From Acidobacteriota bacterium (GTDB lineage Bacteria > Acidobacteriota > Terriglobia > UBA7540), in assembly GCA_902812415.1 (NCBI GenBank), contig CADDZJ010000001.1:124001-188000 (forward strand): a stretch of 64,000 bases of DNA, written 5' to 3'. The notes beneath the pieces are model-generated. The model worked only from the letters and a program-made list of their open reading frames with translations. It ran no database searches and was not told where the DNA came from. Every line of letters starts with the position of its first letter. Position 1 is the stretch's first letter. Positions 1-64,000 of this stretch are shown piece by piece. The translations under genes and the position numbers were made by a program.

Positions 1-4
1 TCAT
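1..4 (-). CDS. Start codon of a gene leaving the window on the left (partial)
   Basis: On the minus strand an ATG at positions 4-2 is preceded by a good Shine-Dalgarno sequence, AAGGAG, at 18-13 with 8 bases of spacing. Only the first codon is inside the window, so nothing can be said about the product. It lies 56 bases downstream of the zinc alcohol dehydrogenase on the same strand and is probably the next gene of that operon. Confidence 0.4.
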
Positions 5-60
5 CGTGGGATCTCCTTGAAAGCTCGCTTCTCGTCATCCCACAAGAAGCGCAAAGCGAG

Positions 61-1086
61 TTATGGTCGCAGCAGCGTCTTGATGGCGCGGCGCTCGTCC
101 ATTGCCCGATAGCCCTCTGCCACCTGATCCAGGGGTAAAGTCAAATCGAAAACTTTGCCGGGGTTGATTCTTCGGTTCCAGATGAGGTCGATCAGCTCCG
201 GCAGGAAGCGGCGCACTGGGGCGGGGCCGCCGAGCAGGTGGATTTGGGCGAAGAATATCTCGAGGCCCGAAACATGGACCTCGTAGTTCACGCCGACGAA
301 GCCCATATGGCCGCCAGGCCGGGTCGCGTGGACGGCCTGCATGAACGCCTCCTGCGTGCCGACCGCCTCGACGACCGAGTGCGCACCGAGGCCGTTAGTC
401 ATGTCTTTGATCCTCGCCACGCCCTCCTCGCCGCGCTCGGTCACGATGTCGGTCGCGCCGAACTCCCGCGCAAGCTTCTGGCGGTCCGAATGGCGGCTCA
501 TCGCAATGATACGTTCGGCGCCCATCTGCTTGGCCGCGAGCACCGCGCAGAGGCCTACCGCGCCATCCCCGACAACCGCGACCGTCTTGCCGGGGCCTGT
601 TTTGGCAGCAGCGGCGCCGAACCAGCCGGTGCCCAGCACATCTGAAGCGGCCAGAAGCGACGGGATCAGGTCCTCGTCGGGCATGCCAGGCGTGGCGACC
701 AGGGTGCCGTCGGCGAGTGGAATGCGGGCCAGCTCGGACTGAGTGCCGATGGTCTGCGCCACGAACTCGCCGTGCACGCAGCGGGACTGATAGCCAGCCC
801 TGCAGATCTCGCAGGTGTTGTCGGAGATGACGAATGAGCCGACGACGAAGTCGCCAACGCCGACGTTTTTGACCTCGGAGCCGATGTCCTCGACGATGCC
901 GACGTACTCGTGCCCCACGGGCTGAGGGCGGCTCAACTGTTCAATGCCGCGAAAGGGCCAAAGGTCGGACCCGCACACGCACGTCGCTGCGATCCGGATG
1001 ATGGCATCCGTCGGTTCGATGATCTTCGGGTCCTCGCGCTCCTCGAACCGCACATCGCGCGGGCCATACAGAACAGCTCCTCGCAT
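61..1086 (-). CDS. Zinc-dependent medium-chain alcohol dehydrogenase
   Basis: Medium-chain dehydrogenase/reductase (341 aa, usual length) expected to oxidise an alcohol or reduce an aldehyde with NAD(P) in the cytoplasm; the substrate cannot be read from the sequence. Catalytic-zinc ligands are visible as C38 in CVCGSD and H59-E60 in VGHEYVG. The Rossmann motif is GDGAVG in AVVGDGAVGLCAV. The structural-zinc lobe reads CEICRAGYQSRC, so three of the usual four cysteines are present and the site may be incomplete. The start is supported by the SD GGAGGAGAAAG. It is the distal gene of a minus-strand run with an SDR and an aldo/keto reductase, but a family R repeat separates it from the SDR, so it may have its own promoter. 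Confidence 0.9.
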   Translation of the reverse strand: MRGAVLYGPRDVRFEEREDPKIIEPTDAIIRIAATCVCGSDLWPFRGIEQLSRPQPVGHEYVGIVEDIGSEVKNVGVGDFVVGSFVISDNTCEICRAGYQSRCVHGEFVAQTIGTQSELARIPLADGTLVATPGMPDEDLIPSLLAASDVLGTGWFGAAAAKTGPGKTVAVVGDGAVGLCAVLAAKQMGAERIIAMSRHSDRQKLAREFGATDIVTERGEEGVARIKDMTNGLGAHSVVEAVGTQEAFMQAVHATRPGGHMGFVGVNYEVHVSGLEIFFAQIHLLGGPAPVRRFLPELIDLIWNRRINPGKVFDLTLPLDQVAEGYRAMDERRAIKTLLRP

Positions 1087-1141
1087 GATCTTTCTCCTCC
1101 ATAATGTCTCAGTTTCAGTCGCCTAGCACCGGGCTTCAGAG

Positions 1142-1284
1142 TCTGTGTAAAAACCGTTGCGGAGTAGGTCATTCCGAGCGAAGCGAGGAATCTGCGTTTT
1201 GCATTTCAAAGACTTACGGGATTCCTCGTCGTCCCGCCAGGCGTGACTCCTCGGAATGACAGATAGCGTGAGTTTTCACACAGA
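1142..1284. repeat. Family R dispersed repeat, copy R1
   Basis: MITE-like palindromic element between the alcohol dehydrogenase and the SDR. Ends are inverted repeats TCTGTGTAAAAAC (1142-1154) and GTTTTCACACAGA (1272-1284). Inner arms carry the family core GAGCGAAGCGAGGAATCT and its partner CTCGGAATGAC. No coding potential. The ends differ from the AGGTTGCTGAAAAAC type seen in other copies, so this may be a subfamily. Confidence 0.75.
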
Positions 1285-1358
1285 TCTTCAGCCTGGCACT
1301 TCGACGTCTGCCGGCCTTAGGGCCGGCGCTAGGTCGGTCGCCATGAGCGATTTCGCCG

Positions 1359-2120
1359 TCAGTGTGCGGTGTACCCACCATCCACCGCGAGCGCGTGCCC
1401 GATCACGAAGCTTGCGCCAGGGCTACACAGCCATAGAACAGCAGAGGCAACCTCCTCGGGCCGGCCAAGCCGACCGATCGGTTGTTCCTTCGTAATGTCT
1501 TTCATGGTCTCGGGCTCTTTGGCGATCATCTCGGCGACCATGGGTGTTTCGATTGCTCCGGGGCACACGGCATTGATGCGAATGCCTCTGGAGGCATACT
1601 CCAGGGCGGCGCTCTTGGTAAGCCCGATCACGCCGTGTTTGCTGGCGTGATAGATGGCCCGGCCCGGGATGCCAATGAGACCGCCGATAGAAGAATTGTT
1701 CACAATGGCGCCGCTGCCTTGTTTGCGCATCTGAAGCAATTCGTACTTCATGCAGAGCCAGACGCTTCGGAGATTAATCGCATTCACGCGGTCGAACTCC
1801 TGGCTGGTGGCATCGGCCGTCTCAACGGCGAGGCTCTGCACGCCGGCGTTGTTGAAGGCCGCATCCAACCGCCCAAACTCCGAAACGACGCGCTCGACCA
1901 TCGCCTTCACTTGAGATTCGTCAGTAACATCGCAGCGGATAGCAATCGCCTTATAGCAGGCGGCGACCAGTCGCTCGGCGGCTGCCCGCACTGCCGATTC
2001 ATTGATGTCCACCAGCGCGACCGCAGCACCCTCTTCAGCAAATGCCTGCGCCGCCGCCAGGCCCATCCCCGAACCTGCTCCGGTGACGAGTGCAACCTTG
2101 TTCTCAAAAGACAATTTCAT
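1359..2120 (-). CDS. SDR family oxidoreductase (3-oxoacyl-ACP reductase/glucose-1-dehydrogenase type)
   Basis: Classical short-chain dehydrogenase (253 aa), a cytoplasmic NAD(P)-dependent reductase of unknown substrate. It carries the cofactor motif TGAGSGMG at 13-20, NNAG at 90-93, catalytic Ser in NNSSIGG near 144, and the YxxxK pair as Y157-HAS-K161. The C-terminus VDGGYTAH is typical of the family. An AGAGGAA SD precedes the ATG. It lies 70 bases downstream of the aldo/keto reductase on the same strand and is probably cotranscribed. The neighbourhood (AraC regulator, aldo/keto reductase, SDR, ADH) suggests handling of reactive carbonyls or aldehydes, which is inference. Confidence 0.92.
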   Translation of the reverse strand: MKLSFENKVALVTGAGSGMGLAAAQAFAEEGAAVALVDINESAVRAAAERLVAACYKAIAIRCDVTDESQVKAMVERVVSEFGRLDAAFNNAGVQSLAVETADATSQEFDRVNAINLRSVWLCMKYELLQMRKQGSGAIVNNSSIGGLIGIPGRAIYHASKHGVIGLTKSAALEYASRGIRINAVCPGAIETPMVAEMIAKEPETMKDITKEQPIGRLGRPEEVASAVLWLCSPGASFVIGHALAVDGGYTAH

Positions 2121-2190
2121 GAACGGATTCCTCTCTCATTCAATGTGTCCCCCAGGGCGTTTCAGTCTCCTAAGAAACTGAGGCTGCCCA

Positions 2191-4351
<2,161 letters not shown>

Positions 4352-4497
4352 CAATCACGCAGAACTTGATTCTGCCCGAATAGCCGGCTATCTGGAACCT
4401 CAACAGTCCTGTCGTGAATTACTTCTGCCCAGCGTTTGGTATTGTTTGCTGACCGAAAATCTGCCTTCGTTACAACGTCCCTGGTAGGCTTCGCTAT

Positions 4498-5925
4498 TCA
4501 AGGATTTTTGCCCGTGGGTTTCATCGTGTAAACAAACTGCATGATTTCGCTGCGTTGTTTTTCCCGATCTTTCACTTGCTGGGCATGGAGTTGGCTGAAA
4601 ATTCTAAACTGCTGCTGTGCCTGCTCCTTTTTGCCAGTCCGCGCCAAGGCCTCACCCAGACGATAATGAGCGTCGGCCAGGGTCGGCTGAAGCTGAATCG
4701 CTCGTTGGTACTGCTCGATGGCTTCAGGATATCGGCGCTGTTGAGCATAAAAGGTTCCGAGTTGAAAATGAGCGTCAGCAAAAGCAGGATCGATCATGAC
4801 CGCTCGTTCCAAGAGCTTTTCAACCTGTTGCAAATCCACAGGCTGCGTTTGCGCTCGCGCGCCTTTCCAAAGGCTTAGCGCGTAATAATAGAGCGCCTGC
4901 GGATTTCGAGGCTGCAACTGCACATAGCGCGCAAAACGCCGGGTGACAGCCTCTGCCTGGATCGGAGAGACATCATAGATTCGGCCGAGAAATATGTAAG
5001 GGCGTGGATCTTCGGGGTTTAAGTCGATGGCATGGCAGAAGGCATCGATGGCTTCCTTGTAGTGCGTGCGGGAATAAAGAGCGATTCCCAACCCGATCTG
5101 TAATCTGACCGAACGAGGATAAAGTTGGACTCCTTTTGTAAATACTTGGGTGGCTGGTTCTAAGGTGTGATGCAACAGCAGTTCGCTCCCCCAATCAAAG
5201 ATATTTTGCTCGCTGGGATCCATATGCGCGGCAAGCTCATACTCCTTGGCGGCCTGAATATACTGACCCGTTTTTTCATAAATGGTCGCCAGCAGTGAAT
5301 GGAGTTCCGCGCTGTCGTGATAATCTTGCAGGTGTTGGATTTCGGTTCTCGCATCGGCGTACTGGCTGGTCTTGATCTCGGCTAGCGTCAGATCGTATCC
5401 GTTGTTATAAGAAGAGGGCTGAATTTGTTGGGCTTTCCGAAGATAAGGAATGGCAGCGGCAAGCTTCCTGACGCGGATGTAAAACTCTCCCAGATTGTGA
5501 TTGGCGTCATAGCTCGCCGGTTCAAGCTGCACAGCCTTCTTGAACTCAATTTCGGCCTGCTCGTTTCGGTTAAGATCAACCAAATTAGCCGCCAGATACG
5601 TATGCGCTTCCCCAGATTGTGGTTGCAGGCGGACTGCCTTGATGAAATAAACATTGGCCTGGTTCGCCTTGTGCTGCCCGGTGCAAACCAAACCCATTAA
5701 TTCGTTTATCTCGAAGTTGTTAGGGGCTTGCCGAAGCAATGATTCCAGAACTTGCCGTGCCTGGTCATATTGCTGATTTCGATAAAGCGTCACCGCCGCC
5801 TGAAATTGGCGGTTGAGATCAGAGGTGCTCGCGTAGGTCGGATGGTCTATCCCCTTAAGGGAAATAAGCACAATGAAGGGAAGGCACAATGCGAACAAAG
5901 CTCGTGACACAGGCATTCTGCGCAT
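4498..5925 (-). CDS. Exported tetratricopeptide-repeat protein
   Basis: TPR protein of about 475 aa. The N-terminus is a basic stretch followed by a hydrophobic segment (ALFALCLPFIVLISL), consistent with a signal peptide or signal anchor, so it probably acts in the periplasm. The rest is about ten 34-residue repeats with typical patterns such as PNNFEINELMGLV, ADAHFQLGTFYAQQRRYPEA and ADAHYRLGEALARTGKKEQA. I chose ATG 5925; a TTG sits one codon upstream and neither has a clear SD. It is divergent from hemDE and convergent with the AraC gene. No enzymatic domain is visible; a scaffold role is likely but unproven. Confidence 0.85.
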   Translation of the reverse strand: MRRMPVSRALFALCLPFIVLISLKGIDHPTYASTSDLNRQFQAAVTLYRNQQYDQARQVLESLLRQAPNNFEINELMGLVCTGQHKANQANVYFIKAVRLQPQSGEAHTYLAANLVDLNRNEQAEIEFKKAVQLEPASYDANHNLGEFYIRVRKLAAAIPYLRKAQQIQPSSYNNGYDLTLAEIKTSQYADARTEIQHLQDYHDSAELHSLLATIYEKTGQYIQAAKEYELAAHMDPSEQNIFDWGSELLLHHTLEPATQVFTKGVQLYPRSVRLQIGLGIALYSRTHYKEAIDAFCHAIDLNPEDPRPYIFLGRIYDVSPIQAEAVTRRFARYVQLQPRNPQALYYYALSLWKGARAQTQPVDLQQVEKLLERAVMIDPAFADAHFQLGTFYAQQRRYPEAIEQYQRAIQLQPTLADAHYRLGEALARTGKKEQAQQQFRIFSQLHAQQVKDREKQRSEIMQFVYTMKPTGKNP

Positions 5926-6010
5926 CAAATAAATTGTAATCTTGCGCTAGCTCGCTGACAAATTCATCCGGTTCCTGTTAAGTTAGGAAGAATACGGAAG
6001 CGAACCAGAC

Positions 6011-6045
6011 TCATAGGATGACACGATGCGGGTTCCGTCCTATGA
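6011..6045. other. Inverted repeat in the hemDE upstream region
   Basis: Perfect 8-bp arms TCATAGGA (6011-6018) and TCCTATGA (6038-6045) separated by 19 bases, located between the divergent TPR gene and hemDE. It could be an operator or a stem in the leader. There is no T-run, so it is not a convincing terminator. Confidence 0.35.
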
Positions 6046-6149
6046 CCTTGCAGTCTTCCAAACTCTTGAGTTTGGCCGAGCGCCCGTAACATCTTGATCC
6101 CACGCAGGGCAGCTTTTGTAGCGCGCTCTTGAAGACAAGGACTAGATCT

Positions 6150-8147
6150 ATGAATCAGACGGCAAACCTCACTGTGAGCTTCGAGGGACTCGGAGTAGCA
6201 GCCTTTGAAAGCCGCAACGCGAAGGAGATTGCAGCTCTGATTTCCAGGCATGGAGGCGCACCGCACGTCGCGCCTTCCGTGCGGGAAATGCCTTTTGAAG
6301 AAAATTCAGCCGTTTTTGGGTTTGCTCAGAAGCTCCTGAATGGACAACTTGATGCCGTCATCTTTATGACTGGCGTAGGCGCCACGACATTGTTAAATAC
6401 CCTCGAGAGCCGCTATTCCCGTGAGGAAATTGTTCGTGCGCTTTCGAAGGTTACGGTTGTACCTCGGGGACCCAAAGCAGTCCGCGCGCTGCGGAATTTT
6501 GGCGTTCCGGTCACAATCAGTGTGCCGGAACCGAATACCTGGCATGAAGTGCTGAGTGAACTTCAAGAGCATCCGCACAGTTTTGAGTTGCAGGGAAGCC
6601 GGATTGCCATTCAGGAATATGGGGTTTCGAATGAGCGGTTCATTGACGAACTAAAGGCTCGAGGCGCGGAGGTGCTCAGCGTGCCTGTTTATCGGTGGGC
6701 GCTGCCGGAAGACCTTACTCCGCTCAAAGAGGTCATCCAGAAGATCATTGATGGGCGCGCACAGGTTGTGGTGTTCACGAATGCCGTCCAGGTGACACAC
6801 GTCATGCAGGTAGCAGGACAGGTAGGGCTCGAAGAGAGCCTGCGAAACGCTCTGCCTCAGCGCATTGTATGCTCCGTCGGGCCGACCTGCACCGAAGCGC
6901 TTACAGCTCAAGGCATCGCCGTAGATCTCGAGCCTGAACATCACAAAATGGGCATTCTCATTCACGAAGCCGCCCGGCTGGCTCCATCCCTTTTCCGCGA
7001 AAAGGCGCAAGGCGGAACTAAAGCGCGATCATCGTTAGAAATTATTTCCCCGGCAGCATCTCCAGCCCGCGAGAGCGCACTACAACCCCGGTGGCACAAT
7101 TCGCGCTTCATGAAAGCCTGCCGTCGGGAACCTACTGATGCAACGCCTGTTTGGCTGATGCGCCAGGCAGGGCGTTATTTGAAGGAATACCAGGCGATTC
7201 GCGCCCGCACTCCTTTTCTGGAGCTATGTAAAGATCCCGATCGAGTCGCTGAAGTCACGATTGCCGCCACAGAAAAAATCGGCGCTGACGCAGCCATCCT
7301 GTTTGCAGACCTTCTCCTGATCGCTGAACCCATGGGTTTTCGCCTGGAATATGAAAAAGGCAGCGGACCATGGGTGACGCCCGCGCTGCAAACGCCATCG
7401 GATGTGGATCGCTTGCGCGAGGTAGAACCGCAGGAATCCCTGGCTTTCGTCTTTGATGCGGTGCGACGCACGCGCGCCAGTCTTGATCCCGCCAAGCCTC
7501 TTATCGGATTCTCCGGCGCGCCGTTCACACTGGCCTCTTACCTGATCGAAGGGGGCGCTTCCCGAAACTTCCGGCACACCAAGGCTCTCATGTTTGGCGA
7601 TCCGGGCGCCTGGCATGCATTGATGGAACGCCTCACGCGAGGCCTCATAAAATACGCAAACGGCCAGATCGAGGCCGGAGTCCAAGCGGTTCAGATTTTC
7701 GATTCATGGGTCGGATGTCTCTCGCCCAGCGATTACAGGGAATTCGTTCAGCCGCATACGCGCAGGCTTTTACAGCATCTGAAGCCCGGCGTCCCCATTA
7801 TTCATTTTGGGACTGGAACGGGATTACTGCTCGAAAGCATGCGAGACGCGGGAGGGAGCGTGATCGGACTTGACTCCCACGTCGAATTGGATGAAGCCTG
7901 GAAACGCTTGGGGCCGGGTGTCGCCGTTCAGGGAAATCTCGATCCTGTCGTTTTGTATGCGGACCTGCCTTTCATCCGCCAGCGCGTTCAGAAAATCCTC
8001 CGGCAAGCCGCTGGACGCCTCGGGCACATCTTTAATCTGGGTCATGGAGTTCTTCCCGACACCCCGGTTGAGCACGTCATTGAGCTGGTCAAAATGGTCC
8101 ATGAAGAAAGCAGCAAGAATCTGAACTCGCTCCATTTCCAACCCTGA
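6150..8147 (+). CDS. Fused uroporphyrinogen-III synthase / uroporphyrinogen decarboxylase (HemD-HemE)
   Basis: A 665-aa cytoplasmic fusion of two consecutive heme-pathway enzymes. Residues about 1-275 are HemD-like (cyclises hydroxymethylbilane), with segments such as FMTGVGATTLL, VVVFTNAVQVTHVM and VCSVGPTCTEAL. A linker follows, then residues about 313-665 are HemE (decarboxylates uroporphyrinogen III to coproporphyrinogen III). HemE hallmarks are WLMRQAGRYLKEY (R338, R342), ILFADLLLIAEPMG, LIEGGASRNF, QIFDSWVG and NLGHGVLPDTP. ATG 6150 is preferred over the upstream TTG because AAGGA lies 8 bases before it. A fusion would pass the unstable product directly to the next enzyme. The VWA gene starts 14 bases downstream. 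Confidence 0.92.
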   Translation: MNQTANLTVSFEGLGVAAFESRNAKEIAALISRHGGAPHVAPSVREMPFEENSAVFGFAQKLLNGQLDAVIFMTGVGATTLLNTLESRYSREEIVRALSKVTVVPRGPKAVRALRNFGVPVTISVPEPNTWHEVLSELQEHPHSFELQGSRIAIQEYGVSNERFIDELKARGAEVLSVPVYRWALPEDLTPLKEVIQKIIDGRAQVVVFTNAVQVTHVMQVAGQVGLEESLRNALPQRIVCSVGPTCTEALTAQGIAVDLEPEHHKMGILIHEAARLAPSLFREKAQGGTKARSSLEIISPAASPARESALQPRWHNSRFMKACRREPTDATPVWLMRQAGRYLKEYQAIRARTPFLELCKDPDRVAEVTIAATEKIGADAAILFADLLLIAEPMGFRLEYEKGSGPWVTPALQTPSDVDRLREVEPQESLAFVFDAVRRTRASLDPAKPLIGFSGAPFTLASYLIEGGASRNFRHTKALMFGDPGAWHALMERLTRGLIKYANGQIEAGVQAVQIFDSWVGCLSPSDYREFVQPHTRRLLQHLKPGVPIIHFGTGTGLLLESMRDAGGSVIGLDSHVELDEAWKRLGPGVAVQGNLDPVVLYADLPFIRQRVQKILRQAAGRLGHIFNLGHGVLPDTPVEHVIELVKMVHEESSKNLNSLHFQP

Positions 8148-8161
8148 TTCTTTGAGCTAAG

Positions 8162-9328
8162 ATGAAAATGATTATGCTTGGAGAAGGTTTGAGAGACCAA
8201 CGGCGTGAACGGATAAAACTGACGAGGCATATCATCCTGTTGGTGATGTGCCTGACAATGTGCGGGGCAGGGAAATCAATGCCAGGCAGTCAGCCCTCTG
8301 CCGCTGACGATAGCGGAAAGCCCACTCCTGCTGGGAAGGCCGCCTCAAATCCAAATACGACACAGAATGCTGCCGGTGAGATCCGCAGGCGAGTTCTCGT
8401 GGTCAACGTTCCTGTCACCGTGCTGGATCGGCGCGGATTTCCCGTCATTGATCTTACCCAAAACGATTTTGAAGTCTTTGAAGACGGTAAGCGTCAAAAT
8501 ATCACCTATTTCCGCCAGGAGCCGCTGCCCCCTCTCCGGATCGGCCTGGTGCTCGACACCAGCAACAGCATGCGGATGCAGATGAAATTTGAGAAGGATG
8601 CGGCGGAGCAGTTTGTGTACAACATGCTGGAAGGGCAGAACACTCGCAACAAAATTTTTCTTGAGACCTTTGATGAAAGCAGCTCGATTCTCCAGGATTT
8701 CACCTCCGATCCTGATCTCTTGATGTCAAAGATTCGCGATCTTAAAGCGGGCGGCGGAAAGGCCATGTACGATGCAATCTATACCGCCTGTGAGACCAAA
8801 ATGCTCAATTCCGGCCCTGCCGAAGGCACGCGTCGAGTGCTGGTTCTGATCAGCGATGGATTGGACGTGCAAAGCAAGCACACGCTGGATGAAGCCATTT
8901 CCATGGCTCATCGCGCTGAAACTTCCATCTACACCATCGGCAATTCGATGTACGGCTTTTCAAACCCAGGCGATAAATATTTGCGTCAGCTTGCCGACGA
9001 AACGGGCGGCGGAGCTTTCTTCCCCCTCGAAAAGGAAGTGGGAGCAGATCTGGAAACGGGATATCTTGCCCACGGGACGATCAACGATGACGGCAGCCAG
9101 AATATCGGATTAGGGGCGCAAACCGGCATTTATACCGCGCAAAGGCTGATGCACCTGGCGGACGCCCTCGAAGCGCTGGGACGCGAATTAAACTCCCAAT
9201 ACAGTATTGGCTACACACCCACCGACCAGAACCTGAATGGGACCTACCGCCGCATTCGGGTAGTGGTCCTTCGCAAGGGCGTGCGAGTCCGCAGCAAGAC
9301 AGGTTACTTTGCCCTTGCCCAGCCTTAG
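8162..9328 (+). CDS. VWFA-related acidobacterial domain protein
   Basis: A 388-aa protein with an N-terminal hydrophobic segment (HIILLVMCLTMCG) that should act as an export signal, a low-complexity linker, then a von Willebrand factor A domain. The MIDAS metal motif DxSxS is seen as D132-TSN-S136 in LVLDTSNSM. The preceding part, VTVLDRRGFPVIDLTQNDFEVFEDG, and the C-terminal YSIGYTPTDQ segment are typical of the Acidobacteria-restricted family (TIGR03436-like). Function is unknown; VWA domains bind proteins through metal. Three ATGs lie close together at 8162, 8168 and 8174, and none has a strong SD. It may be cotranscribed with hemDE, but no functional link is evident. Confidence 0.88.
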   Translation: MKMIMLGEGLRDQRRERIKLTRHIILLVMCLTMCGAGKSMPGSQPSAADDSGKPTPAGKAASNPNTTQNAAGEIRRRVLVVNVPVTVLDRRGFPVIDLTQNDFEVFEDGKRQNITYFRQEPLPPLRIGLVLDTSNSMRMQMKFEKDAAEQFVYNMLEGQNTRNKIFLETFDESSSILQDFTSDPDLLMSKIRDLKAGGGKAMYDAIYTACETKMLNSGPAEGTRRVLVLISDGLDVQSKHTLDEAISMAHRAETSIYTIGNSMYGFSNPGDKYLRQLADETGGGAFFPLEKEVGADLETGYLAHGTINDDGSQNIGLGAQTGIYTAQRLMHLADALEALGRELNSQYSIGYTPTDQNLNGTYRRIRVVVLRKGVRVRSKTGYFALAQP

Positions 9329-9424
9329 CGGGTCGCTGCAAAACTCTCACAGCTTGTGATTCCGAGAAGCCGCCTGAGGCGAAAAATATCGACTTAGCGG
9401 TAAGTTTTTTCTTGGGATGAAATT

Positions 9425-9457
9425 CCACGGCTAATTCCAACTGCGAATTAACCGTGG
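9425..9457. terminator. Stem-loop between convergent genes
   Basis: Thirteen-base arms CCACGGCTAATTC and GAATTAACCGTGG pair with one mismatch around a 7-base loop, in the 189-base gap between the convergent VWA gene and ABC permease. No T-tract follows, so a bidirectional terminator or mRNA 3' stem is a guess. Confidence 0.4.
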
Positions 9458-9517
9458 CTAATCAAACATACTGCGCCGTGGTGCGCACCATTTTGTATAC
9501 CCAACCCAGGCGCTCGT

Positions 9518-10795
9518 CTACGAGTATCTCAGCCAGCGGAGAAGCTCAATGAAGGAAGGCCGCTTGCCGTACATCAGAACTCCCACGCGATAGATCCGAG
9601 CTGAGGCATAGGTGACGCCGAGCGTCGTCAGCGCAAGTAGAACCAACGAGAGCGCGATTTGCCAGAGCGGCGGAGTCTGAAGCGCAATGCGCATCACCAT
9701 CAGGATCGGCGAGAAGAAGGGAATCATCGAGAGGGCAATCGAGACGGGCGAGTTAGGATCGCTCATCACAATGCTGAACAGGAAGAAGCTGGCCACAAGC
9801 AGCAACGTGACCGGCATCTGAAGTTGCTGCGCATCCTGTTCGCTCGAGACCGCCGAGCCAATGGCAGCGTACATCGAAGCAAACAGAAAATAGCCGCCGA
9901 TGAAATAAACCACTCCAAAAGCCAGCAACACGGGCGGAAGATGAACATTGAATCCGGAATCCGAAGGCCTCATCGTTCTTGCCATGCTCAGACCATAGGC
10001 GGCGAGCAGACCGGCAGAGACGGCCCAGATGAGAAACTGCGTGAGTCCGACCGCAGCCACGCCAAGGATTTTTCCCGCCAGGAGCTCGAACGGCTGAATC
10101 GAAGAAATCAGGATTTCCATAATCCGCGTCGTCTTTTCTTCCAGCACCGAGCGCATTGTGGTGATGCCATACATCAACAGGCTGCCGTAGAGGATCGTGG
10201 CCATTCCGATAGCCACGGCATAGATCTGTCCTTTCTCTTCAGACTCTCCTTTCGAGGTTAAGTGAATCAGCCGAACGTCGGCGTTGTGAAGCAGGGTGGA
10301 CAGATTCTGGACGGAAACTCCCTTGCTTTGGAGAAGCCGGGCAATTACGGCGTTAGTCACAGCGTGGTTGATTGTCTCCAGCGTCATGAAGGCCCCTGGA
10401 TTCCTGACCACGAACTGCGGCTTTTCGCCTGCGAGAATGCCGCGAGGAATCCAGAGATAGCCGCTCAGCCTGTGCGCTCGAGTCAGTGTCGTAAGGTGCG
10501 CTCTCAGCTCCTGCGGGTCGCGCGGCTGTTCCTGAATCTGGACGACGGCAAAAGCCGGCTTGCCGTCGGGCAGTTTCTGTTTTGTAAGGAGAGACTCAAT
10601 CAAATTCCCCAGTTGACCGGCTTCGTCCACAATGGCGATCGTTTGCGTGCGAGCCGGCTGCTTTTCAGCGACAAAGAACTGAAAAGCAATAATCCCGATA
10701 ATGAATGCGGGAATGGCAACCGTGCTGATAATAAAGCCTTTCGTGAAGACTCGCGTCAGATATTCACGTTTGATTACGAACCAGAGTTTAGGCAT
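9518..10795 (-). CDS. ABC-2 type exporter permease (NatB-like)
   Basis: A 425-aa inner-membrane permease. It has one N-terminal membrane segment (FIISTVAIPAFIIGIIAFQFF), a large extracytoplasmic domain, and about five to six C-terminal membrane segments starting near AVAIGMATILYGSLLMYGI. The motif EEKTTRIMEILISSIQPFELLAGKI is the conserved cytoplasmic segment of the NatB/YhaP group (the stretch quoted is split here as EEKTTRIMEILISS and IQPFELLAGKI). Its start overlaps the stop of the upstream ATPase gene by 8 bases, implying translational coupling. Substrate is unknown; relatives export Na+, lantibiotics or drugs. Confidence 0.88.
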   Translation of the reverse strand: MPKLWFVIKREYLTRVFTKGFIISTVAIPAFIIGIIAFQFFVAEKQPARTQTIAIVDEAGQLGNLIESLLTKQKLPDGKPAFAVVQIQEQPRDPQELRAHLTTLTRAHRLSGYLWIPRGILAGEKPQFVVRNPGAFMTLETINHAVTNAVIARLLQSKGVSVQNLSTLLHNADVRLIHLTSKGESEEKGQIYAVAIGMATILYGSLLMYGITTMRSVLEEKTTRIMEILISSIQPFELLAGKILGVAAVGLTQFLIWAVSAGLLAAYGLSMARTMRPSDSGFNVHLPPVLLAFGVVYFIGGYFLFASMYAAIGSAVSSEQDAQQLQMPVTLLLVASFFLFSIVMSDPNSPVSIALSMIPFFSPILMVMRIALQTPPLWQIALSLVLLALTTLGVTYASARIYRVGVLMYGKRPSFIELLRWLRYS

Positions 10796-11711
10796 GACCC
10801 TCCGAGACCTTCTCGATGAAGATATCGTTCAGAGGGGGTTCCACTAATTCAAAGCGTCGGATGCGCACCCCGCGCTCGACGGCGGCTTTAAGAATTTCCT
10901 GCGGGTCGGCGCCTGTGCGGAGCTTTGCCTCAACCAAGGCTCCGTGGCGGTTGATTCTTTCAATAATTGCGGGCTGATCCAGAAAACTTTCGTCGCCGCA
11001 ATACTCAATGCGCACGGTGTTCTTACCGTACTGGCGCTTGATCGTCTGAAGCTCGCCATCCAGGACTTTCTGGCCGGCATTGATCAAGCAAATGGAGTCG
11101 CACATCATTTCAACTTGTTCCATGCGATGTGAGGAAAGGATAATCGTAGTCCCCCGGTCATGCATTTCGAGCATGATATCCTTGATGATTGCGGCATTGA
11201 TGGGATCGAGGCCCGCAAACGGCTCATCCAGAATCAGCAGTTGTGGCCGATGGAGCACCGCGGCGATAAATTGCACTTTCTGTTGCATGCCCTTGGAAAG
11301 GTCGATAACTTTCCTTTCCGCCCAGGCGCCGATCTCCAGCCGGTCCAGCCAGACGCGCCCGCGTTGCCGAGCCTCGGATTCCGGAACCCCTTTCAGACTG
11401 GCCAAAAACACGAGCACTTCCATTACTTTCATTCGGGGATAAAGGCCGCGCTCCTCGGGGAGATAGCCAATCATATTCTGAACGCTGCTGGTCAAGGGCT
11501 GGCCAAAAACGCGCAGCCGCCCTTCATCGGGGACGAGGACGCGCATGATCATTCGCAGGGTGGTGCTCTTGCCCGCTCCGTTGGGACCCAGCAATCCGAA
11601 CAAGGCTCCCTGCCTGATCGAAAGACTCAGCTTCGAGACGGCAGTGACGGAATCGAATCTCTTGCTGATGCCTTCGGCGACGACAGCGTCTGACGGGGCT
11701 CCAAGGCTCAT
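10788..11711 (-). CDS. ABC transporter ATP-binding protein (NatA-like)
   Basis: A 307-aa ATPase partner of the overlapping permease gene. Walker A is GPNGAGKST, the signature is LSKGMQQKVQFIAAV, Walker B is LLILDEPFAGLDP, and the H-loop is SSHRMEQ. A C-terminal extension of about 80 residues (ending IRRFELVEPPLNDIFIEKV) matches the DUF4162-like tail of NatA/CcmA-type ATPases. It is cytoplasmic, associated with the membrane permease. It is divergent from trxB with 158 bases between. Confidence 0.92.
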   Translation of the reverse strand: MSLGAPSDAVVAEGISKRFDSVTAVSKLSLSIRQGALFGLLGPNGAGKSTTLRMIMRVLVPDEGRLRVFGQPLTSSVQNMIGYLPEERGLYPRMKVMEVLVFLASLKGVPESEARQRGRVWLDRLEIGAWAERKVIDLSKGMQQKVQFIAAVLHRPQLLILDEPFAGLDPINAAIIKDIMLEMHDRGTTIILSSHRMEQVEMMCDSICLINAGQKVLDGELQTIKRQYGKNTVRIEYCGDESFLDQPAIIERINRHGALVEAKLRTGADPQEILKAAVERGVRIRRFELVEPPLNDIFIEKVSEGHA

Positions 11712-11869
11712 GTGGGTGTGGCGTCCATCCCCTTCATTCCAAATGCCTGCGTTGTCTCAGAACAGGGCGAAAGAACCAGAATGCCCTTCTAGCATCAAAT
11801 AAGCTTGACATGCAACAGGCTGTAACTCAATTCGAGTAAGATAGAGGTTTATAACCAGGAGGCAGATTA

Positions 11870-12790
11870 ATGCGGAATGTCGTCATTATAGGCTCGGGCT
11901 GCGCAGGACTGACTGCGGCCATCTACGCCGCCAGAGCGAATCTAAACCCGCTGGTGATTCGCGGCCTGGAAGCCGGAGGGCAACTGAGCCTCACGACCCT
12001 GGTCGAAAACTATCCGGGCTTTCCCAAGGGAGTGCAAGGTCCCGAACTGATTGAAATGATGCAAAAGCAGGCTGCCGAGTTCGGCGCGGAATTCAAAGAG
12101 GGCGATGTTACACGCGCGGATCTTTCACGCCGGCCTTTTCTTCTGGAACTCGGCAAGGAGCAGATTGAAACCAAAACGCTGATCGTCGCTGCCGGGGCCT
12201 CAGCGAAGCTCCTGGGGCTGGAATCCGAAAAACGATTGCTTGGGCACGGTGTTTCCACCTGCGCCACGTGCGATGGGTACTTTTTCCGGGGAAAGGAAGT
12301 GGCAGTGGTCGGCGGCGGGGATACGGCCGCCGAAGAGGCGTTGTTTCTGACTCGCTATGCCAACCGCGTCAGCCTGATTCACCGCCGCGATCAACTGCGC
12401 GCTTCAAAGATTATGGCCGACCGCCTGCTTCGCAACGAGAAGATCAAGCCCGTCTGGAACTCTGTGGTAGTTGACATTCTGGACCCCGAAAAGTCCGAAG
12501 TAACCGGAGTCCGGCTCAAAAACACTCAGACTGGCGAAGAGACACTCTATCCTTGCGACGGCCTTTTCATCGGCATCGGCCATTCGCCGAATACCGCGCT
12601 TTTCAAAGGACAACTTGAAATGGATGAGTTGGGTTACCTGAAGACCCGCAATGGTTCCAAGACGAATATTCCCGGCGTCTTTGCCGCCGGTGACGTCCAG
12701 GATCGCACCTATCGCCAGGCTGTGACCGCAGCGGGATCAGGCTGTATGGCGGCTATGGATGCCGAAAGATTTCTGGAAGCGGAGGGTTGA
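11870..12790 (+). CDS. trxB: Thioredoxin-disulfide reductase
   Basis: FAD/NADPH enzyme (306 aa) that reduces thioredoxin in the cytoplasm. The FAD-binding GSGCAGL motif is at the N-terminus, the redox-active CATC is at C131-C134, the NADPH motif is VVGGGDTAAEEA, and the closing FAD motif GVFAAGDVQD is near the C-terminus. The start is preceded by AGGAGG with 7 bases of spacing. A TTGACA at 11805-11810 could be its -35 box, but no clean -10 is spaced correctly. It is monocistronic, convergent with the O-methyltransferase. Confidence 0.95.
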   Translation: MRNVVIIGSGCAGLTAAIYAARANLNPLVIRGLEAGGQLSLTTLVENYPGFPKGVQGPELIEMMQKQAAEFGAEFKEGDVTRADLSRRPFLLELGKEQIETKTLIVAAGASAKLLGLESEKRLLGHGVSTCATCDGYFFRGKEVAVVGGGDTAAEEALFLTRYANRVSLIHRRDQLRASKIMADRLLRNEKIKPVWNSVVVDILDPEKSEVTGVRLKNTQTGEETLYPCDGLFIGIGHSPNTALFKGQLEMDELGYLKTRNGSKTNIPGVFAAGDVQDRTYRQAVTAAGSGCMAAMDAERFLEAEG

Positions 12791-12812
12791 GAGAGGGCTT
12801 CAGGAATCCGCC

Positions 12813-13460
12813 TCACGAAATGGCGCTATTCTTCAGCGCCACAGCCAGTCCGTCCCGCAAAGGAATGATGGTGGTGAAGAAGTCCGTCGAGCGATAAAGT
12901 TGGCGGTTGAATTGCTGAATCGCGCGCGTGCTGGCGTCTTTTGCGCCGGCAACCTTTGCGACGCGGCCTGACCACAATACATTATCCGTCACCAGAAGCC
13001 CGCCCGACCGCAGCCTGGGCGCCGCCAGGCGGAAAACTTCGGGGTATTGGGTCTTGTTCACGTCATTGAAGATCAGGTCAAATTCGCCTTCAGTTGACTG
13101 AAGCATCTTCAGCGCATCGCCCACCAGAATCCTGACTCGGTTCAAAACGCCGGCCCGGCCCAGATAACCCTTGGCGCGCTCGGCATTTTCAGGATCGCTG
13201 TCCGTATAAAAAACTGTACCTTTCGGCCCCACCGCGCGCGCCAGCCAGAGGGTGGAATATCCGATAGCCGATCCCAACTCAAAAATTCTTTGCGCCTTGA
13301 TGGAGCGGGCAAGCTGAAATAAAACCCGCGCGCAGGCCGGACCCACAATCGGGACCTCGTGTTTTGCGGCATAACGCTCCATTTCACGCAGTACGGCGTC
13401 CCGCGCTGGAAGCATAGAATCGATATACTTTTGAACGTTCTTCTCCAGGATTGCTGCCAT
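12813..13460 (-). CDS. O-methyltransferase (caffeoyl-CoA/catechol OMT-like family 3)
   Basis: SAM-dependent methyltransferase of 215 aa. The SAM-binding motif is FELGSAIGYSTLWLA, followed by the acidic loop VFYTDSDPENAERA. The metal-binding region FDLIFNDVNKTQYPE carries Asn-Asp-Val-Asn where relatives usually have Asp-Ala-Asp/Asn-Lys. LLVTDNVLWSG is the conserved metal-site segment. Substrate is unknown. It is 22 bases downstream of glgB on the same strand, with an AAGGAG SD. Confidence 0.88.
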   Translation of the reverse strand: MAAILEKNVQKYIDSMLPARDAVLREMERYAAKHEVPIVGPACARVLFQLARSIKAQRIFELGSAIGYSTLWLARAVGPKGTVFYTDSDPENAERAKGYLGRAGVLNRVRILVGDALKMLQSTEGEFDLIFNDVNKTQYPEVFRLAAPRLRSGGLLVTDNVLWSGRVAKVAGAKDASTRAIQQFNRQLYRSTDFFTTIIPLRDGLAVALKNSAIS

Positions 13461-13482
13461 AAGGCTCCTTCAGTTTGAATTT

Positions 13483-15393
13483 TCACGATCCGGCGTTCTT
13501 AAAATACATCGCTGCCAAAGGAGGCAGCGTCAAAGACAGCGAATAAGAGCGGCCATCGTAAGGGATGGCTTCTGCCTCCATGCCGCCCGCGTTTCCCTGG
13601 CCGCTGCCGCCGTAAACGGTAGAATCACTGTTGAGCATCTCTTTCCAGAAACCGCCTTGCGGCACGCCCACGCGGTATCCGGTGCGGATGACCGGCGTAA
13701 AATTGCAGACCACTAAAATCAGGTCGCGGGTCGTCCGGCCTTTGCGGATAAAACTTAGAGTGCTGGCTGCCGCGTCATTGCAGTTGATCCATTCAAAGCC
13801 TTCCGGTTCAAAATCCAGCTCATAGATCGATGGCTCCAAACGGTAGAACCTGTTCAGGTCCTCCACCCATTTTTGCACTCCCCGGTGAGGAGCGTATTCA
13901 AGCAGATGCCAGTCCACGCTGTAGCTGTATTTCCACTCGTCCCACTGCGCGATTTCGCCGCCCATAAAAAGCAATTTCTTTCCGGGCTGCGCGTACATAT
14001 ATCCAAAGAGCAGGCGCAGATTCGCAAACTTCTGCCAGTCGTCGCCCGGCATTTTGCGCAAAAGCGATCCTTTCATGTGCACGACTTCATCGTGGGAAAG
14101 AGGCAGGACGAAATTTTCCGTAAACGCGTAAATCATCCGGAAGGTGAGCTCGCCCTGATGATAAGAGCGGTAGATGGGGTCTTTTGACATGTAACTGAGC
14201 GTATCGTGCATCCAGCCCATGTCCCACTTCATGCCAAAGCCCAGCCCTCCGATATCCGTCGGGCGGGATACCATCGGCCAGGAAGTGGATTCTTCGGCAA
14301 TCGTCTGGACGTCCGGATAATTCTGGTAAACGCTCACATTCATCTGACGGAGAAAGTCGATGGCTTCCAGGTTTTCCTTGCCTCCATATTGGTTGGGAAT
14401 CCATTCGCCCTCTTTGCGCGCATAGTCCAGGTAAAGCATGGATGCCACGCCGTCCACCCGCAGGGCGTCAGCATGATAACGATCCAGCCAGAACAGAGCG
14501 CTTGAGAGCAGGAAGCTGCGGACTTCATTGCGGCCATAATTGAAGATGAAGCTTTTCCATTCCGGGTGAAAGCCCTGGCGCGGATCGGCGTGCTCATAAA
14601 GGTGCGTGCCGTCAAAAAATCCCAGCCCATGACCGTCGTTCGGGAAGTGGGAGGGAACCCAATCCAGAATCACTCCAATACCGCGTTGGTGCAGGTGATC
14701 AATGCAGCTCATGAAATCCTGTGGCGTCCCGTAACGGCTGGTGGGAGCAAAGTAACCCGTAATCTGATAACCCCAGGAGGGATAATAGGGGTGTTCCATC
14801 ACGGGCAGAAATTCCACATGGGTGAAGCCCATTTTCTCAACATAATCTGCCAGTTTTTCACCGAGAACTCGATAGCCGAAGAACTGCTCCGGATTGTCGG
14901 GCGACCGCAGCCAGGAGCCGAGGTGTACTTCATAAATTGCAATCGGGCCGCTTCGTGAATTGCGTTCGGAGCGGCTTTTCATCCATTCCGCATCGCTCCA
15001 AGTGTAGTCTAGGTCCCAGATAATCGAGGCGTTCTGCGGCGCAACTTCGTTATAGAAAGCGAAGGGATCGGCTTTATCGATCTGATAGCCCTGGTAGCGC
15101 GAATAGACCTGAAATTTGTACCTGGTTCCCTTCCCAATATGGGGAATAAAGCCTTCCCACACACCCGATTCCCCTCGCGCCTGGAGCGGGTGGTTGTTCT
15201 TGTCCCAATAGTTGAAGTCGCCGATCACGCAGACACGTTCCGCATTCGGGGCCCAGACAGCAAAATAGACGCCTTCCACCCCTTTCGCCTGCAAAAGATG
15301 AGCGCCTAATTTTTGATACAGCCGGTAGTGCGTGCCTTCGTTGAAATAATGGAGGTCATCATCAGTCAGGAGCGAGATATCGTACCGCACCAT
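13483..15393 (-). CDS. glgB: 1,4-alpha-glucan branching enzyme (GH13, short form)
   Basis: A 636-aa enzyme that introduces alpha-1,6 branches into glycogen. The N-terminal CBM48/E-set domain ([19 protein letters not shown]) covers about residues 35-130, followed by the GH13 barrel. The nucleophile lies in [15 protein letters not shown], the acid/base Glu in [10 protein letters not shown], and the transition-state Asp in [12 protein letters not shown]. It lacks the extra N1 domain of E. coli GlgB, as many family members do. It appears to form a two-gene unit with the downstream methyltransferase. No other glycogen genes are in the window. Confidence 0.95.
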
Positions 15394-15413
15394 TCATTTT
15401 CTCCGTTTCTGGC

Positions 15414-15565
15414 AGATTGCTGAAAAACACTAAGGACACCGTCATTCCAAGCGAAGCGAGGAATCTCACTCCACAAATAAAGTACTTACGAGATTCCTCC
15501 CTCGTAAGCTCGAGACCGCCTTCGGCTCCTCGGAATGACAGGCTGCTGAAGTTTTTCAGCAACCT
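15414..15565. repeat. Family R dispersed repeat, copy R2 (best-preserved)
   Basis: Terminal inverted repeats AGATTGCTGAAAAAC (15414-15428) and GTTTTTCAGCAACCT (15551-15565) enclose inner arms AAGCGAAGCGAGGAATCT and CCTCGGAATGAC. At 152 bp it is a good reference copy. It lies just upstream of glgB. The rest of this intergenic gap (15566-15784) contains an inverted CTCTCTCGTCCCTCGC / GCAGGAGAGGG motif and no gene. Confidence 0.8.
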
Positions 15566-15784
15566 CGCGGGTTTTGCGACCAGGCTCATACTCCTCCTTG
15601 GAAAGCCACCTTTATTTGAGATGTTTTACTGCGTCTTTAGGACGCGAAGGCCAATAGATTTTGGCTCTCACCTGCTACGCGCAACCCTCTCTCGTCCCTC
15701 GCAGCAGGAGAGGGAATCAGAAGCAGCGGGTGAGGGTGTTTGGCGGCATGCCTGAAGAATCGAGGCGAAAAGCCTCCCGTTGTG

Positions 15785-16201
15785 TCAACCTGCGGGAGCG
15801 TTCTTATGCCGGATATGAGTCCGGATAAAATCCACAATTGCCTGGGTTGAGATGCCGGGTTGGAAGACCTCAGCCACGCCTGCGCTCTTAAGCCCAGGGA
15901 TGTCCTCATTCGGAATAATTCCTCCCACAACCAGGAGTACGTCTTCCATCCCTTCCTGGCGAAGCAGTTCGCAGATTCGAGGCAGGATGGAGTTATGCGC
16001 TCCCGAAAGAATCGAGATGCCGATAGCGTCCACGTCTTCCTGCAAGGCGGCGTTGACGATCTGCTCCGGCGTTTGACGCAAACCGGTGTAGATCACCTCC
16101 ATGCCGGCGTCGCGAAGCGCGCGCGCCACAATTTTTGCGCCGCGATCGTGACCATCCAAGCCGGGCTTGGCCACGAGAACACGGATGGGTTTGTCAGGCA
16201 T
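15785..16201 (-). CDS. B12-binding small subunit of acyl-CoA mutase (isobutyryl-CoA mutase-like)
   Basis: A 138-aa stand-alone cobalamin-binding domain. The DxHxxG B12-ligand motif is seen in [13 protein letters not shown], with the supporting ISILSGAHN and [10 protein letters not shown] segments. This is the usual size for the small subunit of two-subunit mutases (IcmB, HcmB and archaeal McmA2 are near 135-140). It sits 91 bases downstream of the large subunit on the same strand, so the two should assemble into one adenosylcobalamin-dependent enzyme. Confidence 0.92.
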
Positions 16202-16292
16202 AAAGAAGTTAAAAGTTCAGAGTTTTAAGTGCAAGAAAAGAGGTTAAAAATATCTCCTCTTGGACGGCCCGCCGTGGATCATCAACTCAGCC

Positions 16293-18008
16293 TTACCGAA
16301 ATGCCGGCTCTTCATACTTTCCAAAGACCTTTCGCAGCGCGTCGCAGATCTCGCCGAGCGTCGCATACGACCGAACGCAATTCAGGATAAAGGGCATCAG
16401 GTTCTGATCCGTTGCGGCAGCGCTTCTCAGCGCTTCCAATGTTGACTGCACCCCAGCATGATCCCGCCGCTCGCGCAGCTCTTGCAATTTGCGGCCCTGC
16501 GCTGCGGCCACGCTCTGATCCACAACAAGGATGTTGATAGGTTGTTCGCGGGAGGTAAACTCATTCACGCCCACAATAATTTTGTCCTTCCGCTCGATGG
16601 CCCTCTGATAAGCATAAGCCGCCTCATGAATTTCCCGCTGCGGAAAGCCTTTTTCAATGGCAGCCACCATTCCGCCCATGGCATCGATCTTGTCAAAATA
16701 CTCATAACAGGCGCGCTCAGTCTGAAGCGTCAGCTTCTCAACCAGGTATGATCCCGCCAGCGGATCCACAACTTCCGTAAGTCCGCTTTCGTAAGCCAGC
16801 ACCTGCTGCGTGCGCAAGGCCAGCGTAGCGGCTTCTTCCGTGGGCAGAGACCAGGCCTCATCCAGCGAATTGGTGTGAAGCGACTGCGTGCCGCCGAGCA
16901 CCGCAGCCAGCGCCTGGATCGCGGTGCGAGCCACGTTGTTGTAAGGCTGCTGCGCGGTCAGTGAGCAGCCGGCCGTCTGGGTGTGGAAGCGGCAGAGCCA
17001 GGAACGGGGATTTTTCGCCGCGAAACGCTCGCGCATCACGCGGGCCCACACCTTGCGAGCCGCGCGGAATTTGGCAACCTCCTCAAAGAGGTCATTATGA
17101 GAATTGAAGAAGAAGCTGATGCGAGGCGCAAAATCGTCCACCGCCAGTCCCGCGCGCAAAACCCATTCGACGTATTCGATGCCATCGCGCAGGGTGAATG
17201 CGAGTTCCTGCACGGCCGTCGAGCCTGCCTCACGAATGTGATAGCCGCTTACGGAAATGGGATTCCATCGTGGCGTTTCGCGGGCGGCGAAAGCAATAGT
17301 ATCTGCCACCAGCCGCATGGAAGGCGCAGGCGGGAAGATGTATTCCTTCTGCGCAATATACTCCTTCAGGATGTCGTTCTGAATCGTCCCTGAAAGTTTC
17401 TTCCAGGCAGCGCCGCTCTTTTCCGCCGCAACCAGGTACATCGCCCAGATGACCGCTGCGGGCGAGTTGATGGTCATCGAGGTGCTCACCTGTTCCAGCG
17501 GCAGACCCTGAAGCAGCGTTTCCATATCCGCCAGCGAGGACACCGCTACGCCGCATTTGCCCACTTCGCCTTCCGCCAGCGGATGATCGCTGTCGTAACC
17601 CATCAGCGTCGGCAGGTCAAATGCAATGGAAAGCCCGGTCTGGCCCTGGCTCAGAAGATAGTGCAAGCGCCGGTTCGTCTCTTCAGGAGCGCCAAAGCCG
17701 CTGAACTGGCGCATGGTCCAGACTTTTCCCCGGTACATCGTGGCGTGAATTCCGCGGGTGTAGGGATACTCGCCCGGATTTCCCAGGTCGCGTTCCGCAT
17801 CAAAATCCGGGAGATCGGCGGGAGTGTAAAGTCGTTTGATTTCGACGCCTGAGATGGTGGTGAAAGTTTTCTGGCGCTCCGGGGAACGCTCCAAGGCAGG
17901 TTTCAAGACCTTCTCCTGCCACTCCATTTCAGCCGCAGAAGCCTGGCGGCTGAGAGCGTCCGCCTTCGGCTCAACGCCTGTCTCTGCTTCCTTCGCCATG
18001 TCACCCAT
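16293..18008 (-). CDS. Acyl-CoA mutase large subunit, isobutyryl-CoA mutase-like
   Basis: A 571-aa AdoCbl-dependent carbon-skeleton mutase subunit (TIM barrel, no fused B12 domain). Automatic annotation would call it methylmalonyl-CoA mutase, but the substrate-pocket residues differ. The position of MCM Tyr89 is F102 (TMRQFSGFG) and the position of MCM Arg207 is Q220 ([13 protein letters not shown]). The catalytic His244 equivalent is H257 ([11 protein letters not shown]), and all three share one offset of 13. Phe plus Gln is the published signature of isobutyryl-CoA mutase (Phe80/Gln198), which interconverts isobutyryl- and n-butyryl-CoA. The start could also be ATG 17999. The small subunit follows. 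Confidence 0.9.
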
Positions 18009-18362
18009 TGCAACTTATTTGGCAGGGAAATGTCAACGGAAGGCCCGAGCGAAGCCAAATTCCGAATTTCAGATTTCCGAAAGCAACTCTCACAAAAACG
18101 ACAGAACATGCACATGACCCCAAATAGCCGCGGCGGGAGAAAAATTGCGGATCAGCAATCGGAAAGGAGGTAGTCGGAGATCATTAAGAAAGCCTGCCTC
18201 TTCTCCTGGAGAGAGGGCAGGAGGAAGGAATGATTTGCTTCACCTGCCATTCTCACGCTGGGCGCAGCGAAGCGGAAGAATCCCTGAATTTCGTCGAAAG
18301 AATCCAGAGACCCTTCACTGCGCTCAGGGTGACAAATTATCGACTCGCCAATCTATTTTGCT
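18009..18362. other. Gene-free gap with degenerate family R fragment
   Basis: No gene is seen here. Positions about 18236-18345 hold a degenerate R-like sequence (GCGCAGCGAAGCGGAAGAAT and CACTGCGCTCAGGGTGACA) without recognisable terminal repeats. Confidence 0.5.
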
Positions 18363-20315
18363 CTAAGGTTTCTCGGCAACAGGGGTGCCTGGAATATTGG
18401 GCACGCGATTCACGTGCCCGGTCAGGGCTTCCACCAGTTGCACGTTATTCTTTTGCAGGATGGTTCCCGTAGCAAGCTGAAATTGCGTCAACGCTGTTGC
18501 ATAGCTGGCGCGAGCCGTCACCAGCGTGCCTTCAGCCTGAGTCAGGGCGTTTTGCATCTGAATGACAAGCGTTACAGTGGACTCACCCACCTTGAACTTT
18601 TTCTGCTCATCTTCCAGTTGCTGGCGCGCGTAATCCACCGCTTTCTGCGCGGCCTCAATGCGCGCTCGTCCCTGGACCACGGCAATCTCTGCCTGCCGCA
18701 CGTCCTGGTCGATAGTATTCAGGGTTTGTTGTACGGTTGTGCGAAGCTGGTGCTCTTCAAGTAAAGCGCGAGCTGCGTCCGCCTGCGCGGCGCGATTGCG
18801 GATCGGCATGGCCAGCGTAAAGCCTACGGAATAGTTGGGGTATTGGTTGTGAAGAATTTGCGTCAGAGCCTGACCCACCCCGCCGGGAACTTTGCCCACC
18901 GGCGGGCCAGGCAGGAAACCGTTCCCCGGGGCAAAAAGAACCCTTTCTCCGGCAAGGCCGCTGGGCGTGAAGGAAGCAAAAGCGTTCAGCGTGGGCAGCA
19001 GGGCATTGCGGTTGGCTTTCAGAATGATCTCTTCATTCTTCAAGTTGAGATCGTTCAAATCCACCTCAGGGCGGTTTTCGTGCGCCATCTGTAGCGCTTC
19101 TTCCACCGTCGGCACGGGATTGGCCGCCGGATCAGGCAGTTTGTCGGTCGGCTCGATATCCGCCGTCAGCAGATCGCCGACGACCTGTTTGGAAATCGCT
19201 GTTTTCATAAGTTCCTGCTGTTGCTGGAATGTGGTCTGGGCCACAATCAAGTTCTGCTGGGCCGTCGCCAGGTTCGATTCCGCCTGGATCACGTCAAGCG
19301 GCGCCATCGTCCCAATCTGCACCTGCCGTTTGTTGTCCTCAAGCAGCTTCTGATTGTATTTCACCGCCTCCTGCGCGACGAGCACGTTCTGCTTGTCCTG
19401 CACCAGCGTCCAGTAATCGTTCTCGACGGTGGAGATCACACTGGCCACCTGCTCGCGGAAGTAGTCCTTGGCGATGCCTACCTCATTGGCGGCAATGCGG
19501 ATGAACTTGGCATTGGCTCGATATCCAAAGCCATTAAGCAGGGGCTGTTCGATGCCGATCGTCATCGAAGAGACCACCTGCGGATTGAAGATGTTGGTCA
19601 GAGAGTTGGTGGACTGGCGCGCGCCGCCTGCGACAATTTCATAGCTCGTGCCTGTGGGAAGTTCCTGCCCGAAAAAAACGTTGTATTGGCCCGTGTTTCC
19701 GGTAAGCAGGGAAACGCCATTCACAATGCTGCTGGCAAGAGGCGATTGGCTGTAAGCCCATCCGGCGGAAAAACCAACGACCGGATCGAACGAGCCGACC
19801 GAACCCACGCGGTTGACGTTGACGCCGCCCACGGCGCTGCCTGCCGCGCCTTGCTGGAATCCGCCCGACGCAGCGCCGACGCCGCCGCCGAGCGCTCCGG
19901 CAAACAAAGCCGATGACTGAAACATGCCTTCGATGCCGCGCGTGGCCTGGCCGCTGGCGGCGCGAACTTTGTCGATCTGCGCAAATTGAGGGTTGTACCG
20001 CGCTACAGCGATATTCAGATTATTCTCGACGGCGAGAGCGATGGCATCCTGAAGCGAAAGCTGCATCTTGCCATTCTGAATCAGTTCATGAAGAAGCTGA
20101 GAATTGGCCAGTTGAAAGCCAGGGACGCGAGGGTTCATATAGGGTCCCAGAACGTTCGGAAACCAACTGGTGCGCGTATAGCTGCGTTCGATGGATTGGT
20201 CGTAGGCGTCCTCAGCTTTTGCATTTGCATTTTGCTGCGCCCTGAGTGTGGGCAGCCCCAGCAAAGCAAAGATGAAGGCTCCGAGCAGGAGCATCCAAGG
20301 GTATCTGCGATTCAT
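18363..20315 (-). CDS. TolC-family outer membrane efflux protein
   Basis: A 650-aa outer-membrane channel protein of the TolC/OEP type. It has a signal peptide (MNRRYPWMLLLGAFIFALLG then a cleavage region near LRAQQ). Two OEP repeats of coiled-coil helices follow, for example in ENDYWTLVQDKQNVLVAQE and QQLEDEQKKFKVGESTVTLV. It is longer than E. coli TolC mainly through a Gly/Ala-rich insert around residues 150-200 of the precursor. ATG 20315 is chosen over an upstream extension because of AAAGGATT before it and the signal peptide right after it. No membrane-fusion or pump gene is adjacent, so it must serve partners elsewhere. Confidence 0.88.
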   Translation of the reverse strand: MNRRYPWMLLLGAFIFALLGLPTLRAQQNANAKAEDAYDQSIERSYTRTSWFPNVLGPYMNPRVPGFQLANSQLLHELIQNGKMQLSLQDAIALAVENNLNIAVARYNPQFAQIDKVRAASGQATRGIEGMFQSSALFAGALGGGVGAASGGFQQGAAGSAVGGVNVNRVGSVGSFDPVVGFSAGWAYSQSPLASSIVNGVSLLTGNTGQYNVFFGQELPTGTSYEIVAGGARQSTNSLTNIFNPQVVSSMTIGIEQPLLNGFGYRANAKFIRIAANEVGIAKDYFREQVASVISTVENDYWTLVQDKQNVLVAQEAVKYNQKLLEDNKRQVQIGTMAPLDVIQAESNLATAQQNLIVAQTTFQQQQELMKTAISKQVVGDLLTADIEPTDKLPDPAANPVPTVEEALQMAHENRPEVDLNDLNLKNEEIILKANRNALLPTLNAFASFTPSGLAGERVLFAPGNGFLPGPPVGKVPGGVGQALTQILHNQYPNYSVGFTLAMPIRNRAAQADAARALLEEHQLRTTVQQTLNTIDQDVRQAEIAVVQGRARIEAAQKAVDYARQQLEDEQKKFKVGESTVTLVIQMQNALTQAEGTLVTARASYATALTQFQLATGTILQKNNVQLVEALTGHVNRVPNIPGTPVAEKP

Positions 20316-20390
20316 TGCTAAATCCTTTCTTCTTCCTGGCACATTGAGATTCACGTAAACGAAGGCCAAGATGGTACTTACGAATCTCAA

Positions 20391-20766
20391 CGGCCAGAGG
20401 TTTCAATAATTCTTAGACGTCACCGCCATGACTTCGGGGTGACAGTGTGAAAAGAGTAGGGAATGGTTGATTGTCAATTCAGGCATCTTCACGAGCGGCG
20501 GATCAACAGGCGCTTTGCTAACATGTAAGCCAGTGGTTCCATACTTCCGCCCGTGACGCAGCATCCCCCTCGCGCGCTTCCCAGCCGGGAGCGCCGCATC
20601 ACGACGCGAGCAAAGTTCACAACTTTTCTGGTCATAACGGAGTTTACCATCGCGCCCGCCCTCTTGTCATAGCCGTAGGGGGACGGCGCCCCTACGCGTG
20701 GATTTTGTCCGCAGGTACTCTATAATAACGTATACGCTTCTTGTAGCACACCTTTGGACACCCTTG
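20391..20766. other. Gene-free gap upstream of nadE
   Basis: No gene is seen. An 8-bp stem CGTAGGGG (20674-20681) / CCCCTACG (20689-20696) with a 7-base loop is present. A TATAAT at 20721-20726 could be the -10 of nadE, but no good -35 is found 17 bases upstream. Confidence 0.45.
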
Positions 20767-22416
20767 ATGAAGATTGCTCTCGCGCAGATGAACGCCACGG
20801 TGGGCGATTTCGCCGGCAACGCGGATCGCATCCTGAAGTTTGCTGAGCGCGCTCACCAGTTGCAGGCTGACCTGGTCGTATTTCCGGAACTGGCGTTGTG
20901 CGGCTATCCGCCCCGCGACTTGATTGACAGGCCGTGCTTCGTGGAGCGATGCGAACAGGAACTCAACCAATTGGCTCAAAAACTTCCTCCCATCGCCGCG
21001 CTGGTGGGTTACGTCCGTCGCTCCGGCGCGGAACAGGGAAAGGCGGTTTCTGACGCCGCGGCTCTGCTGCGGGGCGGCAAGGTGGAGCTTGATTACGCCA
21101 AGATTCTGTTGCCCTTCTACGATGTCTTTGATGAATCCCGATATTTTGAGCCGGGGAAGTCGCCAGCCACTTATCTGCTCAAAGGATGGCGCCTGGGCCT
21201 TACAATCTGCGAAGACGCCTGGAACGACAAGAATTTCTGGAAAAGGCGGTTTTACACGCGTGATCCGGTGGAGGAGACCGTTCGCGCCGGAGCTGAAATC
21301 ATCCTCAACATCGCGGCCTCGCCGTTCAGTGAAGGAAAGATTCAGTTACGGAAGGAGATGCTTAAAGCCATTGCCCGCGAGCGTCGCGTTCCGGTGGTTT
21401 ACGTCAATCTCGTCGGCGGCAATGACAGCCTGATTTTTGACGGGTCGAGCTATGCCTTTAACGCTCAAGGCGAGTTGTGCGCTCGGGCCAAGGCGTTTGA
21501 GGAAGACCTGGTGGTTTTCGACGCAGCGAGCGGTCGCGGCGATTTGCGCCCTGAACCGGCTTCAGAAATCGAGGCCATCCATTGCGCTCTCATCCTGGGC
21601 GCGCGCGACTATATGAGGAAATGCGGATTTCACAAAGCCATTGTGGGGCTGAGCGGAGGGATTGATTCCTCCGTCGTGGCCGCTCTGGCGGCCGAGGCGC
21701 TCGGGCCTGAAGCGGTCTATGGCATCAGCATGCCCGGGCCCTATTCCTCTCCCGGTAGCGTGCGCGACGCTGAGGCGCTCGCCCGCAACCTGGGCATTCA
21801 CTTTGAGATTGTCCCCATAGGCTCCATCTTTGAAAATTACCTCGCCGCTCTGAAGCCCGCCTTTGCCGAGCGCCCTCACGATGTGACGGAGGAAAACATT
21901 CAGGCGCGCATTCGAGGCAACATTTTGATGGCATTTTCCAATAAATTCGGCGCTTTGCTGCTGAGCACGGGGAATAAATCCGAGCTTGCGGTGGGATATT
22001 GCACGCTTTATGGCGATATGGCCGGGGGACTTGCGGTGATCGCGGATGTCCCCAAAACCATGGTCTACCAACTGGCGCGATATATGAACGAGCAGGGAAC
22101 GGGAGACGGCCCGATTCCCGCCGCCTGCTTTGCAAAAGCGCCCTCCGCCGAACTGCGGCCTAACCAGACGGATCAGGATACGCTGCCGCCTTACGAAATC
22201 CTCGACCCGATTCTGCGCGCCTATATCGAAGAGAATCTCTGCGCCCAGGAAATCGTCGCAAGATTCAAACTGGACCCTCGCCTGGTCAAGCAGACCATTG
22301 GCAGCGTCACCCGCGCTGAATACAAACGGCAGCAGGCCGCACCCGCTCTTAAGGTGACCGCCAAAGCGTTCGGCATCGGGCGGCGCTTTCCGATCGCCAA
22401 CAAATTTGTGGAGTGA
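20767..22416 (+). CDS. nadE: Glutamine-dependent NAD+ synthase
   Basis: A 549-aa two-domain cytoplasmic enzyme making NAD+ from nicotinate adenine dinucleotide with ammonia from glutamine. Residues 1-250 form the nitrilase-type glutaminase, with the Glu in VVFPELALCGYPP, the Lys in LDYAKILLPFYDVFDE and the Cys in GLTICEDAWN. The C-terminal synthetase has the PP-loop GLSGGIDSSVVAAL, and LSTGNKSELAVGYCTLYGD is conserved. ATG 20767 is chosen because homology starts at MKIALAQMNATVGD. It is not in an obvious operon. Confidence 0.96.
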   Translation: MKIALAQMNATVGDFAGNADRILKFAERAHQLQADLVVFPELALCGYPPRDLIDRPCFVERCEQELNQLAQKLPPIAALVGYVRRSGAEQGKAVSDAAALLRGGKVELDYAKILLPFYDVFDESRYFEPGKSPATYLLKGWRLGLTICEDAWNDKNFWKRRFYTRDPVEETVRAGAEIILNIAASPFSEGKIQLRKEMLKAIARERRVPVVYVNLVGGNDSLIFDGSSYAFNAQGELCARAKAFEEDLVVFDAASGRGDLRPEPASEIEAIHCALILGARDYMRKCGFHKAIVGLSGGIDSSVVAALAAEALGPEAVYGISMPGPYSSPGSVRDAEALARNLGIHFEIVPIGSIFENYLAALKPAFAERPHDVTEENIQARIRGNILMAFSNKFGALLLSTGNKSELAVGYCTLYGDMAGGLAVIADVPKTMVYQLARYMNEQGTGDGPIPAACFAKAPSAELRPNQTDQDTLPPYEILDPILRAYIEENLCAQEIVARFKLDPRLVKQTIGSVTRAEYKRQQAAPALKVTAKAFGIGRRFPIANKFVE

Positions 22417-22739
22417 CGAGGCTGCTTTGGCTGTCTAAGTCGCTGACCTGAAGACCGCTACTGAAAAATCCGTCTCATTTGTCTCATCTGTCTCCCTCGT
22501 CTCATCCCACTCTGTTACGCTGCATCCGGGGAGGCGCGCCAGCCTCTGTCACCCTGAGCGCAGCGAAGGGTCCCGGCATTGGTTTAATACAGGGATTCTT
22601 CACTGGCGCTCAGAATGACAAGGGGCCACTTAACGCCTCAAACCCAAAGGAACGGTTCTATGGCATCTCCTGAAAAACATCGAGTCAGCGCCAGGCGGCG
22701 GGTCGCCCATCGCGGCGGCCAAAATCCACCGATTGCTCC
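22417..22739. other. Gene-free gap with degenerate R-type fragment
   Basis: Positions about 22545-22640 resemble family R (CCCTGAGCGCAGCGAAGGGT and GGGATTCTTCACTGGCGCTC) but lack clear terminal repeats. No gene is seen here; the family L element begins at the right edge. Confidence 0.45.
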
Positions 22740-22982
22740 GAAAAAAAAGAATGTTTAGGTCTGATGAGCGCAAAAAGAATCTAGCGCATTGAAAGCCGGA
22801 AGGTTATTGGCTTCTTGTTCCTTGCGGTTTACCAACAATTTCCAAAGCACGATGTATCTTAAAGATAATAAAAGACTTCTGAATTTAATTTGTTTGCTTT
22901 CATGTAAGAAACAGAAAAGTAAAGACTTAACTGCAAAAACAGGGAAATTGTTCGTCATTTTGTGACATGGAATCAGGCCAAA
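22740..22982. repeat. Family L element, copy L1 (AT-rich, possible structured RNA or MITE)
   Basis: About 240 bases of AT-rich intergenic DNA that match a second copy at 43508-43751 along the whole length, by eye roughly three quarters identical. Outer arms GGTCTGAT (22758-22765) and ATCAGGCC (22972-22979) can pair with one G-U. Inner arms ACCAACAATTTCC (22831-22843) and GGAAATTGTTCGT (22943-22955) pair with one mismatch. Both copies share the ends AGAATGTTTAGGTCTGATGA and GGAATCAGGCCAAA. The open reading frame present in this copy is not conserved in the other, so it is noncoding. Confidence 0.75.
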
Positions 22983-23033
22983 TTGAGCAGCTCGGAAGGC
23001 GCTGCGTTGAGCTTTCCGCCTTCTACTGAGGTT

Positions 23034-23139
23034 TACAAATTATGGTGACAGCATTTTCTGTAGCGCCGGTGTCCTCACCGGCGTTTTTTCGGCGCTGAGG
23101 ACAGCGCCGCTACAGCCCGCGTTGTCAGTATAATTTGTA
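23034..23139. repeat. Family S dispersed repeat, copy S1
   Basis: Terminal inverted repeats TACAAATTATGGTGACAGC and GTTGTCAGTATAATTTGTA flank two GC-rich hairpin units (GCGCCGGTGTCCTCACCGGCG and GGCGCTGAGGACAGCGCC). It lies just upstream of the M16 peptidase and just downstream of element L1. The copy at 40611-40717 is nearly identical in opposite orientation. Confidence 0.8.
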
Positions 23140-23161
23140 ATTCTCAATAATCTAAGAGCAG

Positions 23162-24538
23162 ATGACCTTTAAGCCACAATACGCAGCCGTACTAATCCTC
23201 CTTCTCGCTGCCGCCACGGCCACGGCGCGCGTCAAGCTGCCGCATACTACGCTCGACAGGTTTTATCTTCAGAATGGCCTGGAAGTGGTGATGGCGCCGG
23301 ATGATCAGGCCCCGGTTGTTGATGTGCAGGTCTGGTACCACGTAGGCTCCAAAGATGAACACCCCGGCAGGACGGGGTTTGCCCACCTTTTTGAGCACCT
23401 GATGTTCGACGGCACGCGAAATCTGGCTCCGGATGAATTCTCAAATTACATTGTCCGCGCCGGCGGCATCGACAACGCCTTCACCACCGAGGACGCCACC
23501 GTTTTCTGGGAAACGGTGCCGAGCGCCGATCTGCGGGTGGTCTTGTGGCTGGAAGCCGACCGCATGCGGAACCTTCAGATCACCGAATCGACCTTCAAAA
23601 ACGAAAGGGAAGTGGTGGAAGAGGAAAGGCGGCAGCGCTTTGATAATCAGCCCTATGGGAACGTGGTGGAAACCCTCTACGCCCACGCCTTCACCCTCTC
23701 TCCCTATCGACACATGCCTATCGGCAGCATGGATGATCTGGATCGCGCAGATGTGAGCGAGGTGAAATCCTTTTACGATACGTATTACGTGCCCAACAAC
23801 GCCACGCTGGTCGTTGTGGGCCATTTCGATGCAAAGCAGTGTACCGAATGGGTGCAGCAATACTTTGGACCGCTGAAGCCCGGAGAGCGACCCATCGCTC
23901 GCAACTATCCCCAGGAGCCTGCGCAGACAGCCGAGCGCGTCGTGAAACTCACCCAGGATGTCGCCTTGCCTGCCTTCGTGGAGGGCTATCGTATGCCGGC
24001 AGATGGCACACCGGACGCTTACCCCTTGCGCCTGGCTTCTAAAATCCTCTCAGATGGCGAAAGCTCCTGGGTTTACCGCCGGCTGGTCTACGAAAGGCAA
24101 ATGGCGATGCAGGTGGAAAGCGAAGGCAATTTTACGGAGCTGCCCAATCTGTTTTTCATCTTTTCTGTTATGAATTCCGGGTATACACCGGCGCAGGGCG
24201 AAGCGGAGGTGAACGCAGTCCTTGACCGGCTGAAGTATGGAACAATTCCTCGCCAGGACATGGAGCGGGCCCGAAACGAGATTCTGCGCGATTTTATTCT
24301 GAACCGACAAGGCGCGCAGAGCCGCGCCGACGCCCTGGGCTATGATGCGGTGATTCTGAAAAATCCTGATCTGTATAACACGGAAATTCAGCGCTTTATG
24401 GATGTGACCCCAGCGGAGATTCAACGCGTGGCGCGAAAATATTTTGTGCCTCAGAATCTGACGCTGGTCGAAGTTTATCCGAAAGGGAAAGCTCACCCGG
24501 TGACGGCCCTCAATGGCGCACGCTCACGTTTGCGGTGA
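23162..24538 (+). CDS. M16 family zinc metallopeptidase (pitrilysin-like), exported
   Basis: A 458-aa insulinase-family peptidase. A signal peptide is evident (residues about 1-22, ending ATATARV). The inverted zinc motif HxxEH is H75-LF-E78-H79 in GFAHLFEHLMFDGT, and the distal Glu lies in REVVEEERRQRF. The second M16 half (VKLTQDVALPAFVEGYRMP onward) is the usual inactive C-terminal domain. It probably degrades peptides in the periplasm. The short-form M16 often works with a second subunit, but no partner is adjacent. Confidence 0.93.
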   Translation: MTFKPQYAAVLILLLAAATATARVKLPHTTLDRFYLQNGLEVVMAPDDQAPVVDVQVWYHVGSKDEHPGRTGFAHLFEHLMFDGTRNLAPDEFSNYIVRAGGIDNAFTTEDATVFWETVPSADLRVVLWLEADRMRNLQITESTFKNEREVVEEERRQRFDNQPYGNVVETLYAHAFTLSPYRHMPIGSMDDLDRADVSEVKSFYDTYYVPNNATLVVVGHFDAKQCTEWVQQYFGPLKPGERPIARNYPQEPAQTAERVVKLTQDVALPAFVEGYRMPADGTPDAYPLRLASKILSDGESSWVYRRLVYERQMAMQVESEGNFTELPNLFFIFSVMNSGYTPAQGEAEVNAVLDRLKYGTIPRQDMERARNEILRDFILNRQGAQSRADALGYDAVILKNPDLYNTEIQRFMDVTPAEIQRVARKYFVPQNLTLVEVYPKGKAHPVTALNGARSRLR

Positions 24539-24824
24539 GCTATCACCAGCCCGATGCGCATACCCTTATGAGTCTTTGAGTAATGACATCTGCAATTTGA
24601 CATTTGAAATCGGGAAGATGAACTACTATTGGTCAAAATGTTTGCGCCTTGCGCAAATTTTACTTGCGTGGCACGGGGTTGCAGCCCTGCCGCGTTGAGT
24701 AATAATTTGCTTCCATTCAGCCGGATGTCGTGCTACTTTACGATTCCTTAGATAATTCAGTCGTGAAGGACGATCAGCTTTTATCATCTATCATCAGCCC
24801 AAGCTCTAAACCCTGAGGTGAGCC

Positions 24825-25691
24825 ATGAAACGTCGGGAATTCATCGCCAGGACCACGTTGGGACTCGGAGGCGTTTGGTTAGGCTCGAAGTCGGTGGCGC
24901 AAACTTCGCCGGCGGTGGGCGCACAGTTCAGTGGAGCGGATACGGTCGTCCTCGGGAAAACGGGCATCCGCACCAGCCGCCTGGCTTGCGGTACGGGAAC
25001 CGTCGGTTTCGCCTATCACTCGCATCAATCGGCGTTGGGCGTCCAAGGGCTTGCCGATCTTCTAGTGCATGGCTACGATCACGGATTGCGCTTTTTCGAT
25101 ACAGCGGATTCCTACGGCACGCACCCGGCGGTAGCAGCGGCGCTCAAGCGCTTGCCGCGAGAAAAAGTCACGGTGCTCACCAAGTCCGATTCCAGAGACC
25201 CTGATCGCATGTGGGCGGATATTGACCGCTTCCGAAAGGAATTAAACACCGACTATATCGACATTGTGCTGATGCATTGCATGATGTCAGATGACTGGAC
25301 CACGCGCTATCGCCGCGCGATGGATGTGCTCTCCGAAGCCAAAGAAAAGGGTTGGATTCGCGCTCACGGCTGCTCCTGCCACACCATTGGCGCGCTGCGC
25401 GCAGCGGCGGCGTCACCGTGGGTGGAAGTCGATCTGGCCCGCATGAATCCCATTGGCTCGCACATGGATGCCGACCCGGCCACGGTTCTTTCCGTCCTGC
25501 GCCAGATGAAGGCGCAAGGGAAGGGAATTGTGGGAATGAAGATTCTGGGCCAGGGTGACCTACGCCACCGCCCGGATGAGGCGCTGCGCTATGCCTTGTC
25601 GCTGGGCGTGCTGGATGCGTTCACCATCGGCGCGGAGAGCATTATCGAGCAAAATGACCTCATGCGGCGGATTGCAGCCGTCACGGTGTAG
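24825..25691 (+). CDS. Tat-exported aldo/keto reductase
   Basis: A 288-aa protein with a twin-arginine signal (MKRREFIARTTLGLGGVWLG, cleavage near SVAQT) followed by an aldo/keto reductase barrel. Conserved residues include the Asp and Tyr in RFFDTADSYGTHP and the Lys in VTVLTKSDSRD; the usual catalytic His region reads DIVLMHCMMSDDW. Export of a folded cofactor protein fits the Tat signal. The SD GAGGTGA precedes the ATG. It is convergent with the LacI-type regulator. The substrate is unknown, probably a sugar or its derivative. Confidence 0.88.
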   Translation: MKRREFIARTTLGLGGVWLGSKSVAQTSPAVGAQFSGADTVVLGKTGIRTSRLACGTGTVGFAYHSHQSALGVQGLADLLVHGYDHGLRFFDTADSYGTHPAVAAALKRLPREKVTVLTKSDSRDPDRMWADIDRFRKELNTDYIDIVLMHCMMSDDWTTRYRRAMDVLSEAKEKGWIRAHGCSCHTIGALRAAAASPWVEVDLARMNPIGSHMDADPATVLSVLRQMKAQGKGIVGMKILGQGDLRHRPDEALRYALSLGVLDAFTIGAESIIEQNDLMRRIAAVTV

Positions 25692-25740
25692 GAGTCAGCA
25701 AGCGGTTTGCCCCTTCTGGGAAAAATCTGAATTGATCACT

Positions 25741-26820
25741 TTATTCCCTTGCGGATTCGATCTGCCGCGTCTCGCGGAATAAGTGCACGTTGGATCGCAT
25801 GACGATCGCCGGTGTCAGATAGTAGGTGCGGGGTATCTTCCGATCATGAAGAAAATGCTCGATGAGAATCCTCACTGCCATCTGTCCTTGAACGTAGGGG
25901 CGCTGATAAACGGAAGCATGGATCGTTTCCTCTTCAAAGAGCGGAACCATCTCCTGGAATAAATCGGTGGCGACCACGCGCACTTTTCCAGCCAGACCGC
26001 AAGCGCGTAAAGCATAACACACGGGTAGGCAGATGCTGACGGTTACGTAAAGCCCTGCCAGCTGGGGGTACTTTTCAAAAAGGTTAAGGCATTTTTGGAA
26101 GGTTTCCTCATCATTCAGGTGGCCTTCCACAACCTCCACGACTTGTCCGCCATCGCAATAATGGGAAAATGCTTCGCAGAAACCTTCCGTCTTTCTTCGA
26201 TGATCCTCTGTCTGCAACATGCCGGTGACGATTGCTACCTGAGAGCCGGGAGCCAGAAACCTTCCCAATAGCTCGGCGGCAAGCTTCCCTCCAACTTCAG
26301 GATCCACACAAACGACGGTTGACCGGGCGCTGTCAGGGGCATCCGAGGCGACGCAGGCCACTTTGATTCCTTTTTCCGTGGCTTGATTAATCAAGGGAGT
26401 AACACGGCTTGGGTTGCCCGGGGTGATGATCAAAGCTCTGACGTCTGTCTCAATCATTTCAGCAAGCCGTTCATTCTCTTTAACACCGAGTCTATCCACG
26501 GGGCGATAAAGCATCTCCACCCCCAGGGCCTCGTAGCGGCGGACTTCATCGACAATGCCATCGCGCAACTGATCATAAAAGAGATGGGTCTCACGTGGAA
26601 TGCAAACGCCGATGCGAACGGTCGCTTTTCCTACTGAAAGGGTTCGGGCGGCAAGATTGGGCGTGTAACCAATGATTCGAGCGATGTCGAGAACGCGCCT
26701 GCGCGTCTTCTCGCTGATCTCTTTGCGGCCATGGAGCGCTCGGTCTACTGTCCCGATCGAGACGTTGGCGAGCCGGGCGATCTCGGAAATCCCCTTTCGA
26801 TTCGGACGTGATTTATCCAA
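25741..26820 (-). CDS. LacI family transcriptional regulator
   Basis: A 359-aa regulator with an N-terminal LacI helix-turn-helix (ISEIARLANVSIGTVDRALH, hinge helix near NLAARTLSVG) and a periplasmic-binding-protein type sugar sensor (IGVCIPRETHLFYDQL, VACVASDAPDSARSTVV, LYVTVSICLPVCYALRA). The GTVDRALHGR variant occurs in regulators with a Peripla_BP_4-like sensor domain. It starts with TTG, preceded by GGGAGGG. It is divergent from the TonB receptor and glycosidase genes (27514-35544) and probably represses them until a plant-polysaccharide sugar is sensed (inference). Confidence 0.9.
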   Translation of the reverse strand: MDKSRPNRKGISEIARLANVSIGTVDRALHGRKEISEKTRRRVLDIARIIGYTPNLAARTLSVGKATVRIGVCIPRETHLFYDQLRDGIVDEVRRYEALGVEMLYRPVDRLGVKENERLAEMIETDVRALIITPGNPSRVTPLINQATEKGIKVACVASDAPDSARSTVVCVDPEVGGKLAAELLGRFLAPGSQVAIVTGMLQTEDHRRKTEGFCEAFSHYCDGGQVVEVVEGHLNDEETFQKCLNLFEKYPQLAGLYVTVSICLPVCYALRACGLAGKVRVVATDLFQEMVPLFEEETIHASVYQRPYVQGQMAVRILIEHFLHDRKIPRTYYLTPAIVMRSNVHLFRETRQIESARE

Positions 26821-27513
26821 ACGCCACAGCCCTCCCGGTACGTTTTGCTTTCATTCTGGAAATGGGTCCAGCACGCCAAGGACAGGAGACGCTTGCAAGG
26901 CTGGCTTTTGTCCCGCTATTTCCGGCTGACTGCCGGTATCCCGCGTCGTCCTTAACCTGTTTAATCTAAGTGTTTTTTCCGTGTGCGTCAACGGAAACGA
27001 GATAGATTTTTGAATATCCTTGCACAGCCACCGATTTGAGAGGTCGGTATCTTATCTAATCTATACTTTCCTAAGCTCATATGAGATGCATTCAAAGGCT
27101 AAAGGGAATCAAAAAATTTCTTGACACCTTTTCCATTTCTGGATAAGGTTTGTGTTTATCCGGTAACGCCAACGGAACGTTTCGGACTATTTTGAAGTGC
27201 ACTGGTCACAGTCAGACCTCTTTGAAAGGCTTGTGGTCATGAGGTTTGCAAGAGCCTCCGAAGCTTCGCCGCCGGTGGGAGCATATCGTTCGGGGGCTGC
27301 TGTAGCTGTAGGGGATTGTTCACACCGCCCACAGTTGCGAAGGAGGGACTTCTTGCGAAGGGAGTTGCTCTTCAGTCGGTGGAATACTTGGGCCGCGGCA
27401 AGTCTGCCGGCACGGACGCAACTTCTTAAACAAGTCCGAACGTGTCGGGTGAATGATGGCGCCGGAAAAAATTTTGGCAAAACAAAATTCGAGATTGAGG
27501 AGGACTAGGACCA
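26821..27513. promoter_or_regulatory. Regulatory region between the LacI-type regulator and the TonB receptor
   Basis: A 693-base gap with no convincing gene. A TTGACA at 27121-27126 with 17 bases to a weak TAAGGT (27144-27149) could be the receptor promoter, giving a 5' leader of about 350 bases. The motifs CAACGGAAACG (near 26989) and CCAACGGAACGTTTCGG (near 27169) resemble each other, and the second contains the near-palindrome GGAACGTTTC typical of LacI-family operators. The leader ends in the strong SD GAGGAGGA at 27497-27504. No known riboswitch was recognised. Confidence 0.45.
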
Positions 27514-30500
27514 ATGAGAAGGCCGGGCGTCAAAATATATTCCTCTGCCGCACTGCCGCTGCAATTTGTAAAGCGAATTTGCCTGTTTAGCAGGTTTCAG
27601 GAAAACCCTCCCCACCTGTCACCTCAAGGAGCCGAAGGCAAGGAGGAATTTCGCATTTACAAAGCACGATTCATTGCTTCGCTTGGAATGACAATGTTCA
27701 GAAAAGTTTTTCAGCAACCTGTTAAGGTTTGCAGAGTCCTGGCTATCTTCTTTTTGGCATTTTCAATGCTTCCTGTCGTTTTATGGTCACAGGGCGACAC
27801 GGGATCGCTTTCCGGCACAGTCACCGATCCTGCTGGCGCCGTCGTGCCGGCCGCCAAGGTTGTCGCTATCCACGTGCCGACGGGGCGGCAATTCAGCGTT
27901 ACGACAACCCAAGCTGGCGTATACGCTTTCCCTAACCTCCCAACCGGTCCATACGAGCTGACGGTTGAGCATGCAGGCTTTAAGAAATTCGTTCAGACAG
28001 GGATCGAGGTCCGCGTCGGCTTGGCTGAAACCATCAACGTCCAACTGGCTGTGGGTGCTGTTCAACAAACAGTTCAGGTGAACGCCTCGGCGCCCGTGTT
28101 GAATACCACAAACGCTGAGGAATCAACGGGCCTGAGCCCACAGACTATGATGACTCTTCCGTTGTGGAACGGCAGTCTGGAAACCGCTGATTCCTTCGTC
28201 GGCTGGATGCCCGGTGTGAACAGCAATGCTGAGAGGAGCATCAACGGTTCCATCGGTCGCGCTTCGGAAATTCTGGTGGATGGGGCAAGCATGGTTCTAC
28301 CGGAATCAGGGGGAACGAACTTTACCTTCCCTGGCTTCTATGCCTTCAGTGAAATGAGACTGGTCACTTCGGGTTTCAATGCCAAGTACGGACGGGTGGG
28401 CGGCGGAATACAGGAGTATGTAACCAAGTCAGGAACCAATCAGATTCATGGAGGAGGGTTCTTCAACTGGAAGCGCAAAATCTTCGATGCGGTTCCATGG
28501 TCCACGAATGCGAATCCCGCTGCCCGTACCTGCAATGGCGTCACCCACGACAAGGCCTGCCGTCCCCGGGAGTGGTTTAATGAATACGGAGGTTACGCGG
28601 GCGGCCCGGTGTATCTCCCGCATATTTACAATGGCCGGAATAAGACTTTCTGGTTTGTTTCATACGCGCAAATCCACCAACCCGCCTCTCTTTCCGTGAG
28701 CACAGGTGAAACAGTGCCTACACCGGCGATGAAAAATGGGGATTTTTCGGCTCTGCTCAACCTGCCACAACCGATTATCATCTACGACCCGGCTACCACG
28801 GTGAACGGAGTCCGCCAGCCGTTTCCGGGCAATATCATTCCCCAAAGCCGCTTTAGCACCATCTCCAAAAATATTCTGCCTTACATTCCCGATCCGAATT
28901 CAGGTCAGGCAGGATCTTTAATCAGCAACTACACTTACAATTCCACAAGCAAATTCATGGACAGGGTTTGGTCTATTCAAATTGACCATCAAATCGGCAG
29001 CCGAAATCATTTGATGGGTTTTCTCACTCACCGCAACATGGAGAGTGATTCGGATCTATATTTTCCCGGCCCGCTGAATGGTGGGCTGGACAATTTCCAG
29101 TCTCCCTATCATTTCCGCGTTTCCGAAGACTTCGCAATAAATCCTCAACTTGAACTACACACGATCATGGGCTACAGCGTGGATCGGCAACTCTGGCACA
29201 ATCCTTTCCAGAACGGCTTTGGAACTAAATTCGGCTTCCCCCTCCAGGCTGGCACTCCTCAAGATGCCACACCCATCATCGCGTTTGAGAATAACCTCAC
29301 CATGCCCGCCGGCGGTTATATCTCAGGCTTTGTTTCCTGGGGAATGAATCAGGGTAAAGTCAATAACGGGGGCCAGTGGAATAAAACTTGGCAGTTTGCA
29401 CAGAATCTGACCTGGATGCACAATACGCACGAATTCCAGATGGGATGGGACTTTCGTCGTCTGGAGACCAACGCGAACGATTGGGCAGGGACCAATGGAG
29501 TCTACGAATTTTCAAGCATCCAGACTGCCTCTAAGGCGGGCGCCAAGGATGGCTACGCCTTTGCAAGCTTTTTGCTGGGAGATGTGGACAGCGCCAATCA
29601 GAACGCCTTGCCAGTCTTCTTGCCACAGATTCGCTATCAATATCAGGCCGGATATTTTCAGGACACCTGGAAAATCCGCCCCCGTTTCACTCTCGATCTA
29701 GGTCTTCGCTATGAAGTACCTATTGGCTGGTACCAACTTCATGGCAATATGTCGACCTTCAGCCTGACCACTCCGAACCCAGCGGCGGGTGGTCTTCCGG
29801 GCGCCATGATCTTCATGGGCAGCGGACCAGGCCGCACCGGGCAACTTCGCCCCTATCCCACTGATTTCTCGGATTTCGGACCCCGGCTGGGTTTTGCGTG
29901 GAACCTGAAACCAAGTTGGGTGGTTCGGGGCTTCTGGGGTATCTATTACGAAGCGCTGGGCAACGGCGGCTGTGGATGCACAGACGGCTTTGGCGGGGGC
30001 AGTTTTGCACAGACTTCGGATGGCTTCAATCCAGCCTTCAACTGGGACCCTAGGGCCTTTAATCCGAATGCGCCCGTCAATAATCCGGGTGGTGTCCGCC
30101 CCCCCGTCAGCTTCCACCCGGCACAGCAAATTCCCGGAGTTGATAACTTTAATAATTTTGTCTACTATTTGGGTCCACATTTTGGTAACGCGCCTCGTAT
30201 TTACTCCTGGAACTTCACCGTCGAAAAGGACTACAAAAACTGGTTGGTTGACGTGGGGTACGTCGGCAATCGGGGTACCCGCCTGCCTTCCTCCATTTAT
30301 ATCAACCAGCTTCCGACCAGCGATCTTTATCTAGGACATGTTCAGACCCTGAATGGCCCGGAGAACCTGCTTCAGGCAAATCTCAGAGGTCCATTGGCTG
30401 CCGATATTTGTACCTATACCAACGTGATCCCGTGCACCAACGGCCTTCCGGATCTTCCATTCCCCACTTTTATGCAATGGGGTGGTGCAGCAACGTTAGC

Positions 30501-31335
30501 CCAGGCCCTGCGGCCGTATCCGCAGGTGGGTAATGTTTTCTCGGCCAATTCAGGTGACGGCAAGAGTTGGTACGATTCCCTCCAGGCGAAAGTTGAGCAT
30601 CGTTTTGGACCCCTGAATTTCACGGGAGCCTACGTCTGGTCGAAGACGCTGGACATGCTGTCGTTCCGCCAGGTTTTCACCCAGACGGTTCAACAAGGAA
30701 CTCAGGATTCCTATAATCTTTCCGACGCCAAAAGTTACATGAACGAAGATATTCCTCATTATGTCAACATCATCCTCAGCTACCAGTTGCCATTTGGCAG
30801 GGGTAGGCGATTTCTGAGCAACGCCCACGGCTTGGTGAATGAGCTGGTGGGCGGTTGGACATTTGCCTCTGACCAGCAGTATCGTAGCGGAACTTTGATT
30901 GAGCTGACGAACCCGACTAATTATCTGGGGCAGGAGCTTTTTTCCACGCTGACCAAGGTCACAGCTACTGGACTTCCGATTCGGACTGGAGTCTCTTCGA
31001 CGGCGCTGGATCCCAACAATCCGAATGTCCGGTGGTTCAACTACGGGGCGAACGCTCCTTTCGCGGTTACGCCACCCTTTACCCTGGGTAATGCATCGAT
31101 TTATAACACCCGTTTCCGTAACCCGTGGTATCGTTGGGAAGCGTTTTCACTCAATAAACGATTCACGATCCACGAGTCGATTGCGCTTAATTATCAGATC
31201 AACGTGTTCAATCCTTTTAACCGGACGGACTTCGGCGGCATTCAGGGCAACATTGCTTCTCCGAACTTCGGTATGCCTACCGGTCCTATGGCAGGTCCGC
31301 GCAATATTACGATGGGAGCGCGACTGGAATTCTAA
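27514..31335 (+). CDS. TonB-dependent receptor, Oar-like, with carboxypeptidase-regulatory-like domain
   Basis: A 1,273-aa outer-membrane receptor. After the signal peptide (hydrophobic core VLAIFFLAFSMLPVVLW), residues about 95-185 form a CarboxypepD_reg-like domain (GSLSGTVTDPAGAVVPAAKV). A plug and a large beta-barrel follow, ending in a terminal Phe (MGARLEF). Such receptors are expanded in Acidobacteria and are thought to import oligosaccharides. ATG 27514 has a strong SD (GAGGAGGA, 9-base spacing), but the next 60 codons include an in-frame family R repeat (27592-27720) before the signal peptide. The alternative ATGs 27688 and 27694 lack an SD. Two glycosidases follow, so pectin or galactan fragments are plausible substrates. 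Confidence 0.9.
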   Translation: MRRPGVKIYSSAALPLQFVKRICLFSRFQENPPHLSPQGAEGKEEFRIYKARFIASLGMTMFRKVFQQPVKVCRVLAIFFLAFSMLPVVLWSQGDTGSLSGTVTDPAGAVVPAAKVVAIHVPTGRQFSVTTTQAGVYAFPNLPTGPYELTVEHAGFKKFVQTGIEVRVGLAETINVQLAVGAVQQTVQVNASAPVLNTTNAEESTGLSPQTMMTLPLWNGSLETADSFVGWMPGVNSNAERSINGSIGRASEILVDGASMVLPESGGTNFTFPGFYAFSEMRLVTSGFNAKYGRVGGGIQEYVTKSGTNQIHGGGFFNWKRKIFDAVPWSTNANPAARTCNGVTHDKACRPREWFNEYGGYAGGPVYLPHIYNGRNKTFWFVSYAQIHQPASLSVSTGETVPTPAMKNGDFSALLNLPQPIIIYDPATTVNGVRQPFPGNIIPQSRFSTISKNILPYIPDPNSGQAGSLISNYTYNSTSKFMDRVWSIQIDHQIGSRNHLMGFLTHRNMESDSDLYFPGPLNGGLDNFQSPYHFRVSEDFAINPQLELHTIMGYSVDRQLWHNPFQNGFGTKFGFPLQAGTPQDATPIIAFENNLTMPAGGYISGFVSWGMNQGKVNNGGQWNKTWQFAQNLTWMHNTHEFQMGWDFRRLETNANDWAGTNGVYEFSSIQTASKAGAKDGYAFASFLLGDVDSANQNALPVFLPQIRYQYQAGYFQDTWKIRPRFTLDLGLRYEVPIGWYQLHGNMSTFSLTTPNPAAGGLPGAMIFMGSGPGRTGQLRPYPTDFSDFGPRLGFAWNLKPSWVVRGFWGIYYEALGNGGCGCTDGFGGGSFAQTSDGFNPAFNWDPRAFNPNAPVNNPGGVRPPVSFHPAQQIPGVDNFNNFVYYLGPHFGNAPRIYSWNFTVEKDYKNWLVDVGYVGNRGTRLPSSIYINQLPTSDLYLGHVQTLNGPENLLQANLRGPLAADICTYTNVIPCTNGLPDLPFPTFMQWGGAATLAQALRPYPQVGNVFSANSGDGKSWYDSLQAKVEHRFGPLNFTGAYVWSKTLDMLSFRQVFTQTVQQGTQDSYNLSDAKSYMNEDIPHYVNIILSYQLPFGRGRRFLSNAHGLVNELVGGWTFASDQQYRSGTLIELTNPTNYLGQELFSTLTKVTATGLPIRTGVSSTALDPNNPNVRWFNYGANAPFAVTPPFTLGNASIYNTRFRNPWYRWEAFSLNKRFTIHESIALNYQINVFNPFNRTDFGGIQGNIASPNFGMPTGPMAGPRNITMGARLEF
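27592..27720 (+). repeat. Family R repeat copy R5 inside the TonB receptor reading frame
   Basis: Ends AGGTTTCAGGAAAAC (27592-27606) and GTTTTTCAGCAACCT (27706-27720) match the family R terminal repeats, and the inner ATTGCTTCGCTTGGAATGAC is the family core. The span is 129 bases, exactly 43 codons, and is open in the receptor frame. Confidence 0.7.
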
Positions 31336-31734
31336 ACCGCCAGGTATGCCGTGGAAGTTTGGCGGGTGGCTGGAAGCATTCTCTCTCGAAGTGATCCATC
31401 CTGCTGCCTGTGTGAAACCTGCCCATCGGGAGGTTCCCGCAGAGCAGAACCGTGGCCATCAGGAATAACCGTGATTATGGCCGCTGTCAGGGCCCACGGG
31501 CGCTTACCATACCCTGGACTTGAACCAAGTCGCCGCTTCGCCATCTGAGGCAGCTCGCTGGAGGGCAGCATCCCCGCCTGACCAGGATGCTGCTAGCCGG
31601 GAACTTGACCGGACAAGTGAAAACCGGGGATTCAATGGTCTCTTTCGAGAGGAAGCCATACTGTCTCCCTGTACAAACCCTCATGGCGCTTGGGAGCGGC
31701 GAACTGCAACGCATCTTTACCTGGGAGAAATTCC

Positions 31735-33771
31735 ATGCCCGGCGTGAGTCGTCGCCGCTTTCTTACAATTCCGGCTCTCGGATTTGCTCTGCCTGCTGCG
31801 GTTCCTCTTAACCCGGCGAATGCGAATGGCTCATCAATAACGTTTGATCAGGCCTGGCTGACGTTGGAGCCGCTCTCCCGATGGGATGCCCAACTCGGCT
31901 TTGCTCTGGAGCCTCGGATCACTCAGTGGATGGCTTCAGGTGCAAGGAGTCGGCATCATGCTTCGTTTTACGCCGGTGGCTATCAACTCAAACTGGACTT
32001 TGCTTCTCCAGAGCCTGGTCTCGTTTCCTTTCAGTTCCGGCTGGCACGCGAGGATGGCCAACCTTTCACCGTTCATCGTTATTCCTTGAAAGCCCGTTTG
32101 CCCTTTCCCGGCATTTACAGATTCTGGGATTACCGGAGCGGCTCGCCGGAGATCGAGGCCGAGTTTGATGCCTACATGCGCGGCCTGGCTTCCGGTGAAA
32201 AATATACGCAAACCTACGCGGCTAATACCGGTATTCCGTTCGTGCTTTGCACTGACCGGAACGGAGAGAACCGTTTTTCCTTCGGCATGCTTGATCAAGT
32301 TGAAGTGACCGGATTGCACGTTGAGCCTTATTCCCTTGGCCTTTCCCGGAGAGGGGAAGGGCTGAATTTTTCGTTTGAATTTGTAAAACCTCTTGGTTAT
32401 GCCCTGAAGCGATCAGAGTGGGTTGACGGCGCCTGGTTCGATGCCCGCCCCTTGAATTGGTTCCAGACCATCCGGGAGTACAGCCGCTGGGCAGAACGCT
32501 CAGCAAATCTGAGCGTCATGAAACCTCCTCCGGCAGCCTTTGAGCCTATCTGGAACACATGGTATCCATTCGGTTTCAACATCAATCAGGAAATCGTCTT
32601 GCGGAATGCGGAATTCTGCCGGCAAATCGGGCTGAGGAATCTGTTGATTGACGCAGGCTACCAAAATCCGTTGACCGGCGGGCTGGCGGCGGAATGGAAT
32701 CAGTTCGTGGATTATACCGGAGACTGGACGCCCAATCCGCAGAAATTTCCGGATTTTCGAAAAATGGTGGAGCTTCTTCATCGTCAGCAGCAGTTCGTCA
32801 CGGTCTGGGTGGCGTTATTCATGCTTGGTAAGAAGACCAAGGCGTACAGGGAAGCCAGAGACATGCTGCGTCGCGATATTTCCGGGAAGGAACAAAGTTA
32901 CCTTTGCCCTTGCCACACGGAAACCCCCCAATATCTTGCGCGGACATTCCTCAAGCTGGCCAAAGACTACGATCTTGATGGATTCTGGCTCGATTTCATG
33001 GACAACATGCACGCCCCCTGTTACAGCTCACACTTGCATTTCACAAACTCCCCCGGCGAAGGCTACAACCGCTGCCTGGCGGCCGTTCGCGATGCCCTGA
33101 TGAAATACAAACCCGATTTCCTGATGGAAACACGCATGAGGATGGCGAATGTAAATGCCAAGCAGTTTGTGAATGTGATGGAAACAAGTGATATGCCCTT
33201 CGATTTCGATCTGAATCGCAGCATGGGTGTTATAGTACGTTCGTTTTCTGAAGGCGTGGCCTCGAAGCTTGACCCGATTCAGTGGCACATTCGGGAGTCG
33301 GAAGAAAACGTCGCTGTGTGCTGTGCCACCGTAGCCCTCACCGGCATTCCCGTATTTGGTGTTGACCTCCGCCTCTTACCGGAGTCGCACCTCAGGATCA
33401 TTAAGGCCTGGATGAGATTTTATCGCCAGCATCAGGATGTACTCTCCTGTGGTGAGCTCGAACCGTGCGGTTTTGCGTCTCTGTTCCCACTGCTGCAAGT
33501 TCGGGGAGGAAGGAAGGCGTTCCTGTACATCGGCTCCTCTTCAACAACTCCAGTCAGTGTGGAAGGAGCTAAGGAAATTTACCTCATCAATGCCTCGGGT
33601 CGAAGCCGGGTAGCGATCACGCTGGATGGGATTACCGCTGGAAGGTGGCGGATGGTGGTTCGAAATGGTCGCCTTGAAGAGGTGTCTGCACATGATCGGG
33701 AAGTCGACGCGGGCGCTCTTGCTCTTGACCAGAAGATTCCAGAAGGTGGCCTCGTGGAACTTCACGCTTGA
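31735..33771 (+). CDS. GH36-like glycoside hydrolase (alpha-galactosidase-like), Tat-exported
   Basis: A 678-aa enzyme with a twin-arginine signal (VSRRRFLTIPALGFALP), an N-terminal beta-sandwich domain, a catalytic barrel and a C-terminal beta domain. The barrel carries WNTWYPFGFN and LLIDAGYQ. The likely nucleophile is D420 in DGFWLDFMD and the likely acid/base is D486 in METSDMPFDF, positioned as in clan GH-D enzymes. It should release alpha-linked galactose or a related sugar in the periplasm. ATG 31735 follows GGGAGAAA; a 15-codon TTG extension is unlikely. It lies between the TonB receptor and the GH28 gene, so all three probably serve one polysaccharide. Confidence 0.85.
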   Translation: MPGVSRRRFLTIPALGFALPAAVPLNPANANGSSITFDQAWLTLEPLSRWDAQLGFALEPRITQWMASGARSRHHASFYAGGYQLKLDFASPEPGLVSFQFRLAREDGQPFTVHRYSLKARLPFPGIYRFWDYRSGSPEIEAEFDAYMRGLASGEKYTQTYAANTGIPFVLCTDRNGENRFSFGMLDQVEVTGLHVEPYSLGLSRRGEGLNFSFEFVKPLGYALKRSEWVDGAWFDARPLNWFQTIREYSRWAERSANLSVMKPPPAAFEPIWNTWYPFGFNINQEIVLRNAEFCRQIGLRNLLIDAGYQNPLTGGLAAEWNQFVDYTGDWTPNPQKFPDFRKMVELLHRQQQFVTVWVALFMLGKKTKAYREARDMLRRDISGKEQSYLCPCHTETPQYLARTFLKLAKDYDLDGFWLDFMDNMHAPCYSSHLHFTNSPGEGYNRCLAAVRDALMKYKPDFLMETRMRMANVNAKQFVNVMETSDMPFDFDLNRSMGVIVRSFSEGVASKLDPIQWHIRESEENVAVCCATVALTGIPVFGVDLRLLPESHLRIIKAWMRFYRQHQDVLSCGELEPCGFASLFPLLQVRGGRKAFLYIGSSSTTPVSVEGAKEIYLINASGRSRVAITLDGITAGRWRMVVRNGRLEEVSAHDREVDAGALALDQKIPEGGLVELHA

Positions 33772-33861
33772 GCCCGTAACATAGGCGCAAAGGTTAGGGG
33801 TGACAAGCCGATGGTTATGGCGCAACCCTTCAACAACGACCAGGAGACAAGGAGTGTGTGA

Positions 33862-35544
33862 ATGAACCGAAGAGGAATGCTGGGGCTAGGCGCTGCGGCA
33901 GTGGCGCTTCCTGGAATGGCCTTCACAGAACGCCTACGCGACAGGAGGCTTTTTGATGTTCAGGCGTATGGCGCGCGCGGAGATGGAAAAGCCAAGAATA
34001 CCGATACCATTCAGAAGGCAATCGATGCGGCCTATAAAGCCGGGGGCGGAGTGGTCTACCTCGGGCCGGGCGCCTATCTCTCGGGTGGGATCGTCCTCAA
34101 GGATAATGTGACGCTGTATCTGGAAGCCGGCGCCACGCTCCTCAGCAGCCGGAACATCCAGGACTTCGAGCCGCATTTTGGCGCGAATCCGCGTGTCACC
34201 GATAACATCCGCCATCTGATTTTCGCGCGCGACGCGGTCAACGTGGCGGTCTGCGGGGCCGGGAAGATCGACGGGCAGGGGCCGCTGTTCTGGAAGCGCA
34301 CAAAACCAACACCCAGAGCTGAAGATCTTTGGAAAGAGACGATCAACGCCGAATGGGAGGCGCTGGATGGAGGCACGCGCCTGGATGTGCGCCCCTCGCC
34401 GTTGCTGGAGTTCGTCAACTGCAGGAACCTCCGCATTGAAGGAATCACGGTGGAAAACCCGCCGGGATGGACGCTGCGGCCCATCAACTGCGAATCGGTA
34501 TTCATTCATGGCTTCCGGGTTCGAGGTTCGGTGCATGGGCCGAACACAGATGGCATGGATATCACGAGTTGCCGGAACGTTTTCATCTCCAACTGCGATA
34601 TTGCGACCGGAGATGATGCGCTTTGTCTCAAAAGCGAGAATCCCTATGGCGGGGAAGTCGCCCCGACGAAGAATATCACCATTACCAACTGCGTCCTGAC
34701 AGGCTCTTCCAACGGCTTCAAGATGGGGACGGCCAGCCAGGGAGCTTTTGAAAACATCACCTTCACCAACTCGGTGGTTTACAATGACGACGTTCCGCTG
34801 AATGCCCGCCTCATTTCGGGAGTCGCCATTGAAATGGTGGATGGCGGGAACATCGAGGGCGTGCTGGTTTCCAACATCCGGATGCAGAACGTCCGCACGC
34901 CCATTTTTGTGCGCCTCGGCAACCGCAGCGGCAACCCGCCCAGCGGCCCGAAGCCCGGATCTCTGCGCGGCGTCATGATCGATAACGTCCATGCCACAGG
35001 CGCAATCCTGACTTCTTTGGTCACAGGTCTACCGGGCCATGATGTCGAGGACGTAACGCTCACGAATATCCGCATTGACACCTGGGAAGGCGGCGAGCGT
35101 GAATGGATGACGCGCGAAATTCCGGAGCTTCCTGCCGACTATCCCGAGGCGCGCATGTTTGGCCGCCTGCCGGCTTACGGCCTCTATTGCCGCCACATCC
35201 ATGGAATACGGCTGGAAAACGTTTGCGTCGAATCCCGCAAGCGCGACATGAGGCCGCTCCTCGTGTGCGAGGATGTCAAAAACCTCACGGTCAGCGGCCT
35301 TGCAGGGAGCCCGCCCGCCTCAAGCGAACCCTTCCTTCTTTTTCGCAACGTGCGACGAGCCTTCATTCACGGGTGCGCGTCGCCGCCACACACGGAAACC
35401 TTCCTTCGCGCCGAGGGTACGCTCAGTTCGGACATCAGCCTCATAGGAAACGACCTGAGCGCGGCGGCGAAGGCCACGCAACGGCTCAATGGCACGCCTG
35501 ATGACGCCATCTCTGAAACAGCCAATAAAATGCCGTCTGAGTGA
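33862..35544 (+). CDS. Glycoside hydrolase family 28 (polygalacturonase/rhamnogalacturonase-like), exported
   Basis: A 560-aa right-handed beta-helix hydrolase. The N-terminus MNRRGMLGLGAAAVALPGM is a Tat-like signal. The pectate-lyase-3-like opening FDVQAYGARGDGKAKNTDTI is followed by the helix repeats. GH28 motifs are present: NTDGMDI with the first catalytic Asp and TGDDALCLKS with the Asp pair. The usual GHG is replaced by SSNGFKMGT, as in many bacterial GH28 proteins that are not classic endo-polygalacturonases. It should hydrolyse galacturonate-containing backbones. The start has AAGGAG upstream. It is the last gene of the carbohydrate locus. Confidence 0.92.
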   Translation: MNRRGMLGLGAAAVALPGMAFTERLRDRRLFDVQAYGARGDGKAKNTDTIQKAIDAAYKAGGGVVYLGPGAYLSGGIVLKDNVTLYLEAGATLLSSRNIQDFEPHFGANPRVTDNIRHLIFARDAVNVAVCGAGKIDGQGPLFWKRTKPTPRAEDLWKETINAEWEALDGGTRLDVRPSPLLEFVNCRNLRIEGITVENPPGWTLRPINCESVFIHGFRVRGSVHGPNTDGMDITSCRNVFISNCDIATGDDALCLKSENPYGGEVAPTKNITITNCVLTGSSNGFKMGTASQGAFENITFTNSVVYNDDVPLNARLISGVAIEMVDGGNIEGVLVSNIRMQNVRTPIFVRLGNRSGNPPSGPKPGSLRGVMIDNVHATGAILTSLVTGLPGHDVEDVTLTNIRIDTWEGGEREWMTREIPELPADYPEARMFGRLPAYGLYCRHIHGIRLENVCVESRKRDMRPLLVCEDVKNLTVSGLAGSPPASSEPFLLFRNVRRAFIHGCASPPHTETFLRAEGTLSSDISLIGNDLSAAAKATQRLNGTPDDAISETANKMPSE

Positions 35545-35703
35545 TTGGTCGGCAACCGGTAAGGCTACAAAGTTGGGAATTATCGATTACAAATCGGCAG
35601 TCTCGCTGCCGTCCTTGCCGCAAGCTTCCTGAGTCCTACTCACTCCAACGAACCCTCCAGCGCGCGCTCGCATCTAAATAAATGAAAATGAGGCGATTTG
35701 ACT

Positions 35704-35931
35704 ATGTATATCATTACGGTCTTATCCGTCTGTGTCGCGCTGGTCATCGCCTTGGCCATCATTTTGTTTCTCGCTTCAGTGGCGATTATCCTGGTCAAAA
35801 CCGGCGCGCGAGCATTGACGGACGTTTTGCTTAACCTTGCGCGTCGAATGGTTCACTCGCTGGCGCATCAGCCAACCGTTGCAACTTATCCACAATCTCT
35901 GAAACATCCTGCTCGCATCACCACCCACTGA
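35704..35931 (+). CDS. Small membrane protein, unknown
   Basis: A 75-77 aa reading frame with one long hydrophobic segment (YIITVLSVCVALVIALAIIL followed by FLASVAIILV) and a basic, hydrophilic C-terminus (NLARRMVHSLAHQ). A GAGG lies upstream; start may be ATG 35704 or TTG 35698. I do not recognise a family. It stands alone after the GH28 gene, and the following 36215 boundary region has no gene. It could be a single-pass inner-membrane peptide or a chance frame. Confidence 0.5.
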   Translation: MYIITVLSVCVALVIALAIILFLASVAIILVKTGARALTDVLLNLARRMVHSLAHQPTVATYPQSLKHPARITTH

Positions 35932-36215
35932 CATCCGTGGGAAATTGGTCCCGCACGTGAGCTTGGTGTCGCGCTTCGTTCTTCCGGCAATTCGGCAATC
36001 CGGCGGTAAATAATTCAAAGTCTTTGATCCCGAGCCGAATATTGCGTGATTTTATTACGTCCGATAAGTTATATTATGTTAACTAATGAACATAACCGAA
36101 CAGCCGCACCCGGTAAGGCCTTTTGCTCTTGCGACCGAATAGGTTTCAAGTTCTTGCGTTGCGAAAATGGACTAATTAAAACCAGTTGGAGGAATCTTCA
36201 GGATCAGAACAATAA

Positions 36216-37898
36216 TTAAACATTACCCTTCTTCATCTCCTGCAGGAGGTAGTCGCAGGAACGCACGGCGAGCGCCATGATGGTGAGCGTCGGGTTCTGG
36301 CAGGCGGTGGATGGAAACGCAGCGCCATCCATCACAAACAGATTCTTAACGTCGTGGGACTGCTCAAACTGGTTCAGCACGGAGGCTTTGGGGTCATCCC
36401 CCATGCGCGCGATGCCAACCTCGTGGATGGCCCAGCCGGGGGCGTTGGCATGAGCGTGCGCGCTGACGTTTTTGGCGCCGGCGGCTTCGAGCATCTCGGC
36501 GGCGGAGTCAGCCATATCCTTGAGCATGGAGAATTCGTTTTCGCCGTAAGTCATATGGAAACGAAGCACCGGAATGCCAAACGTATCGACCACGTTCGGA
36601 TCAATTTCAACGTAATTATCCCACCGCGCCAGGCACTCGCCGAAGCCGCCCAATCCGATGCCGGTGATGGGGTTCTTGATGGCGCGCTTGTAAGCCTCGC
36701 CGAACCCCGGCGCGCCCCAGTTGAAGCGGGCAGCGCCGCCGCCTTGGTAGCCGTAGCCGCGCAGGAATTTCGTCGAGCGCGGCCCGTTGTGCGTATTCCG
36801 AAAGCGAATCACGTAAATGCCATCCGGGCGGTTCGGCCCGTTAATGTTGGGCTTGCCGCCCAGGTCTTCGAGTTCGCCGTAAGCCCCGGCGCCGGTGATG
36901 TGGTCCATCAGATAATGGCCCAGCACGCCGCTCGAGTTTCCAAGGCCGTTCGGATATTGACGATTGGCGGAGTTGAAAAGAATGCGCACCGATTCGAGCG
37001 ATTGCGCGCAAAGCACCACAACGCGCGCATAAACTTCTTTCGGCTGGCGTGTGACGCGATCGATATAAAGCACGCCTTTGGCGCGATTACGATCCATATC
37101 CATCAGCACCTTGTATGCCATCGCGTTGGGGATCAAGGTGCAATTGCCGGACTTTAAGGCATCCGCGACGGTGGTGAAGTAAGAATTGAAATAAGAATGC
37201 GTGATGCAGCCACGCTCGCACGGCCCGCAATAGTGGCACGGCGCACGGCCGTTGATGGATTTCGTCAGGTTGGCAGACCGGCCTAAGGTAACCGTCCGGC
37301 CAAATTTTTCCTTGATGCGGTTGCGGAACAAAGTTTCGGCGCAGGTCAGACCCATGGGCGGCTGAAACTTTCCGTCTGGCAGCTCATAGACCCCCTCTCG
37401 GATTCCCGTGATGCCGACGTATTCTTCAACGATGTCATAGTATGGAGCGAGATCCTTATAGCTGATCGGCCAATCGACGCCGTAGCCGTCGTGCGACGCC
37501 GCCTTGAAGTCCAGATCGCTCAACCGATAGCTCTGGCGACCCCAGACGTTGGTGCGCCCGCCGGTGATTCGCAGCCGCCCTTGCCAACTGAAAGGCATAT
37601 TGGGATAGGTGGTGTAAGGTTCTTCAATGTCGTTGCAGAACCAATCGTAGTTGTACTCCATGCAGGCGTAGCAGTCTTTCTGCACGGGGCGCGTCTTGCG
37701 AATGAGTTCCGGGGCCATGTTGCGGTATTTCAGCTTGAAGTCCGGCTCGTGCTCGGTGAAGTTGCTGTCCTTTTGCGGACGCCCGGCGTCCACCAGCGCC
37801 ACTTTCAGACCCGCTTCGGAAAGCCGCTTCGCGGCCCAACCGCCGGATGCGCCTGAACCCACGACGATGGCATCATAATTTCGAGTTTGATCGTCCAT
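36216..37898 (-). CDS. GMC family oxidoreductase, gluconate 2-dehydrogenase large-subunit-like
   Basis: A 560-aa FAD-dependent dehydrogenase. The FAD motif GSGASGGWAAKRL is at the N-terminus. The C-terminal GMC segment includes IHEVGIARMGDDP and STACQNPTLTIMALA, with the catalytic His/Asn region. A cysteine cluster C221-x2-C224-x2-C227-x3-C231 (PCHYCGPCERGC) suggests an iron-sulfur cluster, as found in FAD-glucose dehydrogenase relatives, though the spacing differs. There is no signal peptide, but the divergent small subunit carries a Tat signal and could piggyback it to the periplasm. The third subunit usual in this system, a cytochrome c, is not adjacent. Confidence 0.88.
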   Translation of the reverse strand: MDDQTRNYDAIVVGSGASGGWAAKRLSEAGLKVALVDAGRPQKDSNFTEHEPDFKLKYRNMAPELIRKTRPVQKDCYACMEYNYDWFCNDIEEPYTTYPNMPFSWQGRLRITGGRTNVWGRQSYRLSDLDFKAASHDGYGVDWPISYKDLAPYYDIVEEYVGITGIREGVYELPDGKFQPPMGLTCAETLFRNRIKEKFGRTVTLGRSANLTKSINGRAPCHYCGPCERGCITHSYFNSYFTTVADALKSGNCTLIPNAMAYKVLMDMDRNRAKGVLYIDRVTRQPKEVYARVVVLCAQSLESVRILFNSANRQYPNGLGNSSGVLGHYLMDHITGAGAYGELEDLGGKPNINGPNRPDGIYVIRFRNTHNGPRSTKFLRGYGYQGGGAARFNWGAPGFGEAYKRAIKNPITGIGLGGFGECLARWDNYVEIDPNVVDTFGIPVLRFHMTYGENEFSMLKDMADSAAEMLEAAGAKNVSAHAHANAPGWAIHEVGIARMGDDPKASVLNQFEQSHDVKNLFVMDGAAFPSTACQNPTLTIMALAVRSCDYLLQEMKKGNV

Positions 37899-38083
37899 AT
37901 CGATTCACCCCTTATGGAAAAACTGCAAAGATTGGCGGCCAACGCCTGCTCACGGCCTCGCCCAGTCATTATGTCTTCATGTCTCCGCAAGCCGCTATGA
38001 CGCTTCAGCAACTTTACCTCTTGCCGCTGGCTCACGCCAGTGATAATATCACAGCGCGATTTGAAAATAGCAGGGTGAAACCT

Positions 38084-38782
38084 ATGGAAAACAAAATGGA
38101 GCGGGAAAACATCATGGATAGCTCGCAGGCCATCTCAGGCGCGCGCGGCATCACGCGTCGCCAGATGGTGCGTCGGCTGGCCACTGCGATTGCCTCCGGC
38201 GCTGCGCTGCCCGGAGTTGCTGCGGCGCATCCTGTTCACAAGCACCTGGCCAGCCCCGCCACGATGGAGCGCGCGGAGGGAAAGGCCGCCGACCCCGAAT
38301 GGACGCCCGAATTCTTCGATGCCCACCAGAATGAGACGTTCACCGTCCTTGCCGAGCGCATCGTGCCGGGTTCAACTGAGGCCAAGGTCAACCGCTTTGT
38401 CGATCTGCTTTTAAGCGTTGATACGCTTCCAGCCCAGAAGAGCTTTGTGGATTCCCTTTCGGCCTTTGACGCTTATGCCATTCAACATTACAGCCGCCCC
38501 TTTAAGGACCTTACCGAAGATCAGCAAAATGAGGTTCTCACGGTTGCCTCAACCACCGCGCCCGGACACGAAGCCCCCGGGCGGCGCTTTGGCCTTGGAC
38601 CTGCGCCGAAACCCGGTAACGAAGAAGTGAAACACACTTTTCGGGATCACTTTGAGAATATGAAACATTGGGTGAGCGGCGCCTATTACTCCTCCGAAGT
38701 TGGAATGAAAGAGATGGGCTGGACGGGCCAGGTGATGTGGCCTGAATTCCCCGGCTGCCAACATCCGGACGAGCACCATTAG
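38084..38782 (+). CDS. Gluconate 2-dehydrogenase subunit 3-like protein, Tat signal
   Basis: A 232-aa protein with a twin-arginine leader (ITRRQMVRRLATAIASGAAL, cleavage near VAAAH). The subunit-3 domain follows, including ETFTVLAERIVPGS, FVDLLLSVD and the C-terminal MKEMGWTGQVMWPEFPGC. In characterised systems this small subunit carries the FAD subunit through the Tat pathway and is needed for its maturation. ATG 38084 has an AGGGTG upstream; ATGs 38096 and 38114 are alternatives. It is divergent from the FAD subunit with 185 bases between them, an unusual arrangement since the two are normally cotranscribed. Confidence 0.85.
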   Translation: MENKMERENIMDSSQAISGARGITRRQMVRRLATAIASGAALPGVAAAHPVHKHLASPATMERAEGKAADPEWTPEFFDAHQNETFTVLAERIVPGSTEAKVNRFVDLLLSVDTLPAQKSFVDSLSAFDAYAIQHYSRPFKDLTEDQQNEVLTVASTTAPGHEAPGRRFGLGPAPKPGNEEVKHTFRDHFENMKHWVSGAYYSSEVGMKEMGWTGQVMWPEFPGCQHPDEHH

Positions 38783-38784
38783 CG

Positions 38785-38905
38785 GATGTTGTAGCGCCGG
38801 TGTCCCCACCAGCGTTTTCGGCGCTGAGAGCCTACCCCGAATGAGGTGCAGAGGCAGCGCCGCTACGGAAAGGGCTTTCCCAGCAATTTACAGACCTCAG
38901 TAGAA
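38785..38905. repeat. Family S dispersed repeat, degenerate copy S2
   Basis: TTGTAGCGCCGGTGTCCCC and CAGCGCCGCTACGG flank a central insert, and TTTACAGACCTCAG resembles the family end. The left terminal repeat is not clear. Confidence 0.55.
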
Positions 38906-38961
38906 CAGTCTTTAACATTTGTTCCGCATTTAAAAACTCACGGAACTCAGGAGACATTCTT

Positions 38962-39846
38962 ATGCTCACACGACGCGATTTCCTCCGCGCGACGCTCATC
39001 GGGAGCATAGCGGGCGCTGCGGCAACGACGCGAAGTCTCTGGGCTGCCGGGCGGCTTGCCTGGCCGAAGCCGATCGGCCTGGAGCTTTACACCGTGCGCA
39101 ACCTCCTGCCGAAGAATCCTTTGGGAACCCTGAAAGCCGTGGCCGCCGTAGGCTACAAGGAACTCGAACTGGGCTTGCCGGCGCCGCCCCCAATCACTCC
39201 TGCCAAATTCAAAAGCTATGAGCAGGAAACGGGTCTGAAACTGATCAGCGGATTTCTCTCCCTGCCCAAGAACATTGACGACTGGAAAAGAGGCCTGGAG
39301 CAGGCCACCGCGTACTCGGTCTCTTATACGGCATGCAGCAATGTTGAGCGGATTGACGCAGATGCATGGAAGCGCATGTCCGATCTCTTCAATGAATGCG
39401 GCAGACTCTCAAAACCGATGGGCATTCAATTCACTTACCATAACCACATCCGCGAATTCGAGCGCCTGGGCAATACGGATGGTTACGAGATACTGCTGAC
39501 CCGATGCGATCCTGAGTTAGTGAAGATGGAAATGGACATCTTTTGGATCACTTACTCCGGGCGCAATCCCCTTCCCTACTTCCAACGCTTTCCGGGCCGC
39601 TTCCCTCTGCTTCACATCAAAGACCTGAAGAAAGGCATCACCGTTAATCCCGACGAATTTCCGGGTCGAAGCCCCAACCCTTTCACCGAGGTCGGTCAGG
39701 GCCGCATTGACTGGCCAAAAATTTTCGCGCATGTCGGCCAGGCGGGCGCAAAGCACATCTTCGTGGAACAGGATGAGTGCGACGTGCCGCCGCTTGAAGC
39801 CATTAAGATCAGCTATCGATATCTTAAGAACCTTCGCCTGAGTTGA
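38962..39846 (+). CDS. Tat-exported sugar phosphate isomerase/epimerase (xylose isomerase-like TIM barrel)
   Basis: A 294-aa protein with a classic Tat signal (MLTRRDFLRATLIGSIAGAA). The mature part is an AP_endonuc_2/xylose-isomerase-like barrel with metal-site segments YKELELG, FTYHNHIREFE, VKMEMDIFWIT, LLHIKDLKKG and HIFVEQDECDVPP. Families of this kind epimerise or isomerise sugars, or act with oxidoreductases on glycosides. It lies downstream of the gluconate-dehydrogenase-like small subunit on the same strand and may act on the same sugar derivatives. Exact reaction unknown. Confidence 0.87.
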   Translation: MLTRRDFLRATLIGSIAGAAATTRSLWAAGRLAWPKPIGLELYTVRNLLPKNPLGTLKAVAAVGYKELELGLPAPPPITPAKFKSYEQETGLKLISGFLSLPKNIDDWKRGLEQATAYSVSYTACSNVERIDADAWKRMSDLFNECGRLSKPMGIQFTYHNHIREFERLGNTDGYEILLTRCDPELVKMEMDIFWITYSGRNPLPYFQRFPGRFPLLHIKDLKKGITVNPDEFPGRSPNPFTEVGQGRIDWPKIFAHVGQAGAKHIFVEQDECDVPPLEAIKISYRYLKNLRLS

Positions 39847-39933
39847 TTGGGTTCGAGGAACTCCCTCACCCGGCTCGCGACGCTCGCCACCCTCTGGGGC
39901 GAGGGCGACCGAGAAGCCCAGGCCATCACGCGC

Positions 39934-40470
39934 TCACCGGGCAATAACCCCTTGCAGGATATCGACGATTCGCCCCGTTCGTGTATTCAGGATCAGGACA
40001 TTCGACCCGAGCACACCTCGCCGGCAGTAACAATCCCGCGGCAGGGGCGGCAATTCCCGCTCAAGACCATACGGGAGCGGGGTCAGCCGCTTCTGCAATC
40101 CTGGAGGCAGCGTGCCATCGCGCTCGAGATGCTTTTCAAGTCCCGGCGGGAGATTGCCTCCACGTTTTGCCAGGCCGGGCGGCAAGCCCCGATGATGCGA
40201 GCCGTAGTAGGCTCGGATGATTCTGACCTCGCGGGGTCCAAAGGCGATTGCCTCATGGCCATGATCGCCGTGGCCGTGCTCGCCTTCATACTCCTGTTCT
40301 TGATGGCCATAGCCATGCCCGTGCTCCCCGTTCTTTCCCTGCCCTGCCAAAGGGCTGGGAGCCGCATAGCCCAGGCCCAGCGGTCCAAGGAAAACGGTCA
40401 GCATCCACAATAAACCGCAAAGTAATTTCACAGAGGACTTCACATCTCGGGTGTTCCTGAGACCCATCAT
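39934..40470 (-). CDS. CigR/RcnB-like histidine-rich exported protein
   Basis: A 178-aa protein with a signal peptide (LLCGLLWMLTVFLGPLGLGYA). A His/Glu-rich stretch (GEHGHGYGHQEQEYEGEHGH, then GDHGHE) is likely to bind divalent metal. Next come three near-repeats LPPGLAKRGGN, LPPGLEKHLERDGT and LPPGLQKRLT, and a C-terminal strand pair VLILNTRTGRIVDIL. The LPPGLxKxL repeats and the C-terminal module match the CigR/RcnB-like family, whose members are periplasmic and linked to metal homeostasis or secretion control. The SD AAAGGA precedes tandem ATGs. It is monocistronic. Confidence 0.75.
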   Translation of the reverse strand: MMGLRNTRDVKSSVKLLCGLLWMLTVFLGPLGLGYAAPSPLAGQGKNGEHGHGYGHQEQEYEGEHGHGDHGHEAIAFGPREVRIIRAYYGSHHRGLPPGLAKRGGNLPPGLEKHLERDGTLPPGLQKRLTPLPYGLERELPPLPRDCYCRRGVLGSNVLILNTRTGRIVDILQGVIAR

Positions 40471-40610
40471 GGCGTTCCTTTCAAGTGATAAATTAATACG
40501 ATAATAACACTAAAATTACGGCCATGCCATAGCGCGCCGTAACTGAGATGCGTCACATAATTCGCGACTGGGGTCATGCTGAACCTTCGCCTCTGTCATT
40601 CTATTGAGAA

Positions 40611-40717
40611 TTACAAATTATAGTAACAACGCGGACTATAGCGGCGCTGTCCTCAGCGCCGAAAAGCGCCGGTGAGGACACCGGCGCTTTAGAAGATGCT
40701 GTCACTATAATTTGTAA
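40611..40717. repeat. Family S dispersed repeat, copy S3
   Basis: Ends TTACAAATTATAGTAACAAC and GCTGTCACTATAATTTGTAA flank GC-rich hairpin arms. Read on the minus strand it matches S1 (23034-23139) almost base for base. It is directly followed by family R copy R6. Confidence 0.8.
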
Positions 40718-40734
40718 ACCTCAGTAAGCGAGCG

Positions 40735-40876
40735 CAGCGAGCGAGAATCTCAGTATTTTGCCTTCCTTGTAAGCGCCGCGAAACACTCGTGCGCCAATAC
40801 GGGGATTCTTCACTAACGCTTGGAATGACAGGCAAAGATACGGTATGACAGCATTCAGAGCCGTTTTCAGCAACCT
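40735..40876. repeat. Family R dispersed repeat, copy R6
   Basis: GCGCAGCGAGCGAGAATCT at the left and GGGATTCTTCACTAACGCTTGGAATGACA inward (given here as GGGATTCTTCAC plus GCTTGGAATGACA) match the family core, and the right end is GTTTTCAGCAACCT (40863-40876). It lies between S3 and the stop of the M61 peptidase gene. Confidence 0.65.
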
Positions 40877-40976
40877 GATAGACCTCCGCTTGCGCGAGGA
40901 CGATTCCGCCTTCCACTTTCTGCTTTCCGCCTTCTGCCTTCTGCTTACCGCTCCTGGAAGCCCTTGTGCGCGCGGC

Positions 40977-42932
40977 TCACTTTTCGCTCGCTTGCCGCAG
41001 CCATTCATCACGAAGTTGAATCTGCCGAGGGGTGGCATTGGGAATTTCCGTGATCGTGTAGCGGTCTGGCGTGGGAGGATCAAGTTTCACAAAGATTCGC
41101 TGGCGCTCGCCGTAGCGCTCAACCACAAAGGGAACAGAAGCGCCCGGTGGATACATGCGAAGGCGCTCCCCGAGCGGCTGTGTCGCCAGGGAGAGGTTAT
41201 CCACCGAAATCAGGATGTCGCCACGGCTCAATCCCGCCCGGTCTGCCGCTCCGCCCGGCCTGACGGCCAGGATTTGGACTCCGGTATCGGCGGGCCGGGT
41301 CAATGCGCCCAGCGAGGGCGGAGCTCCTGGATCCGTTGAAACATTCAGTCTGAGACCCACGGTCGCCAAGGCCTGGTCATAGGGCAGAGGGACCGTTCCC
41401 TGAATGTACCGTCGGAAGAAATCCGTAAAGTCGCTGCCGGTTACCGAATTCAGCGCTTTCAGAATATCGTCCTCCGTGTATCCCCTGCCCGGCAGATAAT
41501 ACGTGACCGCCGGAGCGTCATAAAAGCGATTGAACATCGCGCGCATGACGTCATCCAGGCTTTTGCGCCCTTCGGTTTGCGCCCGGATTTCAAGGTCCAT
41601 CAGCATGCCCAGGATCGCGCCTTTGTTGTAGTAGGAAATGGTGGAGTTTACAAAATTGGTCTGCTGCATTTGCGGCGCGCGGTCGTAAAACCAGGCATGG
41701 AAGCTGGAGCTTTCGGCTGACATCATCGCGCGCCCCGGCTCCCGCTGATATTCCCGAATCTCACCGGCCAATCGATCCAGAAAATCTTCGCGGCTCCAAA
41801 CGCCAGATCGAAGAAGGTGAACATAAGAATAATATTGCGTGACGCCCTCGGCAAACCAGAGCGAGCGCGTATAGACCTCATGGGTGTAATCAAAAGGCCC
41901 CAATCCCACAGGCCGCAGCCGCTTGACATTCCATAAATGGAAGAACTCATGGGCTGCCACTTCGAGAGCCTGGGAAAGCGTCTCGCTGCCGGTTTCGCCC
42001 CGCAGGATGATCTCTGTGGAATTCAGGTGCTCCATGCCGTCGCCCTGGGTGATGAAAGGCGTCACATGAAAGAGAAACGTGTAAGCCTGGAAATCCGGCG
42101 CGGGCATCATCGACATTTCAGAATGAACGATCTTGCGCAGCCCGTCAGCAAGCTCCTTTGTCCATTGCGAAGCGCTCTCAGTCCCATCGCCATAGGCATG
42201 GACGACCACCCGGAAGACTTTCCCATGATCATTAAATTCGGTCGCCTCATCGTGGGTTGAGATTTCCATGGGTGTGTCGATCAGCCGGTCATAGTTTGGC
42301 GCATGAAAAGCGCGTTGCGAGGTTGAAAGGGAAAAACCGCTGAAGACCTTCGTTCCCTGCCCCCAGGCCGCCGGCGTCTCGACCATGAGCGTGATCGGGT
42401 CGCGCTTATGACCGGCAACGTACATATAAACCGCTCCGCCATTGATGTTGGCATGAAGCGGGTCAAACTGCGCGAAGCTTCCGGTCAGGTCGTCAGCAAA
42501 AACAAAATAACGGACGGTTAAGGCGCCGCCGGCGTTTTGCGCATCCACTTTCCAGGTTTGCTTGTCCGTGTTGGTCCATGGCAGCGGCTGGCCCTGAGCG
42601 CCCGCGGCCTCGAATTGCTGCACGTTCTTGGCGAAGTTGTAAATGGCGTAGCGTCCGGGCGCCCACGCCGGCATCACAAAATCCAGCGACGGCTGGCGGA
42701 TGTCTTCCACGCGAATCTCCACCTGGATCAGGTGGGTTGAGGGACGCAACAAGCGAAGGTGATACTCAAGTCCCAGGGTGGAACGTTCGCTTGCCGTTAC
42801 GGCAAGCCGCGCGACGGTCAGAAAAACGACAGCCAGCAGGAAAGATTGTGGAAGCCATTTGGCCCGAGAAACCCTTGCAGGTTGCTGAAAGCCGTTCCCA
42901 AACCGTGTCACTCGAAGCCCTCCGCCTGTCAT
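40977..42932 (-). CDS. M61 family metallopeptidase (glycyl aminopeptidase) with PDZ domain
   Basis: With the start at 42932 the protein is 651 aa. An N-terminal hydrophobic segment (PQSFLLAVVFLTVARLAVTA) is the export signal. An M61 N-terminal beta domain follows, then the zinc motif H328-EFF-H332 (AAHEFFHLWNVKRLRP) and downstream Glu in WFAEGVTQYY. A C-terminal PDZ domain contains GVQILAVRPGGAADRAGLSRG. It probably trims peptides in the periplasm. The frame stays open upstream to 43139, with an ATG at 43046 that has an AGGA about 10 bases before it. Codons between 43012 and 42879 are a family R repeat, so the true start is uncertain. Confidence 0.88.
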   Translation of the reverse strand: MTGGGLRVTRFGNGFQQPARVSRAKWLPQSFLLAVVFLTVARLAVTASERSTLGLEYHLRLLRPSTHLIQVEIRVEDIRQPSLDFVMPAWAPGRYAIYNFAKNVQQFEAAGAQGQPLPWTNTDKQTWKVDAQNAGGALTVRYFVFADDLTGSFAQFDPLHANINGGAVYMYVAGHKRDPITLMVETPAAWGQGTKVFSGFSLSTSQRAFHAPNYDRLIDTPMEISTHDEATEFNDHGKVFRVVVHAYGDGTESASQWTKELADGLRKIVHSEMSMMPAPDFQAYTFLFHVTPFITQGDGMEHLNSTEIILRGETGSETLSQALEVAAHEFFHLWNVKRLRPVGLGPFDYTHEVYTRSLWFAEGVTQYYSYVHLLRSGVWSREDFLDRLAGEIREYQREPGRAMMSAESSSFHAWFYDRAPQMQQTNFVNSTISYYNKGAILGMLMDLEIRAQTEGRKSLDDVMRAMFNRFYDAPAVTYYLPGRGYTEDDILKALNSVTGSDFTDFFRRYIQGTVPLPYDQALATVGLRLNVSTDPGAPPSLGALTRPADTGVQILAVRPGGAADRAGLSRGDILISVDNLSLATQPLGERLRMYPPGASVPFVVERYGERQRIFVKLDPPTPDRYTITEIPNATPRQIQLRDEWLRQASEK

Positions 42933-43012
42933 TCTGAGCGCAAGCGAAGAATCCCTGTATTTCCGCTCAAGGATAAACTTCTCGAGGAATCTCGCTCTGA
43001 AAATTCGGCGGA
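42879..43012 (-). repeat. Family R repeat copy R7 overlapping the M61 N-terminal region
   Basis: The end AGGTTGCTGAAAGC (42879-42892) and the cores TCTGAGCGCAAGCGAAGAAT and CTCGAGGAATCTCG match family R; the distal end is not clear. On the minus strand it reads through in frame, giving FQQP just before the signal peptide, as in the TonB receptor. Confidence 0.6.
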
Positions 43013-43139
43013 ATCTGGAAGCACACAACCGGCTTTTTCCGATCATGGTGGAAACGTCCTGAGGGAAGGTGTGGCTCAAAAGGCGTGCCCGATGTTTCCG
43101 TAAGGCAAGGGCTCCCCGCAAACATGACGCGCTGGACAA

Positions 43140-43507
43140 TCCGTAATTCTCTTCATCACTTGGCCAGTATAGCCGTTGCGCTGGAAGTTGGTAAACCGCC
43201 CTGGAGATAGACGCTGGATCGAGCTGAATCTCATTTGCGCGAAGCGTCGTCGGGCAAGCCTTGACTTGCTCAGCTAGCTAGGCCACAATCAGAATGTTTC
43301 TCGAAAGGCCGGCGTTCGACTCCTTTTCCTGGCGGGAAGAGGGCTCGCCGACCACTCAGGGCGCGTGATCGCGTGAAAAAGCGTGAGCAGAATGGCGCAA
43401 GACTCGCTGATCTTCTTTCCTGCCCCGACCTGGACGGCGCTACATTGTCACCGAGAAGGTCGTGGTTTTCAATCGTGTCACCGCACGAGAATTCGCCGGA
43501 CGTCAGC
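43140..43507. other. Gene-free gap
   Basis: No gene, promoter or recognisable repeat was supported here. Together with element L2 and the promoter region it forms the roughly 900-base gap between the M61 gene and the TPR gene. Confidence 0.4.
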
Positions 43508-43751
43508 GGAAAAAAAGAATGTTTAGGTCTGATGAGGGCGAAAAAGAATCTATCGCATTGAAAGCAGGAATGTTATTGGCTTCTTATTCAGACACCTTTT
43601 ACGAACAATTTCCAAAAGTCCTTGTATCTAAAAGAAACTAAATGACTTAGTGATTTAATTTGTTCGTTTCAAGCAATCACATAGAAAAGAAACGACTTAA
43701 CTGAAAAGTGGGGAAATTGTTCGTCTTTTTATGGCCTGGAATCAGGCCAAA
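43508..43751. repeat. Family L element, copy L2
   Basis: Second copy of the element at 22740-22982. Outer arms GGTCTGAT (43526-43533) and ATCAGGCC (43741-43748) and perfect inner 13-bp arms ACGAACAATTTCC (43601-43613) and GGAAATTGTTCGT (43712-43724) are at nearly the same spacing as in L1. AT-rich, noncoding, same orientation as L1. Confidence 0.75.
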
Positions 43752-43806
43752 AGTAGAACGCATGGCATGCGCACCGGTCGTCTGTCACTATCGTTTTCAG
43801 ACAACG

Positions 43807-43835
43807 TGTGGTCATGGCCAGGATGGCCATGCCAC
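43807..43835. other. Inverted repeat GTGGTCATGGCC / GGCCATGCCAC
   Basis: A short GC-rich palindrome with a 5-base centre lies between element L2 and the TPR promoter. Function unknown; only one copy is seen. Confidence 0.35.
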
Positions 43836-43982
43836 AACCGTGGCGCATGCGTCCCGCCCGTGAATTCAGCCGAAGGCATTGATGTGACATACGACTGAGG
43901 TGGGCGCTGTCCGCTCCTATGAACGAAAATCGGGCGGCGGGTTGTCAACTCAAAATTGAGGAAATCCCGCGATGTCAGTTTT

Positions 43983-44011
43983 TTGACGGGCCGCCATTTG
44001 CGTGGCATAAT
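43983..44011 (+). promoter_or_regulatory. Sigma70-like promoter of the TPR gene
   Basis: TTGACG (43983-43988), 17-base spacer, CATAAT (44006-44011). The predicted transcription start is near 44018, giving a short leader to the ATG at 44046 with AAGAAGGA as the SD. Confidence 0.6.
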
Positions 44012-44045
44012 CAGTTTGTTAAGCTGGATTCAAGAAGAAGGAAAT

Positions 44046-46130
44046 ATGCGCGAAATTGTCAAGAAAGCGGGGGTCAGGTTGGCTCTCTTTTTATTTTGCG
44101 CGGGATGCGTGATGGGACTCGAAGCGTCCGCGCAATCTTCCACGGCAAAGGCTCCCGCGTCGTCTTCCGCCGCCACCCCCGATCATGCGGGTTCCTATTA
44201 TCATTTTATGCTGGCGCGCCGCTATGAAGAACTGGCGGGCATTTATAACCGCAGCGATTATATTGAACGCGCGATTTCAGAGTATCAGCAAGCCATCGCG
44301 GACGACCCGGATTCCCTCTTTCTTCGAGTTCAGCTTGGCGAGCTCTACTGGCGAGTTGATCGCATCGGCGACGCGCTGAACGAAGCGCAGTATGTATTAA
44401 AGGCCAACCCCAACGATCTCGACGCTCATCGGCTGCTGGGCGACATTTATCTGCACAGCCTGCGTGAGAATCAGACGCAGGCCAAGCAAAGGCAAAACCT
44501 CGAAAAAGCCATCCACGAGTATGAGGCGATCATCCGCCTTGCCCCGAATGACACCCGTTCGGCGGTCCTGCTTGGCAGGTTATATGGCCTTGACAATCAC
44601 CCCGAAAAAGCCGAAGCCATCTTCAAGAAGATCCTGAACGATCATCCTGATTCCACCAGCGCGTTAAGTTATCTGGGCAAGCTTTATATCGATCAGGAAC
44701 AGTATCAGCAGGCCATCCAGCTTTTCCAGCGCATCCCTGAGAATCAGCGCGGGCCTTCGACTTTGGCCATGCTGGGCCTGGCTTACTCGCAAACAGGAGA
44801 TTACGCGCAGGCCGTTAAAAACTTCAAGGCAGCCCTTGACGCCGACCCCGAGAACGTGGACGTTCGGAGGCAGTATGCGGACGCGCTTATGCGTTCCGGA
44901 AAGATGGACCAGGCGCGCGAACAGTTTGAGCAGATTCTGAAGGTGAATCCCCAGGATGGCGTCGCCTATCTTCGCCTGGCGCAACTCGACCAGACGCAGG
45001 GCCATTACGACGCCGCCTCCAAAGATCTGGACCAGGCGCAGAAGCTTTTGCCCGGCGATCTTGAAATCACTTACCAGCAGGCCCTGCTTCAGAACTCGCT
45101 GGGGCATCCGGATCAGGCGGTCAAAATTCTTCAGGGCTTATTGGATCAGACCAGGAGCGCCAACGGCCAGTATTCAGCGGGCGAGGCCAGCAATCGCGCC
45201 ACCTTCCTGGAGCATCTGGGCATGATTTACCGCTCGCAGGGAAAATACGACGAAGCCCTTAACGCTTTCCGGCAGATCACGACGCTCGGCAAAGACCAGG
45301 CCGCCCAGGGAGAAGGCTTGATCGTTGAGACGCTTCAGTTGCAAGGCCAGCCGCAAAAAGCGTTGCAGGAAGCGGAACAGGCGCTGAAGAAATATCCTCA
45401 GAACCGTTCGTTGATTCTGCTGCACGCCTCGCTTTTGGGAGACCAGGGGCATGTTAATGAGGCGGTTCAGGAATTGCAGAACCTGATGAAAAATCATCAG
45501 GATGATACCCAGGTTCAGCTTGCCATCGTTCAGGTTTATTCTCAAGCCAAGCGCTACCATGAAGCGCAGAACGAGCTTGACCAGGTGTTGGCTCAGCCGA
45601 GTTTGAAACCGTCTGACCGTGAATTCGCTGAATTTCTGCTCGGTTCGGTTTATGAGCGGCAGAAGAAGTACGATCTTGCGGAGCAGCAGTTCAAGAAGGT
45701 CTTGCAGGTGGATCCGCTGAATTCAGCCGCTTTCAATTATCTGGGCTATATGCTAGCAGACCGCGGCATACAACTGCAACAATCGGTCGAATACATCAAG
45801 AAGGCCCTGCAATTGGAGCCTAACAACGGAGCCTACCTCGATAGCCTGGGCTGGGCCTACTACAAGATGGCGCGTTATGACCTGGCGCTGGCTCCTTTGC
45901 AGAAAGCCGCGACGCTGCTTTCCAACGATCCGACGGTGCTCGAACATCTGGGCCATCTCTACCTGAAACTGGGCAAGGAAAAGGAAGCGGCTGAAGAGTG
46001 GGAGCAGGCTCTTAAAAAGTGGCCGAACTCATCCAATGGCGATTTTGACGCTGCGCAGGCCGCAAAGCTCCAGAAGCGTCTCTCGCAACTTGAGCACCAT
46101 TTAGCCAAAGATAATTCCAAAAATAATTAA
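44046..46130 (+). CDS. Exported tetratricopeptide-repeat protein
   Basis: A 694-aa protein with a signal peptide (VRLALFLFCAGCVMGLEASA, cleavage near AQSS) and about 16 TPR units spanning most of the length, for example SALSYLGKLYIDQEQYQQAI and DSLGWAYYKMARYDLAL. ATG 44046 is chosen over the upstream extension because of the SD AAGAAGGA and the signal peptide. LFCAGC is not a good lipobox. The C-terminal part (LADRGIQLQQSVEYIKKALQ) resembles TPR proteins preceding ispE in other bacteria. Probably a periplasmic or outer-membrane scaffold. It has its own promoter and may be cotranscribed with ispE. Confidence 0.87.
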   Translation: MREIVKKAGVRLALFLFCAGCVMGLEASAQSSTAKAPASSSAATPDHAGSYYHFMLARRYEELAGIYNRSDYIERAISEYQQAIADDPDSLFLRVQLGELYWRVDRIGDALNEAQYVLKANPNDLDAHRLLGDIYLHSLRENQTQAKQRQNLEKAIHEYEAIIRLAPNDTRSAVLLGRLYGLDNHPEKAEAIFKKILNDHPDSTSALSYLGKLYIDQEQYQQAIQLFQRIPENQRGPSTLAMLGLAYSQTGDYAQAVKNFKAALDADPENVDVRRQYADALMRSGKMDQAREQFEQILKVNPQDGVAYLRLAQLDQTQGHYDAASKDLDQAQKLLPGDLEITYQQALLQNSLGHPDQAVKILQGLLDQTRSANGQYSAGEASNRATFLEHLGMIYRSQGKYDEALNAFRQITTLGKDQAAQGEGLIVETLQLQGQPQKALQEAEQALKKYPQNRSLILLHASLLGDQGHVNEAVQELQNLMKNHQDDTQVQLAIVQVYSQAKRYHEAQNELDQVLAQPSLKPSDREFAEFLLGSVYERQKKYDLAEQQFKKVLQVDPLNSAAFNYLGYMLADRGIQLQQSVEYIKKALQLEPNNGAYLDSLGWAYYKMARYDLALAPLQKAATLLSNDPTVLEHLGHLYLKLGKEKEAAEEWEQALKKWPNSSNGDFDAAQAAKLQKRLSQLEHHLAKDNSKNN

Positions 46131-46144
46131 GCGGCTCCCCCAAC

Positions 46145-46278
46145 AGGTTGCTGAAAATACCCGGATCGTGTCATTCCAGGTCCTTCACCTGTCAATTTTC
46201 CGCCGAGCGAAGCGAGGCGGAAGAATCCCCGTATTTCGGCTTTTTAGAATGACAGTTCGGCTGAGCTTCCAACAATCT
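46145..46278. repeat. Family R dispersed repeat, copy R8
   Basis: Ends AGGTTGCTGAAAA (46145-46157) and AGCTTCCAACAATCT (46264-46278), with the inner core GAGCGAAGCGAGGCGGAAGA. It sits between the TPR gene and ispE, with its right end one base before the predicted ispE start. Confidence 0.65.
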
Positions 46279-46279
46279 A

Positions 46280-47206
46280 TTGAGGCCGGTCGCTGAGTTG
46301 GACCTCTTACCTGCCTTGAACCGCACCATCCATCTGCGCGCCTTCGCCAAAATCAACCTGGGCCTCAAGATTCTCTTCAAACGGCCGGACGGCTATCACG
46401 AAATCCGGACCATCTTTCAAACTATTTCGCTGCATGATCGCATCCGACTGACGCTTAGTCCGGATTCCCGCATTTCCATCGAATGCGCCAATCCGTGCGT
46501 TCCAGCCGATCAGCGCAATCTGGTTTATCGCGCCTGCGAAGTGTGGAAAGCGGAACGCGGATGGGTAGGCGGCGTGCGCGCGAAACTAGAGAAGACGATC
46601 CCCACGGGAAGCGGGCTTGGAGGCGGCAGCAGCGATGCGGCGGTCGCTCTGTTGGGTCTCGAGCGGCTCACGGGCGACCGTCTGGACTTTTCCACGCGCT
46701 TCAGGCTGGCCTCCGCTCTCGGATCGGACGTGCCCGCGTTTCTTTTCGGCGGCAGGGTGCTCGGTTGTGGCCGGGGCGAAGAAGTCTATCCGCTGGTCGA
46801 TATCCCTCGCAAACATTGTCTGGTGGTTCACCCGCCCTTTCCCATTGTGACGGCGGAGGCTTATCAGGCGGCGAGCCGGAAGTTGACAAGCGCGGATTCG
46901 GGCTTTAAACTAAATGCTTTCGGCGTGTGGTCACAATTTCCCTCGAATGACTGGGGACCGGCCGAAAACGACTTTGAAGAGGTTGTTTTCGCAAAGTGGC
47001 CAGAACTGGGCGAGATGAAAGACCAGTTCATCCGGGCCGGAGCCGAAACCGCATCCTTGACAGGAAGCGGTTCAGCCGTCTACGCGATCTTCGATTCCGC
47101 CCGACAATCGACCCAAGCCAGAAAATCAGTTCCGCCGGAATGGTCTGTCTTTCAGGCCCAGACGCTTTCCCGACGGCAATATCAGCGCTTGATTTTCGAC
47201 CTGTAG
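46280..47206 (+). CDS. ispE: 4-diphosphocytidyl-2-C-methyl-D-erythritol kinase
   Basis: GHMP kinase (up to 308 aa) of the MEP isoprenoid pathway; phosphorylates CDP-methylerythritol. The N-terminal substrate segment LRAFAKINLGLKILFKRPDGYHEI is split here as LRAFAKINLGLKIL and RPDGYHEI. The ATP loop is PTGSGLGGGSSDAAVAL and the C-terminal GHMP motif is LTGSGSAVYAIF. Start codon is uncertain: only TTGs are available (46280, 46298, 46316), and only 46298 has a GAGG upstream. It is followed by tRNA-Gln and prs. Confidence 0.93.
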   Translation: MRPVAELDLLPALNRTIHLRAFAKINLGLKILFKRPDGYHEIRTIFQTISLHDRIRLTLSPDSRISIECANPCVPADQRNLVYRACEVWKAERGWVGGVRAKLEKTIPTGSGLGGGSSDAAVALLGLERLTGDRLDFSTRFRLASALGSDVPAFLFGGRVLGCGRGEEVYPLVDIPRKHCLVVHPPFPIVTAEAYQAASRKLTSADSGFKLNAFGVWSQFPSNDWGPAENDFEEVVFAKWPELGEMKDQFIRAGAETASLTGSGSAVYAIFDSARQSTQARKSVPPEWSVFQAQTLSRRQYQRLIFDL

Positions 47207-47221
47207 GCTCGACCCTCAGTT

Positions 47222-47295
47222 TGGGAGGTCGTCCAGTGGTAGGACACATGCCTTTGGAGCATGGAACCCTGGTTCGAATCCAGGCCTCCCAGCCA
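47222..47295 (+). tRNA. tRNA-Gln (anticodon TTG)
   Basis: Cloverleaf: acceptor TGGGAGG pairs with CCTCCCA, the D-arm is GTCC/GGAC, and the anticodon arm CATGC/GCATG has loop CTTTGGA (anticodon TTG). The T-arm is CCTGG-TTCGAAT-CCAGG, the discriminator is G, and CCA is encoded in the genome (47293-47295). It lies between ispE and prs. Confidence 0.97.
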
Positions 47296-47340
47296 AATGT
47301 GCATGGGATCTAATTGATTGGAGGCTTTCAGCACACCACC

Positions 47341-48294
47341 ATGGCCGAACGAGCACGTAATACGCTCAAGGTTTTTTCAGGAAACGCGCACCCGACGCTT
47401 GCCCGGGAAATTTGCAAACATCTCGGAGTGCCCCTGGGAAAAGCTCAGATCGGGCGCTTTCCAGACGGCGAAGTGCGTCTTCAGATTTTAGAGAACGTGC
47501 GGGGGACGGACTGCTTCCTGATCCAGCCGACGTGCCGTCCTGTGAATGAGAATCTAGTGGAATTGCTCATCATGCTCGACGCTTTCCGGCGCGCCTCAGC
47601 GGATCGCATCACAGCCGTGATCCCATTTTACGGATATGCTCGCCAGGACCGGAAGGACCGGCCGAGGGTTCCCATCTCCTCCAAACTGGTGGCGGATCTG
47701 CTCACTTCCGCCGGGGCAAATCGGGTTTTGGCTCTCGACCTGCACGCTGGACAGATTCAGGGATATTTCAACATCCCCGTAGACCACCTCTACGCCACTC
47801 CGGTCACGGTGGAATATTTCCGCAAACTGAAACTGAAGGATATGGTGGTTGTATCACCGGACCCGGGAGGCGTCGAGCGGGCGCGGGCGTTTGCCAAGCG
47901 CCTGGACGCGCCCCTGGCGATCATCGACAAGCGGCGCGAGGATGCGCAGACGGTCGAAGTGATGAACGTGATTGGCCGCGTGGAGGGTAAAATCTGCCTG
48001 ATTATCGACGACATCATCGACACCGGCGGCACTCTGGCGCATAGCGCTCAGGCGCTGCTCGATAACGGCGCAAAGGAAGTCCAGGCCTGCTGCACGCACG
48101 GCGTTTTTGCCGGAAATGCCGTCGAAAAGATTTGCGCTTCCCCGCTGACGCGGGTGGTGATCACAAATTCTATTCCGCCGATGCCCGAAAACGCGAATTG
48201 CAATAAAATCAAAGTTTTGAGCGTGGCCAAGCTTTTGGCGAACGCCATTCAATCGATCCACGAAGAAACTTCGGTGAGCAAGTTGTTTATTTAA
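47341..48294 (+). CDS. prs: Ribose-phosphate pyrophosphokinase
   Basis: A 317-aa PRPP synthase, feeding nucleotide, histidine and tryptophan synthesis. Hallmarks are [25 protein letters not shown], the ATP flexible loop [15 protein letters not shown], and the PRPP-binding [15 protein letters not shown] 47341 gives the usual family length; an in-frame TTG 47314 would add nine residues. It lies between tRNA-Gln and rplY, a common arrangement. Confidence 0.96.
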
Positions 48295-48298
48295 AGTC

Positions 48299-48427
48299 TG
48301 CAAATTACAACGACAATATTTCCTGTAGCGGCGCTATCCCTTCGCTTCGTTCAGGCCAAACTCTCAGCGCTAAAAACCGCCGGTGGGGACACCGGCGCTA
48401 CAGCAGAGGTTGTCACCGTAATTTGCA
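48299..48427. repeat. Family S dispersed repeat, copy S4
   Basis: Ends TGCAAATTACAACGACAA and TTGTCACCGTAATTTGCA flank hairpin arms TGTAGCGGCGCT and ACCGGCGCTACAG. It sits between prs and rplY, ending about ten bases before the rplY SD, so it is transcribed within the operon. Confidence 0.75.
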
Positions 48428-48450
48428 ATCATCGGTAAGGAGCAGGTTTT

Positions 48451-49143
48451 ATGGCCCAGGCTTTAAAGATTGACGCGGAGCTTCGAGAGACTCGGGGCAA
48501 AAACGCGGCGCGCCGACTGCGGCGTTCGGGGCGCATCCCCGCTGTCGTCTACGGCGGCGGAGGCTCGGCGGTCTCTGTCGCAGTCGATCCCCGTAAGATT
48601 GCTCCTGTCTTGCACTCGGAAGCGGGCCACACCTCCATTTTGACGATGGAAATCAAAGGCTTGGAAACTGCCCGCGTGATGCTGCGTGATTGGCAAGCCG
48701 AACCGGTTCACGGCAGTTTGCTTCACCTGGATTTTGTCCGCGTCACCCGGGATACACGGCTTCGAGTCAGAGTGCCTATCCACGTCACCGGAGAGGCCCA
48801 GGGCGTTAAGGTGCAGGGCGGCATTTTTGAGTTTGTCCTTCGTGAGGTTGAAATCGAGTGCCTTCCGGATGAGATTCCAGAGCACATCAGCGTCGATGTG
48901 ACGGACCTCACCATCGGACGGAACATCCGGGTCGCTCATCTGCCGGTTTCACCGAACATTAAGGTCCTGACAGACCCGGACCGCGTTGTGGCTCACGTGG
49001 TGGCCCTCAAGGCAGAAGAAGAAAAGCCGGCGGTTGAAGGAGTTGAAGCCGCCGCCCCTGCCGAGCCTGAATTGATTCGCAAGGGCAAGGCCGAAGAGGA
49101 AGCCGGCGAGGAGGCCGAGAAGGAAAAGGAATCCAAGTCCTGA
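48451..49143 (+). CDS. rplY: 50S ribosomal protein L25, CTC form
   Basis: A 230-aa ribosomal protein binding 5S rRNA. The N-terminal L25 domain (ELRETRGKNAARRLRRSGRI then PAVVYGG) is followed by the TL5/CTC C-terminal domain (RVPIHVTGEAQGVKVQGGIF) and an acidic low-complexity tail rich in Glu, Ala and Lys. The SD AAGGAG lies 8 bases before the ATG. It precedes pth as in many bacteria. Confidence 0.95.
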   Translation: MAQALKIDAELRETRGKNAARRLRRSGRIPAVVYGGGGSAVSVAVDPRKIAPVLHSEAGHTSILTMEIKGLETARVMLRDWQAEPVHGSLLHLDFVRVTRDTRLRVRVPIHVTGEAQGVKVQGGIFEFVLREVEIECLPDEIPEHISVDVTDLTIGRNIRVAHLPVSPNIKVLTDPDRVVAHVVALKAEEEKPAVEGVEAAAPAEPELIRKGKAEEEAGEEAEKEKESKS

Positions 49144-49277
49144 GTGCGCTCCGGCAATGGGTTGCAGGATAACTCTTTTTATCCGTCATGATAAGGAGTT
49201 GAAACGGGGAATTCTTCGCTTGCGCTCAGAAAGGCGGGCGAAAGCAAGCCTCATGACGGGTTCTGGACGTTGCATCC
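49144..49277. repeat. Gap with degenerate family R fragment (R9)
   Basis: GGGGAATTCTTCGCTTGCGC and the CGTCATGA / TCATGACG arms (about 49174-49260) resemble the family R core. No terminal AGGTTGCTGA repeat is seen. Confidence 0.4.
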
Positions 49278-49850
49278 ATGAAGCTGATCGCGGGGCTTGG
49301 CAATCCGGGTTACGAATACTACCTGACGCCTCATAACCTCGGCTTCATGGCCGTGGATCGGATTGCTGAGATTTGCGGAGTGGAAATCTCGAGGCCGGAA
49401 GGACAGGCGCTGATCGCCAGGACTCGAATTGATCATACGGACGTGATTCTGGCCAAACCGCAAACCTACATGAATTTGAGCGGCCTTGCGGTGGGACGGT
49501 TGCTAGAACGGCACCAGATTCAAAGTGATGATCTGATCGTGCTTCTGGATGAGGTTGATCTCCCTTTCGGGATGATTCGCATTCGAGACCACGGGAGCGC
49601 CGGAGGCCATAACGGCTTGAAATCCATCATCGGCGCCATACGTTCTGACCGATTCGTTCGCGTCCGAATGGGCGTCAAGCCGGATCATCCGATTTCCGAC
49701 CGGGCTGATTACGTTCTGCGCCGGTTTCGTAACGCCGATCTGGAAGCTGTGGCGGAAATGGTGGACCGCGCTGCCGAGGCCGTGGGCGTTATTTTTCGGG
49801 AAAACGTTCAAACGGCGATGAATCAATATAACCGGCGGGCTTCATCCTGA
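49278..49850 (+). CDS. pth: Peptidyl-tRNA hydrolase
   Basis: A 190-aa enzyme that recycles peptidyl-tRNA. The catalytic His follows the N-terminal GLGNPGYEYYLTPHNLG, the Asn is in KPQTYMNLSG, the Asp in LLDEVDLPFG, and SAGGHNGLKSII is conserved. It is followed 17 bases downstream by rpsF. Confidence 0.96.
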   Translation: MKLIAGLGNPGYEYYLTPHNLGFMAVDRIAEICGVEISRPEGQALIARTRIDHTDVILAKPQTYMNLSGLAVGRLLERHQIQSDDLIVLLDEVDLPFGMIRIRDHGSAGGHNGLKSIIGAIRSDRFVRVRMGVKPDHPISDRADYVLRRFRNADLEAVAEMVDRAAEAVGVIFRENVQTAMNQYNRRASS

Positions 49851-49867
49851 ACGACGAGTGAGGATTT

Positions 49868-50275
49868 ATGCATCGATATGAAGTGCTCTTTATCCTTCGG
49901 CCGGATGCGCCGGATGACGAAATCGACAAGGCCATTACGCAGATGGAAGGGTACGCCGCCGCAGCGGGCGGAAAACTGGAAAAGACCGAAAAATGGGGCC
50001 GGCGAAAACTGGCTTACCGCGTGCGGGGTCATCGCGAGGGTTTCTACGCGCTCTTTGTTCTGGAAGGAACTCCCCACACGGTGTCCGAACTTGAGCGTCG
50101 CATGAAGGTGGCTGACGCCATCATCAAATTTCTGACGATTCGGATTGACGAGGAGCAAAAGCGCGCTGCCAAGAGGGCGGAATTGCGCGCGAAAAAATTG
50201 TCCAGGCAAAAGCCCAAGCAACCGGCTCCCGCCCACGCTTCCTCGCATCAGGCTGCGGAGGCCGGCCAGGTTTAA
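49868..50275 (+). CDS. rpsF: 30S ribosomal protein S6
   Basis: A 135-aa ribosomal protein with the opening MHRYEVLFILRPDAPDDEID and the conserved WGRRKLAYRVRGHREGFYAL. A basic Lys/Ala/Pro-rich tail of about 35 residues extends the usual 95-100 aa core. It pairs with S18 on the ribosome; rpsR follows 15 bases later. Confidence 0.96.
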   Translation: MHRYEVLFILRPDAPDDEIDKAITQMEGYAAAAGGKLEKTEKWGRRKLAYRVRGHREGFYALFVLEGTPHTVSELERRMKVADAIIKFLTIRIDEEQKRAAKRAELRAKKLSRQKPKQPAPAHASSHQAAEAGQV

Positions 50276-50290
50276 AGGAGATATGGGTTT

Positions 50291-50596
50291 ATGAATGGAA
50301 AAAGAAACGGAAAGCCCGAGGCCCGTGGAACCAGGTCTGGCGCTCCGACAACCTCTGCCGCAACGGCGGGTCGGAAGCAATATTTCCGACGCCGCAAGGT
50401 GTGCAAGTTCTGCGATGAAAAGATCGACGTGATTGACTATAAAGAGGTCAAACTCATCGGGCAGTTTATCTCCGAGCGCGGCAAGATTCTTCCGCGCCGG
50501 CTCACCGGCACTTGTTCGCCTCACCAGCGGCTGTTGGCCGTGGCGATCAAACGAGCGCGAAACATCGCGTTGCTGCCCTTCGCAACCAAACTGTAG
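50291..50596 (+). CDS. rpsR: 30S ribosomal protein S18
   Basis: A 101-aa ribosomal protein. After an N-terminal Gly/Thr/Arg extension, the core reads [20 protein letters not shown] and [20 protein letters not shown]. Cys pairs (CKFC and the TCSPH region) suggest the zinc-binding form. The start at 50291 follows AAAGGAG; an ATG at 50283 is out of frame. Confidence 0.95.
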
Positions 50597-50643
50597 GTGA
50601 AAGGTTAGGAGTGAGAAGGTGTGAATTAATTGAGCCGCGCGGT

Positions 50644-50825
50644 TGTAGCGGCGAACGATGTTCGCCGAAGTTTTTGAAAACCAAAACCCGGCGATCACAG
50701 ATCGCCGCTACAGCGAGGTTTTTTCACAATTTCTGATGAGTGACGGGCGAAAGCAACCAGGACCTGGGATTGATGTTCTGCTCATCACTGCTTTTTCAGT
50801 CCTTCGGAATGACAGGCTGGCGACG
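50644..50825. repeat. Repeat block between rpsR and rplI (S5 and R10)
   Basis: A hairpin unit TGTAGCGGCGAACGATGTTC ... GATCACAGATCGCCGCTACA (50644-50712) is followed by an R-type fragment with CAGTCCTTCGGAATGACAGG (about 50740-50825). The block splits the usually tight rpsF-rpsR-rplI cluster with a 261-base gap. Confidence 0.55.
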
Positions 50826-50857
50826 CATTCTCAAGCCAAGTTTTTGGAGCAAAAACC

Positions 50858-51388
50858 ATGGAAGTGATCCTTATTGAAAACGTAGACAATCTGGGCGCGC
50901 GCGGGCAGATCGTCAAGGTGGCGGACGGCTACGGGCGCAATCACCTGCTCCCCAAAAAACTTGCCATCGCCGCCACCCCGCAGAATCGGAAATGGGTTGA
51001 GCAGCAAAGACAGAAATTTTTGAAACAGGAAGCGCAGGAAAAAAGCCAGGCGGAAGAGCTGGCCAGGCTTCTCGAAGGGTTGCGCCTTGTCTTCACGCGC
51101 AAAGCCGGCGAACAGGGCACGCTTTTCGGGTCTGTCACCACGCTGGATATTGCTGAGCAGTTGGCTTCGCAAGGATACAACATCGATCGAAGGAAGATTC
51201 ACTTATCGAACCCTCTGAAGACCATTGGCGAGCACGAGGTTCCCATAAGGCTCCATCGCGAAGTCACGGCTAAAATTAAAGTGGCTGTGGAAGCTGAGGG
51301 TCAGGCTGAAGCTCAGGCCGAACAGCCGGCAAAAGCTGAAGCTTCAACAACCCCGGCGGAACCCCCGAAGGAATCTCAGAACGCATAA
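50858..51388 (+). CDS. rplI: 50S ribosomal protein L9
   Basis: A 176-aa ribosomal protein. The N-terminal 23S-binding domain is MEVILIENVDNLGARGQIVK and VADGYGRNHLLPKKLA. A long connecting helix follows, then the C-terminal domain with SVTTLDIAEQLASQGYNIDR. The C-terminal tail is Ala/Glu/Pro-rich and extends past the usual 150 aa. Confidence 0.95.
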   Translation: MEVILIENVDNLGARGQIVKVADGYGRNHLLPKKLAIAATPQNRKWVEQQRQKFLKQEAQEKSQAEELARLLEGLRLVFTRKAGEQGTLFGSVTTLDIAEQLASQGYNIDRRKIHLSNPLKTIGEHEVPIRLHREVTAKIKVAVEAEGQAEAQAEQPAKAEASTTPAEPPKESQNA

Positions 51389-51500
51389 GGCGGCGCCCTG
51401 CTTTCCACTTGGAAAGGCAACGCCGCAGCGGCTTGCAATCGTTAAGCACTCCCCTGGGACGCGCTTGACGTTTCCACTTGGACGAGGCACTGTTGAATTC

Positions 51501-52853
51501 ATGGCAGCCAGCCCGGTCACCGATAAAGCCCCTCCCCACAACCTGGAAGCTGAGCGCGCCCTGCTCGGTTCCATTCTGCTCGACAACAGTTCCTTGAATG
51601 TCGCGCTGGAAGTTTTGAAGACCAGCGATTTTTATTCCGAATCCCACCGGGTAACCTTCCAGAAAATGGTGGAGCTTTCGGAAAAGGGTCGCCCCGCCGA
51701 ATTGGTGACGATTGCCGAGGAGTTGGAAAAGGATGGCCTGCTTGAAAAGGCGGGCGGCACAGCCTATCTCGCGTCGTTGATTGATGGCGTGCCGATTGGT
51801 TCGACCGCCAGCGCCGCCGAATACGTCCGGATTGTTAAAGAAAAGTCTGTGCTTCGCGGACTGATCAATGCCTCTCATAACATCATCGCCCGCTGCCTGG
51901 AGGCGGCGGACGACCCTGAAACGCTCCTGGACCTTGCTCAGAGCCAGATCTTCGAGATTGCCGACAAGGACGTGCAATCCGGCTTCTACCGGGTGCAAGA
52001 CATCGTCAAATCCAGTTTCGGAACGCTCGACGTCCTGTTTGATCGCCGTCAGGGCGTGACGGGAATTGAGACGGGGTTTGAAGCGCTCGACAGCATGACT
52101 TCGGGACTTCAGGCCGGGGAACTCATCATCATTGCGGCGCGCCCCTCGCTGGGTAAAACCGCCCTGGCTTTAAACATGGCAGCCCACGCCGCCACCCAGC
52201 AGAAGAAAACAGTGGCTGTCTTTTCCTTGGAAATGAGCAAAGAATCGCTGCTCATTCGTTTGCTCTGTTCGGAGGGCCGCATCGACAGCCATAAACTGCG
52301 CACCGGGTTTGCCAGCCAGGAAGATTGGGCCAAAATGACCAAGGCGCTGGGCCGCCTGGCGGAAGCTCCCATCTATATCGATGACACTCCGGCTCTGAGC
52401 GTGATGCAGATCCGAGCCAAGGCTCGGCGGTTGAAGGCGGAGAAAGGGCTGGACCTGATCATTATCGACTATCTGCAACTGGTCACCGGGCACGGTCGCT
52501 TCGAGAATCGCAATCAGGAAGTCAGCTATATCTCCCGGGGGCTGAAAGGCATTGCCAAGGAGCTGAACGTTCCCGTTGTGGCTCTCTCGCAACTCAGCCG
52601 GGCTCCGGAGGCCGGGAAAGGCCGCGAGCCGCAGCTTTCCGACTTGCGGGATTCCGGCTCGATTGAGCAGGATGCCGACATGGTAATCTTCATTCATCGC
52701 GGCGCGAGCGAGGGAGGCTTCGATGAGCCAGGCGTCGTTACGGAACTCAATATCGGCAAGCAGCGCAATGGACCGACGGGACCATTCAAACTTGTATTCC
52801 TGAGACCTTATACGCGCTTTGAAAACTACGCCGCTTCAGAAAATGGAGCTTAA
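51501..52853 (+). CDS. dnaB: Replicative DNA helicase DnaB
   Basis: A 450-aa hexameric replication helicase. The N-terminal domain opens with PPHNLEAERALLGSILLD. The RecA-like domain has Walker A ARPSLGKTALALN, Walker B LDLIIIDYLQLV, and the conserved LSQLSRAPE and LRDSGSIEQDADMVIFIHR. ATG 51501 is preferred over TTG 51465 on homology; a GAGG lies about 15 bases upstream. It follows rplI as in many bacteria. Confidence 0.96.
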   Translation: MAASPVTDKAPPHNLEAERALLGSILLDNSSLNVALEVLKTSDFYSESHRVTFQKMVELSEKGRPAELVTIAEELEKDGLLEKAGGTAYLASLIDGVPIGSTASAAEYVRIVKEKSVLRGLINASHNIIARCLEAADDPETLLDLAQSQIFEIADKDVQSGFYRVQDIVKSSFGTLDVLFDRRQGVTGIETGFEALDSMTSGLQAGELIIIAARPSLGKTALALNMAAHAATQQKKTVAVFSLEMSKESLLIRLLCSEGRIDSHKLRTGFASQEDWAKMTKALGRLAEAPIYIDDTPALSVMQIRAKARRLKAEKGLDLIIIDYLQLVTGHGRFENRNQEVSYISRGLKGIAKELNVPVVALSQLSRAPEAGKGREPQLSDLRDSGSIEQDADMVIFIHRGASEGGFDEPGVVTELNIGKQRNGPTGPFKLVFLRPYTRFENYAASENGA

Positions 52854-52940
52854 TATTCTATTCGAGCGGTGACCGAGAGTCGCTGCTTCGCTGCGCGTAT
52901 CTGGTGAAACAACAGGTCCCGACCATGACAAATACGCATC

Positions 52941-54116
52941 GTGCTCTTACACACCGACAAACTTCTCCGTCCCACCTGGGTTGAAATCTCCCGCTCCGCG
53001 TTGCGCCGCAACTATGAGCGCGTGCGCCAACTGGCAGGCGCCCGCAAAGTCATGGTCGTGGTCAAGGCGGACGCCTATGGCCACGGAGCCGTCTGCGTCT
53101 CCAGGATTTTGGATGAATGCGGCGCAGACTGGTTCGGCGTCGCCACGGTCGAGGAAGCGCTGGAGTTGCGCGCAGCCGGCATTCGCAAACCCATTCTGCT
53201 GCTGGGCGGGCTTTATATGAGCGACCCGGCGGCGCTTATTGAGTACGATCTGACGCCAACTGTCTCCTCAACCGCTCGCCTGGATACCTATACGGAGTGC
53301 GCGCGCCATTATGGCAAGCCGATTCGCTTTCATCTCAAAATCGATACCGGTATGGGACGGCTCGGTATGCCGCCCGATTTACTGGGCTCATTTATTGAGC
53401 GGCTGAACGAGTTAAATCAAGGATCGGACATCCCGCAGAATGCGCTGGTGCTTTCCGGCTTTTTTACCCACCTCGCCTCGGCTGAAGATCTGGTGGCGAC
53501 ACAGACGGACGAGCAATTGGTGCGTTTCCGATCAGCGCTCGAACGCCTGCGGTCGCTGGGTGCGCATCCCGAGTGGGTCCACGTCTCGAACAGCGCGGCG
53601 TTGCTGGCCCGCGCGGACATTCCTGAGAATCTGGTTCGAGTGGGAGCGCTCCTTTACGGGTATTGCCTGCCCCTGCTCTTTCCTCCTAACTCCCGGCCGC
53701 TGTCTTTGCCTGTCTTCGAGCCAATCCTCTGCCTGAAATCACGAGTGGTGTTTCTGAAGGATCACCCGGCGGGCGCGCCCCTGGGCTATGGCGCTTCGTT
53801 TTTCACTCGCCGGCCTTCCCGCATTGCCACGGTCCCAGTCGGCTATGCAGACGGGTTGAGTCGCGGGCTCTCCAACCGCGGCCATATGATCGTGCGCGGC
53901 CAGTATGCGCGCATTGTCGGCAACATCAGCATGGACCTGACGTTGATTGATGTGACGGATATACCCGGCGTTTCAGTAGGGGATGAGGTGACTTTGATTG
54001 GCAAATCGGACGGAGCATCGATTACCGCTGCCGAACTCGCGCGGCTGCTTGGGACGATCCCTTACGAGGTGCTCTGCTCGATTGGCAAGCGCGTGCCGCG
54101 CATTTATGTGGATTAA
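52941..54116 (+). CDS. alr: Alanine racemase
   Basis: A 391-aa PLP enzyme making D-alanine for peptidoglycan. The PLP lysine is in VVVKADAYGHGAV, the catalytic Tyr in PLGYGASFFT, and other family segments are LKIDTGMGRLG and VGNISMDLTLIDVT. It starts with GTG. It follows dnaB by 87 bases and is convergent with the HisA-like gene. Confidence 0.95.
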   Translation: MLLHTDKLLRPTWVEISRSALRRNYERVRQLAGARKVMVVVKADAYGHGAVCVSRILDECGADWFGVATVEEALELRAAGIRKPILLLGGLYMSDPAALIEYDLTPTVSSTARLDTYTECARHYGKPIRFHLKIDTGMGRLGMPPDLLGSFIERLNELNQGSDIPQNALVLSGFFTHLASAEDLVATQTDEQLVRFRSALERLRSLGAHPEWVHVSNSAALLARADIPENLVRVGALLYGYCLPLLFPPNSRPLSLPVFEPILCLKSRVVFLKDHPAGAPLGYGASFFTRRPSRIATVPVGYADGLSRGLSNRGHMIVRGQYARIVGNISMDLTLIDVTDIPGVSVGDEVTLIGKSDGASITAAELARLLGTIPYEVLCSIGKRVPRIYVD

Positions 54117-54128
54117 AGACGTAAAAGA

Positions 54129-54848
54129 CTACGGTCGTGGAAGACGAGTTGAAGCCGCGCCAAACAGCTCCGGAAAGAATCGGCGATAAATGGCCACGCC
54201 CAGCGCGGCATGCATGCCCATTTCTTCAAGAACTTTTATTTCCTCGTCTGTCGTAATCCCGCCCGCCGCTGTGATAGGCAGTGCCGTGGCCTCCCGCAGT
54301 TTGCGGAACCACTCAAGCCGCGTGCCTTGATGCTTTCCCTCCACGTCAATGCAAGTACACAGGAACTCCGAACAGTAGCGCTCGAGCTGAGGCAGCGCCT
54401 CACTCGAGGTAAGCGGCAACACTTCTTTCCAGCCGTGGATCGCCACATGATCGTCGAGACAATCGACGGCGATCATGAGCATTTGCCACGGAATCGCCGC
54501 CGCGAGCTTTTCAAGAAAGGGGTGATTGATTCCCTGCCCCGTGAAAGCTGAACTCCCCACAATTACCTTGACCGCTCCCTGGCGGATTACCTCCTGCGCC
54601 CGCTCGACGCTGCGGATTCCACCACCCACTCGGCAAGGCTTGCGGGCGGCAAGCTTCTGAATGATATCCGTCTGGGCGGGGCGTCCCATGGCGGCATCCA
54701 GATCGATAATCTGAAGTTGAGGGAATGCGGCGAAGCGTTTGAGGACAGCGAGAGGCTCAGGCAACTCCAGAACTTTTGAGTTTTCCTGGCCCTGGACAAG
54801 CTGCACAACCTTGCGACCCATCAAATCGATGCAGGGGATAATCATCAT
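54129..54848 (-). CDS. HisA-like phosphoribosylformimino-aminoimidazole carboxamide ribotide isomerase
   Basis: A 239-aa (beta/alpha)8 barrel. The N-terminal catalytic Asp region is MIIPCIDLMGRKVVQLVQGQ, the phosphate motifs are CRVGGGIRSVE and ITAAGGITTDEEI, and the second catalytic Asp lies in CTCIDVEGKHQGT. Details such as VDCLDDHVAIHGWK look closer to eukaryotic HIS6-type isomerases than to standard bacterial HisA. Tandem ATGs at 54848/54845 are chosen; an upstream extension overlaps the peroxiredoxin gene. It is the last gene of the ilv-proC operon, away from any his cluster. Confidence 0.83.
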   Translation of the reverse strand: MMIIPCIDLMGRKVVQLVQGQENSKVLELPEPLAVLKRFAAFPQLQIIDLDAAMGRPAQTDIIQKLAARKPCRVGGGIRSVERAQEVIRQGAVKVIVGSSAFTGQGINHPFLEKLAAAIPWQMLMIAVDCLDDHVAIHGWKEVLPLTSSEALPQLERYCSEFLCTCIDVEGKHQGTRLEWFRKLREATALPITAAGGITTDEEIKVLEEMGMHAALGVAIYRRFFPELFGAASTRLPRP

Positions 54849-54861
54849 CCGGCACGATCCA

Positions 54862-55350
54862 TCACTTACCTGACAGCTTGTCCAGAACTTCCAGCACCTC
54901 GTTGGGCGAAGGCGTGGTTCCAATCTCGTAGACCTTCGACCAGGCGATTCTGCCATTCTTGTCCACCACGAAGATTGCCCGGTCGTTCACAAAAGGAATC
55001 GTATGCCTGGCAGGAGGGAACACGCCATAGGCTTCCGCGACTTTTGCGTAAGGCCAGCGATCAGTCGCCATAGGAAAGCTCACTCCACCGAGCTCCTTCT
55101 GAAAAGCCTGGTGTGAAAAGACGGTATCGGTTGAGATCGCCACAACCTCCGTGTTGGCATCTCTGAATTTCGCAATCTCTGCCTGAAAAGCCGCCAGTTC
55201 GCTTTCACAGACGGGCGTAAAATCAAGAGGATAAAAAAGAATGACGACGTTTTTGCCTCTGTGAGCGGAAAGCTGGAATTCGCCTTGAGTATCGCCCGTC
55301 GAGCACACAACTTTGAAATCAGGAGCGGCATCGCCAACCTTAAGCGCCAT
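54862..55350 (-). CDS. Peroxiredoxin (AhpC/TSA family, Bcp/AhpE-like)
   Basis: A 162-aa thiol peroxidase. The peroxidatic cysteine is C48 in PLDFTPVCESE. Apart from it only C16 is visible, so it is 1-Cys or uses C16 atypically. The motif KNVVILFYPLDFTPVC and WSKVYEIGTTPSP near the C-terminus are typical. It lies between proC and the HisA-like gene on the same strand and is probably cotranscribed with the branched-chain operon. Confidence 0.92.
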   Translation of the reverse strand: MALKVGDAAPDFKVVCSTGDTQGEFQLSAHRGKNVVILFYPLDFTPVCESELAAFQAEIAKFRDANTEVVAISTDTVFSHQAFQKELGGVSFPMATDRWPYAKVAEAYGVFPPARHTIPFVNDRAIFVVDKNGRIAWSKVYEIGTTPSPNEVLEVLDKLSGK

Positions 55351-55424
55351 TCATCACCTCCAGAAAAACAGATTGCCCGCCTACTTATTGATTCACTGGC
55401 TCAATGAATCAATGATTCGATTTC

Positions 55425-56300
55425 CTACTTGTTCTGGTTATCGACAAGCTGTTTGGCTCGTTCAGCGGCCCGGACTACGGCCTTGATGAGGGTCACGCGC
55501 AGGCCCCCTTCTTCAAGTTCGAGCAGACCGTCGATGGTGCAACCTGCCGGCGTGGTTACCATATCCTTTAACTTCGCAGGATGCTCGCCACTTTGCAGCA
55601 CCAGGGCCGATGCGCCGAGCAGGGTCTGCGCCGAAAGTTCCGTGGAAAGCTCGCGCGGTAAGCCAAGCTTCACGCCCGCCTCAGCCAGCGACTCGATAAT
55701 GGTATAAACATAAGCCGGACCTGAAGCGGAAAGCCCCGTGATGGCATCCATATGCTTCTCGTCTACGGTGACGGTCCGCCCCATCGAACTAAAGACCCGA
55801 TTGGCCATCTTGAGGTCTGCATCCGTCGCGTGCCTGCCGCGCGCCAGGGCAATCATTCCATGACGGATAAGGCAGGGGGTGTTCGGCATGGCCCGCACGA
55901 CCCGCACCGGGAAAGGCAGTTCCCGTTCGATGAATTCATTGGTGACCGAAGCCGCGGCAGAAATCAGCAGCGCGTCCTTGCGAAGATCTTTCCTGACTTC
56001 CTGAAGAAATCCCTTCACCTGCTGTGGCTTCAGGCAAATCAATACCAGATCGGCGCCCAAAACCGCCTCGCGATTATTGGTGCCCGCCTTGATGCCATAC
56101 TTCTCCGCGATATAATCAGCGCGCGGCTGGTGGGCCACGGTCGCAACCACGCGGCTGACGGGAACCAACTGCGAGCCGAGAACGCCGGAAAGCAGACCCT
56201 CTCCCAACTTCCCTGCCCCAATCACCGCCAGGCGTTTTACCGAAGCGTGCCCGTCTTTTGCAAGATCGAGCCCTTTGGAGGAATCTATCCTGGTTTTCAT
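55425..56300 (-). CDS. proC: Pyrroline-5-carboxylate reductase
   Basis: A 291-aa NAD(P)H enzyme catalysing the last step of proline synthesis. The Rossmann motif is VIGAGKLGEGLLSGVL, conserved VRAMPNTPCLIRHGM follows, and the C-terminal signature is ALVLQSGEHPAKLKDMVTTP then AGCTIDGLLELE. A 22-residue N-terminal extension precedes the Rossmann fold, so the start could be internal. Same strand as ilvC, 41 bases downstream of it. Confidence 0.95.
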   Translation of the reverse strand: MKTRIDSSKGLDLAKDGHASVKRLAVIGAGKLGEGLLSGVLGSQLVPVSRVVATVAHQPRADYIAEKYGIKAGTNNREAVLGADLVLICLKPQQVKGFLQEVRKDLRKDALLISAAASVTNEFIERELPFPVRVVRAMPNTPCLIRHGMIALARGRHATDADLKMANRVFSSMGRTVTVDEKHMDAITGLSASGPAYVYTIIESLAEAGVKLGLPRELSTELSAQTLLGASALVLQSGEHPAKLKDMVTTPAGCTIDGLLELEEGGLRVTLIKAVVRAAERAKQLVDNQNK

Positions 56301-56341
56301 AAAGTTGAATTAAACGATGAGTTTTAGTTTCCGCTCTTCAA

Positions 56342-57373
56342 CTAGCGGCGCGCCTGAGCCTGCGCCGCCGTGGCTTCTTCCGCCGGACGATTCCAGGCCA
56401 TCATCTTGCGCAGTTCGGCGCCCACTTTCTCGATCAGGTGATCCTGCGCCTGGGCGCGCATCTCCAGAAACCGCTTGCGGCCGGTTTCGTTCTCCTTCAT
56501 CCATTCCCGGGCAAAAGTCCCGTTCTGAACTTCCGCCAGTACTTTTTTCATCGTATCGCGCACGTGTTGATCGATCACCACCGGACCGCGCGTATAATCG
56601 CCATATTCCGCCGTATCGCTCACGGAATAGCGCATATATTTGATGCCGCCTTCGTAGATGAGGTCCACAATCAGTTTCAACTCATGCAGGCACTCAAAAT
56701 AGGCAATCTCCGGCTGGTAGCCCGCGTCCACCAGCGTCTCAAAGGCTGAAGTAATCAGCGCCGAAACGCCGCCGCACAACACCGTCTGCTCGCCAAAGAG
56801 GTCTGTCTCCGTCTCCTCCTTGAAAGTCGTGCGAATGACTCCCGCCTTCAGACATCCAATGCCCTTCGCGTAAGCCAGGGCGGTTTTCTCCGCATTTCCT
56901 GAAGCGTCCTGCTCAACAGCCAACAGGGCAGGCACCCCGACGCCCTCCTTGAAAAGCTCCCTCATGCGATGGCCCGGAGATTTCGGAGCAATCATCACCA
57001 CATCCACTTCCGGCGAGGGCACAATACCCCTGAAGTGAATGTTGAAACCATGCGCAAAGAGTAAGGTCTTACCCTTGCCAAGATGCGGCGCAAGCGATTC
57101 CTGATAGACCTTGGGCTGGACGTGGTCTGGAATCAGAATCACAATGACGTCACCCCGTTTTGCCGCTTCCGAGGGTTCAACAACCTCCAGCTTCTGCGCC
57201 CTCGCTTTCTCGCGTGACGCGCTCGACGCCGGCAGGCCGATGATCACCTGATGACCGGTATCGCGCAGATTGAGGGCGTGGGCGTGTCCCTGGCTGCCGT
57301 AGCCAATCACCGCGATGGTTTTCCCAGCCAGATGTTTCGGGTCTGCATCCGATTCATAGTAAACCTTGGCCAT
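56342..57373 (-). CDS. ilvC: Ketol-acid reductoisomerase (class I)
   Basis: A 343-aa Mg/NADPH enzyme of valine, leucine and isoleucine synthesis. The NADP loop is [19 protein letters not shown], the catalytic-metal residues lie in [16 protein letters not shown] and [19 protein letters not shown] (Asp/Glu set). The length is that of class I. The SD AGGAGG precedes the ATG. It lies 182 bases downstream of ilvN, so the gap may hold regulation or decay signals, though none was recognised. Confidence 0.96.
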
Positions 57374-57555
57374 GAATTCCTCCTGTAGATTTGCTCTTGA
57401 CCTTGCAAGATGCGGATCGGTTTATTTGTGACGTTCGATGGCGACAACCCCGCCGCTTTCGGCGCTCCCCTAAGCACCGTTCCCTGCGGACGCAAGTGCG
57501 ATTTGCAGTATCTGTCAGGATACCATCTCTTGCGCTTTCATGAAGTTGAATTCTG

Positions 57556-58038
57556 TTATTGCAGCGCCGCGCCTGCCGGGTTTGCTTCTGAGCTTCGAGT
57601 GGTTCTCACTCGAGCGAAACGCAGAAACTTGTACTGATCTGTTTCCGAACTCGCCACGCGAGGCCCAGGATGAGAGGGGGTTTCAAAAAGCGCTTTACCG
57701 TGGCTGGCAAAAATCAGTTTGGCGCCCGGGAAAAGCTCCTGCCATCGCTCAGCATCCAGCGAGCCAGGCTCTCCATCGATGAAAACGAACGAAGTTGAAT
57801 GCGAAGGCTCATGCCGATAATAGGCCACGTGCTGGACGCCTTCGGTCCGGCGCAGAAAATTATAGTGATGTTCAATATCCGCTTCCGGAGCTTCAGCGAC
57901 GACAATCAGCTTGTAGCCTTCCGGCGCCGAAGCCATCGCCAAGGTAAGCAATCGAATTCCCTTGCGACGAAAAATGTTCATGAGCCGGCAAACGACAATG
58001 AGATCATTTTCCGTTTCGATGGTAAACAGCCATTTCAT
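57556..58038 (-). CDS. ilvN: Acetolactate synthase small-subunit-like ACT-domain protein
   Basis: A 160-aa protein immediately downstream of ilvB (56-base gap). Residues 1-75 form an ACT domain (LFTIETENDLIVVCRLMNIF, then LIVVAEAPEADIEHHYNFL), consistent with feedback regulation of acetolactate synthase by branched-chain amino acids. Residues beyond about 80 do not look like the usual IlvN/IlvH C-terminal domain and have a low-complexity tail. The gene symbol rests on position and the ACT domain. The SD AGGAGA precedes the ATG. Confidence 0.78.
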   Translation of the reverse strand: MKWLFTIETENDLIVVCRLMNIFRRKGIRLLTLAMASAPEGYKLIVVAEAPEADIEHHYNFLRRTEGVQHVAYYRHEPSHSTSFVFIDGEPGSLDAERWQELFPGAKLIFASHGKALFETPSHPGPRVASSETDQYKFLRFARVRTTRSSEANPAGAALQ

Positions 58039-58094
58039 ACTTGGTTCTCCTCAGCCTCTGAAGCGCGCGGGCGGTCAAAGCTTTCGCATGCCTT

Positions 58095-59849
58095 CTACAC
58101 TGCCCACAGGTCATCCAGGACTTCTTCCTCTTCCAGGACCACGCGCGGCGGTTCAACAATCATCTCGGCAAGCGATGCTCCGGGCGGAACGATCGGATAA
58201 ACGTTTTCGGCTGGGTCAACCCAGAAATCCACCAGGCAAGGCTCGCGATCACTCAGCATGTCGCGGACCGCATCTTTAACCCCGTCACGATGCTCCACGC
58301 GCACACCCCGAATGCCATAAGACTCCGCCAACTTGGCAAAATCCGGAGCGAAATTCAGGTCAATGTCGCAGTAACGCTTTTCAAAAAAGATTTCCTGCCA
58401 CTGCCGGACCATTCCCAGGGCGCGGTTGTTAAGAATCGCAATTTTAACCGGAACGCGATATTGCGCAATCGTCGCCAGGTCGTTCAAAGTCATCTGGAAG
58501 CCGCCATCGCCGACAATGGCAATGACCTGCCGATCCGGAAAAGCCAACTGCGCGCCCATGGCGGCCGGAAAGCCATAACCCATAGCGCCCAACCCGCTTG
58601 ATGAAAGCCAAGTGCGCGGCTGGTAGAAGTCATAAAATTGCGCCGCCCACATCTGGTGCTGGCCCACGTCCACGGCGACGATAGCATCCTCATCAGCGTA
58701 TCGGGAGAGCATCTCAATCACGTATTCCGGCTTGACGTTGGGCGCAGACTTATCGTAGTTCAGCGGGTGTTCGTTGCGCCATTCCTCAATCGACGCCAGC
58801 CATGCCTGCCGTTGGGTATTTTCAGAATAGCCGCTGATGCGCTTGCGCAGCGCAGCCACCAGGGCGCTCAGCGTTTCGCGAGCATCTCCCACCAGGGCCA
58901 GATCCGCGGGAACGTTTTTATTGATCTCCGAAGGGTCCACGTCAATATGAATCTTTTTCGCCTTGGTGGCAAAGCCGTTCAAACGTCCGGTTACCCGATC
59001 GTCGAAGCGCGCTCCTACGGCAATTAATAGATCACTTTCGCAAACCGCCCTGTTGGTGGCATAGGAGCCATGCATTCCGAGCATTCCGAGAGAAAGCGGA
59101 TGACTGGAGGGAAATGCGCCCAAGCCCATCAGCGTTGTGGTTACGGGAATTTCCGTCAGCTCCGCTAATTCGCGCAACTCACGCCAGGCTTCGGCATGAA
59201 TCACGCCTCCGCCCACGTAAAGCAGCGCCTGCCGGCTTTTCAGAATCATTTCTGCAGCACGGTCGATATCCTCATCGCGCCACTCTTGATGGCGCAACGG
59301 ATGCCGCGAGTCATCATGTTCTGCCGGATAACGTGGCGTGGTTTTTTCCATCAGCACGCTTTTAGGAAGGTCCACCAACACCGGCCCTGGCCTCCCGGAA
59401 ATGGCAGCCTGGAAGGCGCGATGGATGATCGCCGGAATCTCCGCCGCCGCCCGCGCCTGGAAAGACTGCTTCGTGGCCGGAAGGCTGATGCCGATGGTAT
59501 CCGCTTCCTGGAAGCCATCTTTACCAATCAGCGAGGCAGGCACCTGCCCCGTCAAGGCCACCACCGGGATCGAATCCATGAGGGAAGAGGTTAGGGCCGT
59601 CATCAGGTTCGTGGCGCCCGGCCCTGAGGTCACCAGACAGACACCTGGCTTGCCGGTGACGCGGGCATAACCATCGGCCGCAAACCCCGCCGCTTGTTCA
59701 TGTCGCACCAGCAGGTGGCGAATGCCCGCGCTATAGAGCGCATCGTAAAGGGGTAGTACCGCCCCGCCGGGTAGTCCAAAAACCACTTCCACTTTCTCGC
59801 GTCTGAGACTTTCCAGTAAGATTTCCGACCCTGTGACCGGATTTTCCAT
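58095..59849 (-). CDS. ilvB: Acetolactate synthase large subunit
   Basis: A 584-aa ThDP/FAD enzyme making acetolactate or acetohydroxybutyrate. The ThDP-activating Glu lies in LLVRHEQAAGFAADGYAR. The middle FAD-type domain includes VGARFDDRVTGRLN. The ThDP/Mg motif is IVGDGGFQMTLNDLATI with the NN at ILNNRALGMV. It is the first gene of a six-gene minus-strand operon (ilvB, ilvN, ilvC, proC, peroxiredoxin, HisA-like). The leader is short, about 35 bases, so no attenuator or T-box fits; control is more likely at the TetR-type palindrome upstream. Confidence 0.96.
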   Translation of the reverse strand: MENPVTGSEILLESLRREKVEVVFGLPGGAVLPLYDALYSAGIRHLLVRHEQAAGFAADGYARVTGKPGVCLVTSGPGATNLMTALTSSLMDSIPVVALTGQVPASLIGKDGFQEADTIGISLPATKQSFQARAAAEIPAIIHRAFQAAISGRPGPVLVDLPKSVLMEKTTPRYPAEHDDSRHPLRHQEWRDEDIDRAAEMILKSRQALLYVGGGVIHAEAWRELRELAELTEIPVTTTLMGLGAFPSSHPLSLGMLGMHGSYATNRAVCESDLLIAVGARFDDRVTGRLNGFATKAKKIHIDVDPSEINKNVPADLALVGDARETLSALVAALRKRISGYSENTQRQAWLASIEEWRNEHPLNYDKSAPNVKPEYVIEMLSRYADEDAIVAVDVGQHQMWAAQFYDFYQPRTWLSSSGLGAMGYGFPAAMGAQLAFPDRQVIAIVGDGGFQMTLNDLATIAQYRVPVKIAILNNRALGMVRQWQEIFFEKRYCDIDLNFAPDFAKLAESYGIRGVRVEHRDGVKDAVRDMLSDREPCLVDFWVDPAENVYPIVPPGASLAEMIVEPPRVVLEEEEVLDDLWAV

Positions 59850-59871
59850 ATAAACCTCGTCGAATGATTGT

Positions 59872-59919
59872 TACCGACCAGTCGGTAGGTATTCTATGCG
59901 ATAAAAAATACGACGTCAA
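59872..59919 (-). promoter_or_regulatory. ilvB promoter with overlapping TetR-type operator
   Basis: On the minus strand TTGACG (59919-59914), a 17-base spacer and TAGAAT (59896-59891) form a strong sigma70-like promoter. Just downstream the 7-bp arms TACCGAC and GTCGGTA around a 2-base centre (59872-59887) form a palindrome of the type bound by TetR-family repressors. The predicted transcription start (about 59884) falls inside it, so a bound repressor would block initiation. No TetR-family gene is in the window. Confidence 0.65.
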
Positions 59920-60252
59920 CAGGAATTTTCGAAATTCCCAAAACTAGCCTGTAGCACAAACTATACCCATGGAAACATCCCGCAGTGTTTTTCATCCTTT
60001 GACACTCCGCCATTTAGCATACCGCGACACTCGTATTCGTCAAATCAGCAATTTTTATAATTGGTATCAATGAAAGCCATCATCGTGGCGATCCCCATGT
60101 ACGTCCTGATTTGTGATGCCTCAGCGTGGCTGAAACCTGCAGAGCTTTTAATCTTCGATAGAAGATATTACGAGTCTCAGGATTTCCTTTGGACTTTACT
60201 TTCGTTTTTTGTTCGCTTATTATCTTGACTCTGGGGGGAAGGAGACATTTTC
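59920..60252. other. Upstream region of the PolB cassette
   Basis: A gap of about 330 bases between the divergent ilvB promoter and the cassette. The SD GGAAGGAG lies before the 60253 ATG. A TATTAT at about 60218 could be a -10 box, with only a weak -35 (TTACTT) 16 bases upstream. No convincing LexA-type palindrome was found by eye. A 52-codon frame at 60070-60228 lacks an SD and is not called. Confidence 0.4.
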
Positions 60253-60927
60253 ATGGAAAGATCGAGAATAGCTTCCGCCGTCGCGACCCAACCCTGGCAA
60301 CTGCCGATAGAGGGCCTGGCACTTTTCGAGGGTAATTCCGATGTGACACGTCTAAGTCACTACTTTATACCGAGCATTATTCAGGACGGTAAAAGCATCC
60401 TGTTCCTCGATGGAGCTAACTGCGCCGATCCCCGCTTGGTGGCCAAGCTAACCGGTCGGCGCGGCATACGCTTTGGAGAAGTTAGCCGCCACATCCGGAT
60501 CGCTCGCGCCTTTACCTGCTTTCAACTTACAGAACTTATCGCGCGTGTTTCGCGATTTATTGTGGCATTCCCTGTCAACGTTTTGATTGTCACTGCGTTC
60601 CCAGAACTCTATTTTGATGAAGATGTGCGAAACCCGGATGCGTGCGTCGCCTTTCAGCAAGCTCTCTTTCATCTGCGCCGGTTGAGTAGGAAGGGTGAGC
60701 CACCACTGAGTGTGGCTGCTTTCACATCTTCCGAACGGTTTGTTCCACCAGCTGCCCGCAGAAACTTCCTGCCCCAGACCCGCGCCGTAGCAAGCGAGCT
60801 TTGGAGATTTGAAATTGATGCGGAAGGCAAGCTTGCGCTCGTGCAGCGGCCTCAACCCTACGAGCTACGAGCGCAGAGCCAGCGGACGCCAAAGGGAGCC
60901 ATACCGGTGAGGCCATCCATGAGGTGA
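60253..60927 (+). CDS. RadA/RecA-fold protein lacking Walker motifs (ImuA-like role?)
   Basis: A 224-aa protein whose core resembles archaeal RadA/KaiC-type RecA domains. GKSILFLDGANCADPRLVAK and HIRIARAFTCFQLTELIARV align with the RadA pattern of a strand ending in D-x-E/N, a helix starting PxR, then VARAF. The P-loop position (residues about 24-36) reads LFEGNSDVTRLSH with no GK[ST], and the Walker B strand LIVTAF (111-116) lacks the Asp, so ATPase activity is not expected. The last 40 residues are basic and proline-rich. It is the first gene of a four-gene unit with a family B polymerase. By analogy with ImuA it may recruit or regulate the polymerase. Confidence 0.72.
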   Translation: MERSRIASAVATQPWQLPIEGLALFEGNSDVTRLSHYFIPSIIQDGKSILFLDGANCADPRLVAKLTGRRGIRFGEVSRHIRIARAFTCFQLTELIARVSRFIVAFPVNVLIVTAFPELYFDEDVRNPDACVAFQQALFHLRRLSRKGEPPLSVAAFTSSERFVPPAARRNFLPQTRAVASELWRFEIDAEGKLALVQRPQPYELRAQSQRTPKGAIPVRPSMR

Positions 60928-60930
60928 TTT

Positions 60931-61278
60931 ATGGGCCGTACTATCGCGACCTTTCGCGATCTTATCGAACAGGAGTTACAAAACTGGCGGCGCACGTTTG
61001 GCCGCGCACTTCGGCGGGATGAACGCGCCTACTTGGAATCCATGTTCAGGAGGGTGCGCTTGTACGCACAGGCTTGCACCTATCAGTTTCCAGTGGACGC
61101 GATGGACGCGATCAACGTGTCCGTAGAACTCGATCACGAAATTCGTTTGCGCGCGATTGAGGCGCGCCTGGGGATTAAGCTTGAAGCTCTTTGGATGGAT
61201 TCTCGACCTTTATCCGAGTCGCGAAGGGATGACATTGTGGCTGGTCGAAGCGAACGGGAAGCGCCGCCGTCTAATTGA
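60931..61278 (+). CDS. Small helical protein of the PolB cassette, unknown
   Basis: A 115-aa protein, predicted mostly helical and rich in Arg and Glu (FRDLIEQELQNWRRTFGRAL, DERAYLESMFRRVRLYAQAC). I do not recognise the family. Its start is 3 bases after the stop of the RadA-like gene, and its last 98 bases overlap the predicted polymerase start, indicating coupling. A segment DHEIRLRAIEARLGIKLEAL could be an adaptor helix. It probably works with the polymerase, but this is inferred from position only. Confidence 0.7.
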   Translation: MGRTIATFRDLIEQELQNWRRTFGRALRRDERAYLESMFRRVRLYAQACTYQFPVDAMDAINVSVELDHEIRLRAIEARLGIKLEALWMDSRPLSESRRDDIVAGRSEREAPPSN

Positions 61279-63439
61279 CCGGTCATTTCGCGCCCGCTTC
61301 TACGTTCATGGTCCGCAGGCCCAACTTTCGCGCCTTGCCCAAGCGATTACCGCACGTTTTCCTGCCCACTGCGCGCTTGCCGAGAGGCTTAACATTTGGG
61401 ACAGGCATGCGTTGCGCGTACTGGAAGTCGCAACCCATCACCTGCCGCTGTTTTCCACACTTGCCCATTTTGTGCGCCGGTTTGATGGTAGCCTTCGGCT
61501 CTACAACTCTGATTTAATGCTCGCCGTCGTCTATTGCTGGGACAAGGGAGTCTTTCCACTGGCTCGCCTCTCAGCAGAGGCCAGCGACTCGGGTGAAATC
61601 CGCTCGCTCGCCTGTGAGGATGATGAATGGTCCAGCCGCTACGATCTCCCGCCGCTCCGCATCATGCAGATTCGGCTTGAAGGTTTCGGTCGAGTGAATC
61701 CGAAACATGGACGTTATGGAGCGCTCGAAATTGCCGTCGACGATAAGTGGCTGACTTTGGACGATTCGGACGAGCCCGCTGTAGCAGGCTTCGCGCGCCT
61801 CCTTCGCACGCACGATCCCGATGTCATTGTCAGTGAGTGGGGAGACGCGGTGCTATTTCCGAAGTTACTCCGGCAGGCGGCCTGGCGGAAGGTTCGTCTT
61901 TCTCTGAACCGCGAGCCAGGTTCTGTCCAGCGAAGCGCGGCGCGAAGCTACGTGAGCTATGGCCGAATTCTGTTCAAGCAGAGCGCCACCACGTTGCTCG
62001 GCAGACTTCATATTGATACGGAGAATTCCTTCATCGCCGGCAACTGCGAACTTGCGGGCCTGTGGGAGTTGGCGCGAGTGACGAAGCTTCCCATTCAATA
62101 TGCGGCGCGGACGACCACGGGCACCGGCATTTCTTACATGCAGATGGAGATGGCCTATAAGGACGAAACCTTGATCCCGGAGCAGAAGGCCGAGCCGGAA
62201 AACCCGAAACCCCTTTCAGAGCTTCTCGTGGCTGATCGGGGCGGATTGGTCTTTGCTCCACGGCCGGGTTTCTTTGAAAATGTCGCTGAGTTGGATTTCA
62301 TCAGCGAATATCCGAGTATCATGTCAAGGTTCAATGTCTCGCCCGAGACGGTGAATTGCGCGTGCTGCCCGAACAGCCCGCGAGTGCCTGAAATCGGCTA
62401 CCGCGTGTGTCAGCGCCGACGTGGAATGACCAGCCGGGTCGTCGAGAAGCTCATTCGGAAGAGACAGCAATACAAGGAGCAGGCCGCTGAGAATCCCTCT
62501 CAGGCCACGCTCTTCAAACTGCGGAGCAATTCCTTAAAGTGGCTGCTGGTATGTTGTTTCGGCTACACCGGCTATAGAAACGCGAGGTTTGGGCGCATTG
62601 AAGCCCATGAAGCAATCAACGCCTTGGCGCGTGAAAAATTGCTTCAGGCGAAGGAGATCGCCGAGGAGCAGGGCTTTCAGGTGCTTCACGCGCTGGTGGA
62701 TTCACTCTACGTCCAGCGGGCCAATGCCACACATGAAGACTATGAACAACTTGCCCGCCACATCGAAGCGAGCGTTGGCCTGCCACTGGCGCTGGAAGCT
62801 GTCTACCGTTATGTTGTCTTCCTGCCTTCCAAGCAAAGCGCCGAGATCCCGGTTCCAAACCGATTCGCTGCTGTTTCTGGAAATGGCGAGTTGAAAATTC
62901 GGGGTCTCGAATGCCGTCGTCATGACACACCCCCACTCATTGCCAGAATGCAGCGCGAGGTGCTCTCGATTCTCGCTGAGGCCGTTGACTTTGAGACCTA
63001 TTGCATCAAGCTGAGCGATGCGCGCGAAGTCTATCAGCGTTATCTCAAACGCCTAACCGATGGAAGCGTACTGCCTGAAGAACTCATGGTCAGCAAACGC
63101 CTCTCACGCACGCCCCGCGAGTATCGGAAAAACAGTTTCACGGCCATTGCTGCCCGGCAATTAGAGCGAGCAGGCGTCAAGCTACGTCCAGGTGAAGCGA
63201 TTGAATTCATCCTCACCCACGTGGATTCCGCCCTGCCCGATGATCGCGTCCGCGCCTGGACATTATGGGAAAACTGGAGAGGTTACGATATACAAGCGTA
63301 CTGCAAGGCTTTAGAAAAAGCCTTTCAGCCTTTCGTACACTTTGCACCCCTCGTCATGTGCGAAGCCACTTCCAGGTCTCGCCCTGGGGTTAAGAAATCG
63401 GCAGACCCCACCGGTGTTATTCCGCCGCTCTTCCGATAA
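61181..63439 (+). CDS. Archaeal-type family B DNA polymerase (PolB2-like) with dead exonuclease domain
   Basis: A 752-aa protein (start TTG 61181 after GGGGA; ATG 61229 or TTG 61157 are alternatives). The N-terminal ILDLYPSREGMTLWL matches the PolB N-terminus. Exo I reads RIMQIRLEG (160-168) where DIE is expected and Exo II reads SEWGDAVLF, so proofreading is lost. Motif A, DFISEYPSI, keeps catalytic D372. Motif B reads LKWLLVCCFGYTGY (K453) in place of KxxxNSxYG. Motif C reads HALVDSLYV, losing the first Asp of DTD but keeping D507. The two metal-binding Asp residues thought essential are therefore present. This pattern resembles archaeal PolB2/Dpo2. It may be a translesion enzyme. Confidence 0.85.
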   Translation: MKLFGWILDLYPSREGMTLWLVEANGKRRRLIDRSFRARFYVHGPQAQLSRLAQAITARFPAHCALAERLNIWDRHALRVLEVATHHLPLFSTLAHFVRRFDGSLRLYNSDLMLAVVYCWDKGVFPLARLSAEASDSGEIRSLACEDDEWSSRYDLPPLRIMQIRLEGFGRVNPKHGRYGALEIAVDDKWLTLDDSDEPAVAGFARLLRTHDPDVIVSEWGDAVLFPKLLRQAAWRKVRLSLNREPGSVQRSAARSYVSYGRILFKQSATTLLGRLHIDTENSFIAGNCELAGLWELARVTKLPIQYAARTTTGTGISYMQMEMAYKDETLIPEQKAEPENPKPLSELLVADRGGLVFAPRPGFFENVAELDFISEYPSIMSRFNVSPETVNCACCPNSPRVPEIGYRVCQRRRGMTSRVVEKLIRKRQQYKEQAAENPSQATLFKLRSNSLKWLLVCCFGYTGYRNARFGRIEAHEAINALAREKLLQAKEIAEEQGFQVLHALVDSLYVQRANATHEDYEQLARHIEASVGLPLALEAVYRYVVFLPSKQSAEIPVPNRFAAVSGNGELKIRGLECRRHDTPPLIARMQREVLSILAEAVDFETYCIKLSDAREVYQRYLKRLTDGSVLPEELMVSKRLSRTPREYRKNSFTAIAARQLERAGVKLRPGEAIEFILTHVDSALPDDRVRAWTLWENWRGYDIQAYCKALEKAFQPFVHFAPLVMCEATSRSRPGVKKSADPTGVIPPLFR

Positions 63440-63448
63440 ACTCATGCT

Positions 63449-64000
63449 ATGGCAAAAACTTGGATGATTCGCATCGGCACGGCAGGGTGGTACTATCCCG
63501 ACTGGCGCGGGATTGTCTATCCCCAACACAGGCCCCGAAACTTCCATGAGTTGGAATACTTGACGCAATTCTTCAACACCCTGGAAATCAATACGAGCTT
63601 TTATAATCCGCCTCGCGCCGAACTGGTCAAGGAATGGATTCGCCAGATCGAAGGCAATAAGAACTTTCTGTTCACTGCGAAACTCTGGCGGCGATTTACT
63701 CACGACCGGAATGCGACACTGGAAGATGAGAGACTATTCAAACATGGGATCAATCCGCTCGCAGAAAAAAACCGGCTTAGAGCAATTCTCCTTCAGTTTC
63801 CTTGGTCATTCAAAAACGATCCGGAAAACCGCCGGTATCTTGCAGAACGCTGCAGGCAGTTCCGCGAATACCCTCTAGTCCTCGAAGTTCGGCATAGTTC
63901 ATGGAACACACCACAAGTTCTGGAAATGCTCAGTGAACTGGACGTGGGATTTTGCAATATCGACCAGCCCTTCCTTAGTCGCTCGATCAGACCGACCGAG
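63449..64000 (+). CDS. DUF72 (YecE-like) protein, partial, runs off the window
   Basis: The first 184 codons of a protein starting at ATG 63449, 9 bases after the polymerase stop. Family segments are visible: IRIGTAGWYYPDWRGIVYP, LEINTSFYNPPRAE, FLFTAKLWRRFTH, ILLQFPWSF and LEVRHSSWNTPQ. DUF72 proteins are TIM-barrel proteins of unknown function, usually 240-300 aa, so roughly 60-110 residues are missing. The tight spacing makes it the fourth gene of the cassette. Confidence 0.88.
   Translation, partial: MAKTWMIRIGTAGWYYPDWRGIVYPQHRPRNFHELEYLTQFFNTLEINTSFYNPPRAELVKEWIRQIEGNKNFLFTAKLWRRFTHDRNATLEDERLFKHGINPLAEKNRLRAILLQFPWSFKNDPENRRYLAERCRQFREYPLVLEVRHSSWNTPQVLEMLSELDVGFCNIDQPFLSRSIRPTE

Follow-up and report, generated by a model that had tools for sequence, protein, structure and literature searches.

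The PolB2 mutasome, which consists of PolB2, iRadA and PPB2, was described by Timinskas, Timinskas and Venclovas 2025 (PMC11791011). In bacteria iRadA-PPB2-PolB2 is the only gene order reported; the proposed complex is a heteropentamer with a PPB2 trimer, in which PolB2 is bound to iRadA through a RadA-type oligomerisation motif; and the system is considered ultimately archaeal in origin (PMC11791011). In the PolB2 group another residue replaces the first Asp of polymerase motif C (which some TACK archaea keep), a clamp-binding motif of iRadA or PolB2 is found in a fraction of the mutasomes only and is not defining, and LexA, DUF72 and SRAP are already published as neighbours (PMC11791011). 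The main text of that study gives neither an operator sequence nor a link to DnaE2 or Acidobacteriota.

Among archaeal enzymes, Dpo2 is an active extender polymerase without exonuclease: it extends mispaired ends, polymerises although it too is without the first motif C Asp (IID), and alone accounts for damage-targeted mutagenesis, which requires it (PMC8764526, PMC7390963). Here we analysed a stretch of 64,000 nucleotides (the window, contig bases 124001-188000) from the 4.84-Mb draft genome of a soil Acidobacterium, of which the last 4 kb is occupied by four same-strand genes (Table 1); the contig ends 582 bases past the window end.

Relation of the operon to described systems

By every testable defining sequence feature, the window operon belongs to the PolB2 mutasome family, sharing the three proteins, their order, the MGRT start of PPB2, the D-R motif, the lost motif C Asp and the dead exonuclease (PMC11791011). 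It differs from some members in that a canonical QxxLF-type beta-clamp motif is absent from the last 45 residues of both iRadA and PolB2. The system is already described and the window copy is an additional member; beyond the published description, we add a shared lexA-type operator and a near-exclusion with DnaE2.

Compared by published features, Sulfolobus islandicus Dpo2 and the window PolB2 have in common the family, the loss of the exonuclease and the lost first motif C Asp. Dpo2 is damage-inducible, as the window operon is predicted to be, but is archaeal and under a different regulator (PMC8764526, PMC7390963). By analogy, the operon would work like ImuA-ImuB-DnaE2 and E. coli Pol V, being a member of neither. 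With the former it shares an inactive RecA-like subunit beside a polymerase that would be error-prone, and probably LexA control; however, that system uses a C-family polymerase and the Y-family ImuB, and DnaE2 and ImuB were not found in this genome, where a single DnaE and a single DinB-like Y polymerase occur and PolB2 is the sole family B polymerase. Pol V (UmuD'2C-RecA) likewise combines a polymerase, a RecA-fold partner and a small oligomeric subunit with an inserted N-terminal arm (as modelled in PMC11791011), but its polymerase is of the Y family and its RecA is active.

Table 1. Features of the operon and its promoter, in window coordinates
Feature	Position	Strand	Basis
Sigma-70-like promoter TTTACT-17-TATTAT	60195..60223	+	Consensus scan; relatives have the TTGAC..TATNAT layout around their operator
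Putative LexA box TTTCGTTTTTTGTTCGC, direct repeat TTTC-N7-GTTC	60200..60216	+	Acidobacterial iRadA promoters; exact genome matches
iRadA, RadA/Rad51-core protein, 224 aa, without Walker A or B	60253..60927	+	Sequence and predicted fold
iRadA segment replacing Walker A, FEGNSDVTRLSHYF	60325..60366	+	Alignment of relatives
PPB2 (arCOG07300-like), small helical partner, N-terminus MGRTIATFR	60931..61278	+	Alignment, profile
PolB2 polymerase of 752 aa from a TTG start, 98-base overlap with PPB2	61181..63439	+	Motifs, profiles, structure matches
Degenerate exonuclease motif I, RSLACEDDEW	61601..61630	+	Aligned to DIET of P. abyssi PolB
PolB2-specific D-R motif, ADRGGL	62231..62248	+	Invariant D352 R353 in alignment
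Polymerase motif A ELDFISEYPSI, catalytic Asp kept	62288..62320	+	Alignment
Polymerase motif C HALVDSLYV, Leu for first Asp	62687..62713	+	Alignment
DUF72 TIM-barrel protein, truncated at the window end	63449..64000	+	Pfam, PDB matches

The polymerase and its two partners

The window iRadA matches archaeal RadA structures by sequence over ~110 residues (E 1.3e-5), and it is predicted to fold as the RadA/Rad51 core (E 1.4e-10 and TM about 0.6 by structure comparison). It is a RadA core without the N-terminal domain and without Walker motifs, the place of Walker A being taken by FEGNSDVTRLSHYF; among 72 iRadA relatives GxxxxGK[ST] occurred once, within an N-terminal extension. Match, fold and absent Walker A agree with the original prediction of a RecA-fold protein stripped of its ATPase motifs. 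In PPB2 the residues M1, G2, R3, T4 and R9 are invariant in the alignment of relatives, with positions 5-6 varying, and the arm pattern of MGRT plus Arg9 was present in 71 of the 75 PPB2 relatives. The PPB2 monomer model has three main helices at low confidence, and a fold search with this model returned no fold match.

Pfam places PolB2 among the family B polymerases (E 1e-25), and the NCBIfam type B polymerase model matches it across nearly its full length at E 9e-122, under the curated cutoff of that model. Among solved structures it is closest to archaeal PolBs (E 1e-57, vs 5e-8 for Pol II), in line with the predicted archaeal PolB2-like character; haloarchaeal PolB2s are ~31% identical. 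Relative to P. abyssi PolB, DIET of exonuclease motif I reads SLAC and the motif II Asp reads Leu, and by these motifs the 3'-5' exonuclease is dead, as had been proposed. D352 and R353 are invariant and match by spacing the DK of S. islandicus PolB2.

In a tree built without archaeal PolB1 and PolB3, whose root and archaea-to-bacteria direction rest on PMC11791011, the window copy sat with Terriglobia PolB2s within the bacterial PolB2 group, haloarchaeal PolB2s formed a separate group, and E. coli Pol II was remote on a very long branch.

Motif C of the window PolB2 reads HALVDS, in which the first Asp is gone; this hallmark of PolB2 had escaped the original prediction. Leu or Ile takes that place in nearly all relatives (LVD or IVD in 58 of the 60 with a readable motif), and the exonuclease is dead as well, both of which would suit a catalytically dead PolB2 whose complex has a structural or regulatory role at stalled forks, an idea first put forward for archaeal PolB2 in 2008. 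However, relatives strictly conserve the Asp of motif A and the second Asp of motif C together with the residues around them, and archaeal Dpo2 is active although it is without the same Asp. We therefore regard a dead polymerase as improbable.

Conservation and genomic setting

A GTDB scan with one genome per species yielded 80 loci, spanning Acidobacteriota, Nitrospirota, Chloroflexota, Bacteroidota, Ignavibacteriota, Chlorobiota, Elusimicrobiota and others. Profile search found PPB2 in 75 of the 80 loci and iRadA in 72. The genes lie on a single strand and follow one another as iRadA-PPB2-PolB2; most exceptions to the trio were contig ends, one locus (L091) being a real exception. With PPB2 and iRadA thus so often directly upstream of PolB2, the gene packing is far beyond chance. 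Across the 151 sampled genomes of the class, PolB2 was present in 31, iRadA in 29 and both in 28. Of the 39 genomes from the same family, 21 gave a PolB2 match, and all complete loci had PPB2 and iRadA directly upstream of PolB2; in the same genus the distribution was patchy, three sampled genomes having no PolB2 match. The same trio was also found on four haloarchaeal plasmids, and the PPB2 profile matches haloarchaea.

The unit had been predicted to comprise four genes. The trio iRadA-PPB2-PolB2 is indeed constant, but DUF72 is not: it lay within 8 kb of PolB2 in only 16 of the 80 loci, in several of them directly adjacent and co-directional. Since genomes carry about two DUF72 genes each, this proximity is well above chance, yet DUF72 is an optional partner. 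In the contig the DUF72 gene is present in full (306 aa, L002:9449-10369; Pfam PF01904 E 4.7e-35; PDB 1vpq E 2.2e-37). Among other neighbours within 8 kb, a lexA-like gene was found at 23 of the 80 loci (median distance 89 bases) and a SRAP-like gene, named from its sequence and the published enrichment, at four.

Gaps of 3 bases (iRadA-PPB2) and 9 bases (PolB2-DUF72) and a 98-base PPB2/PolB2 overlap were all as first described. The overlap requires the TTG start of PolB2 at 61181. Most acidobacterial relatives have TTG or ATG at or within one codon of the equivalent position, inside the PPB2 frame, and in several the PolB2 frame opens only there, leaving no room for an earlier start; thus the overlap of ~98 bases is real.

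The patchy distribution, the full iRadA-PPB2-PolB2 set on Leptospira phage LE1 and one Terriglobia copy (L089) falling outside the acidobacterial clade could suggest that the unit is no host repair system but was left behind, or is carried along, by a mobile element or phage. Two lines of evidence make this very unlikely: i) no integrase or phage genes were seen beside the window copy, which has the host amino-acid genes ilvB, ilvC and proC upstream; ii) the acidobacterial copies otherwise form one clade with a common host LexA-type operator. The polymerase as an accurate repair enzyme like E. coli Pol II, lying beside a RecA-like gene by chance, can practically be dismissed: both are of the B family and SOS-linked in bacteria, but motifs and profile scores contradict such an identity, the exonuclease motifs being lost, the intact DEDDy exonuclease and DxD polymerase motif of Pol II (PolB G1) absent from the window PolB2, the match to archaeal PolB and PolB2 far better than to Pol II, and the iRadA and PPB2 partners obligate.

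A putative LexA-type operator and near-exclusion with DnaE2

Upstream of iRadA, the arrangement TTGAC-TTTCGCTTTTTATTCGCC-TATNAT was common to 25 of 28 acidobacterial operons. The operator is a direct repeat with an 11-base period that fills the spacer between -35 and -10; for its repeat core the expected number in 350 bases is 0.01. This period fits the GTTC-N7-GTTC type of LexA box of Acidobacterium capsulatum and Alphaproteobacteria. Exact operator matches in the 4.84-Mb genome numbered three: the PolB2 operon promoter, the genome's own lexA promoter, and a site upstream of a gene for a SplB-like radical-SAM protein, a class listed among the SOS genes of Bacteroidetes. In addition, the region between mutS and a divergent gene contains a copy with one mismatch. 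The scan was confined to two mismatches at most, since at three the pattern was no commoner than a reversed control. The presence of the operator in 25 of 28 PolB2 operons and in the genome's own lexA promoter suggests that the PolB2 operon is likely under LexA/SOS control.

Across one class, in draft and related genomes counted by domain matches, a second DnaE was found in 3 of the 31 PolB2 genomes vs 98 of the 120 others (151 in all; Fisher 1e-13), and an overlap that small was never reached in 20,000 permutations within families. In two of the three exceptions PolB2 is only partial, and one genome (G138) carries a full PolB2 plus DnaE2 with ImuA. The two second DnaE genes examined were DnaE2, one of them adjoining a protein that passes the ImuA cutoff. 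In this class a mere 1 of 151 genomes exceeded the curated ImuA cutoff, which is too strict here, and ImuA was therefore counted as a second match besides RecA; such an ImuA-like match was present in 1 of the 31 PolB2 genomes vs 79 of the 120 others. No mention of such a relation between PolB2 and DnaE2 was found in the main text of two pertinent papers.

By these counts PolB2 probably replaces ImuA-ImuB-DnaE2 in this lineage. We lean, by a narrow balance, towards a broader reading: that in Terriglobia the SOS response is built around an archaeal-type PolB2 mutasome and not ImuA-ImuB-DnaE2, the two being interchangeable solutions to one need, with lineages keeping one of them and both under LexA.

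The gene content, motifs, conservation, lexA-type operator and near-exclusion with DnaE2 observed here point to a very probable function of the operon: to encode a damage-induced bacterial PolB2 mutasome for translesion synthesis. This agrees with the original proposal of a bacterial PolB2 damage-tolerance unit parallel to ImuA-ImuB-DnaE2: the homologues mostly keep iRadA and PPB2, and the polymerase groups with bacterial PolB2s and not with Pol II, archaeal PolBs being its nearest solved relatives. The operon would be SOS-induced: upon DNA damage LexA would be inactivated and the promoter at 60195-60223 would open. Complex formation and translesion activity are suggested by published archaeal and modelling work: the RadA-like iRadA, without ATP binding, and a PPB2 oligomer (a predicted trimer) would hold PolB2 at the stalled primer end, and PolB2, without proofreading, would extend mismatched or lesion-opposed termini and so complete translesion synthesis. 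DUF72 would be transcribed along with the trio as an accessory, perhaps as a helper that is nuclease-like or tethered to the clamp.

To our knowledge, the PolB2 mutasome is so far known from archaeal genetics and structural modelling only. The role of this mutasome becomes testable with a bacterial operon that has a recognisable putative LexA operator and belongs to a class from which members have been cultured. If the exclusion holds true, an archaeal-type polymerase complex would have displaced a bacterial one within the SOS response, and the two could be compared in closely related hosts.

Exceptions to the pairing and outlying trios

Among the Terriglobia genomes sampled, one (G030) breaks the pairing of iRadA with PolB2: it carries iRadA, PolB2 was not found despite it, and its DnaE genes number two. 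In Ignavibacteriales, the PolB2 locus L091 has neither iRadA nor PPB2 within 8 kb upstream.

The PolB2 operon L089, also from Terriglobia, falls outside the acidobacterial clade in the tree, close to the Chloroflexota and Nitrospirota copies, and its iRadA has the canonical clamp motif QLRLF as its C-terminal end. A complete iRadA-PPB2(MGRT)-PolB2 trio is borne by Leptospira phage LE1 (KF114879), where existing annotation gives only hypothetical proteins and a DNA polymerase family B.

Positions of features discussed
Feature	Position	Detail
iRadA of G030	G030:C72:7737-8294	
Phage LE1 trio	L153:3186-6454	
Window DUF72 gene	L002:9449-10369	
Likely LexA-type box (L124)	G000:C59:6237	exact match; upstream of SplB-like radical-SAM gene
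Likely LexA-type box (L125)	G000:C1:74523	1 mismatch; between mutS and divergent gene

Further likely LexA-type boxes and PolB2 insertions

Two further likely LexA-type boxes were located in the genome of the window (see table); the gene divergent from mutS looks to encode an exonuclease-like product.

In same-family genomes, PolB2 genes contain in-frame insertions (L010, L012, L013, L014, L017, L018 and L020) at two loop positions: one precedes exonuclease motif I, which is dead, and the other lies between motifs A and B of the polymerase. These insertions (encoding, for example, RDSGLETRDSQ..NPESRTPNP and LTPDPSPQGRG) look like dispersed repeat DNA; the window PolB2 has none of them.

DUF72 C-termini and the beta clamp

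Many DUF72 proteins (L178, L052, L107, L044, L165, L167 and L176) end in beta-clamp-binding-like peptides: PQQSSLF in E. coli YecE (yecE, L178), and RQSSLFD, EEQSLF, PRQTMLF and AEQTNLF in others. The window DUF72 carries RQIELTF close to its C-terminus. Duf72 reportedly figured among the clamp-motif proteins listed in an early survey. In PolB2 operons, the tether to the clamp could be supplied by DUF72.
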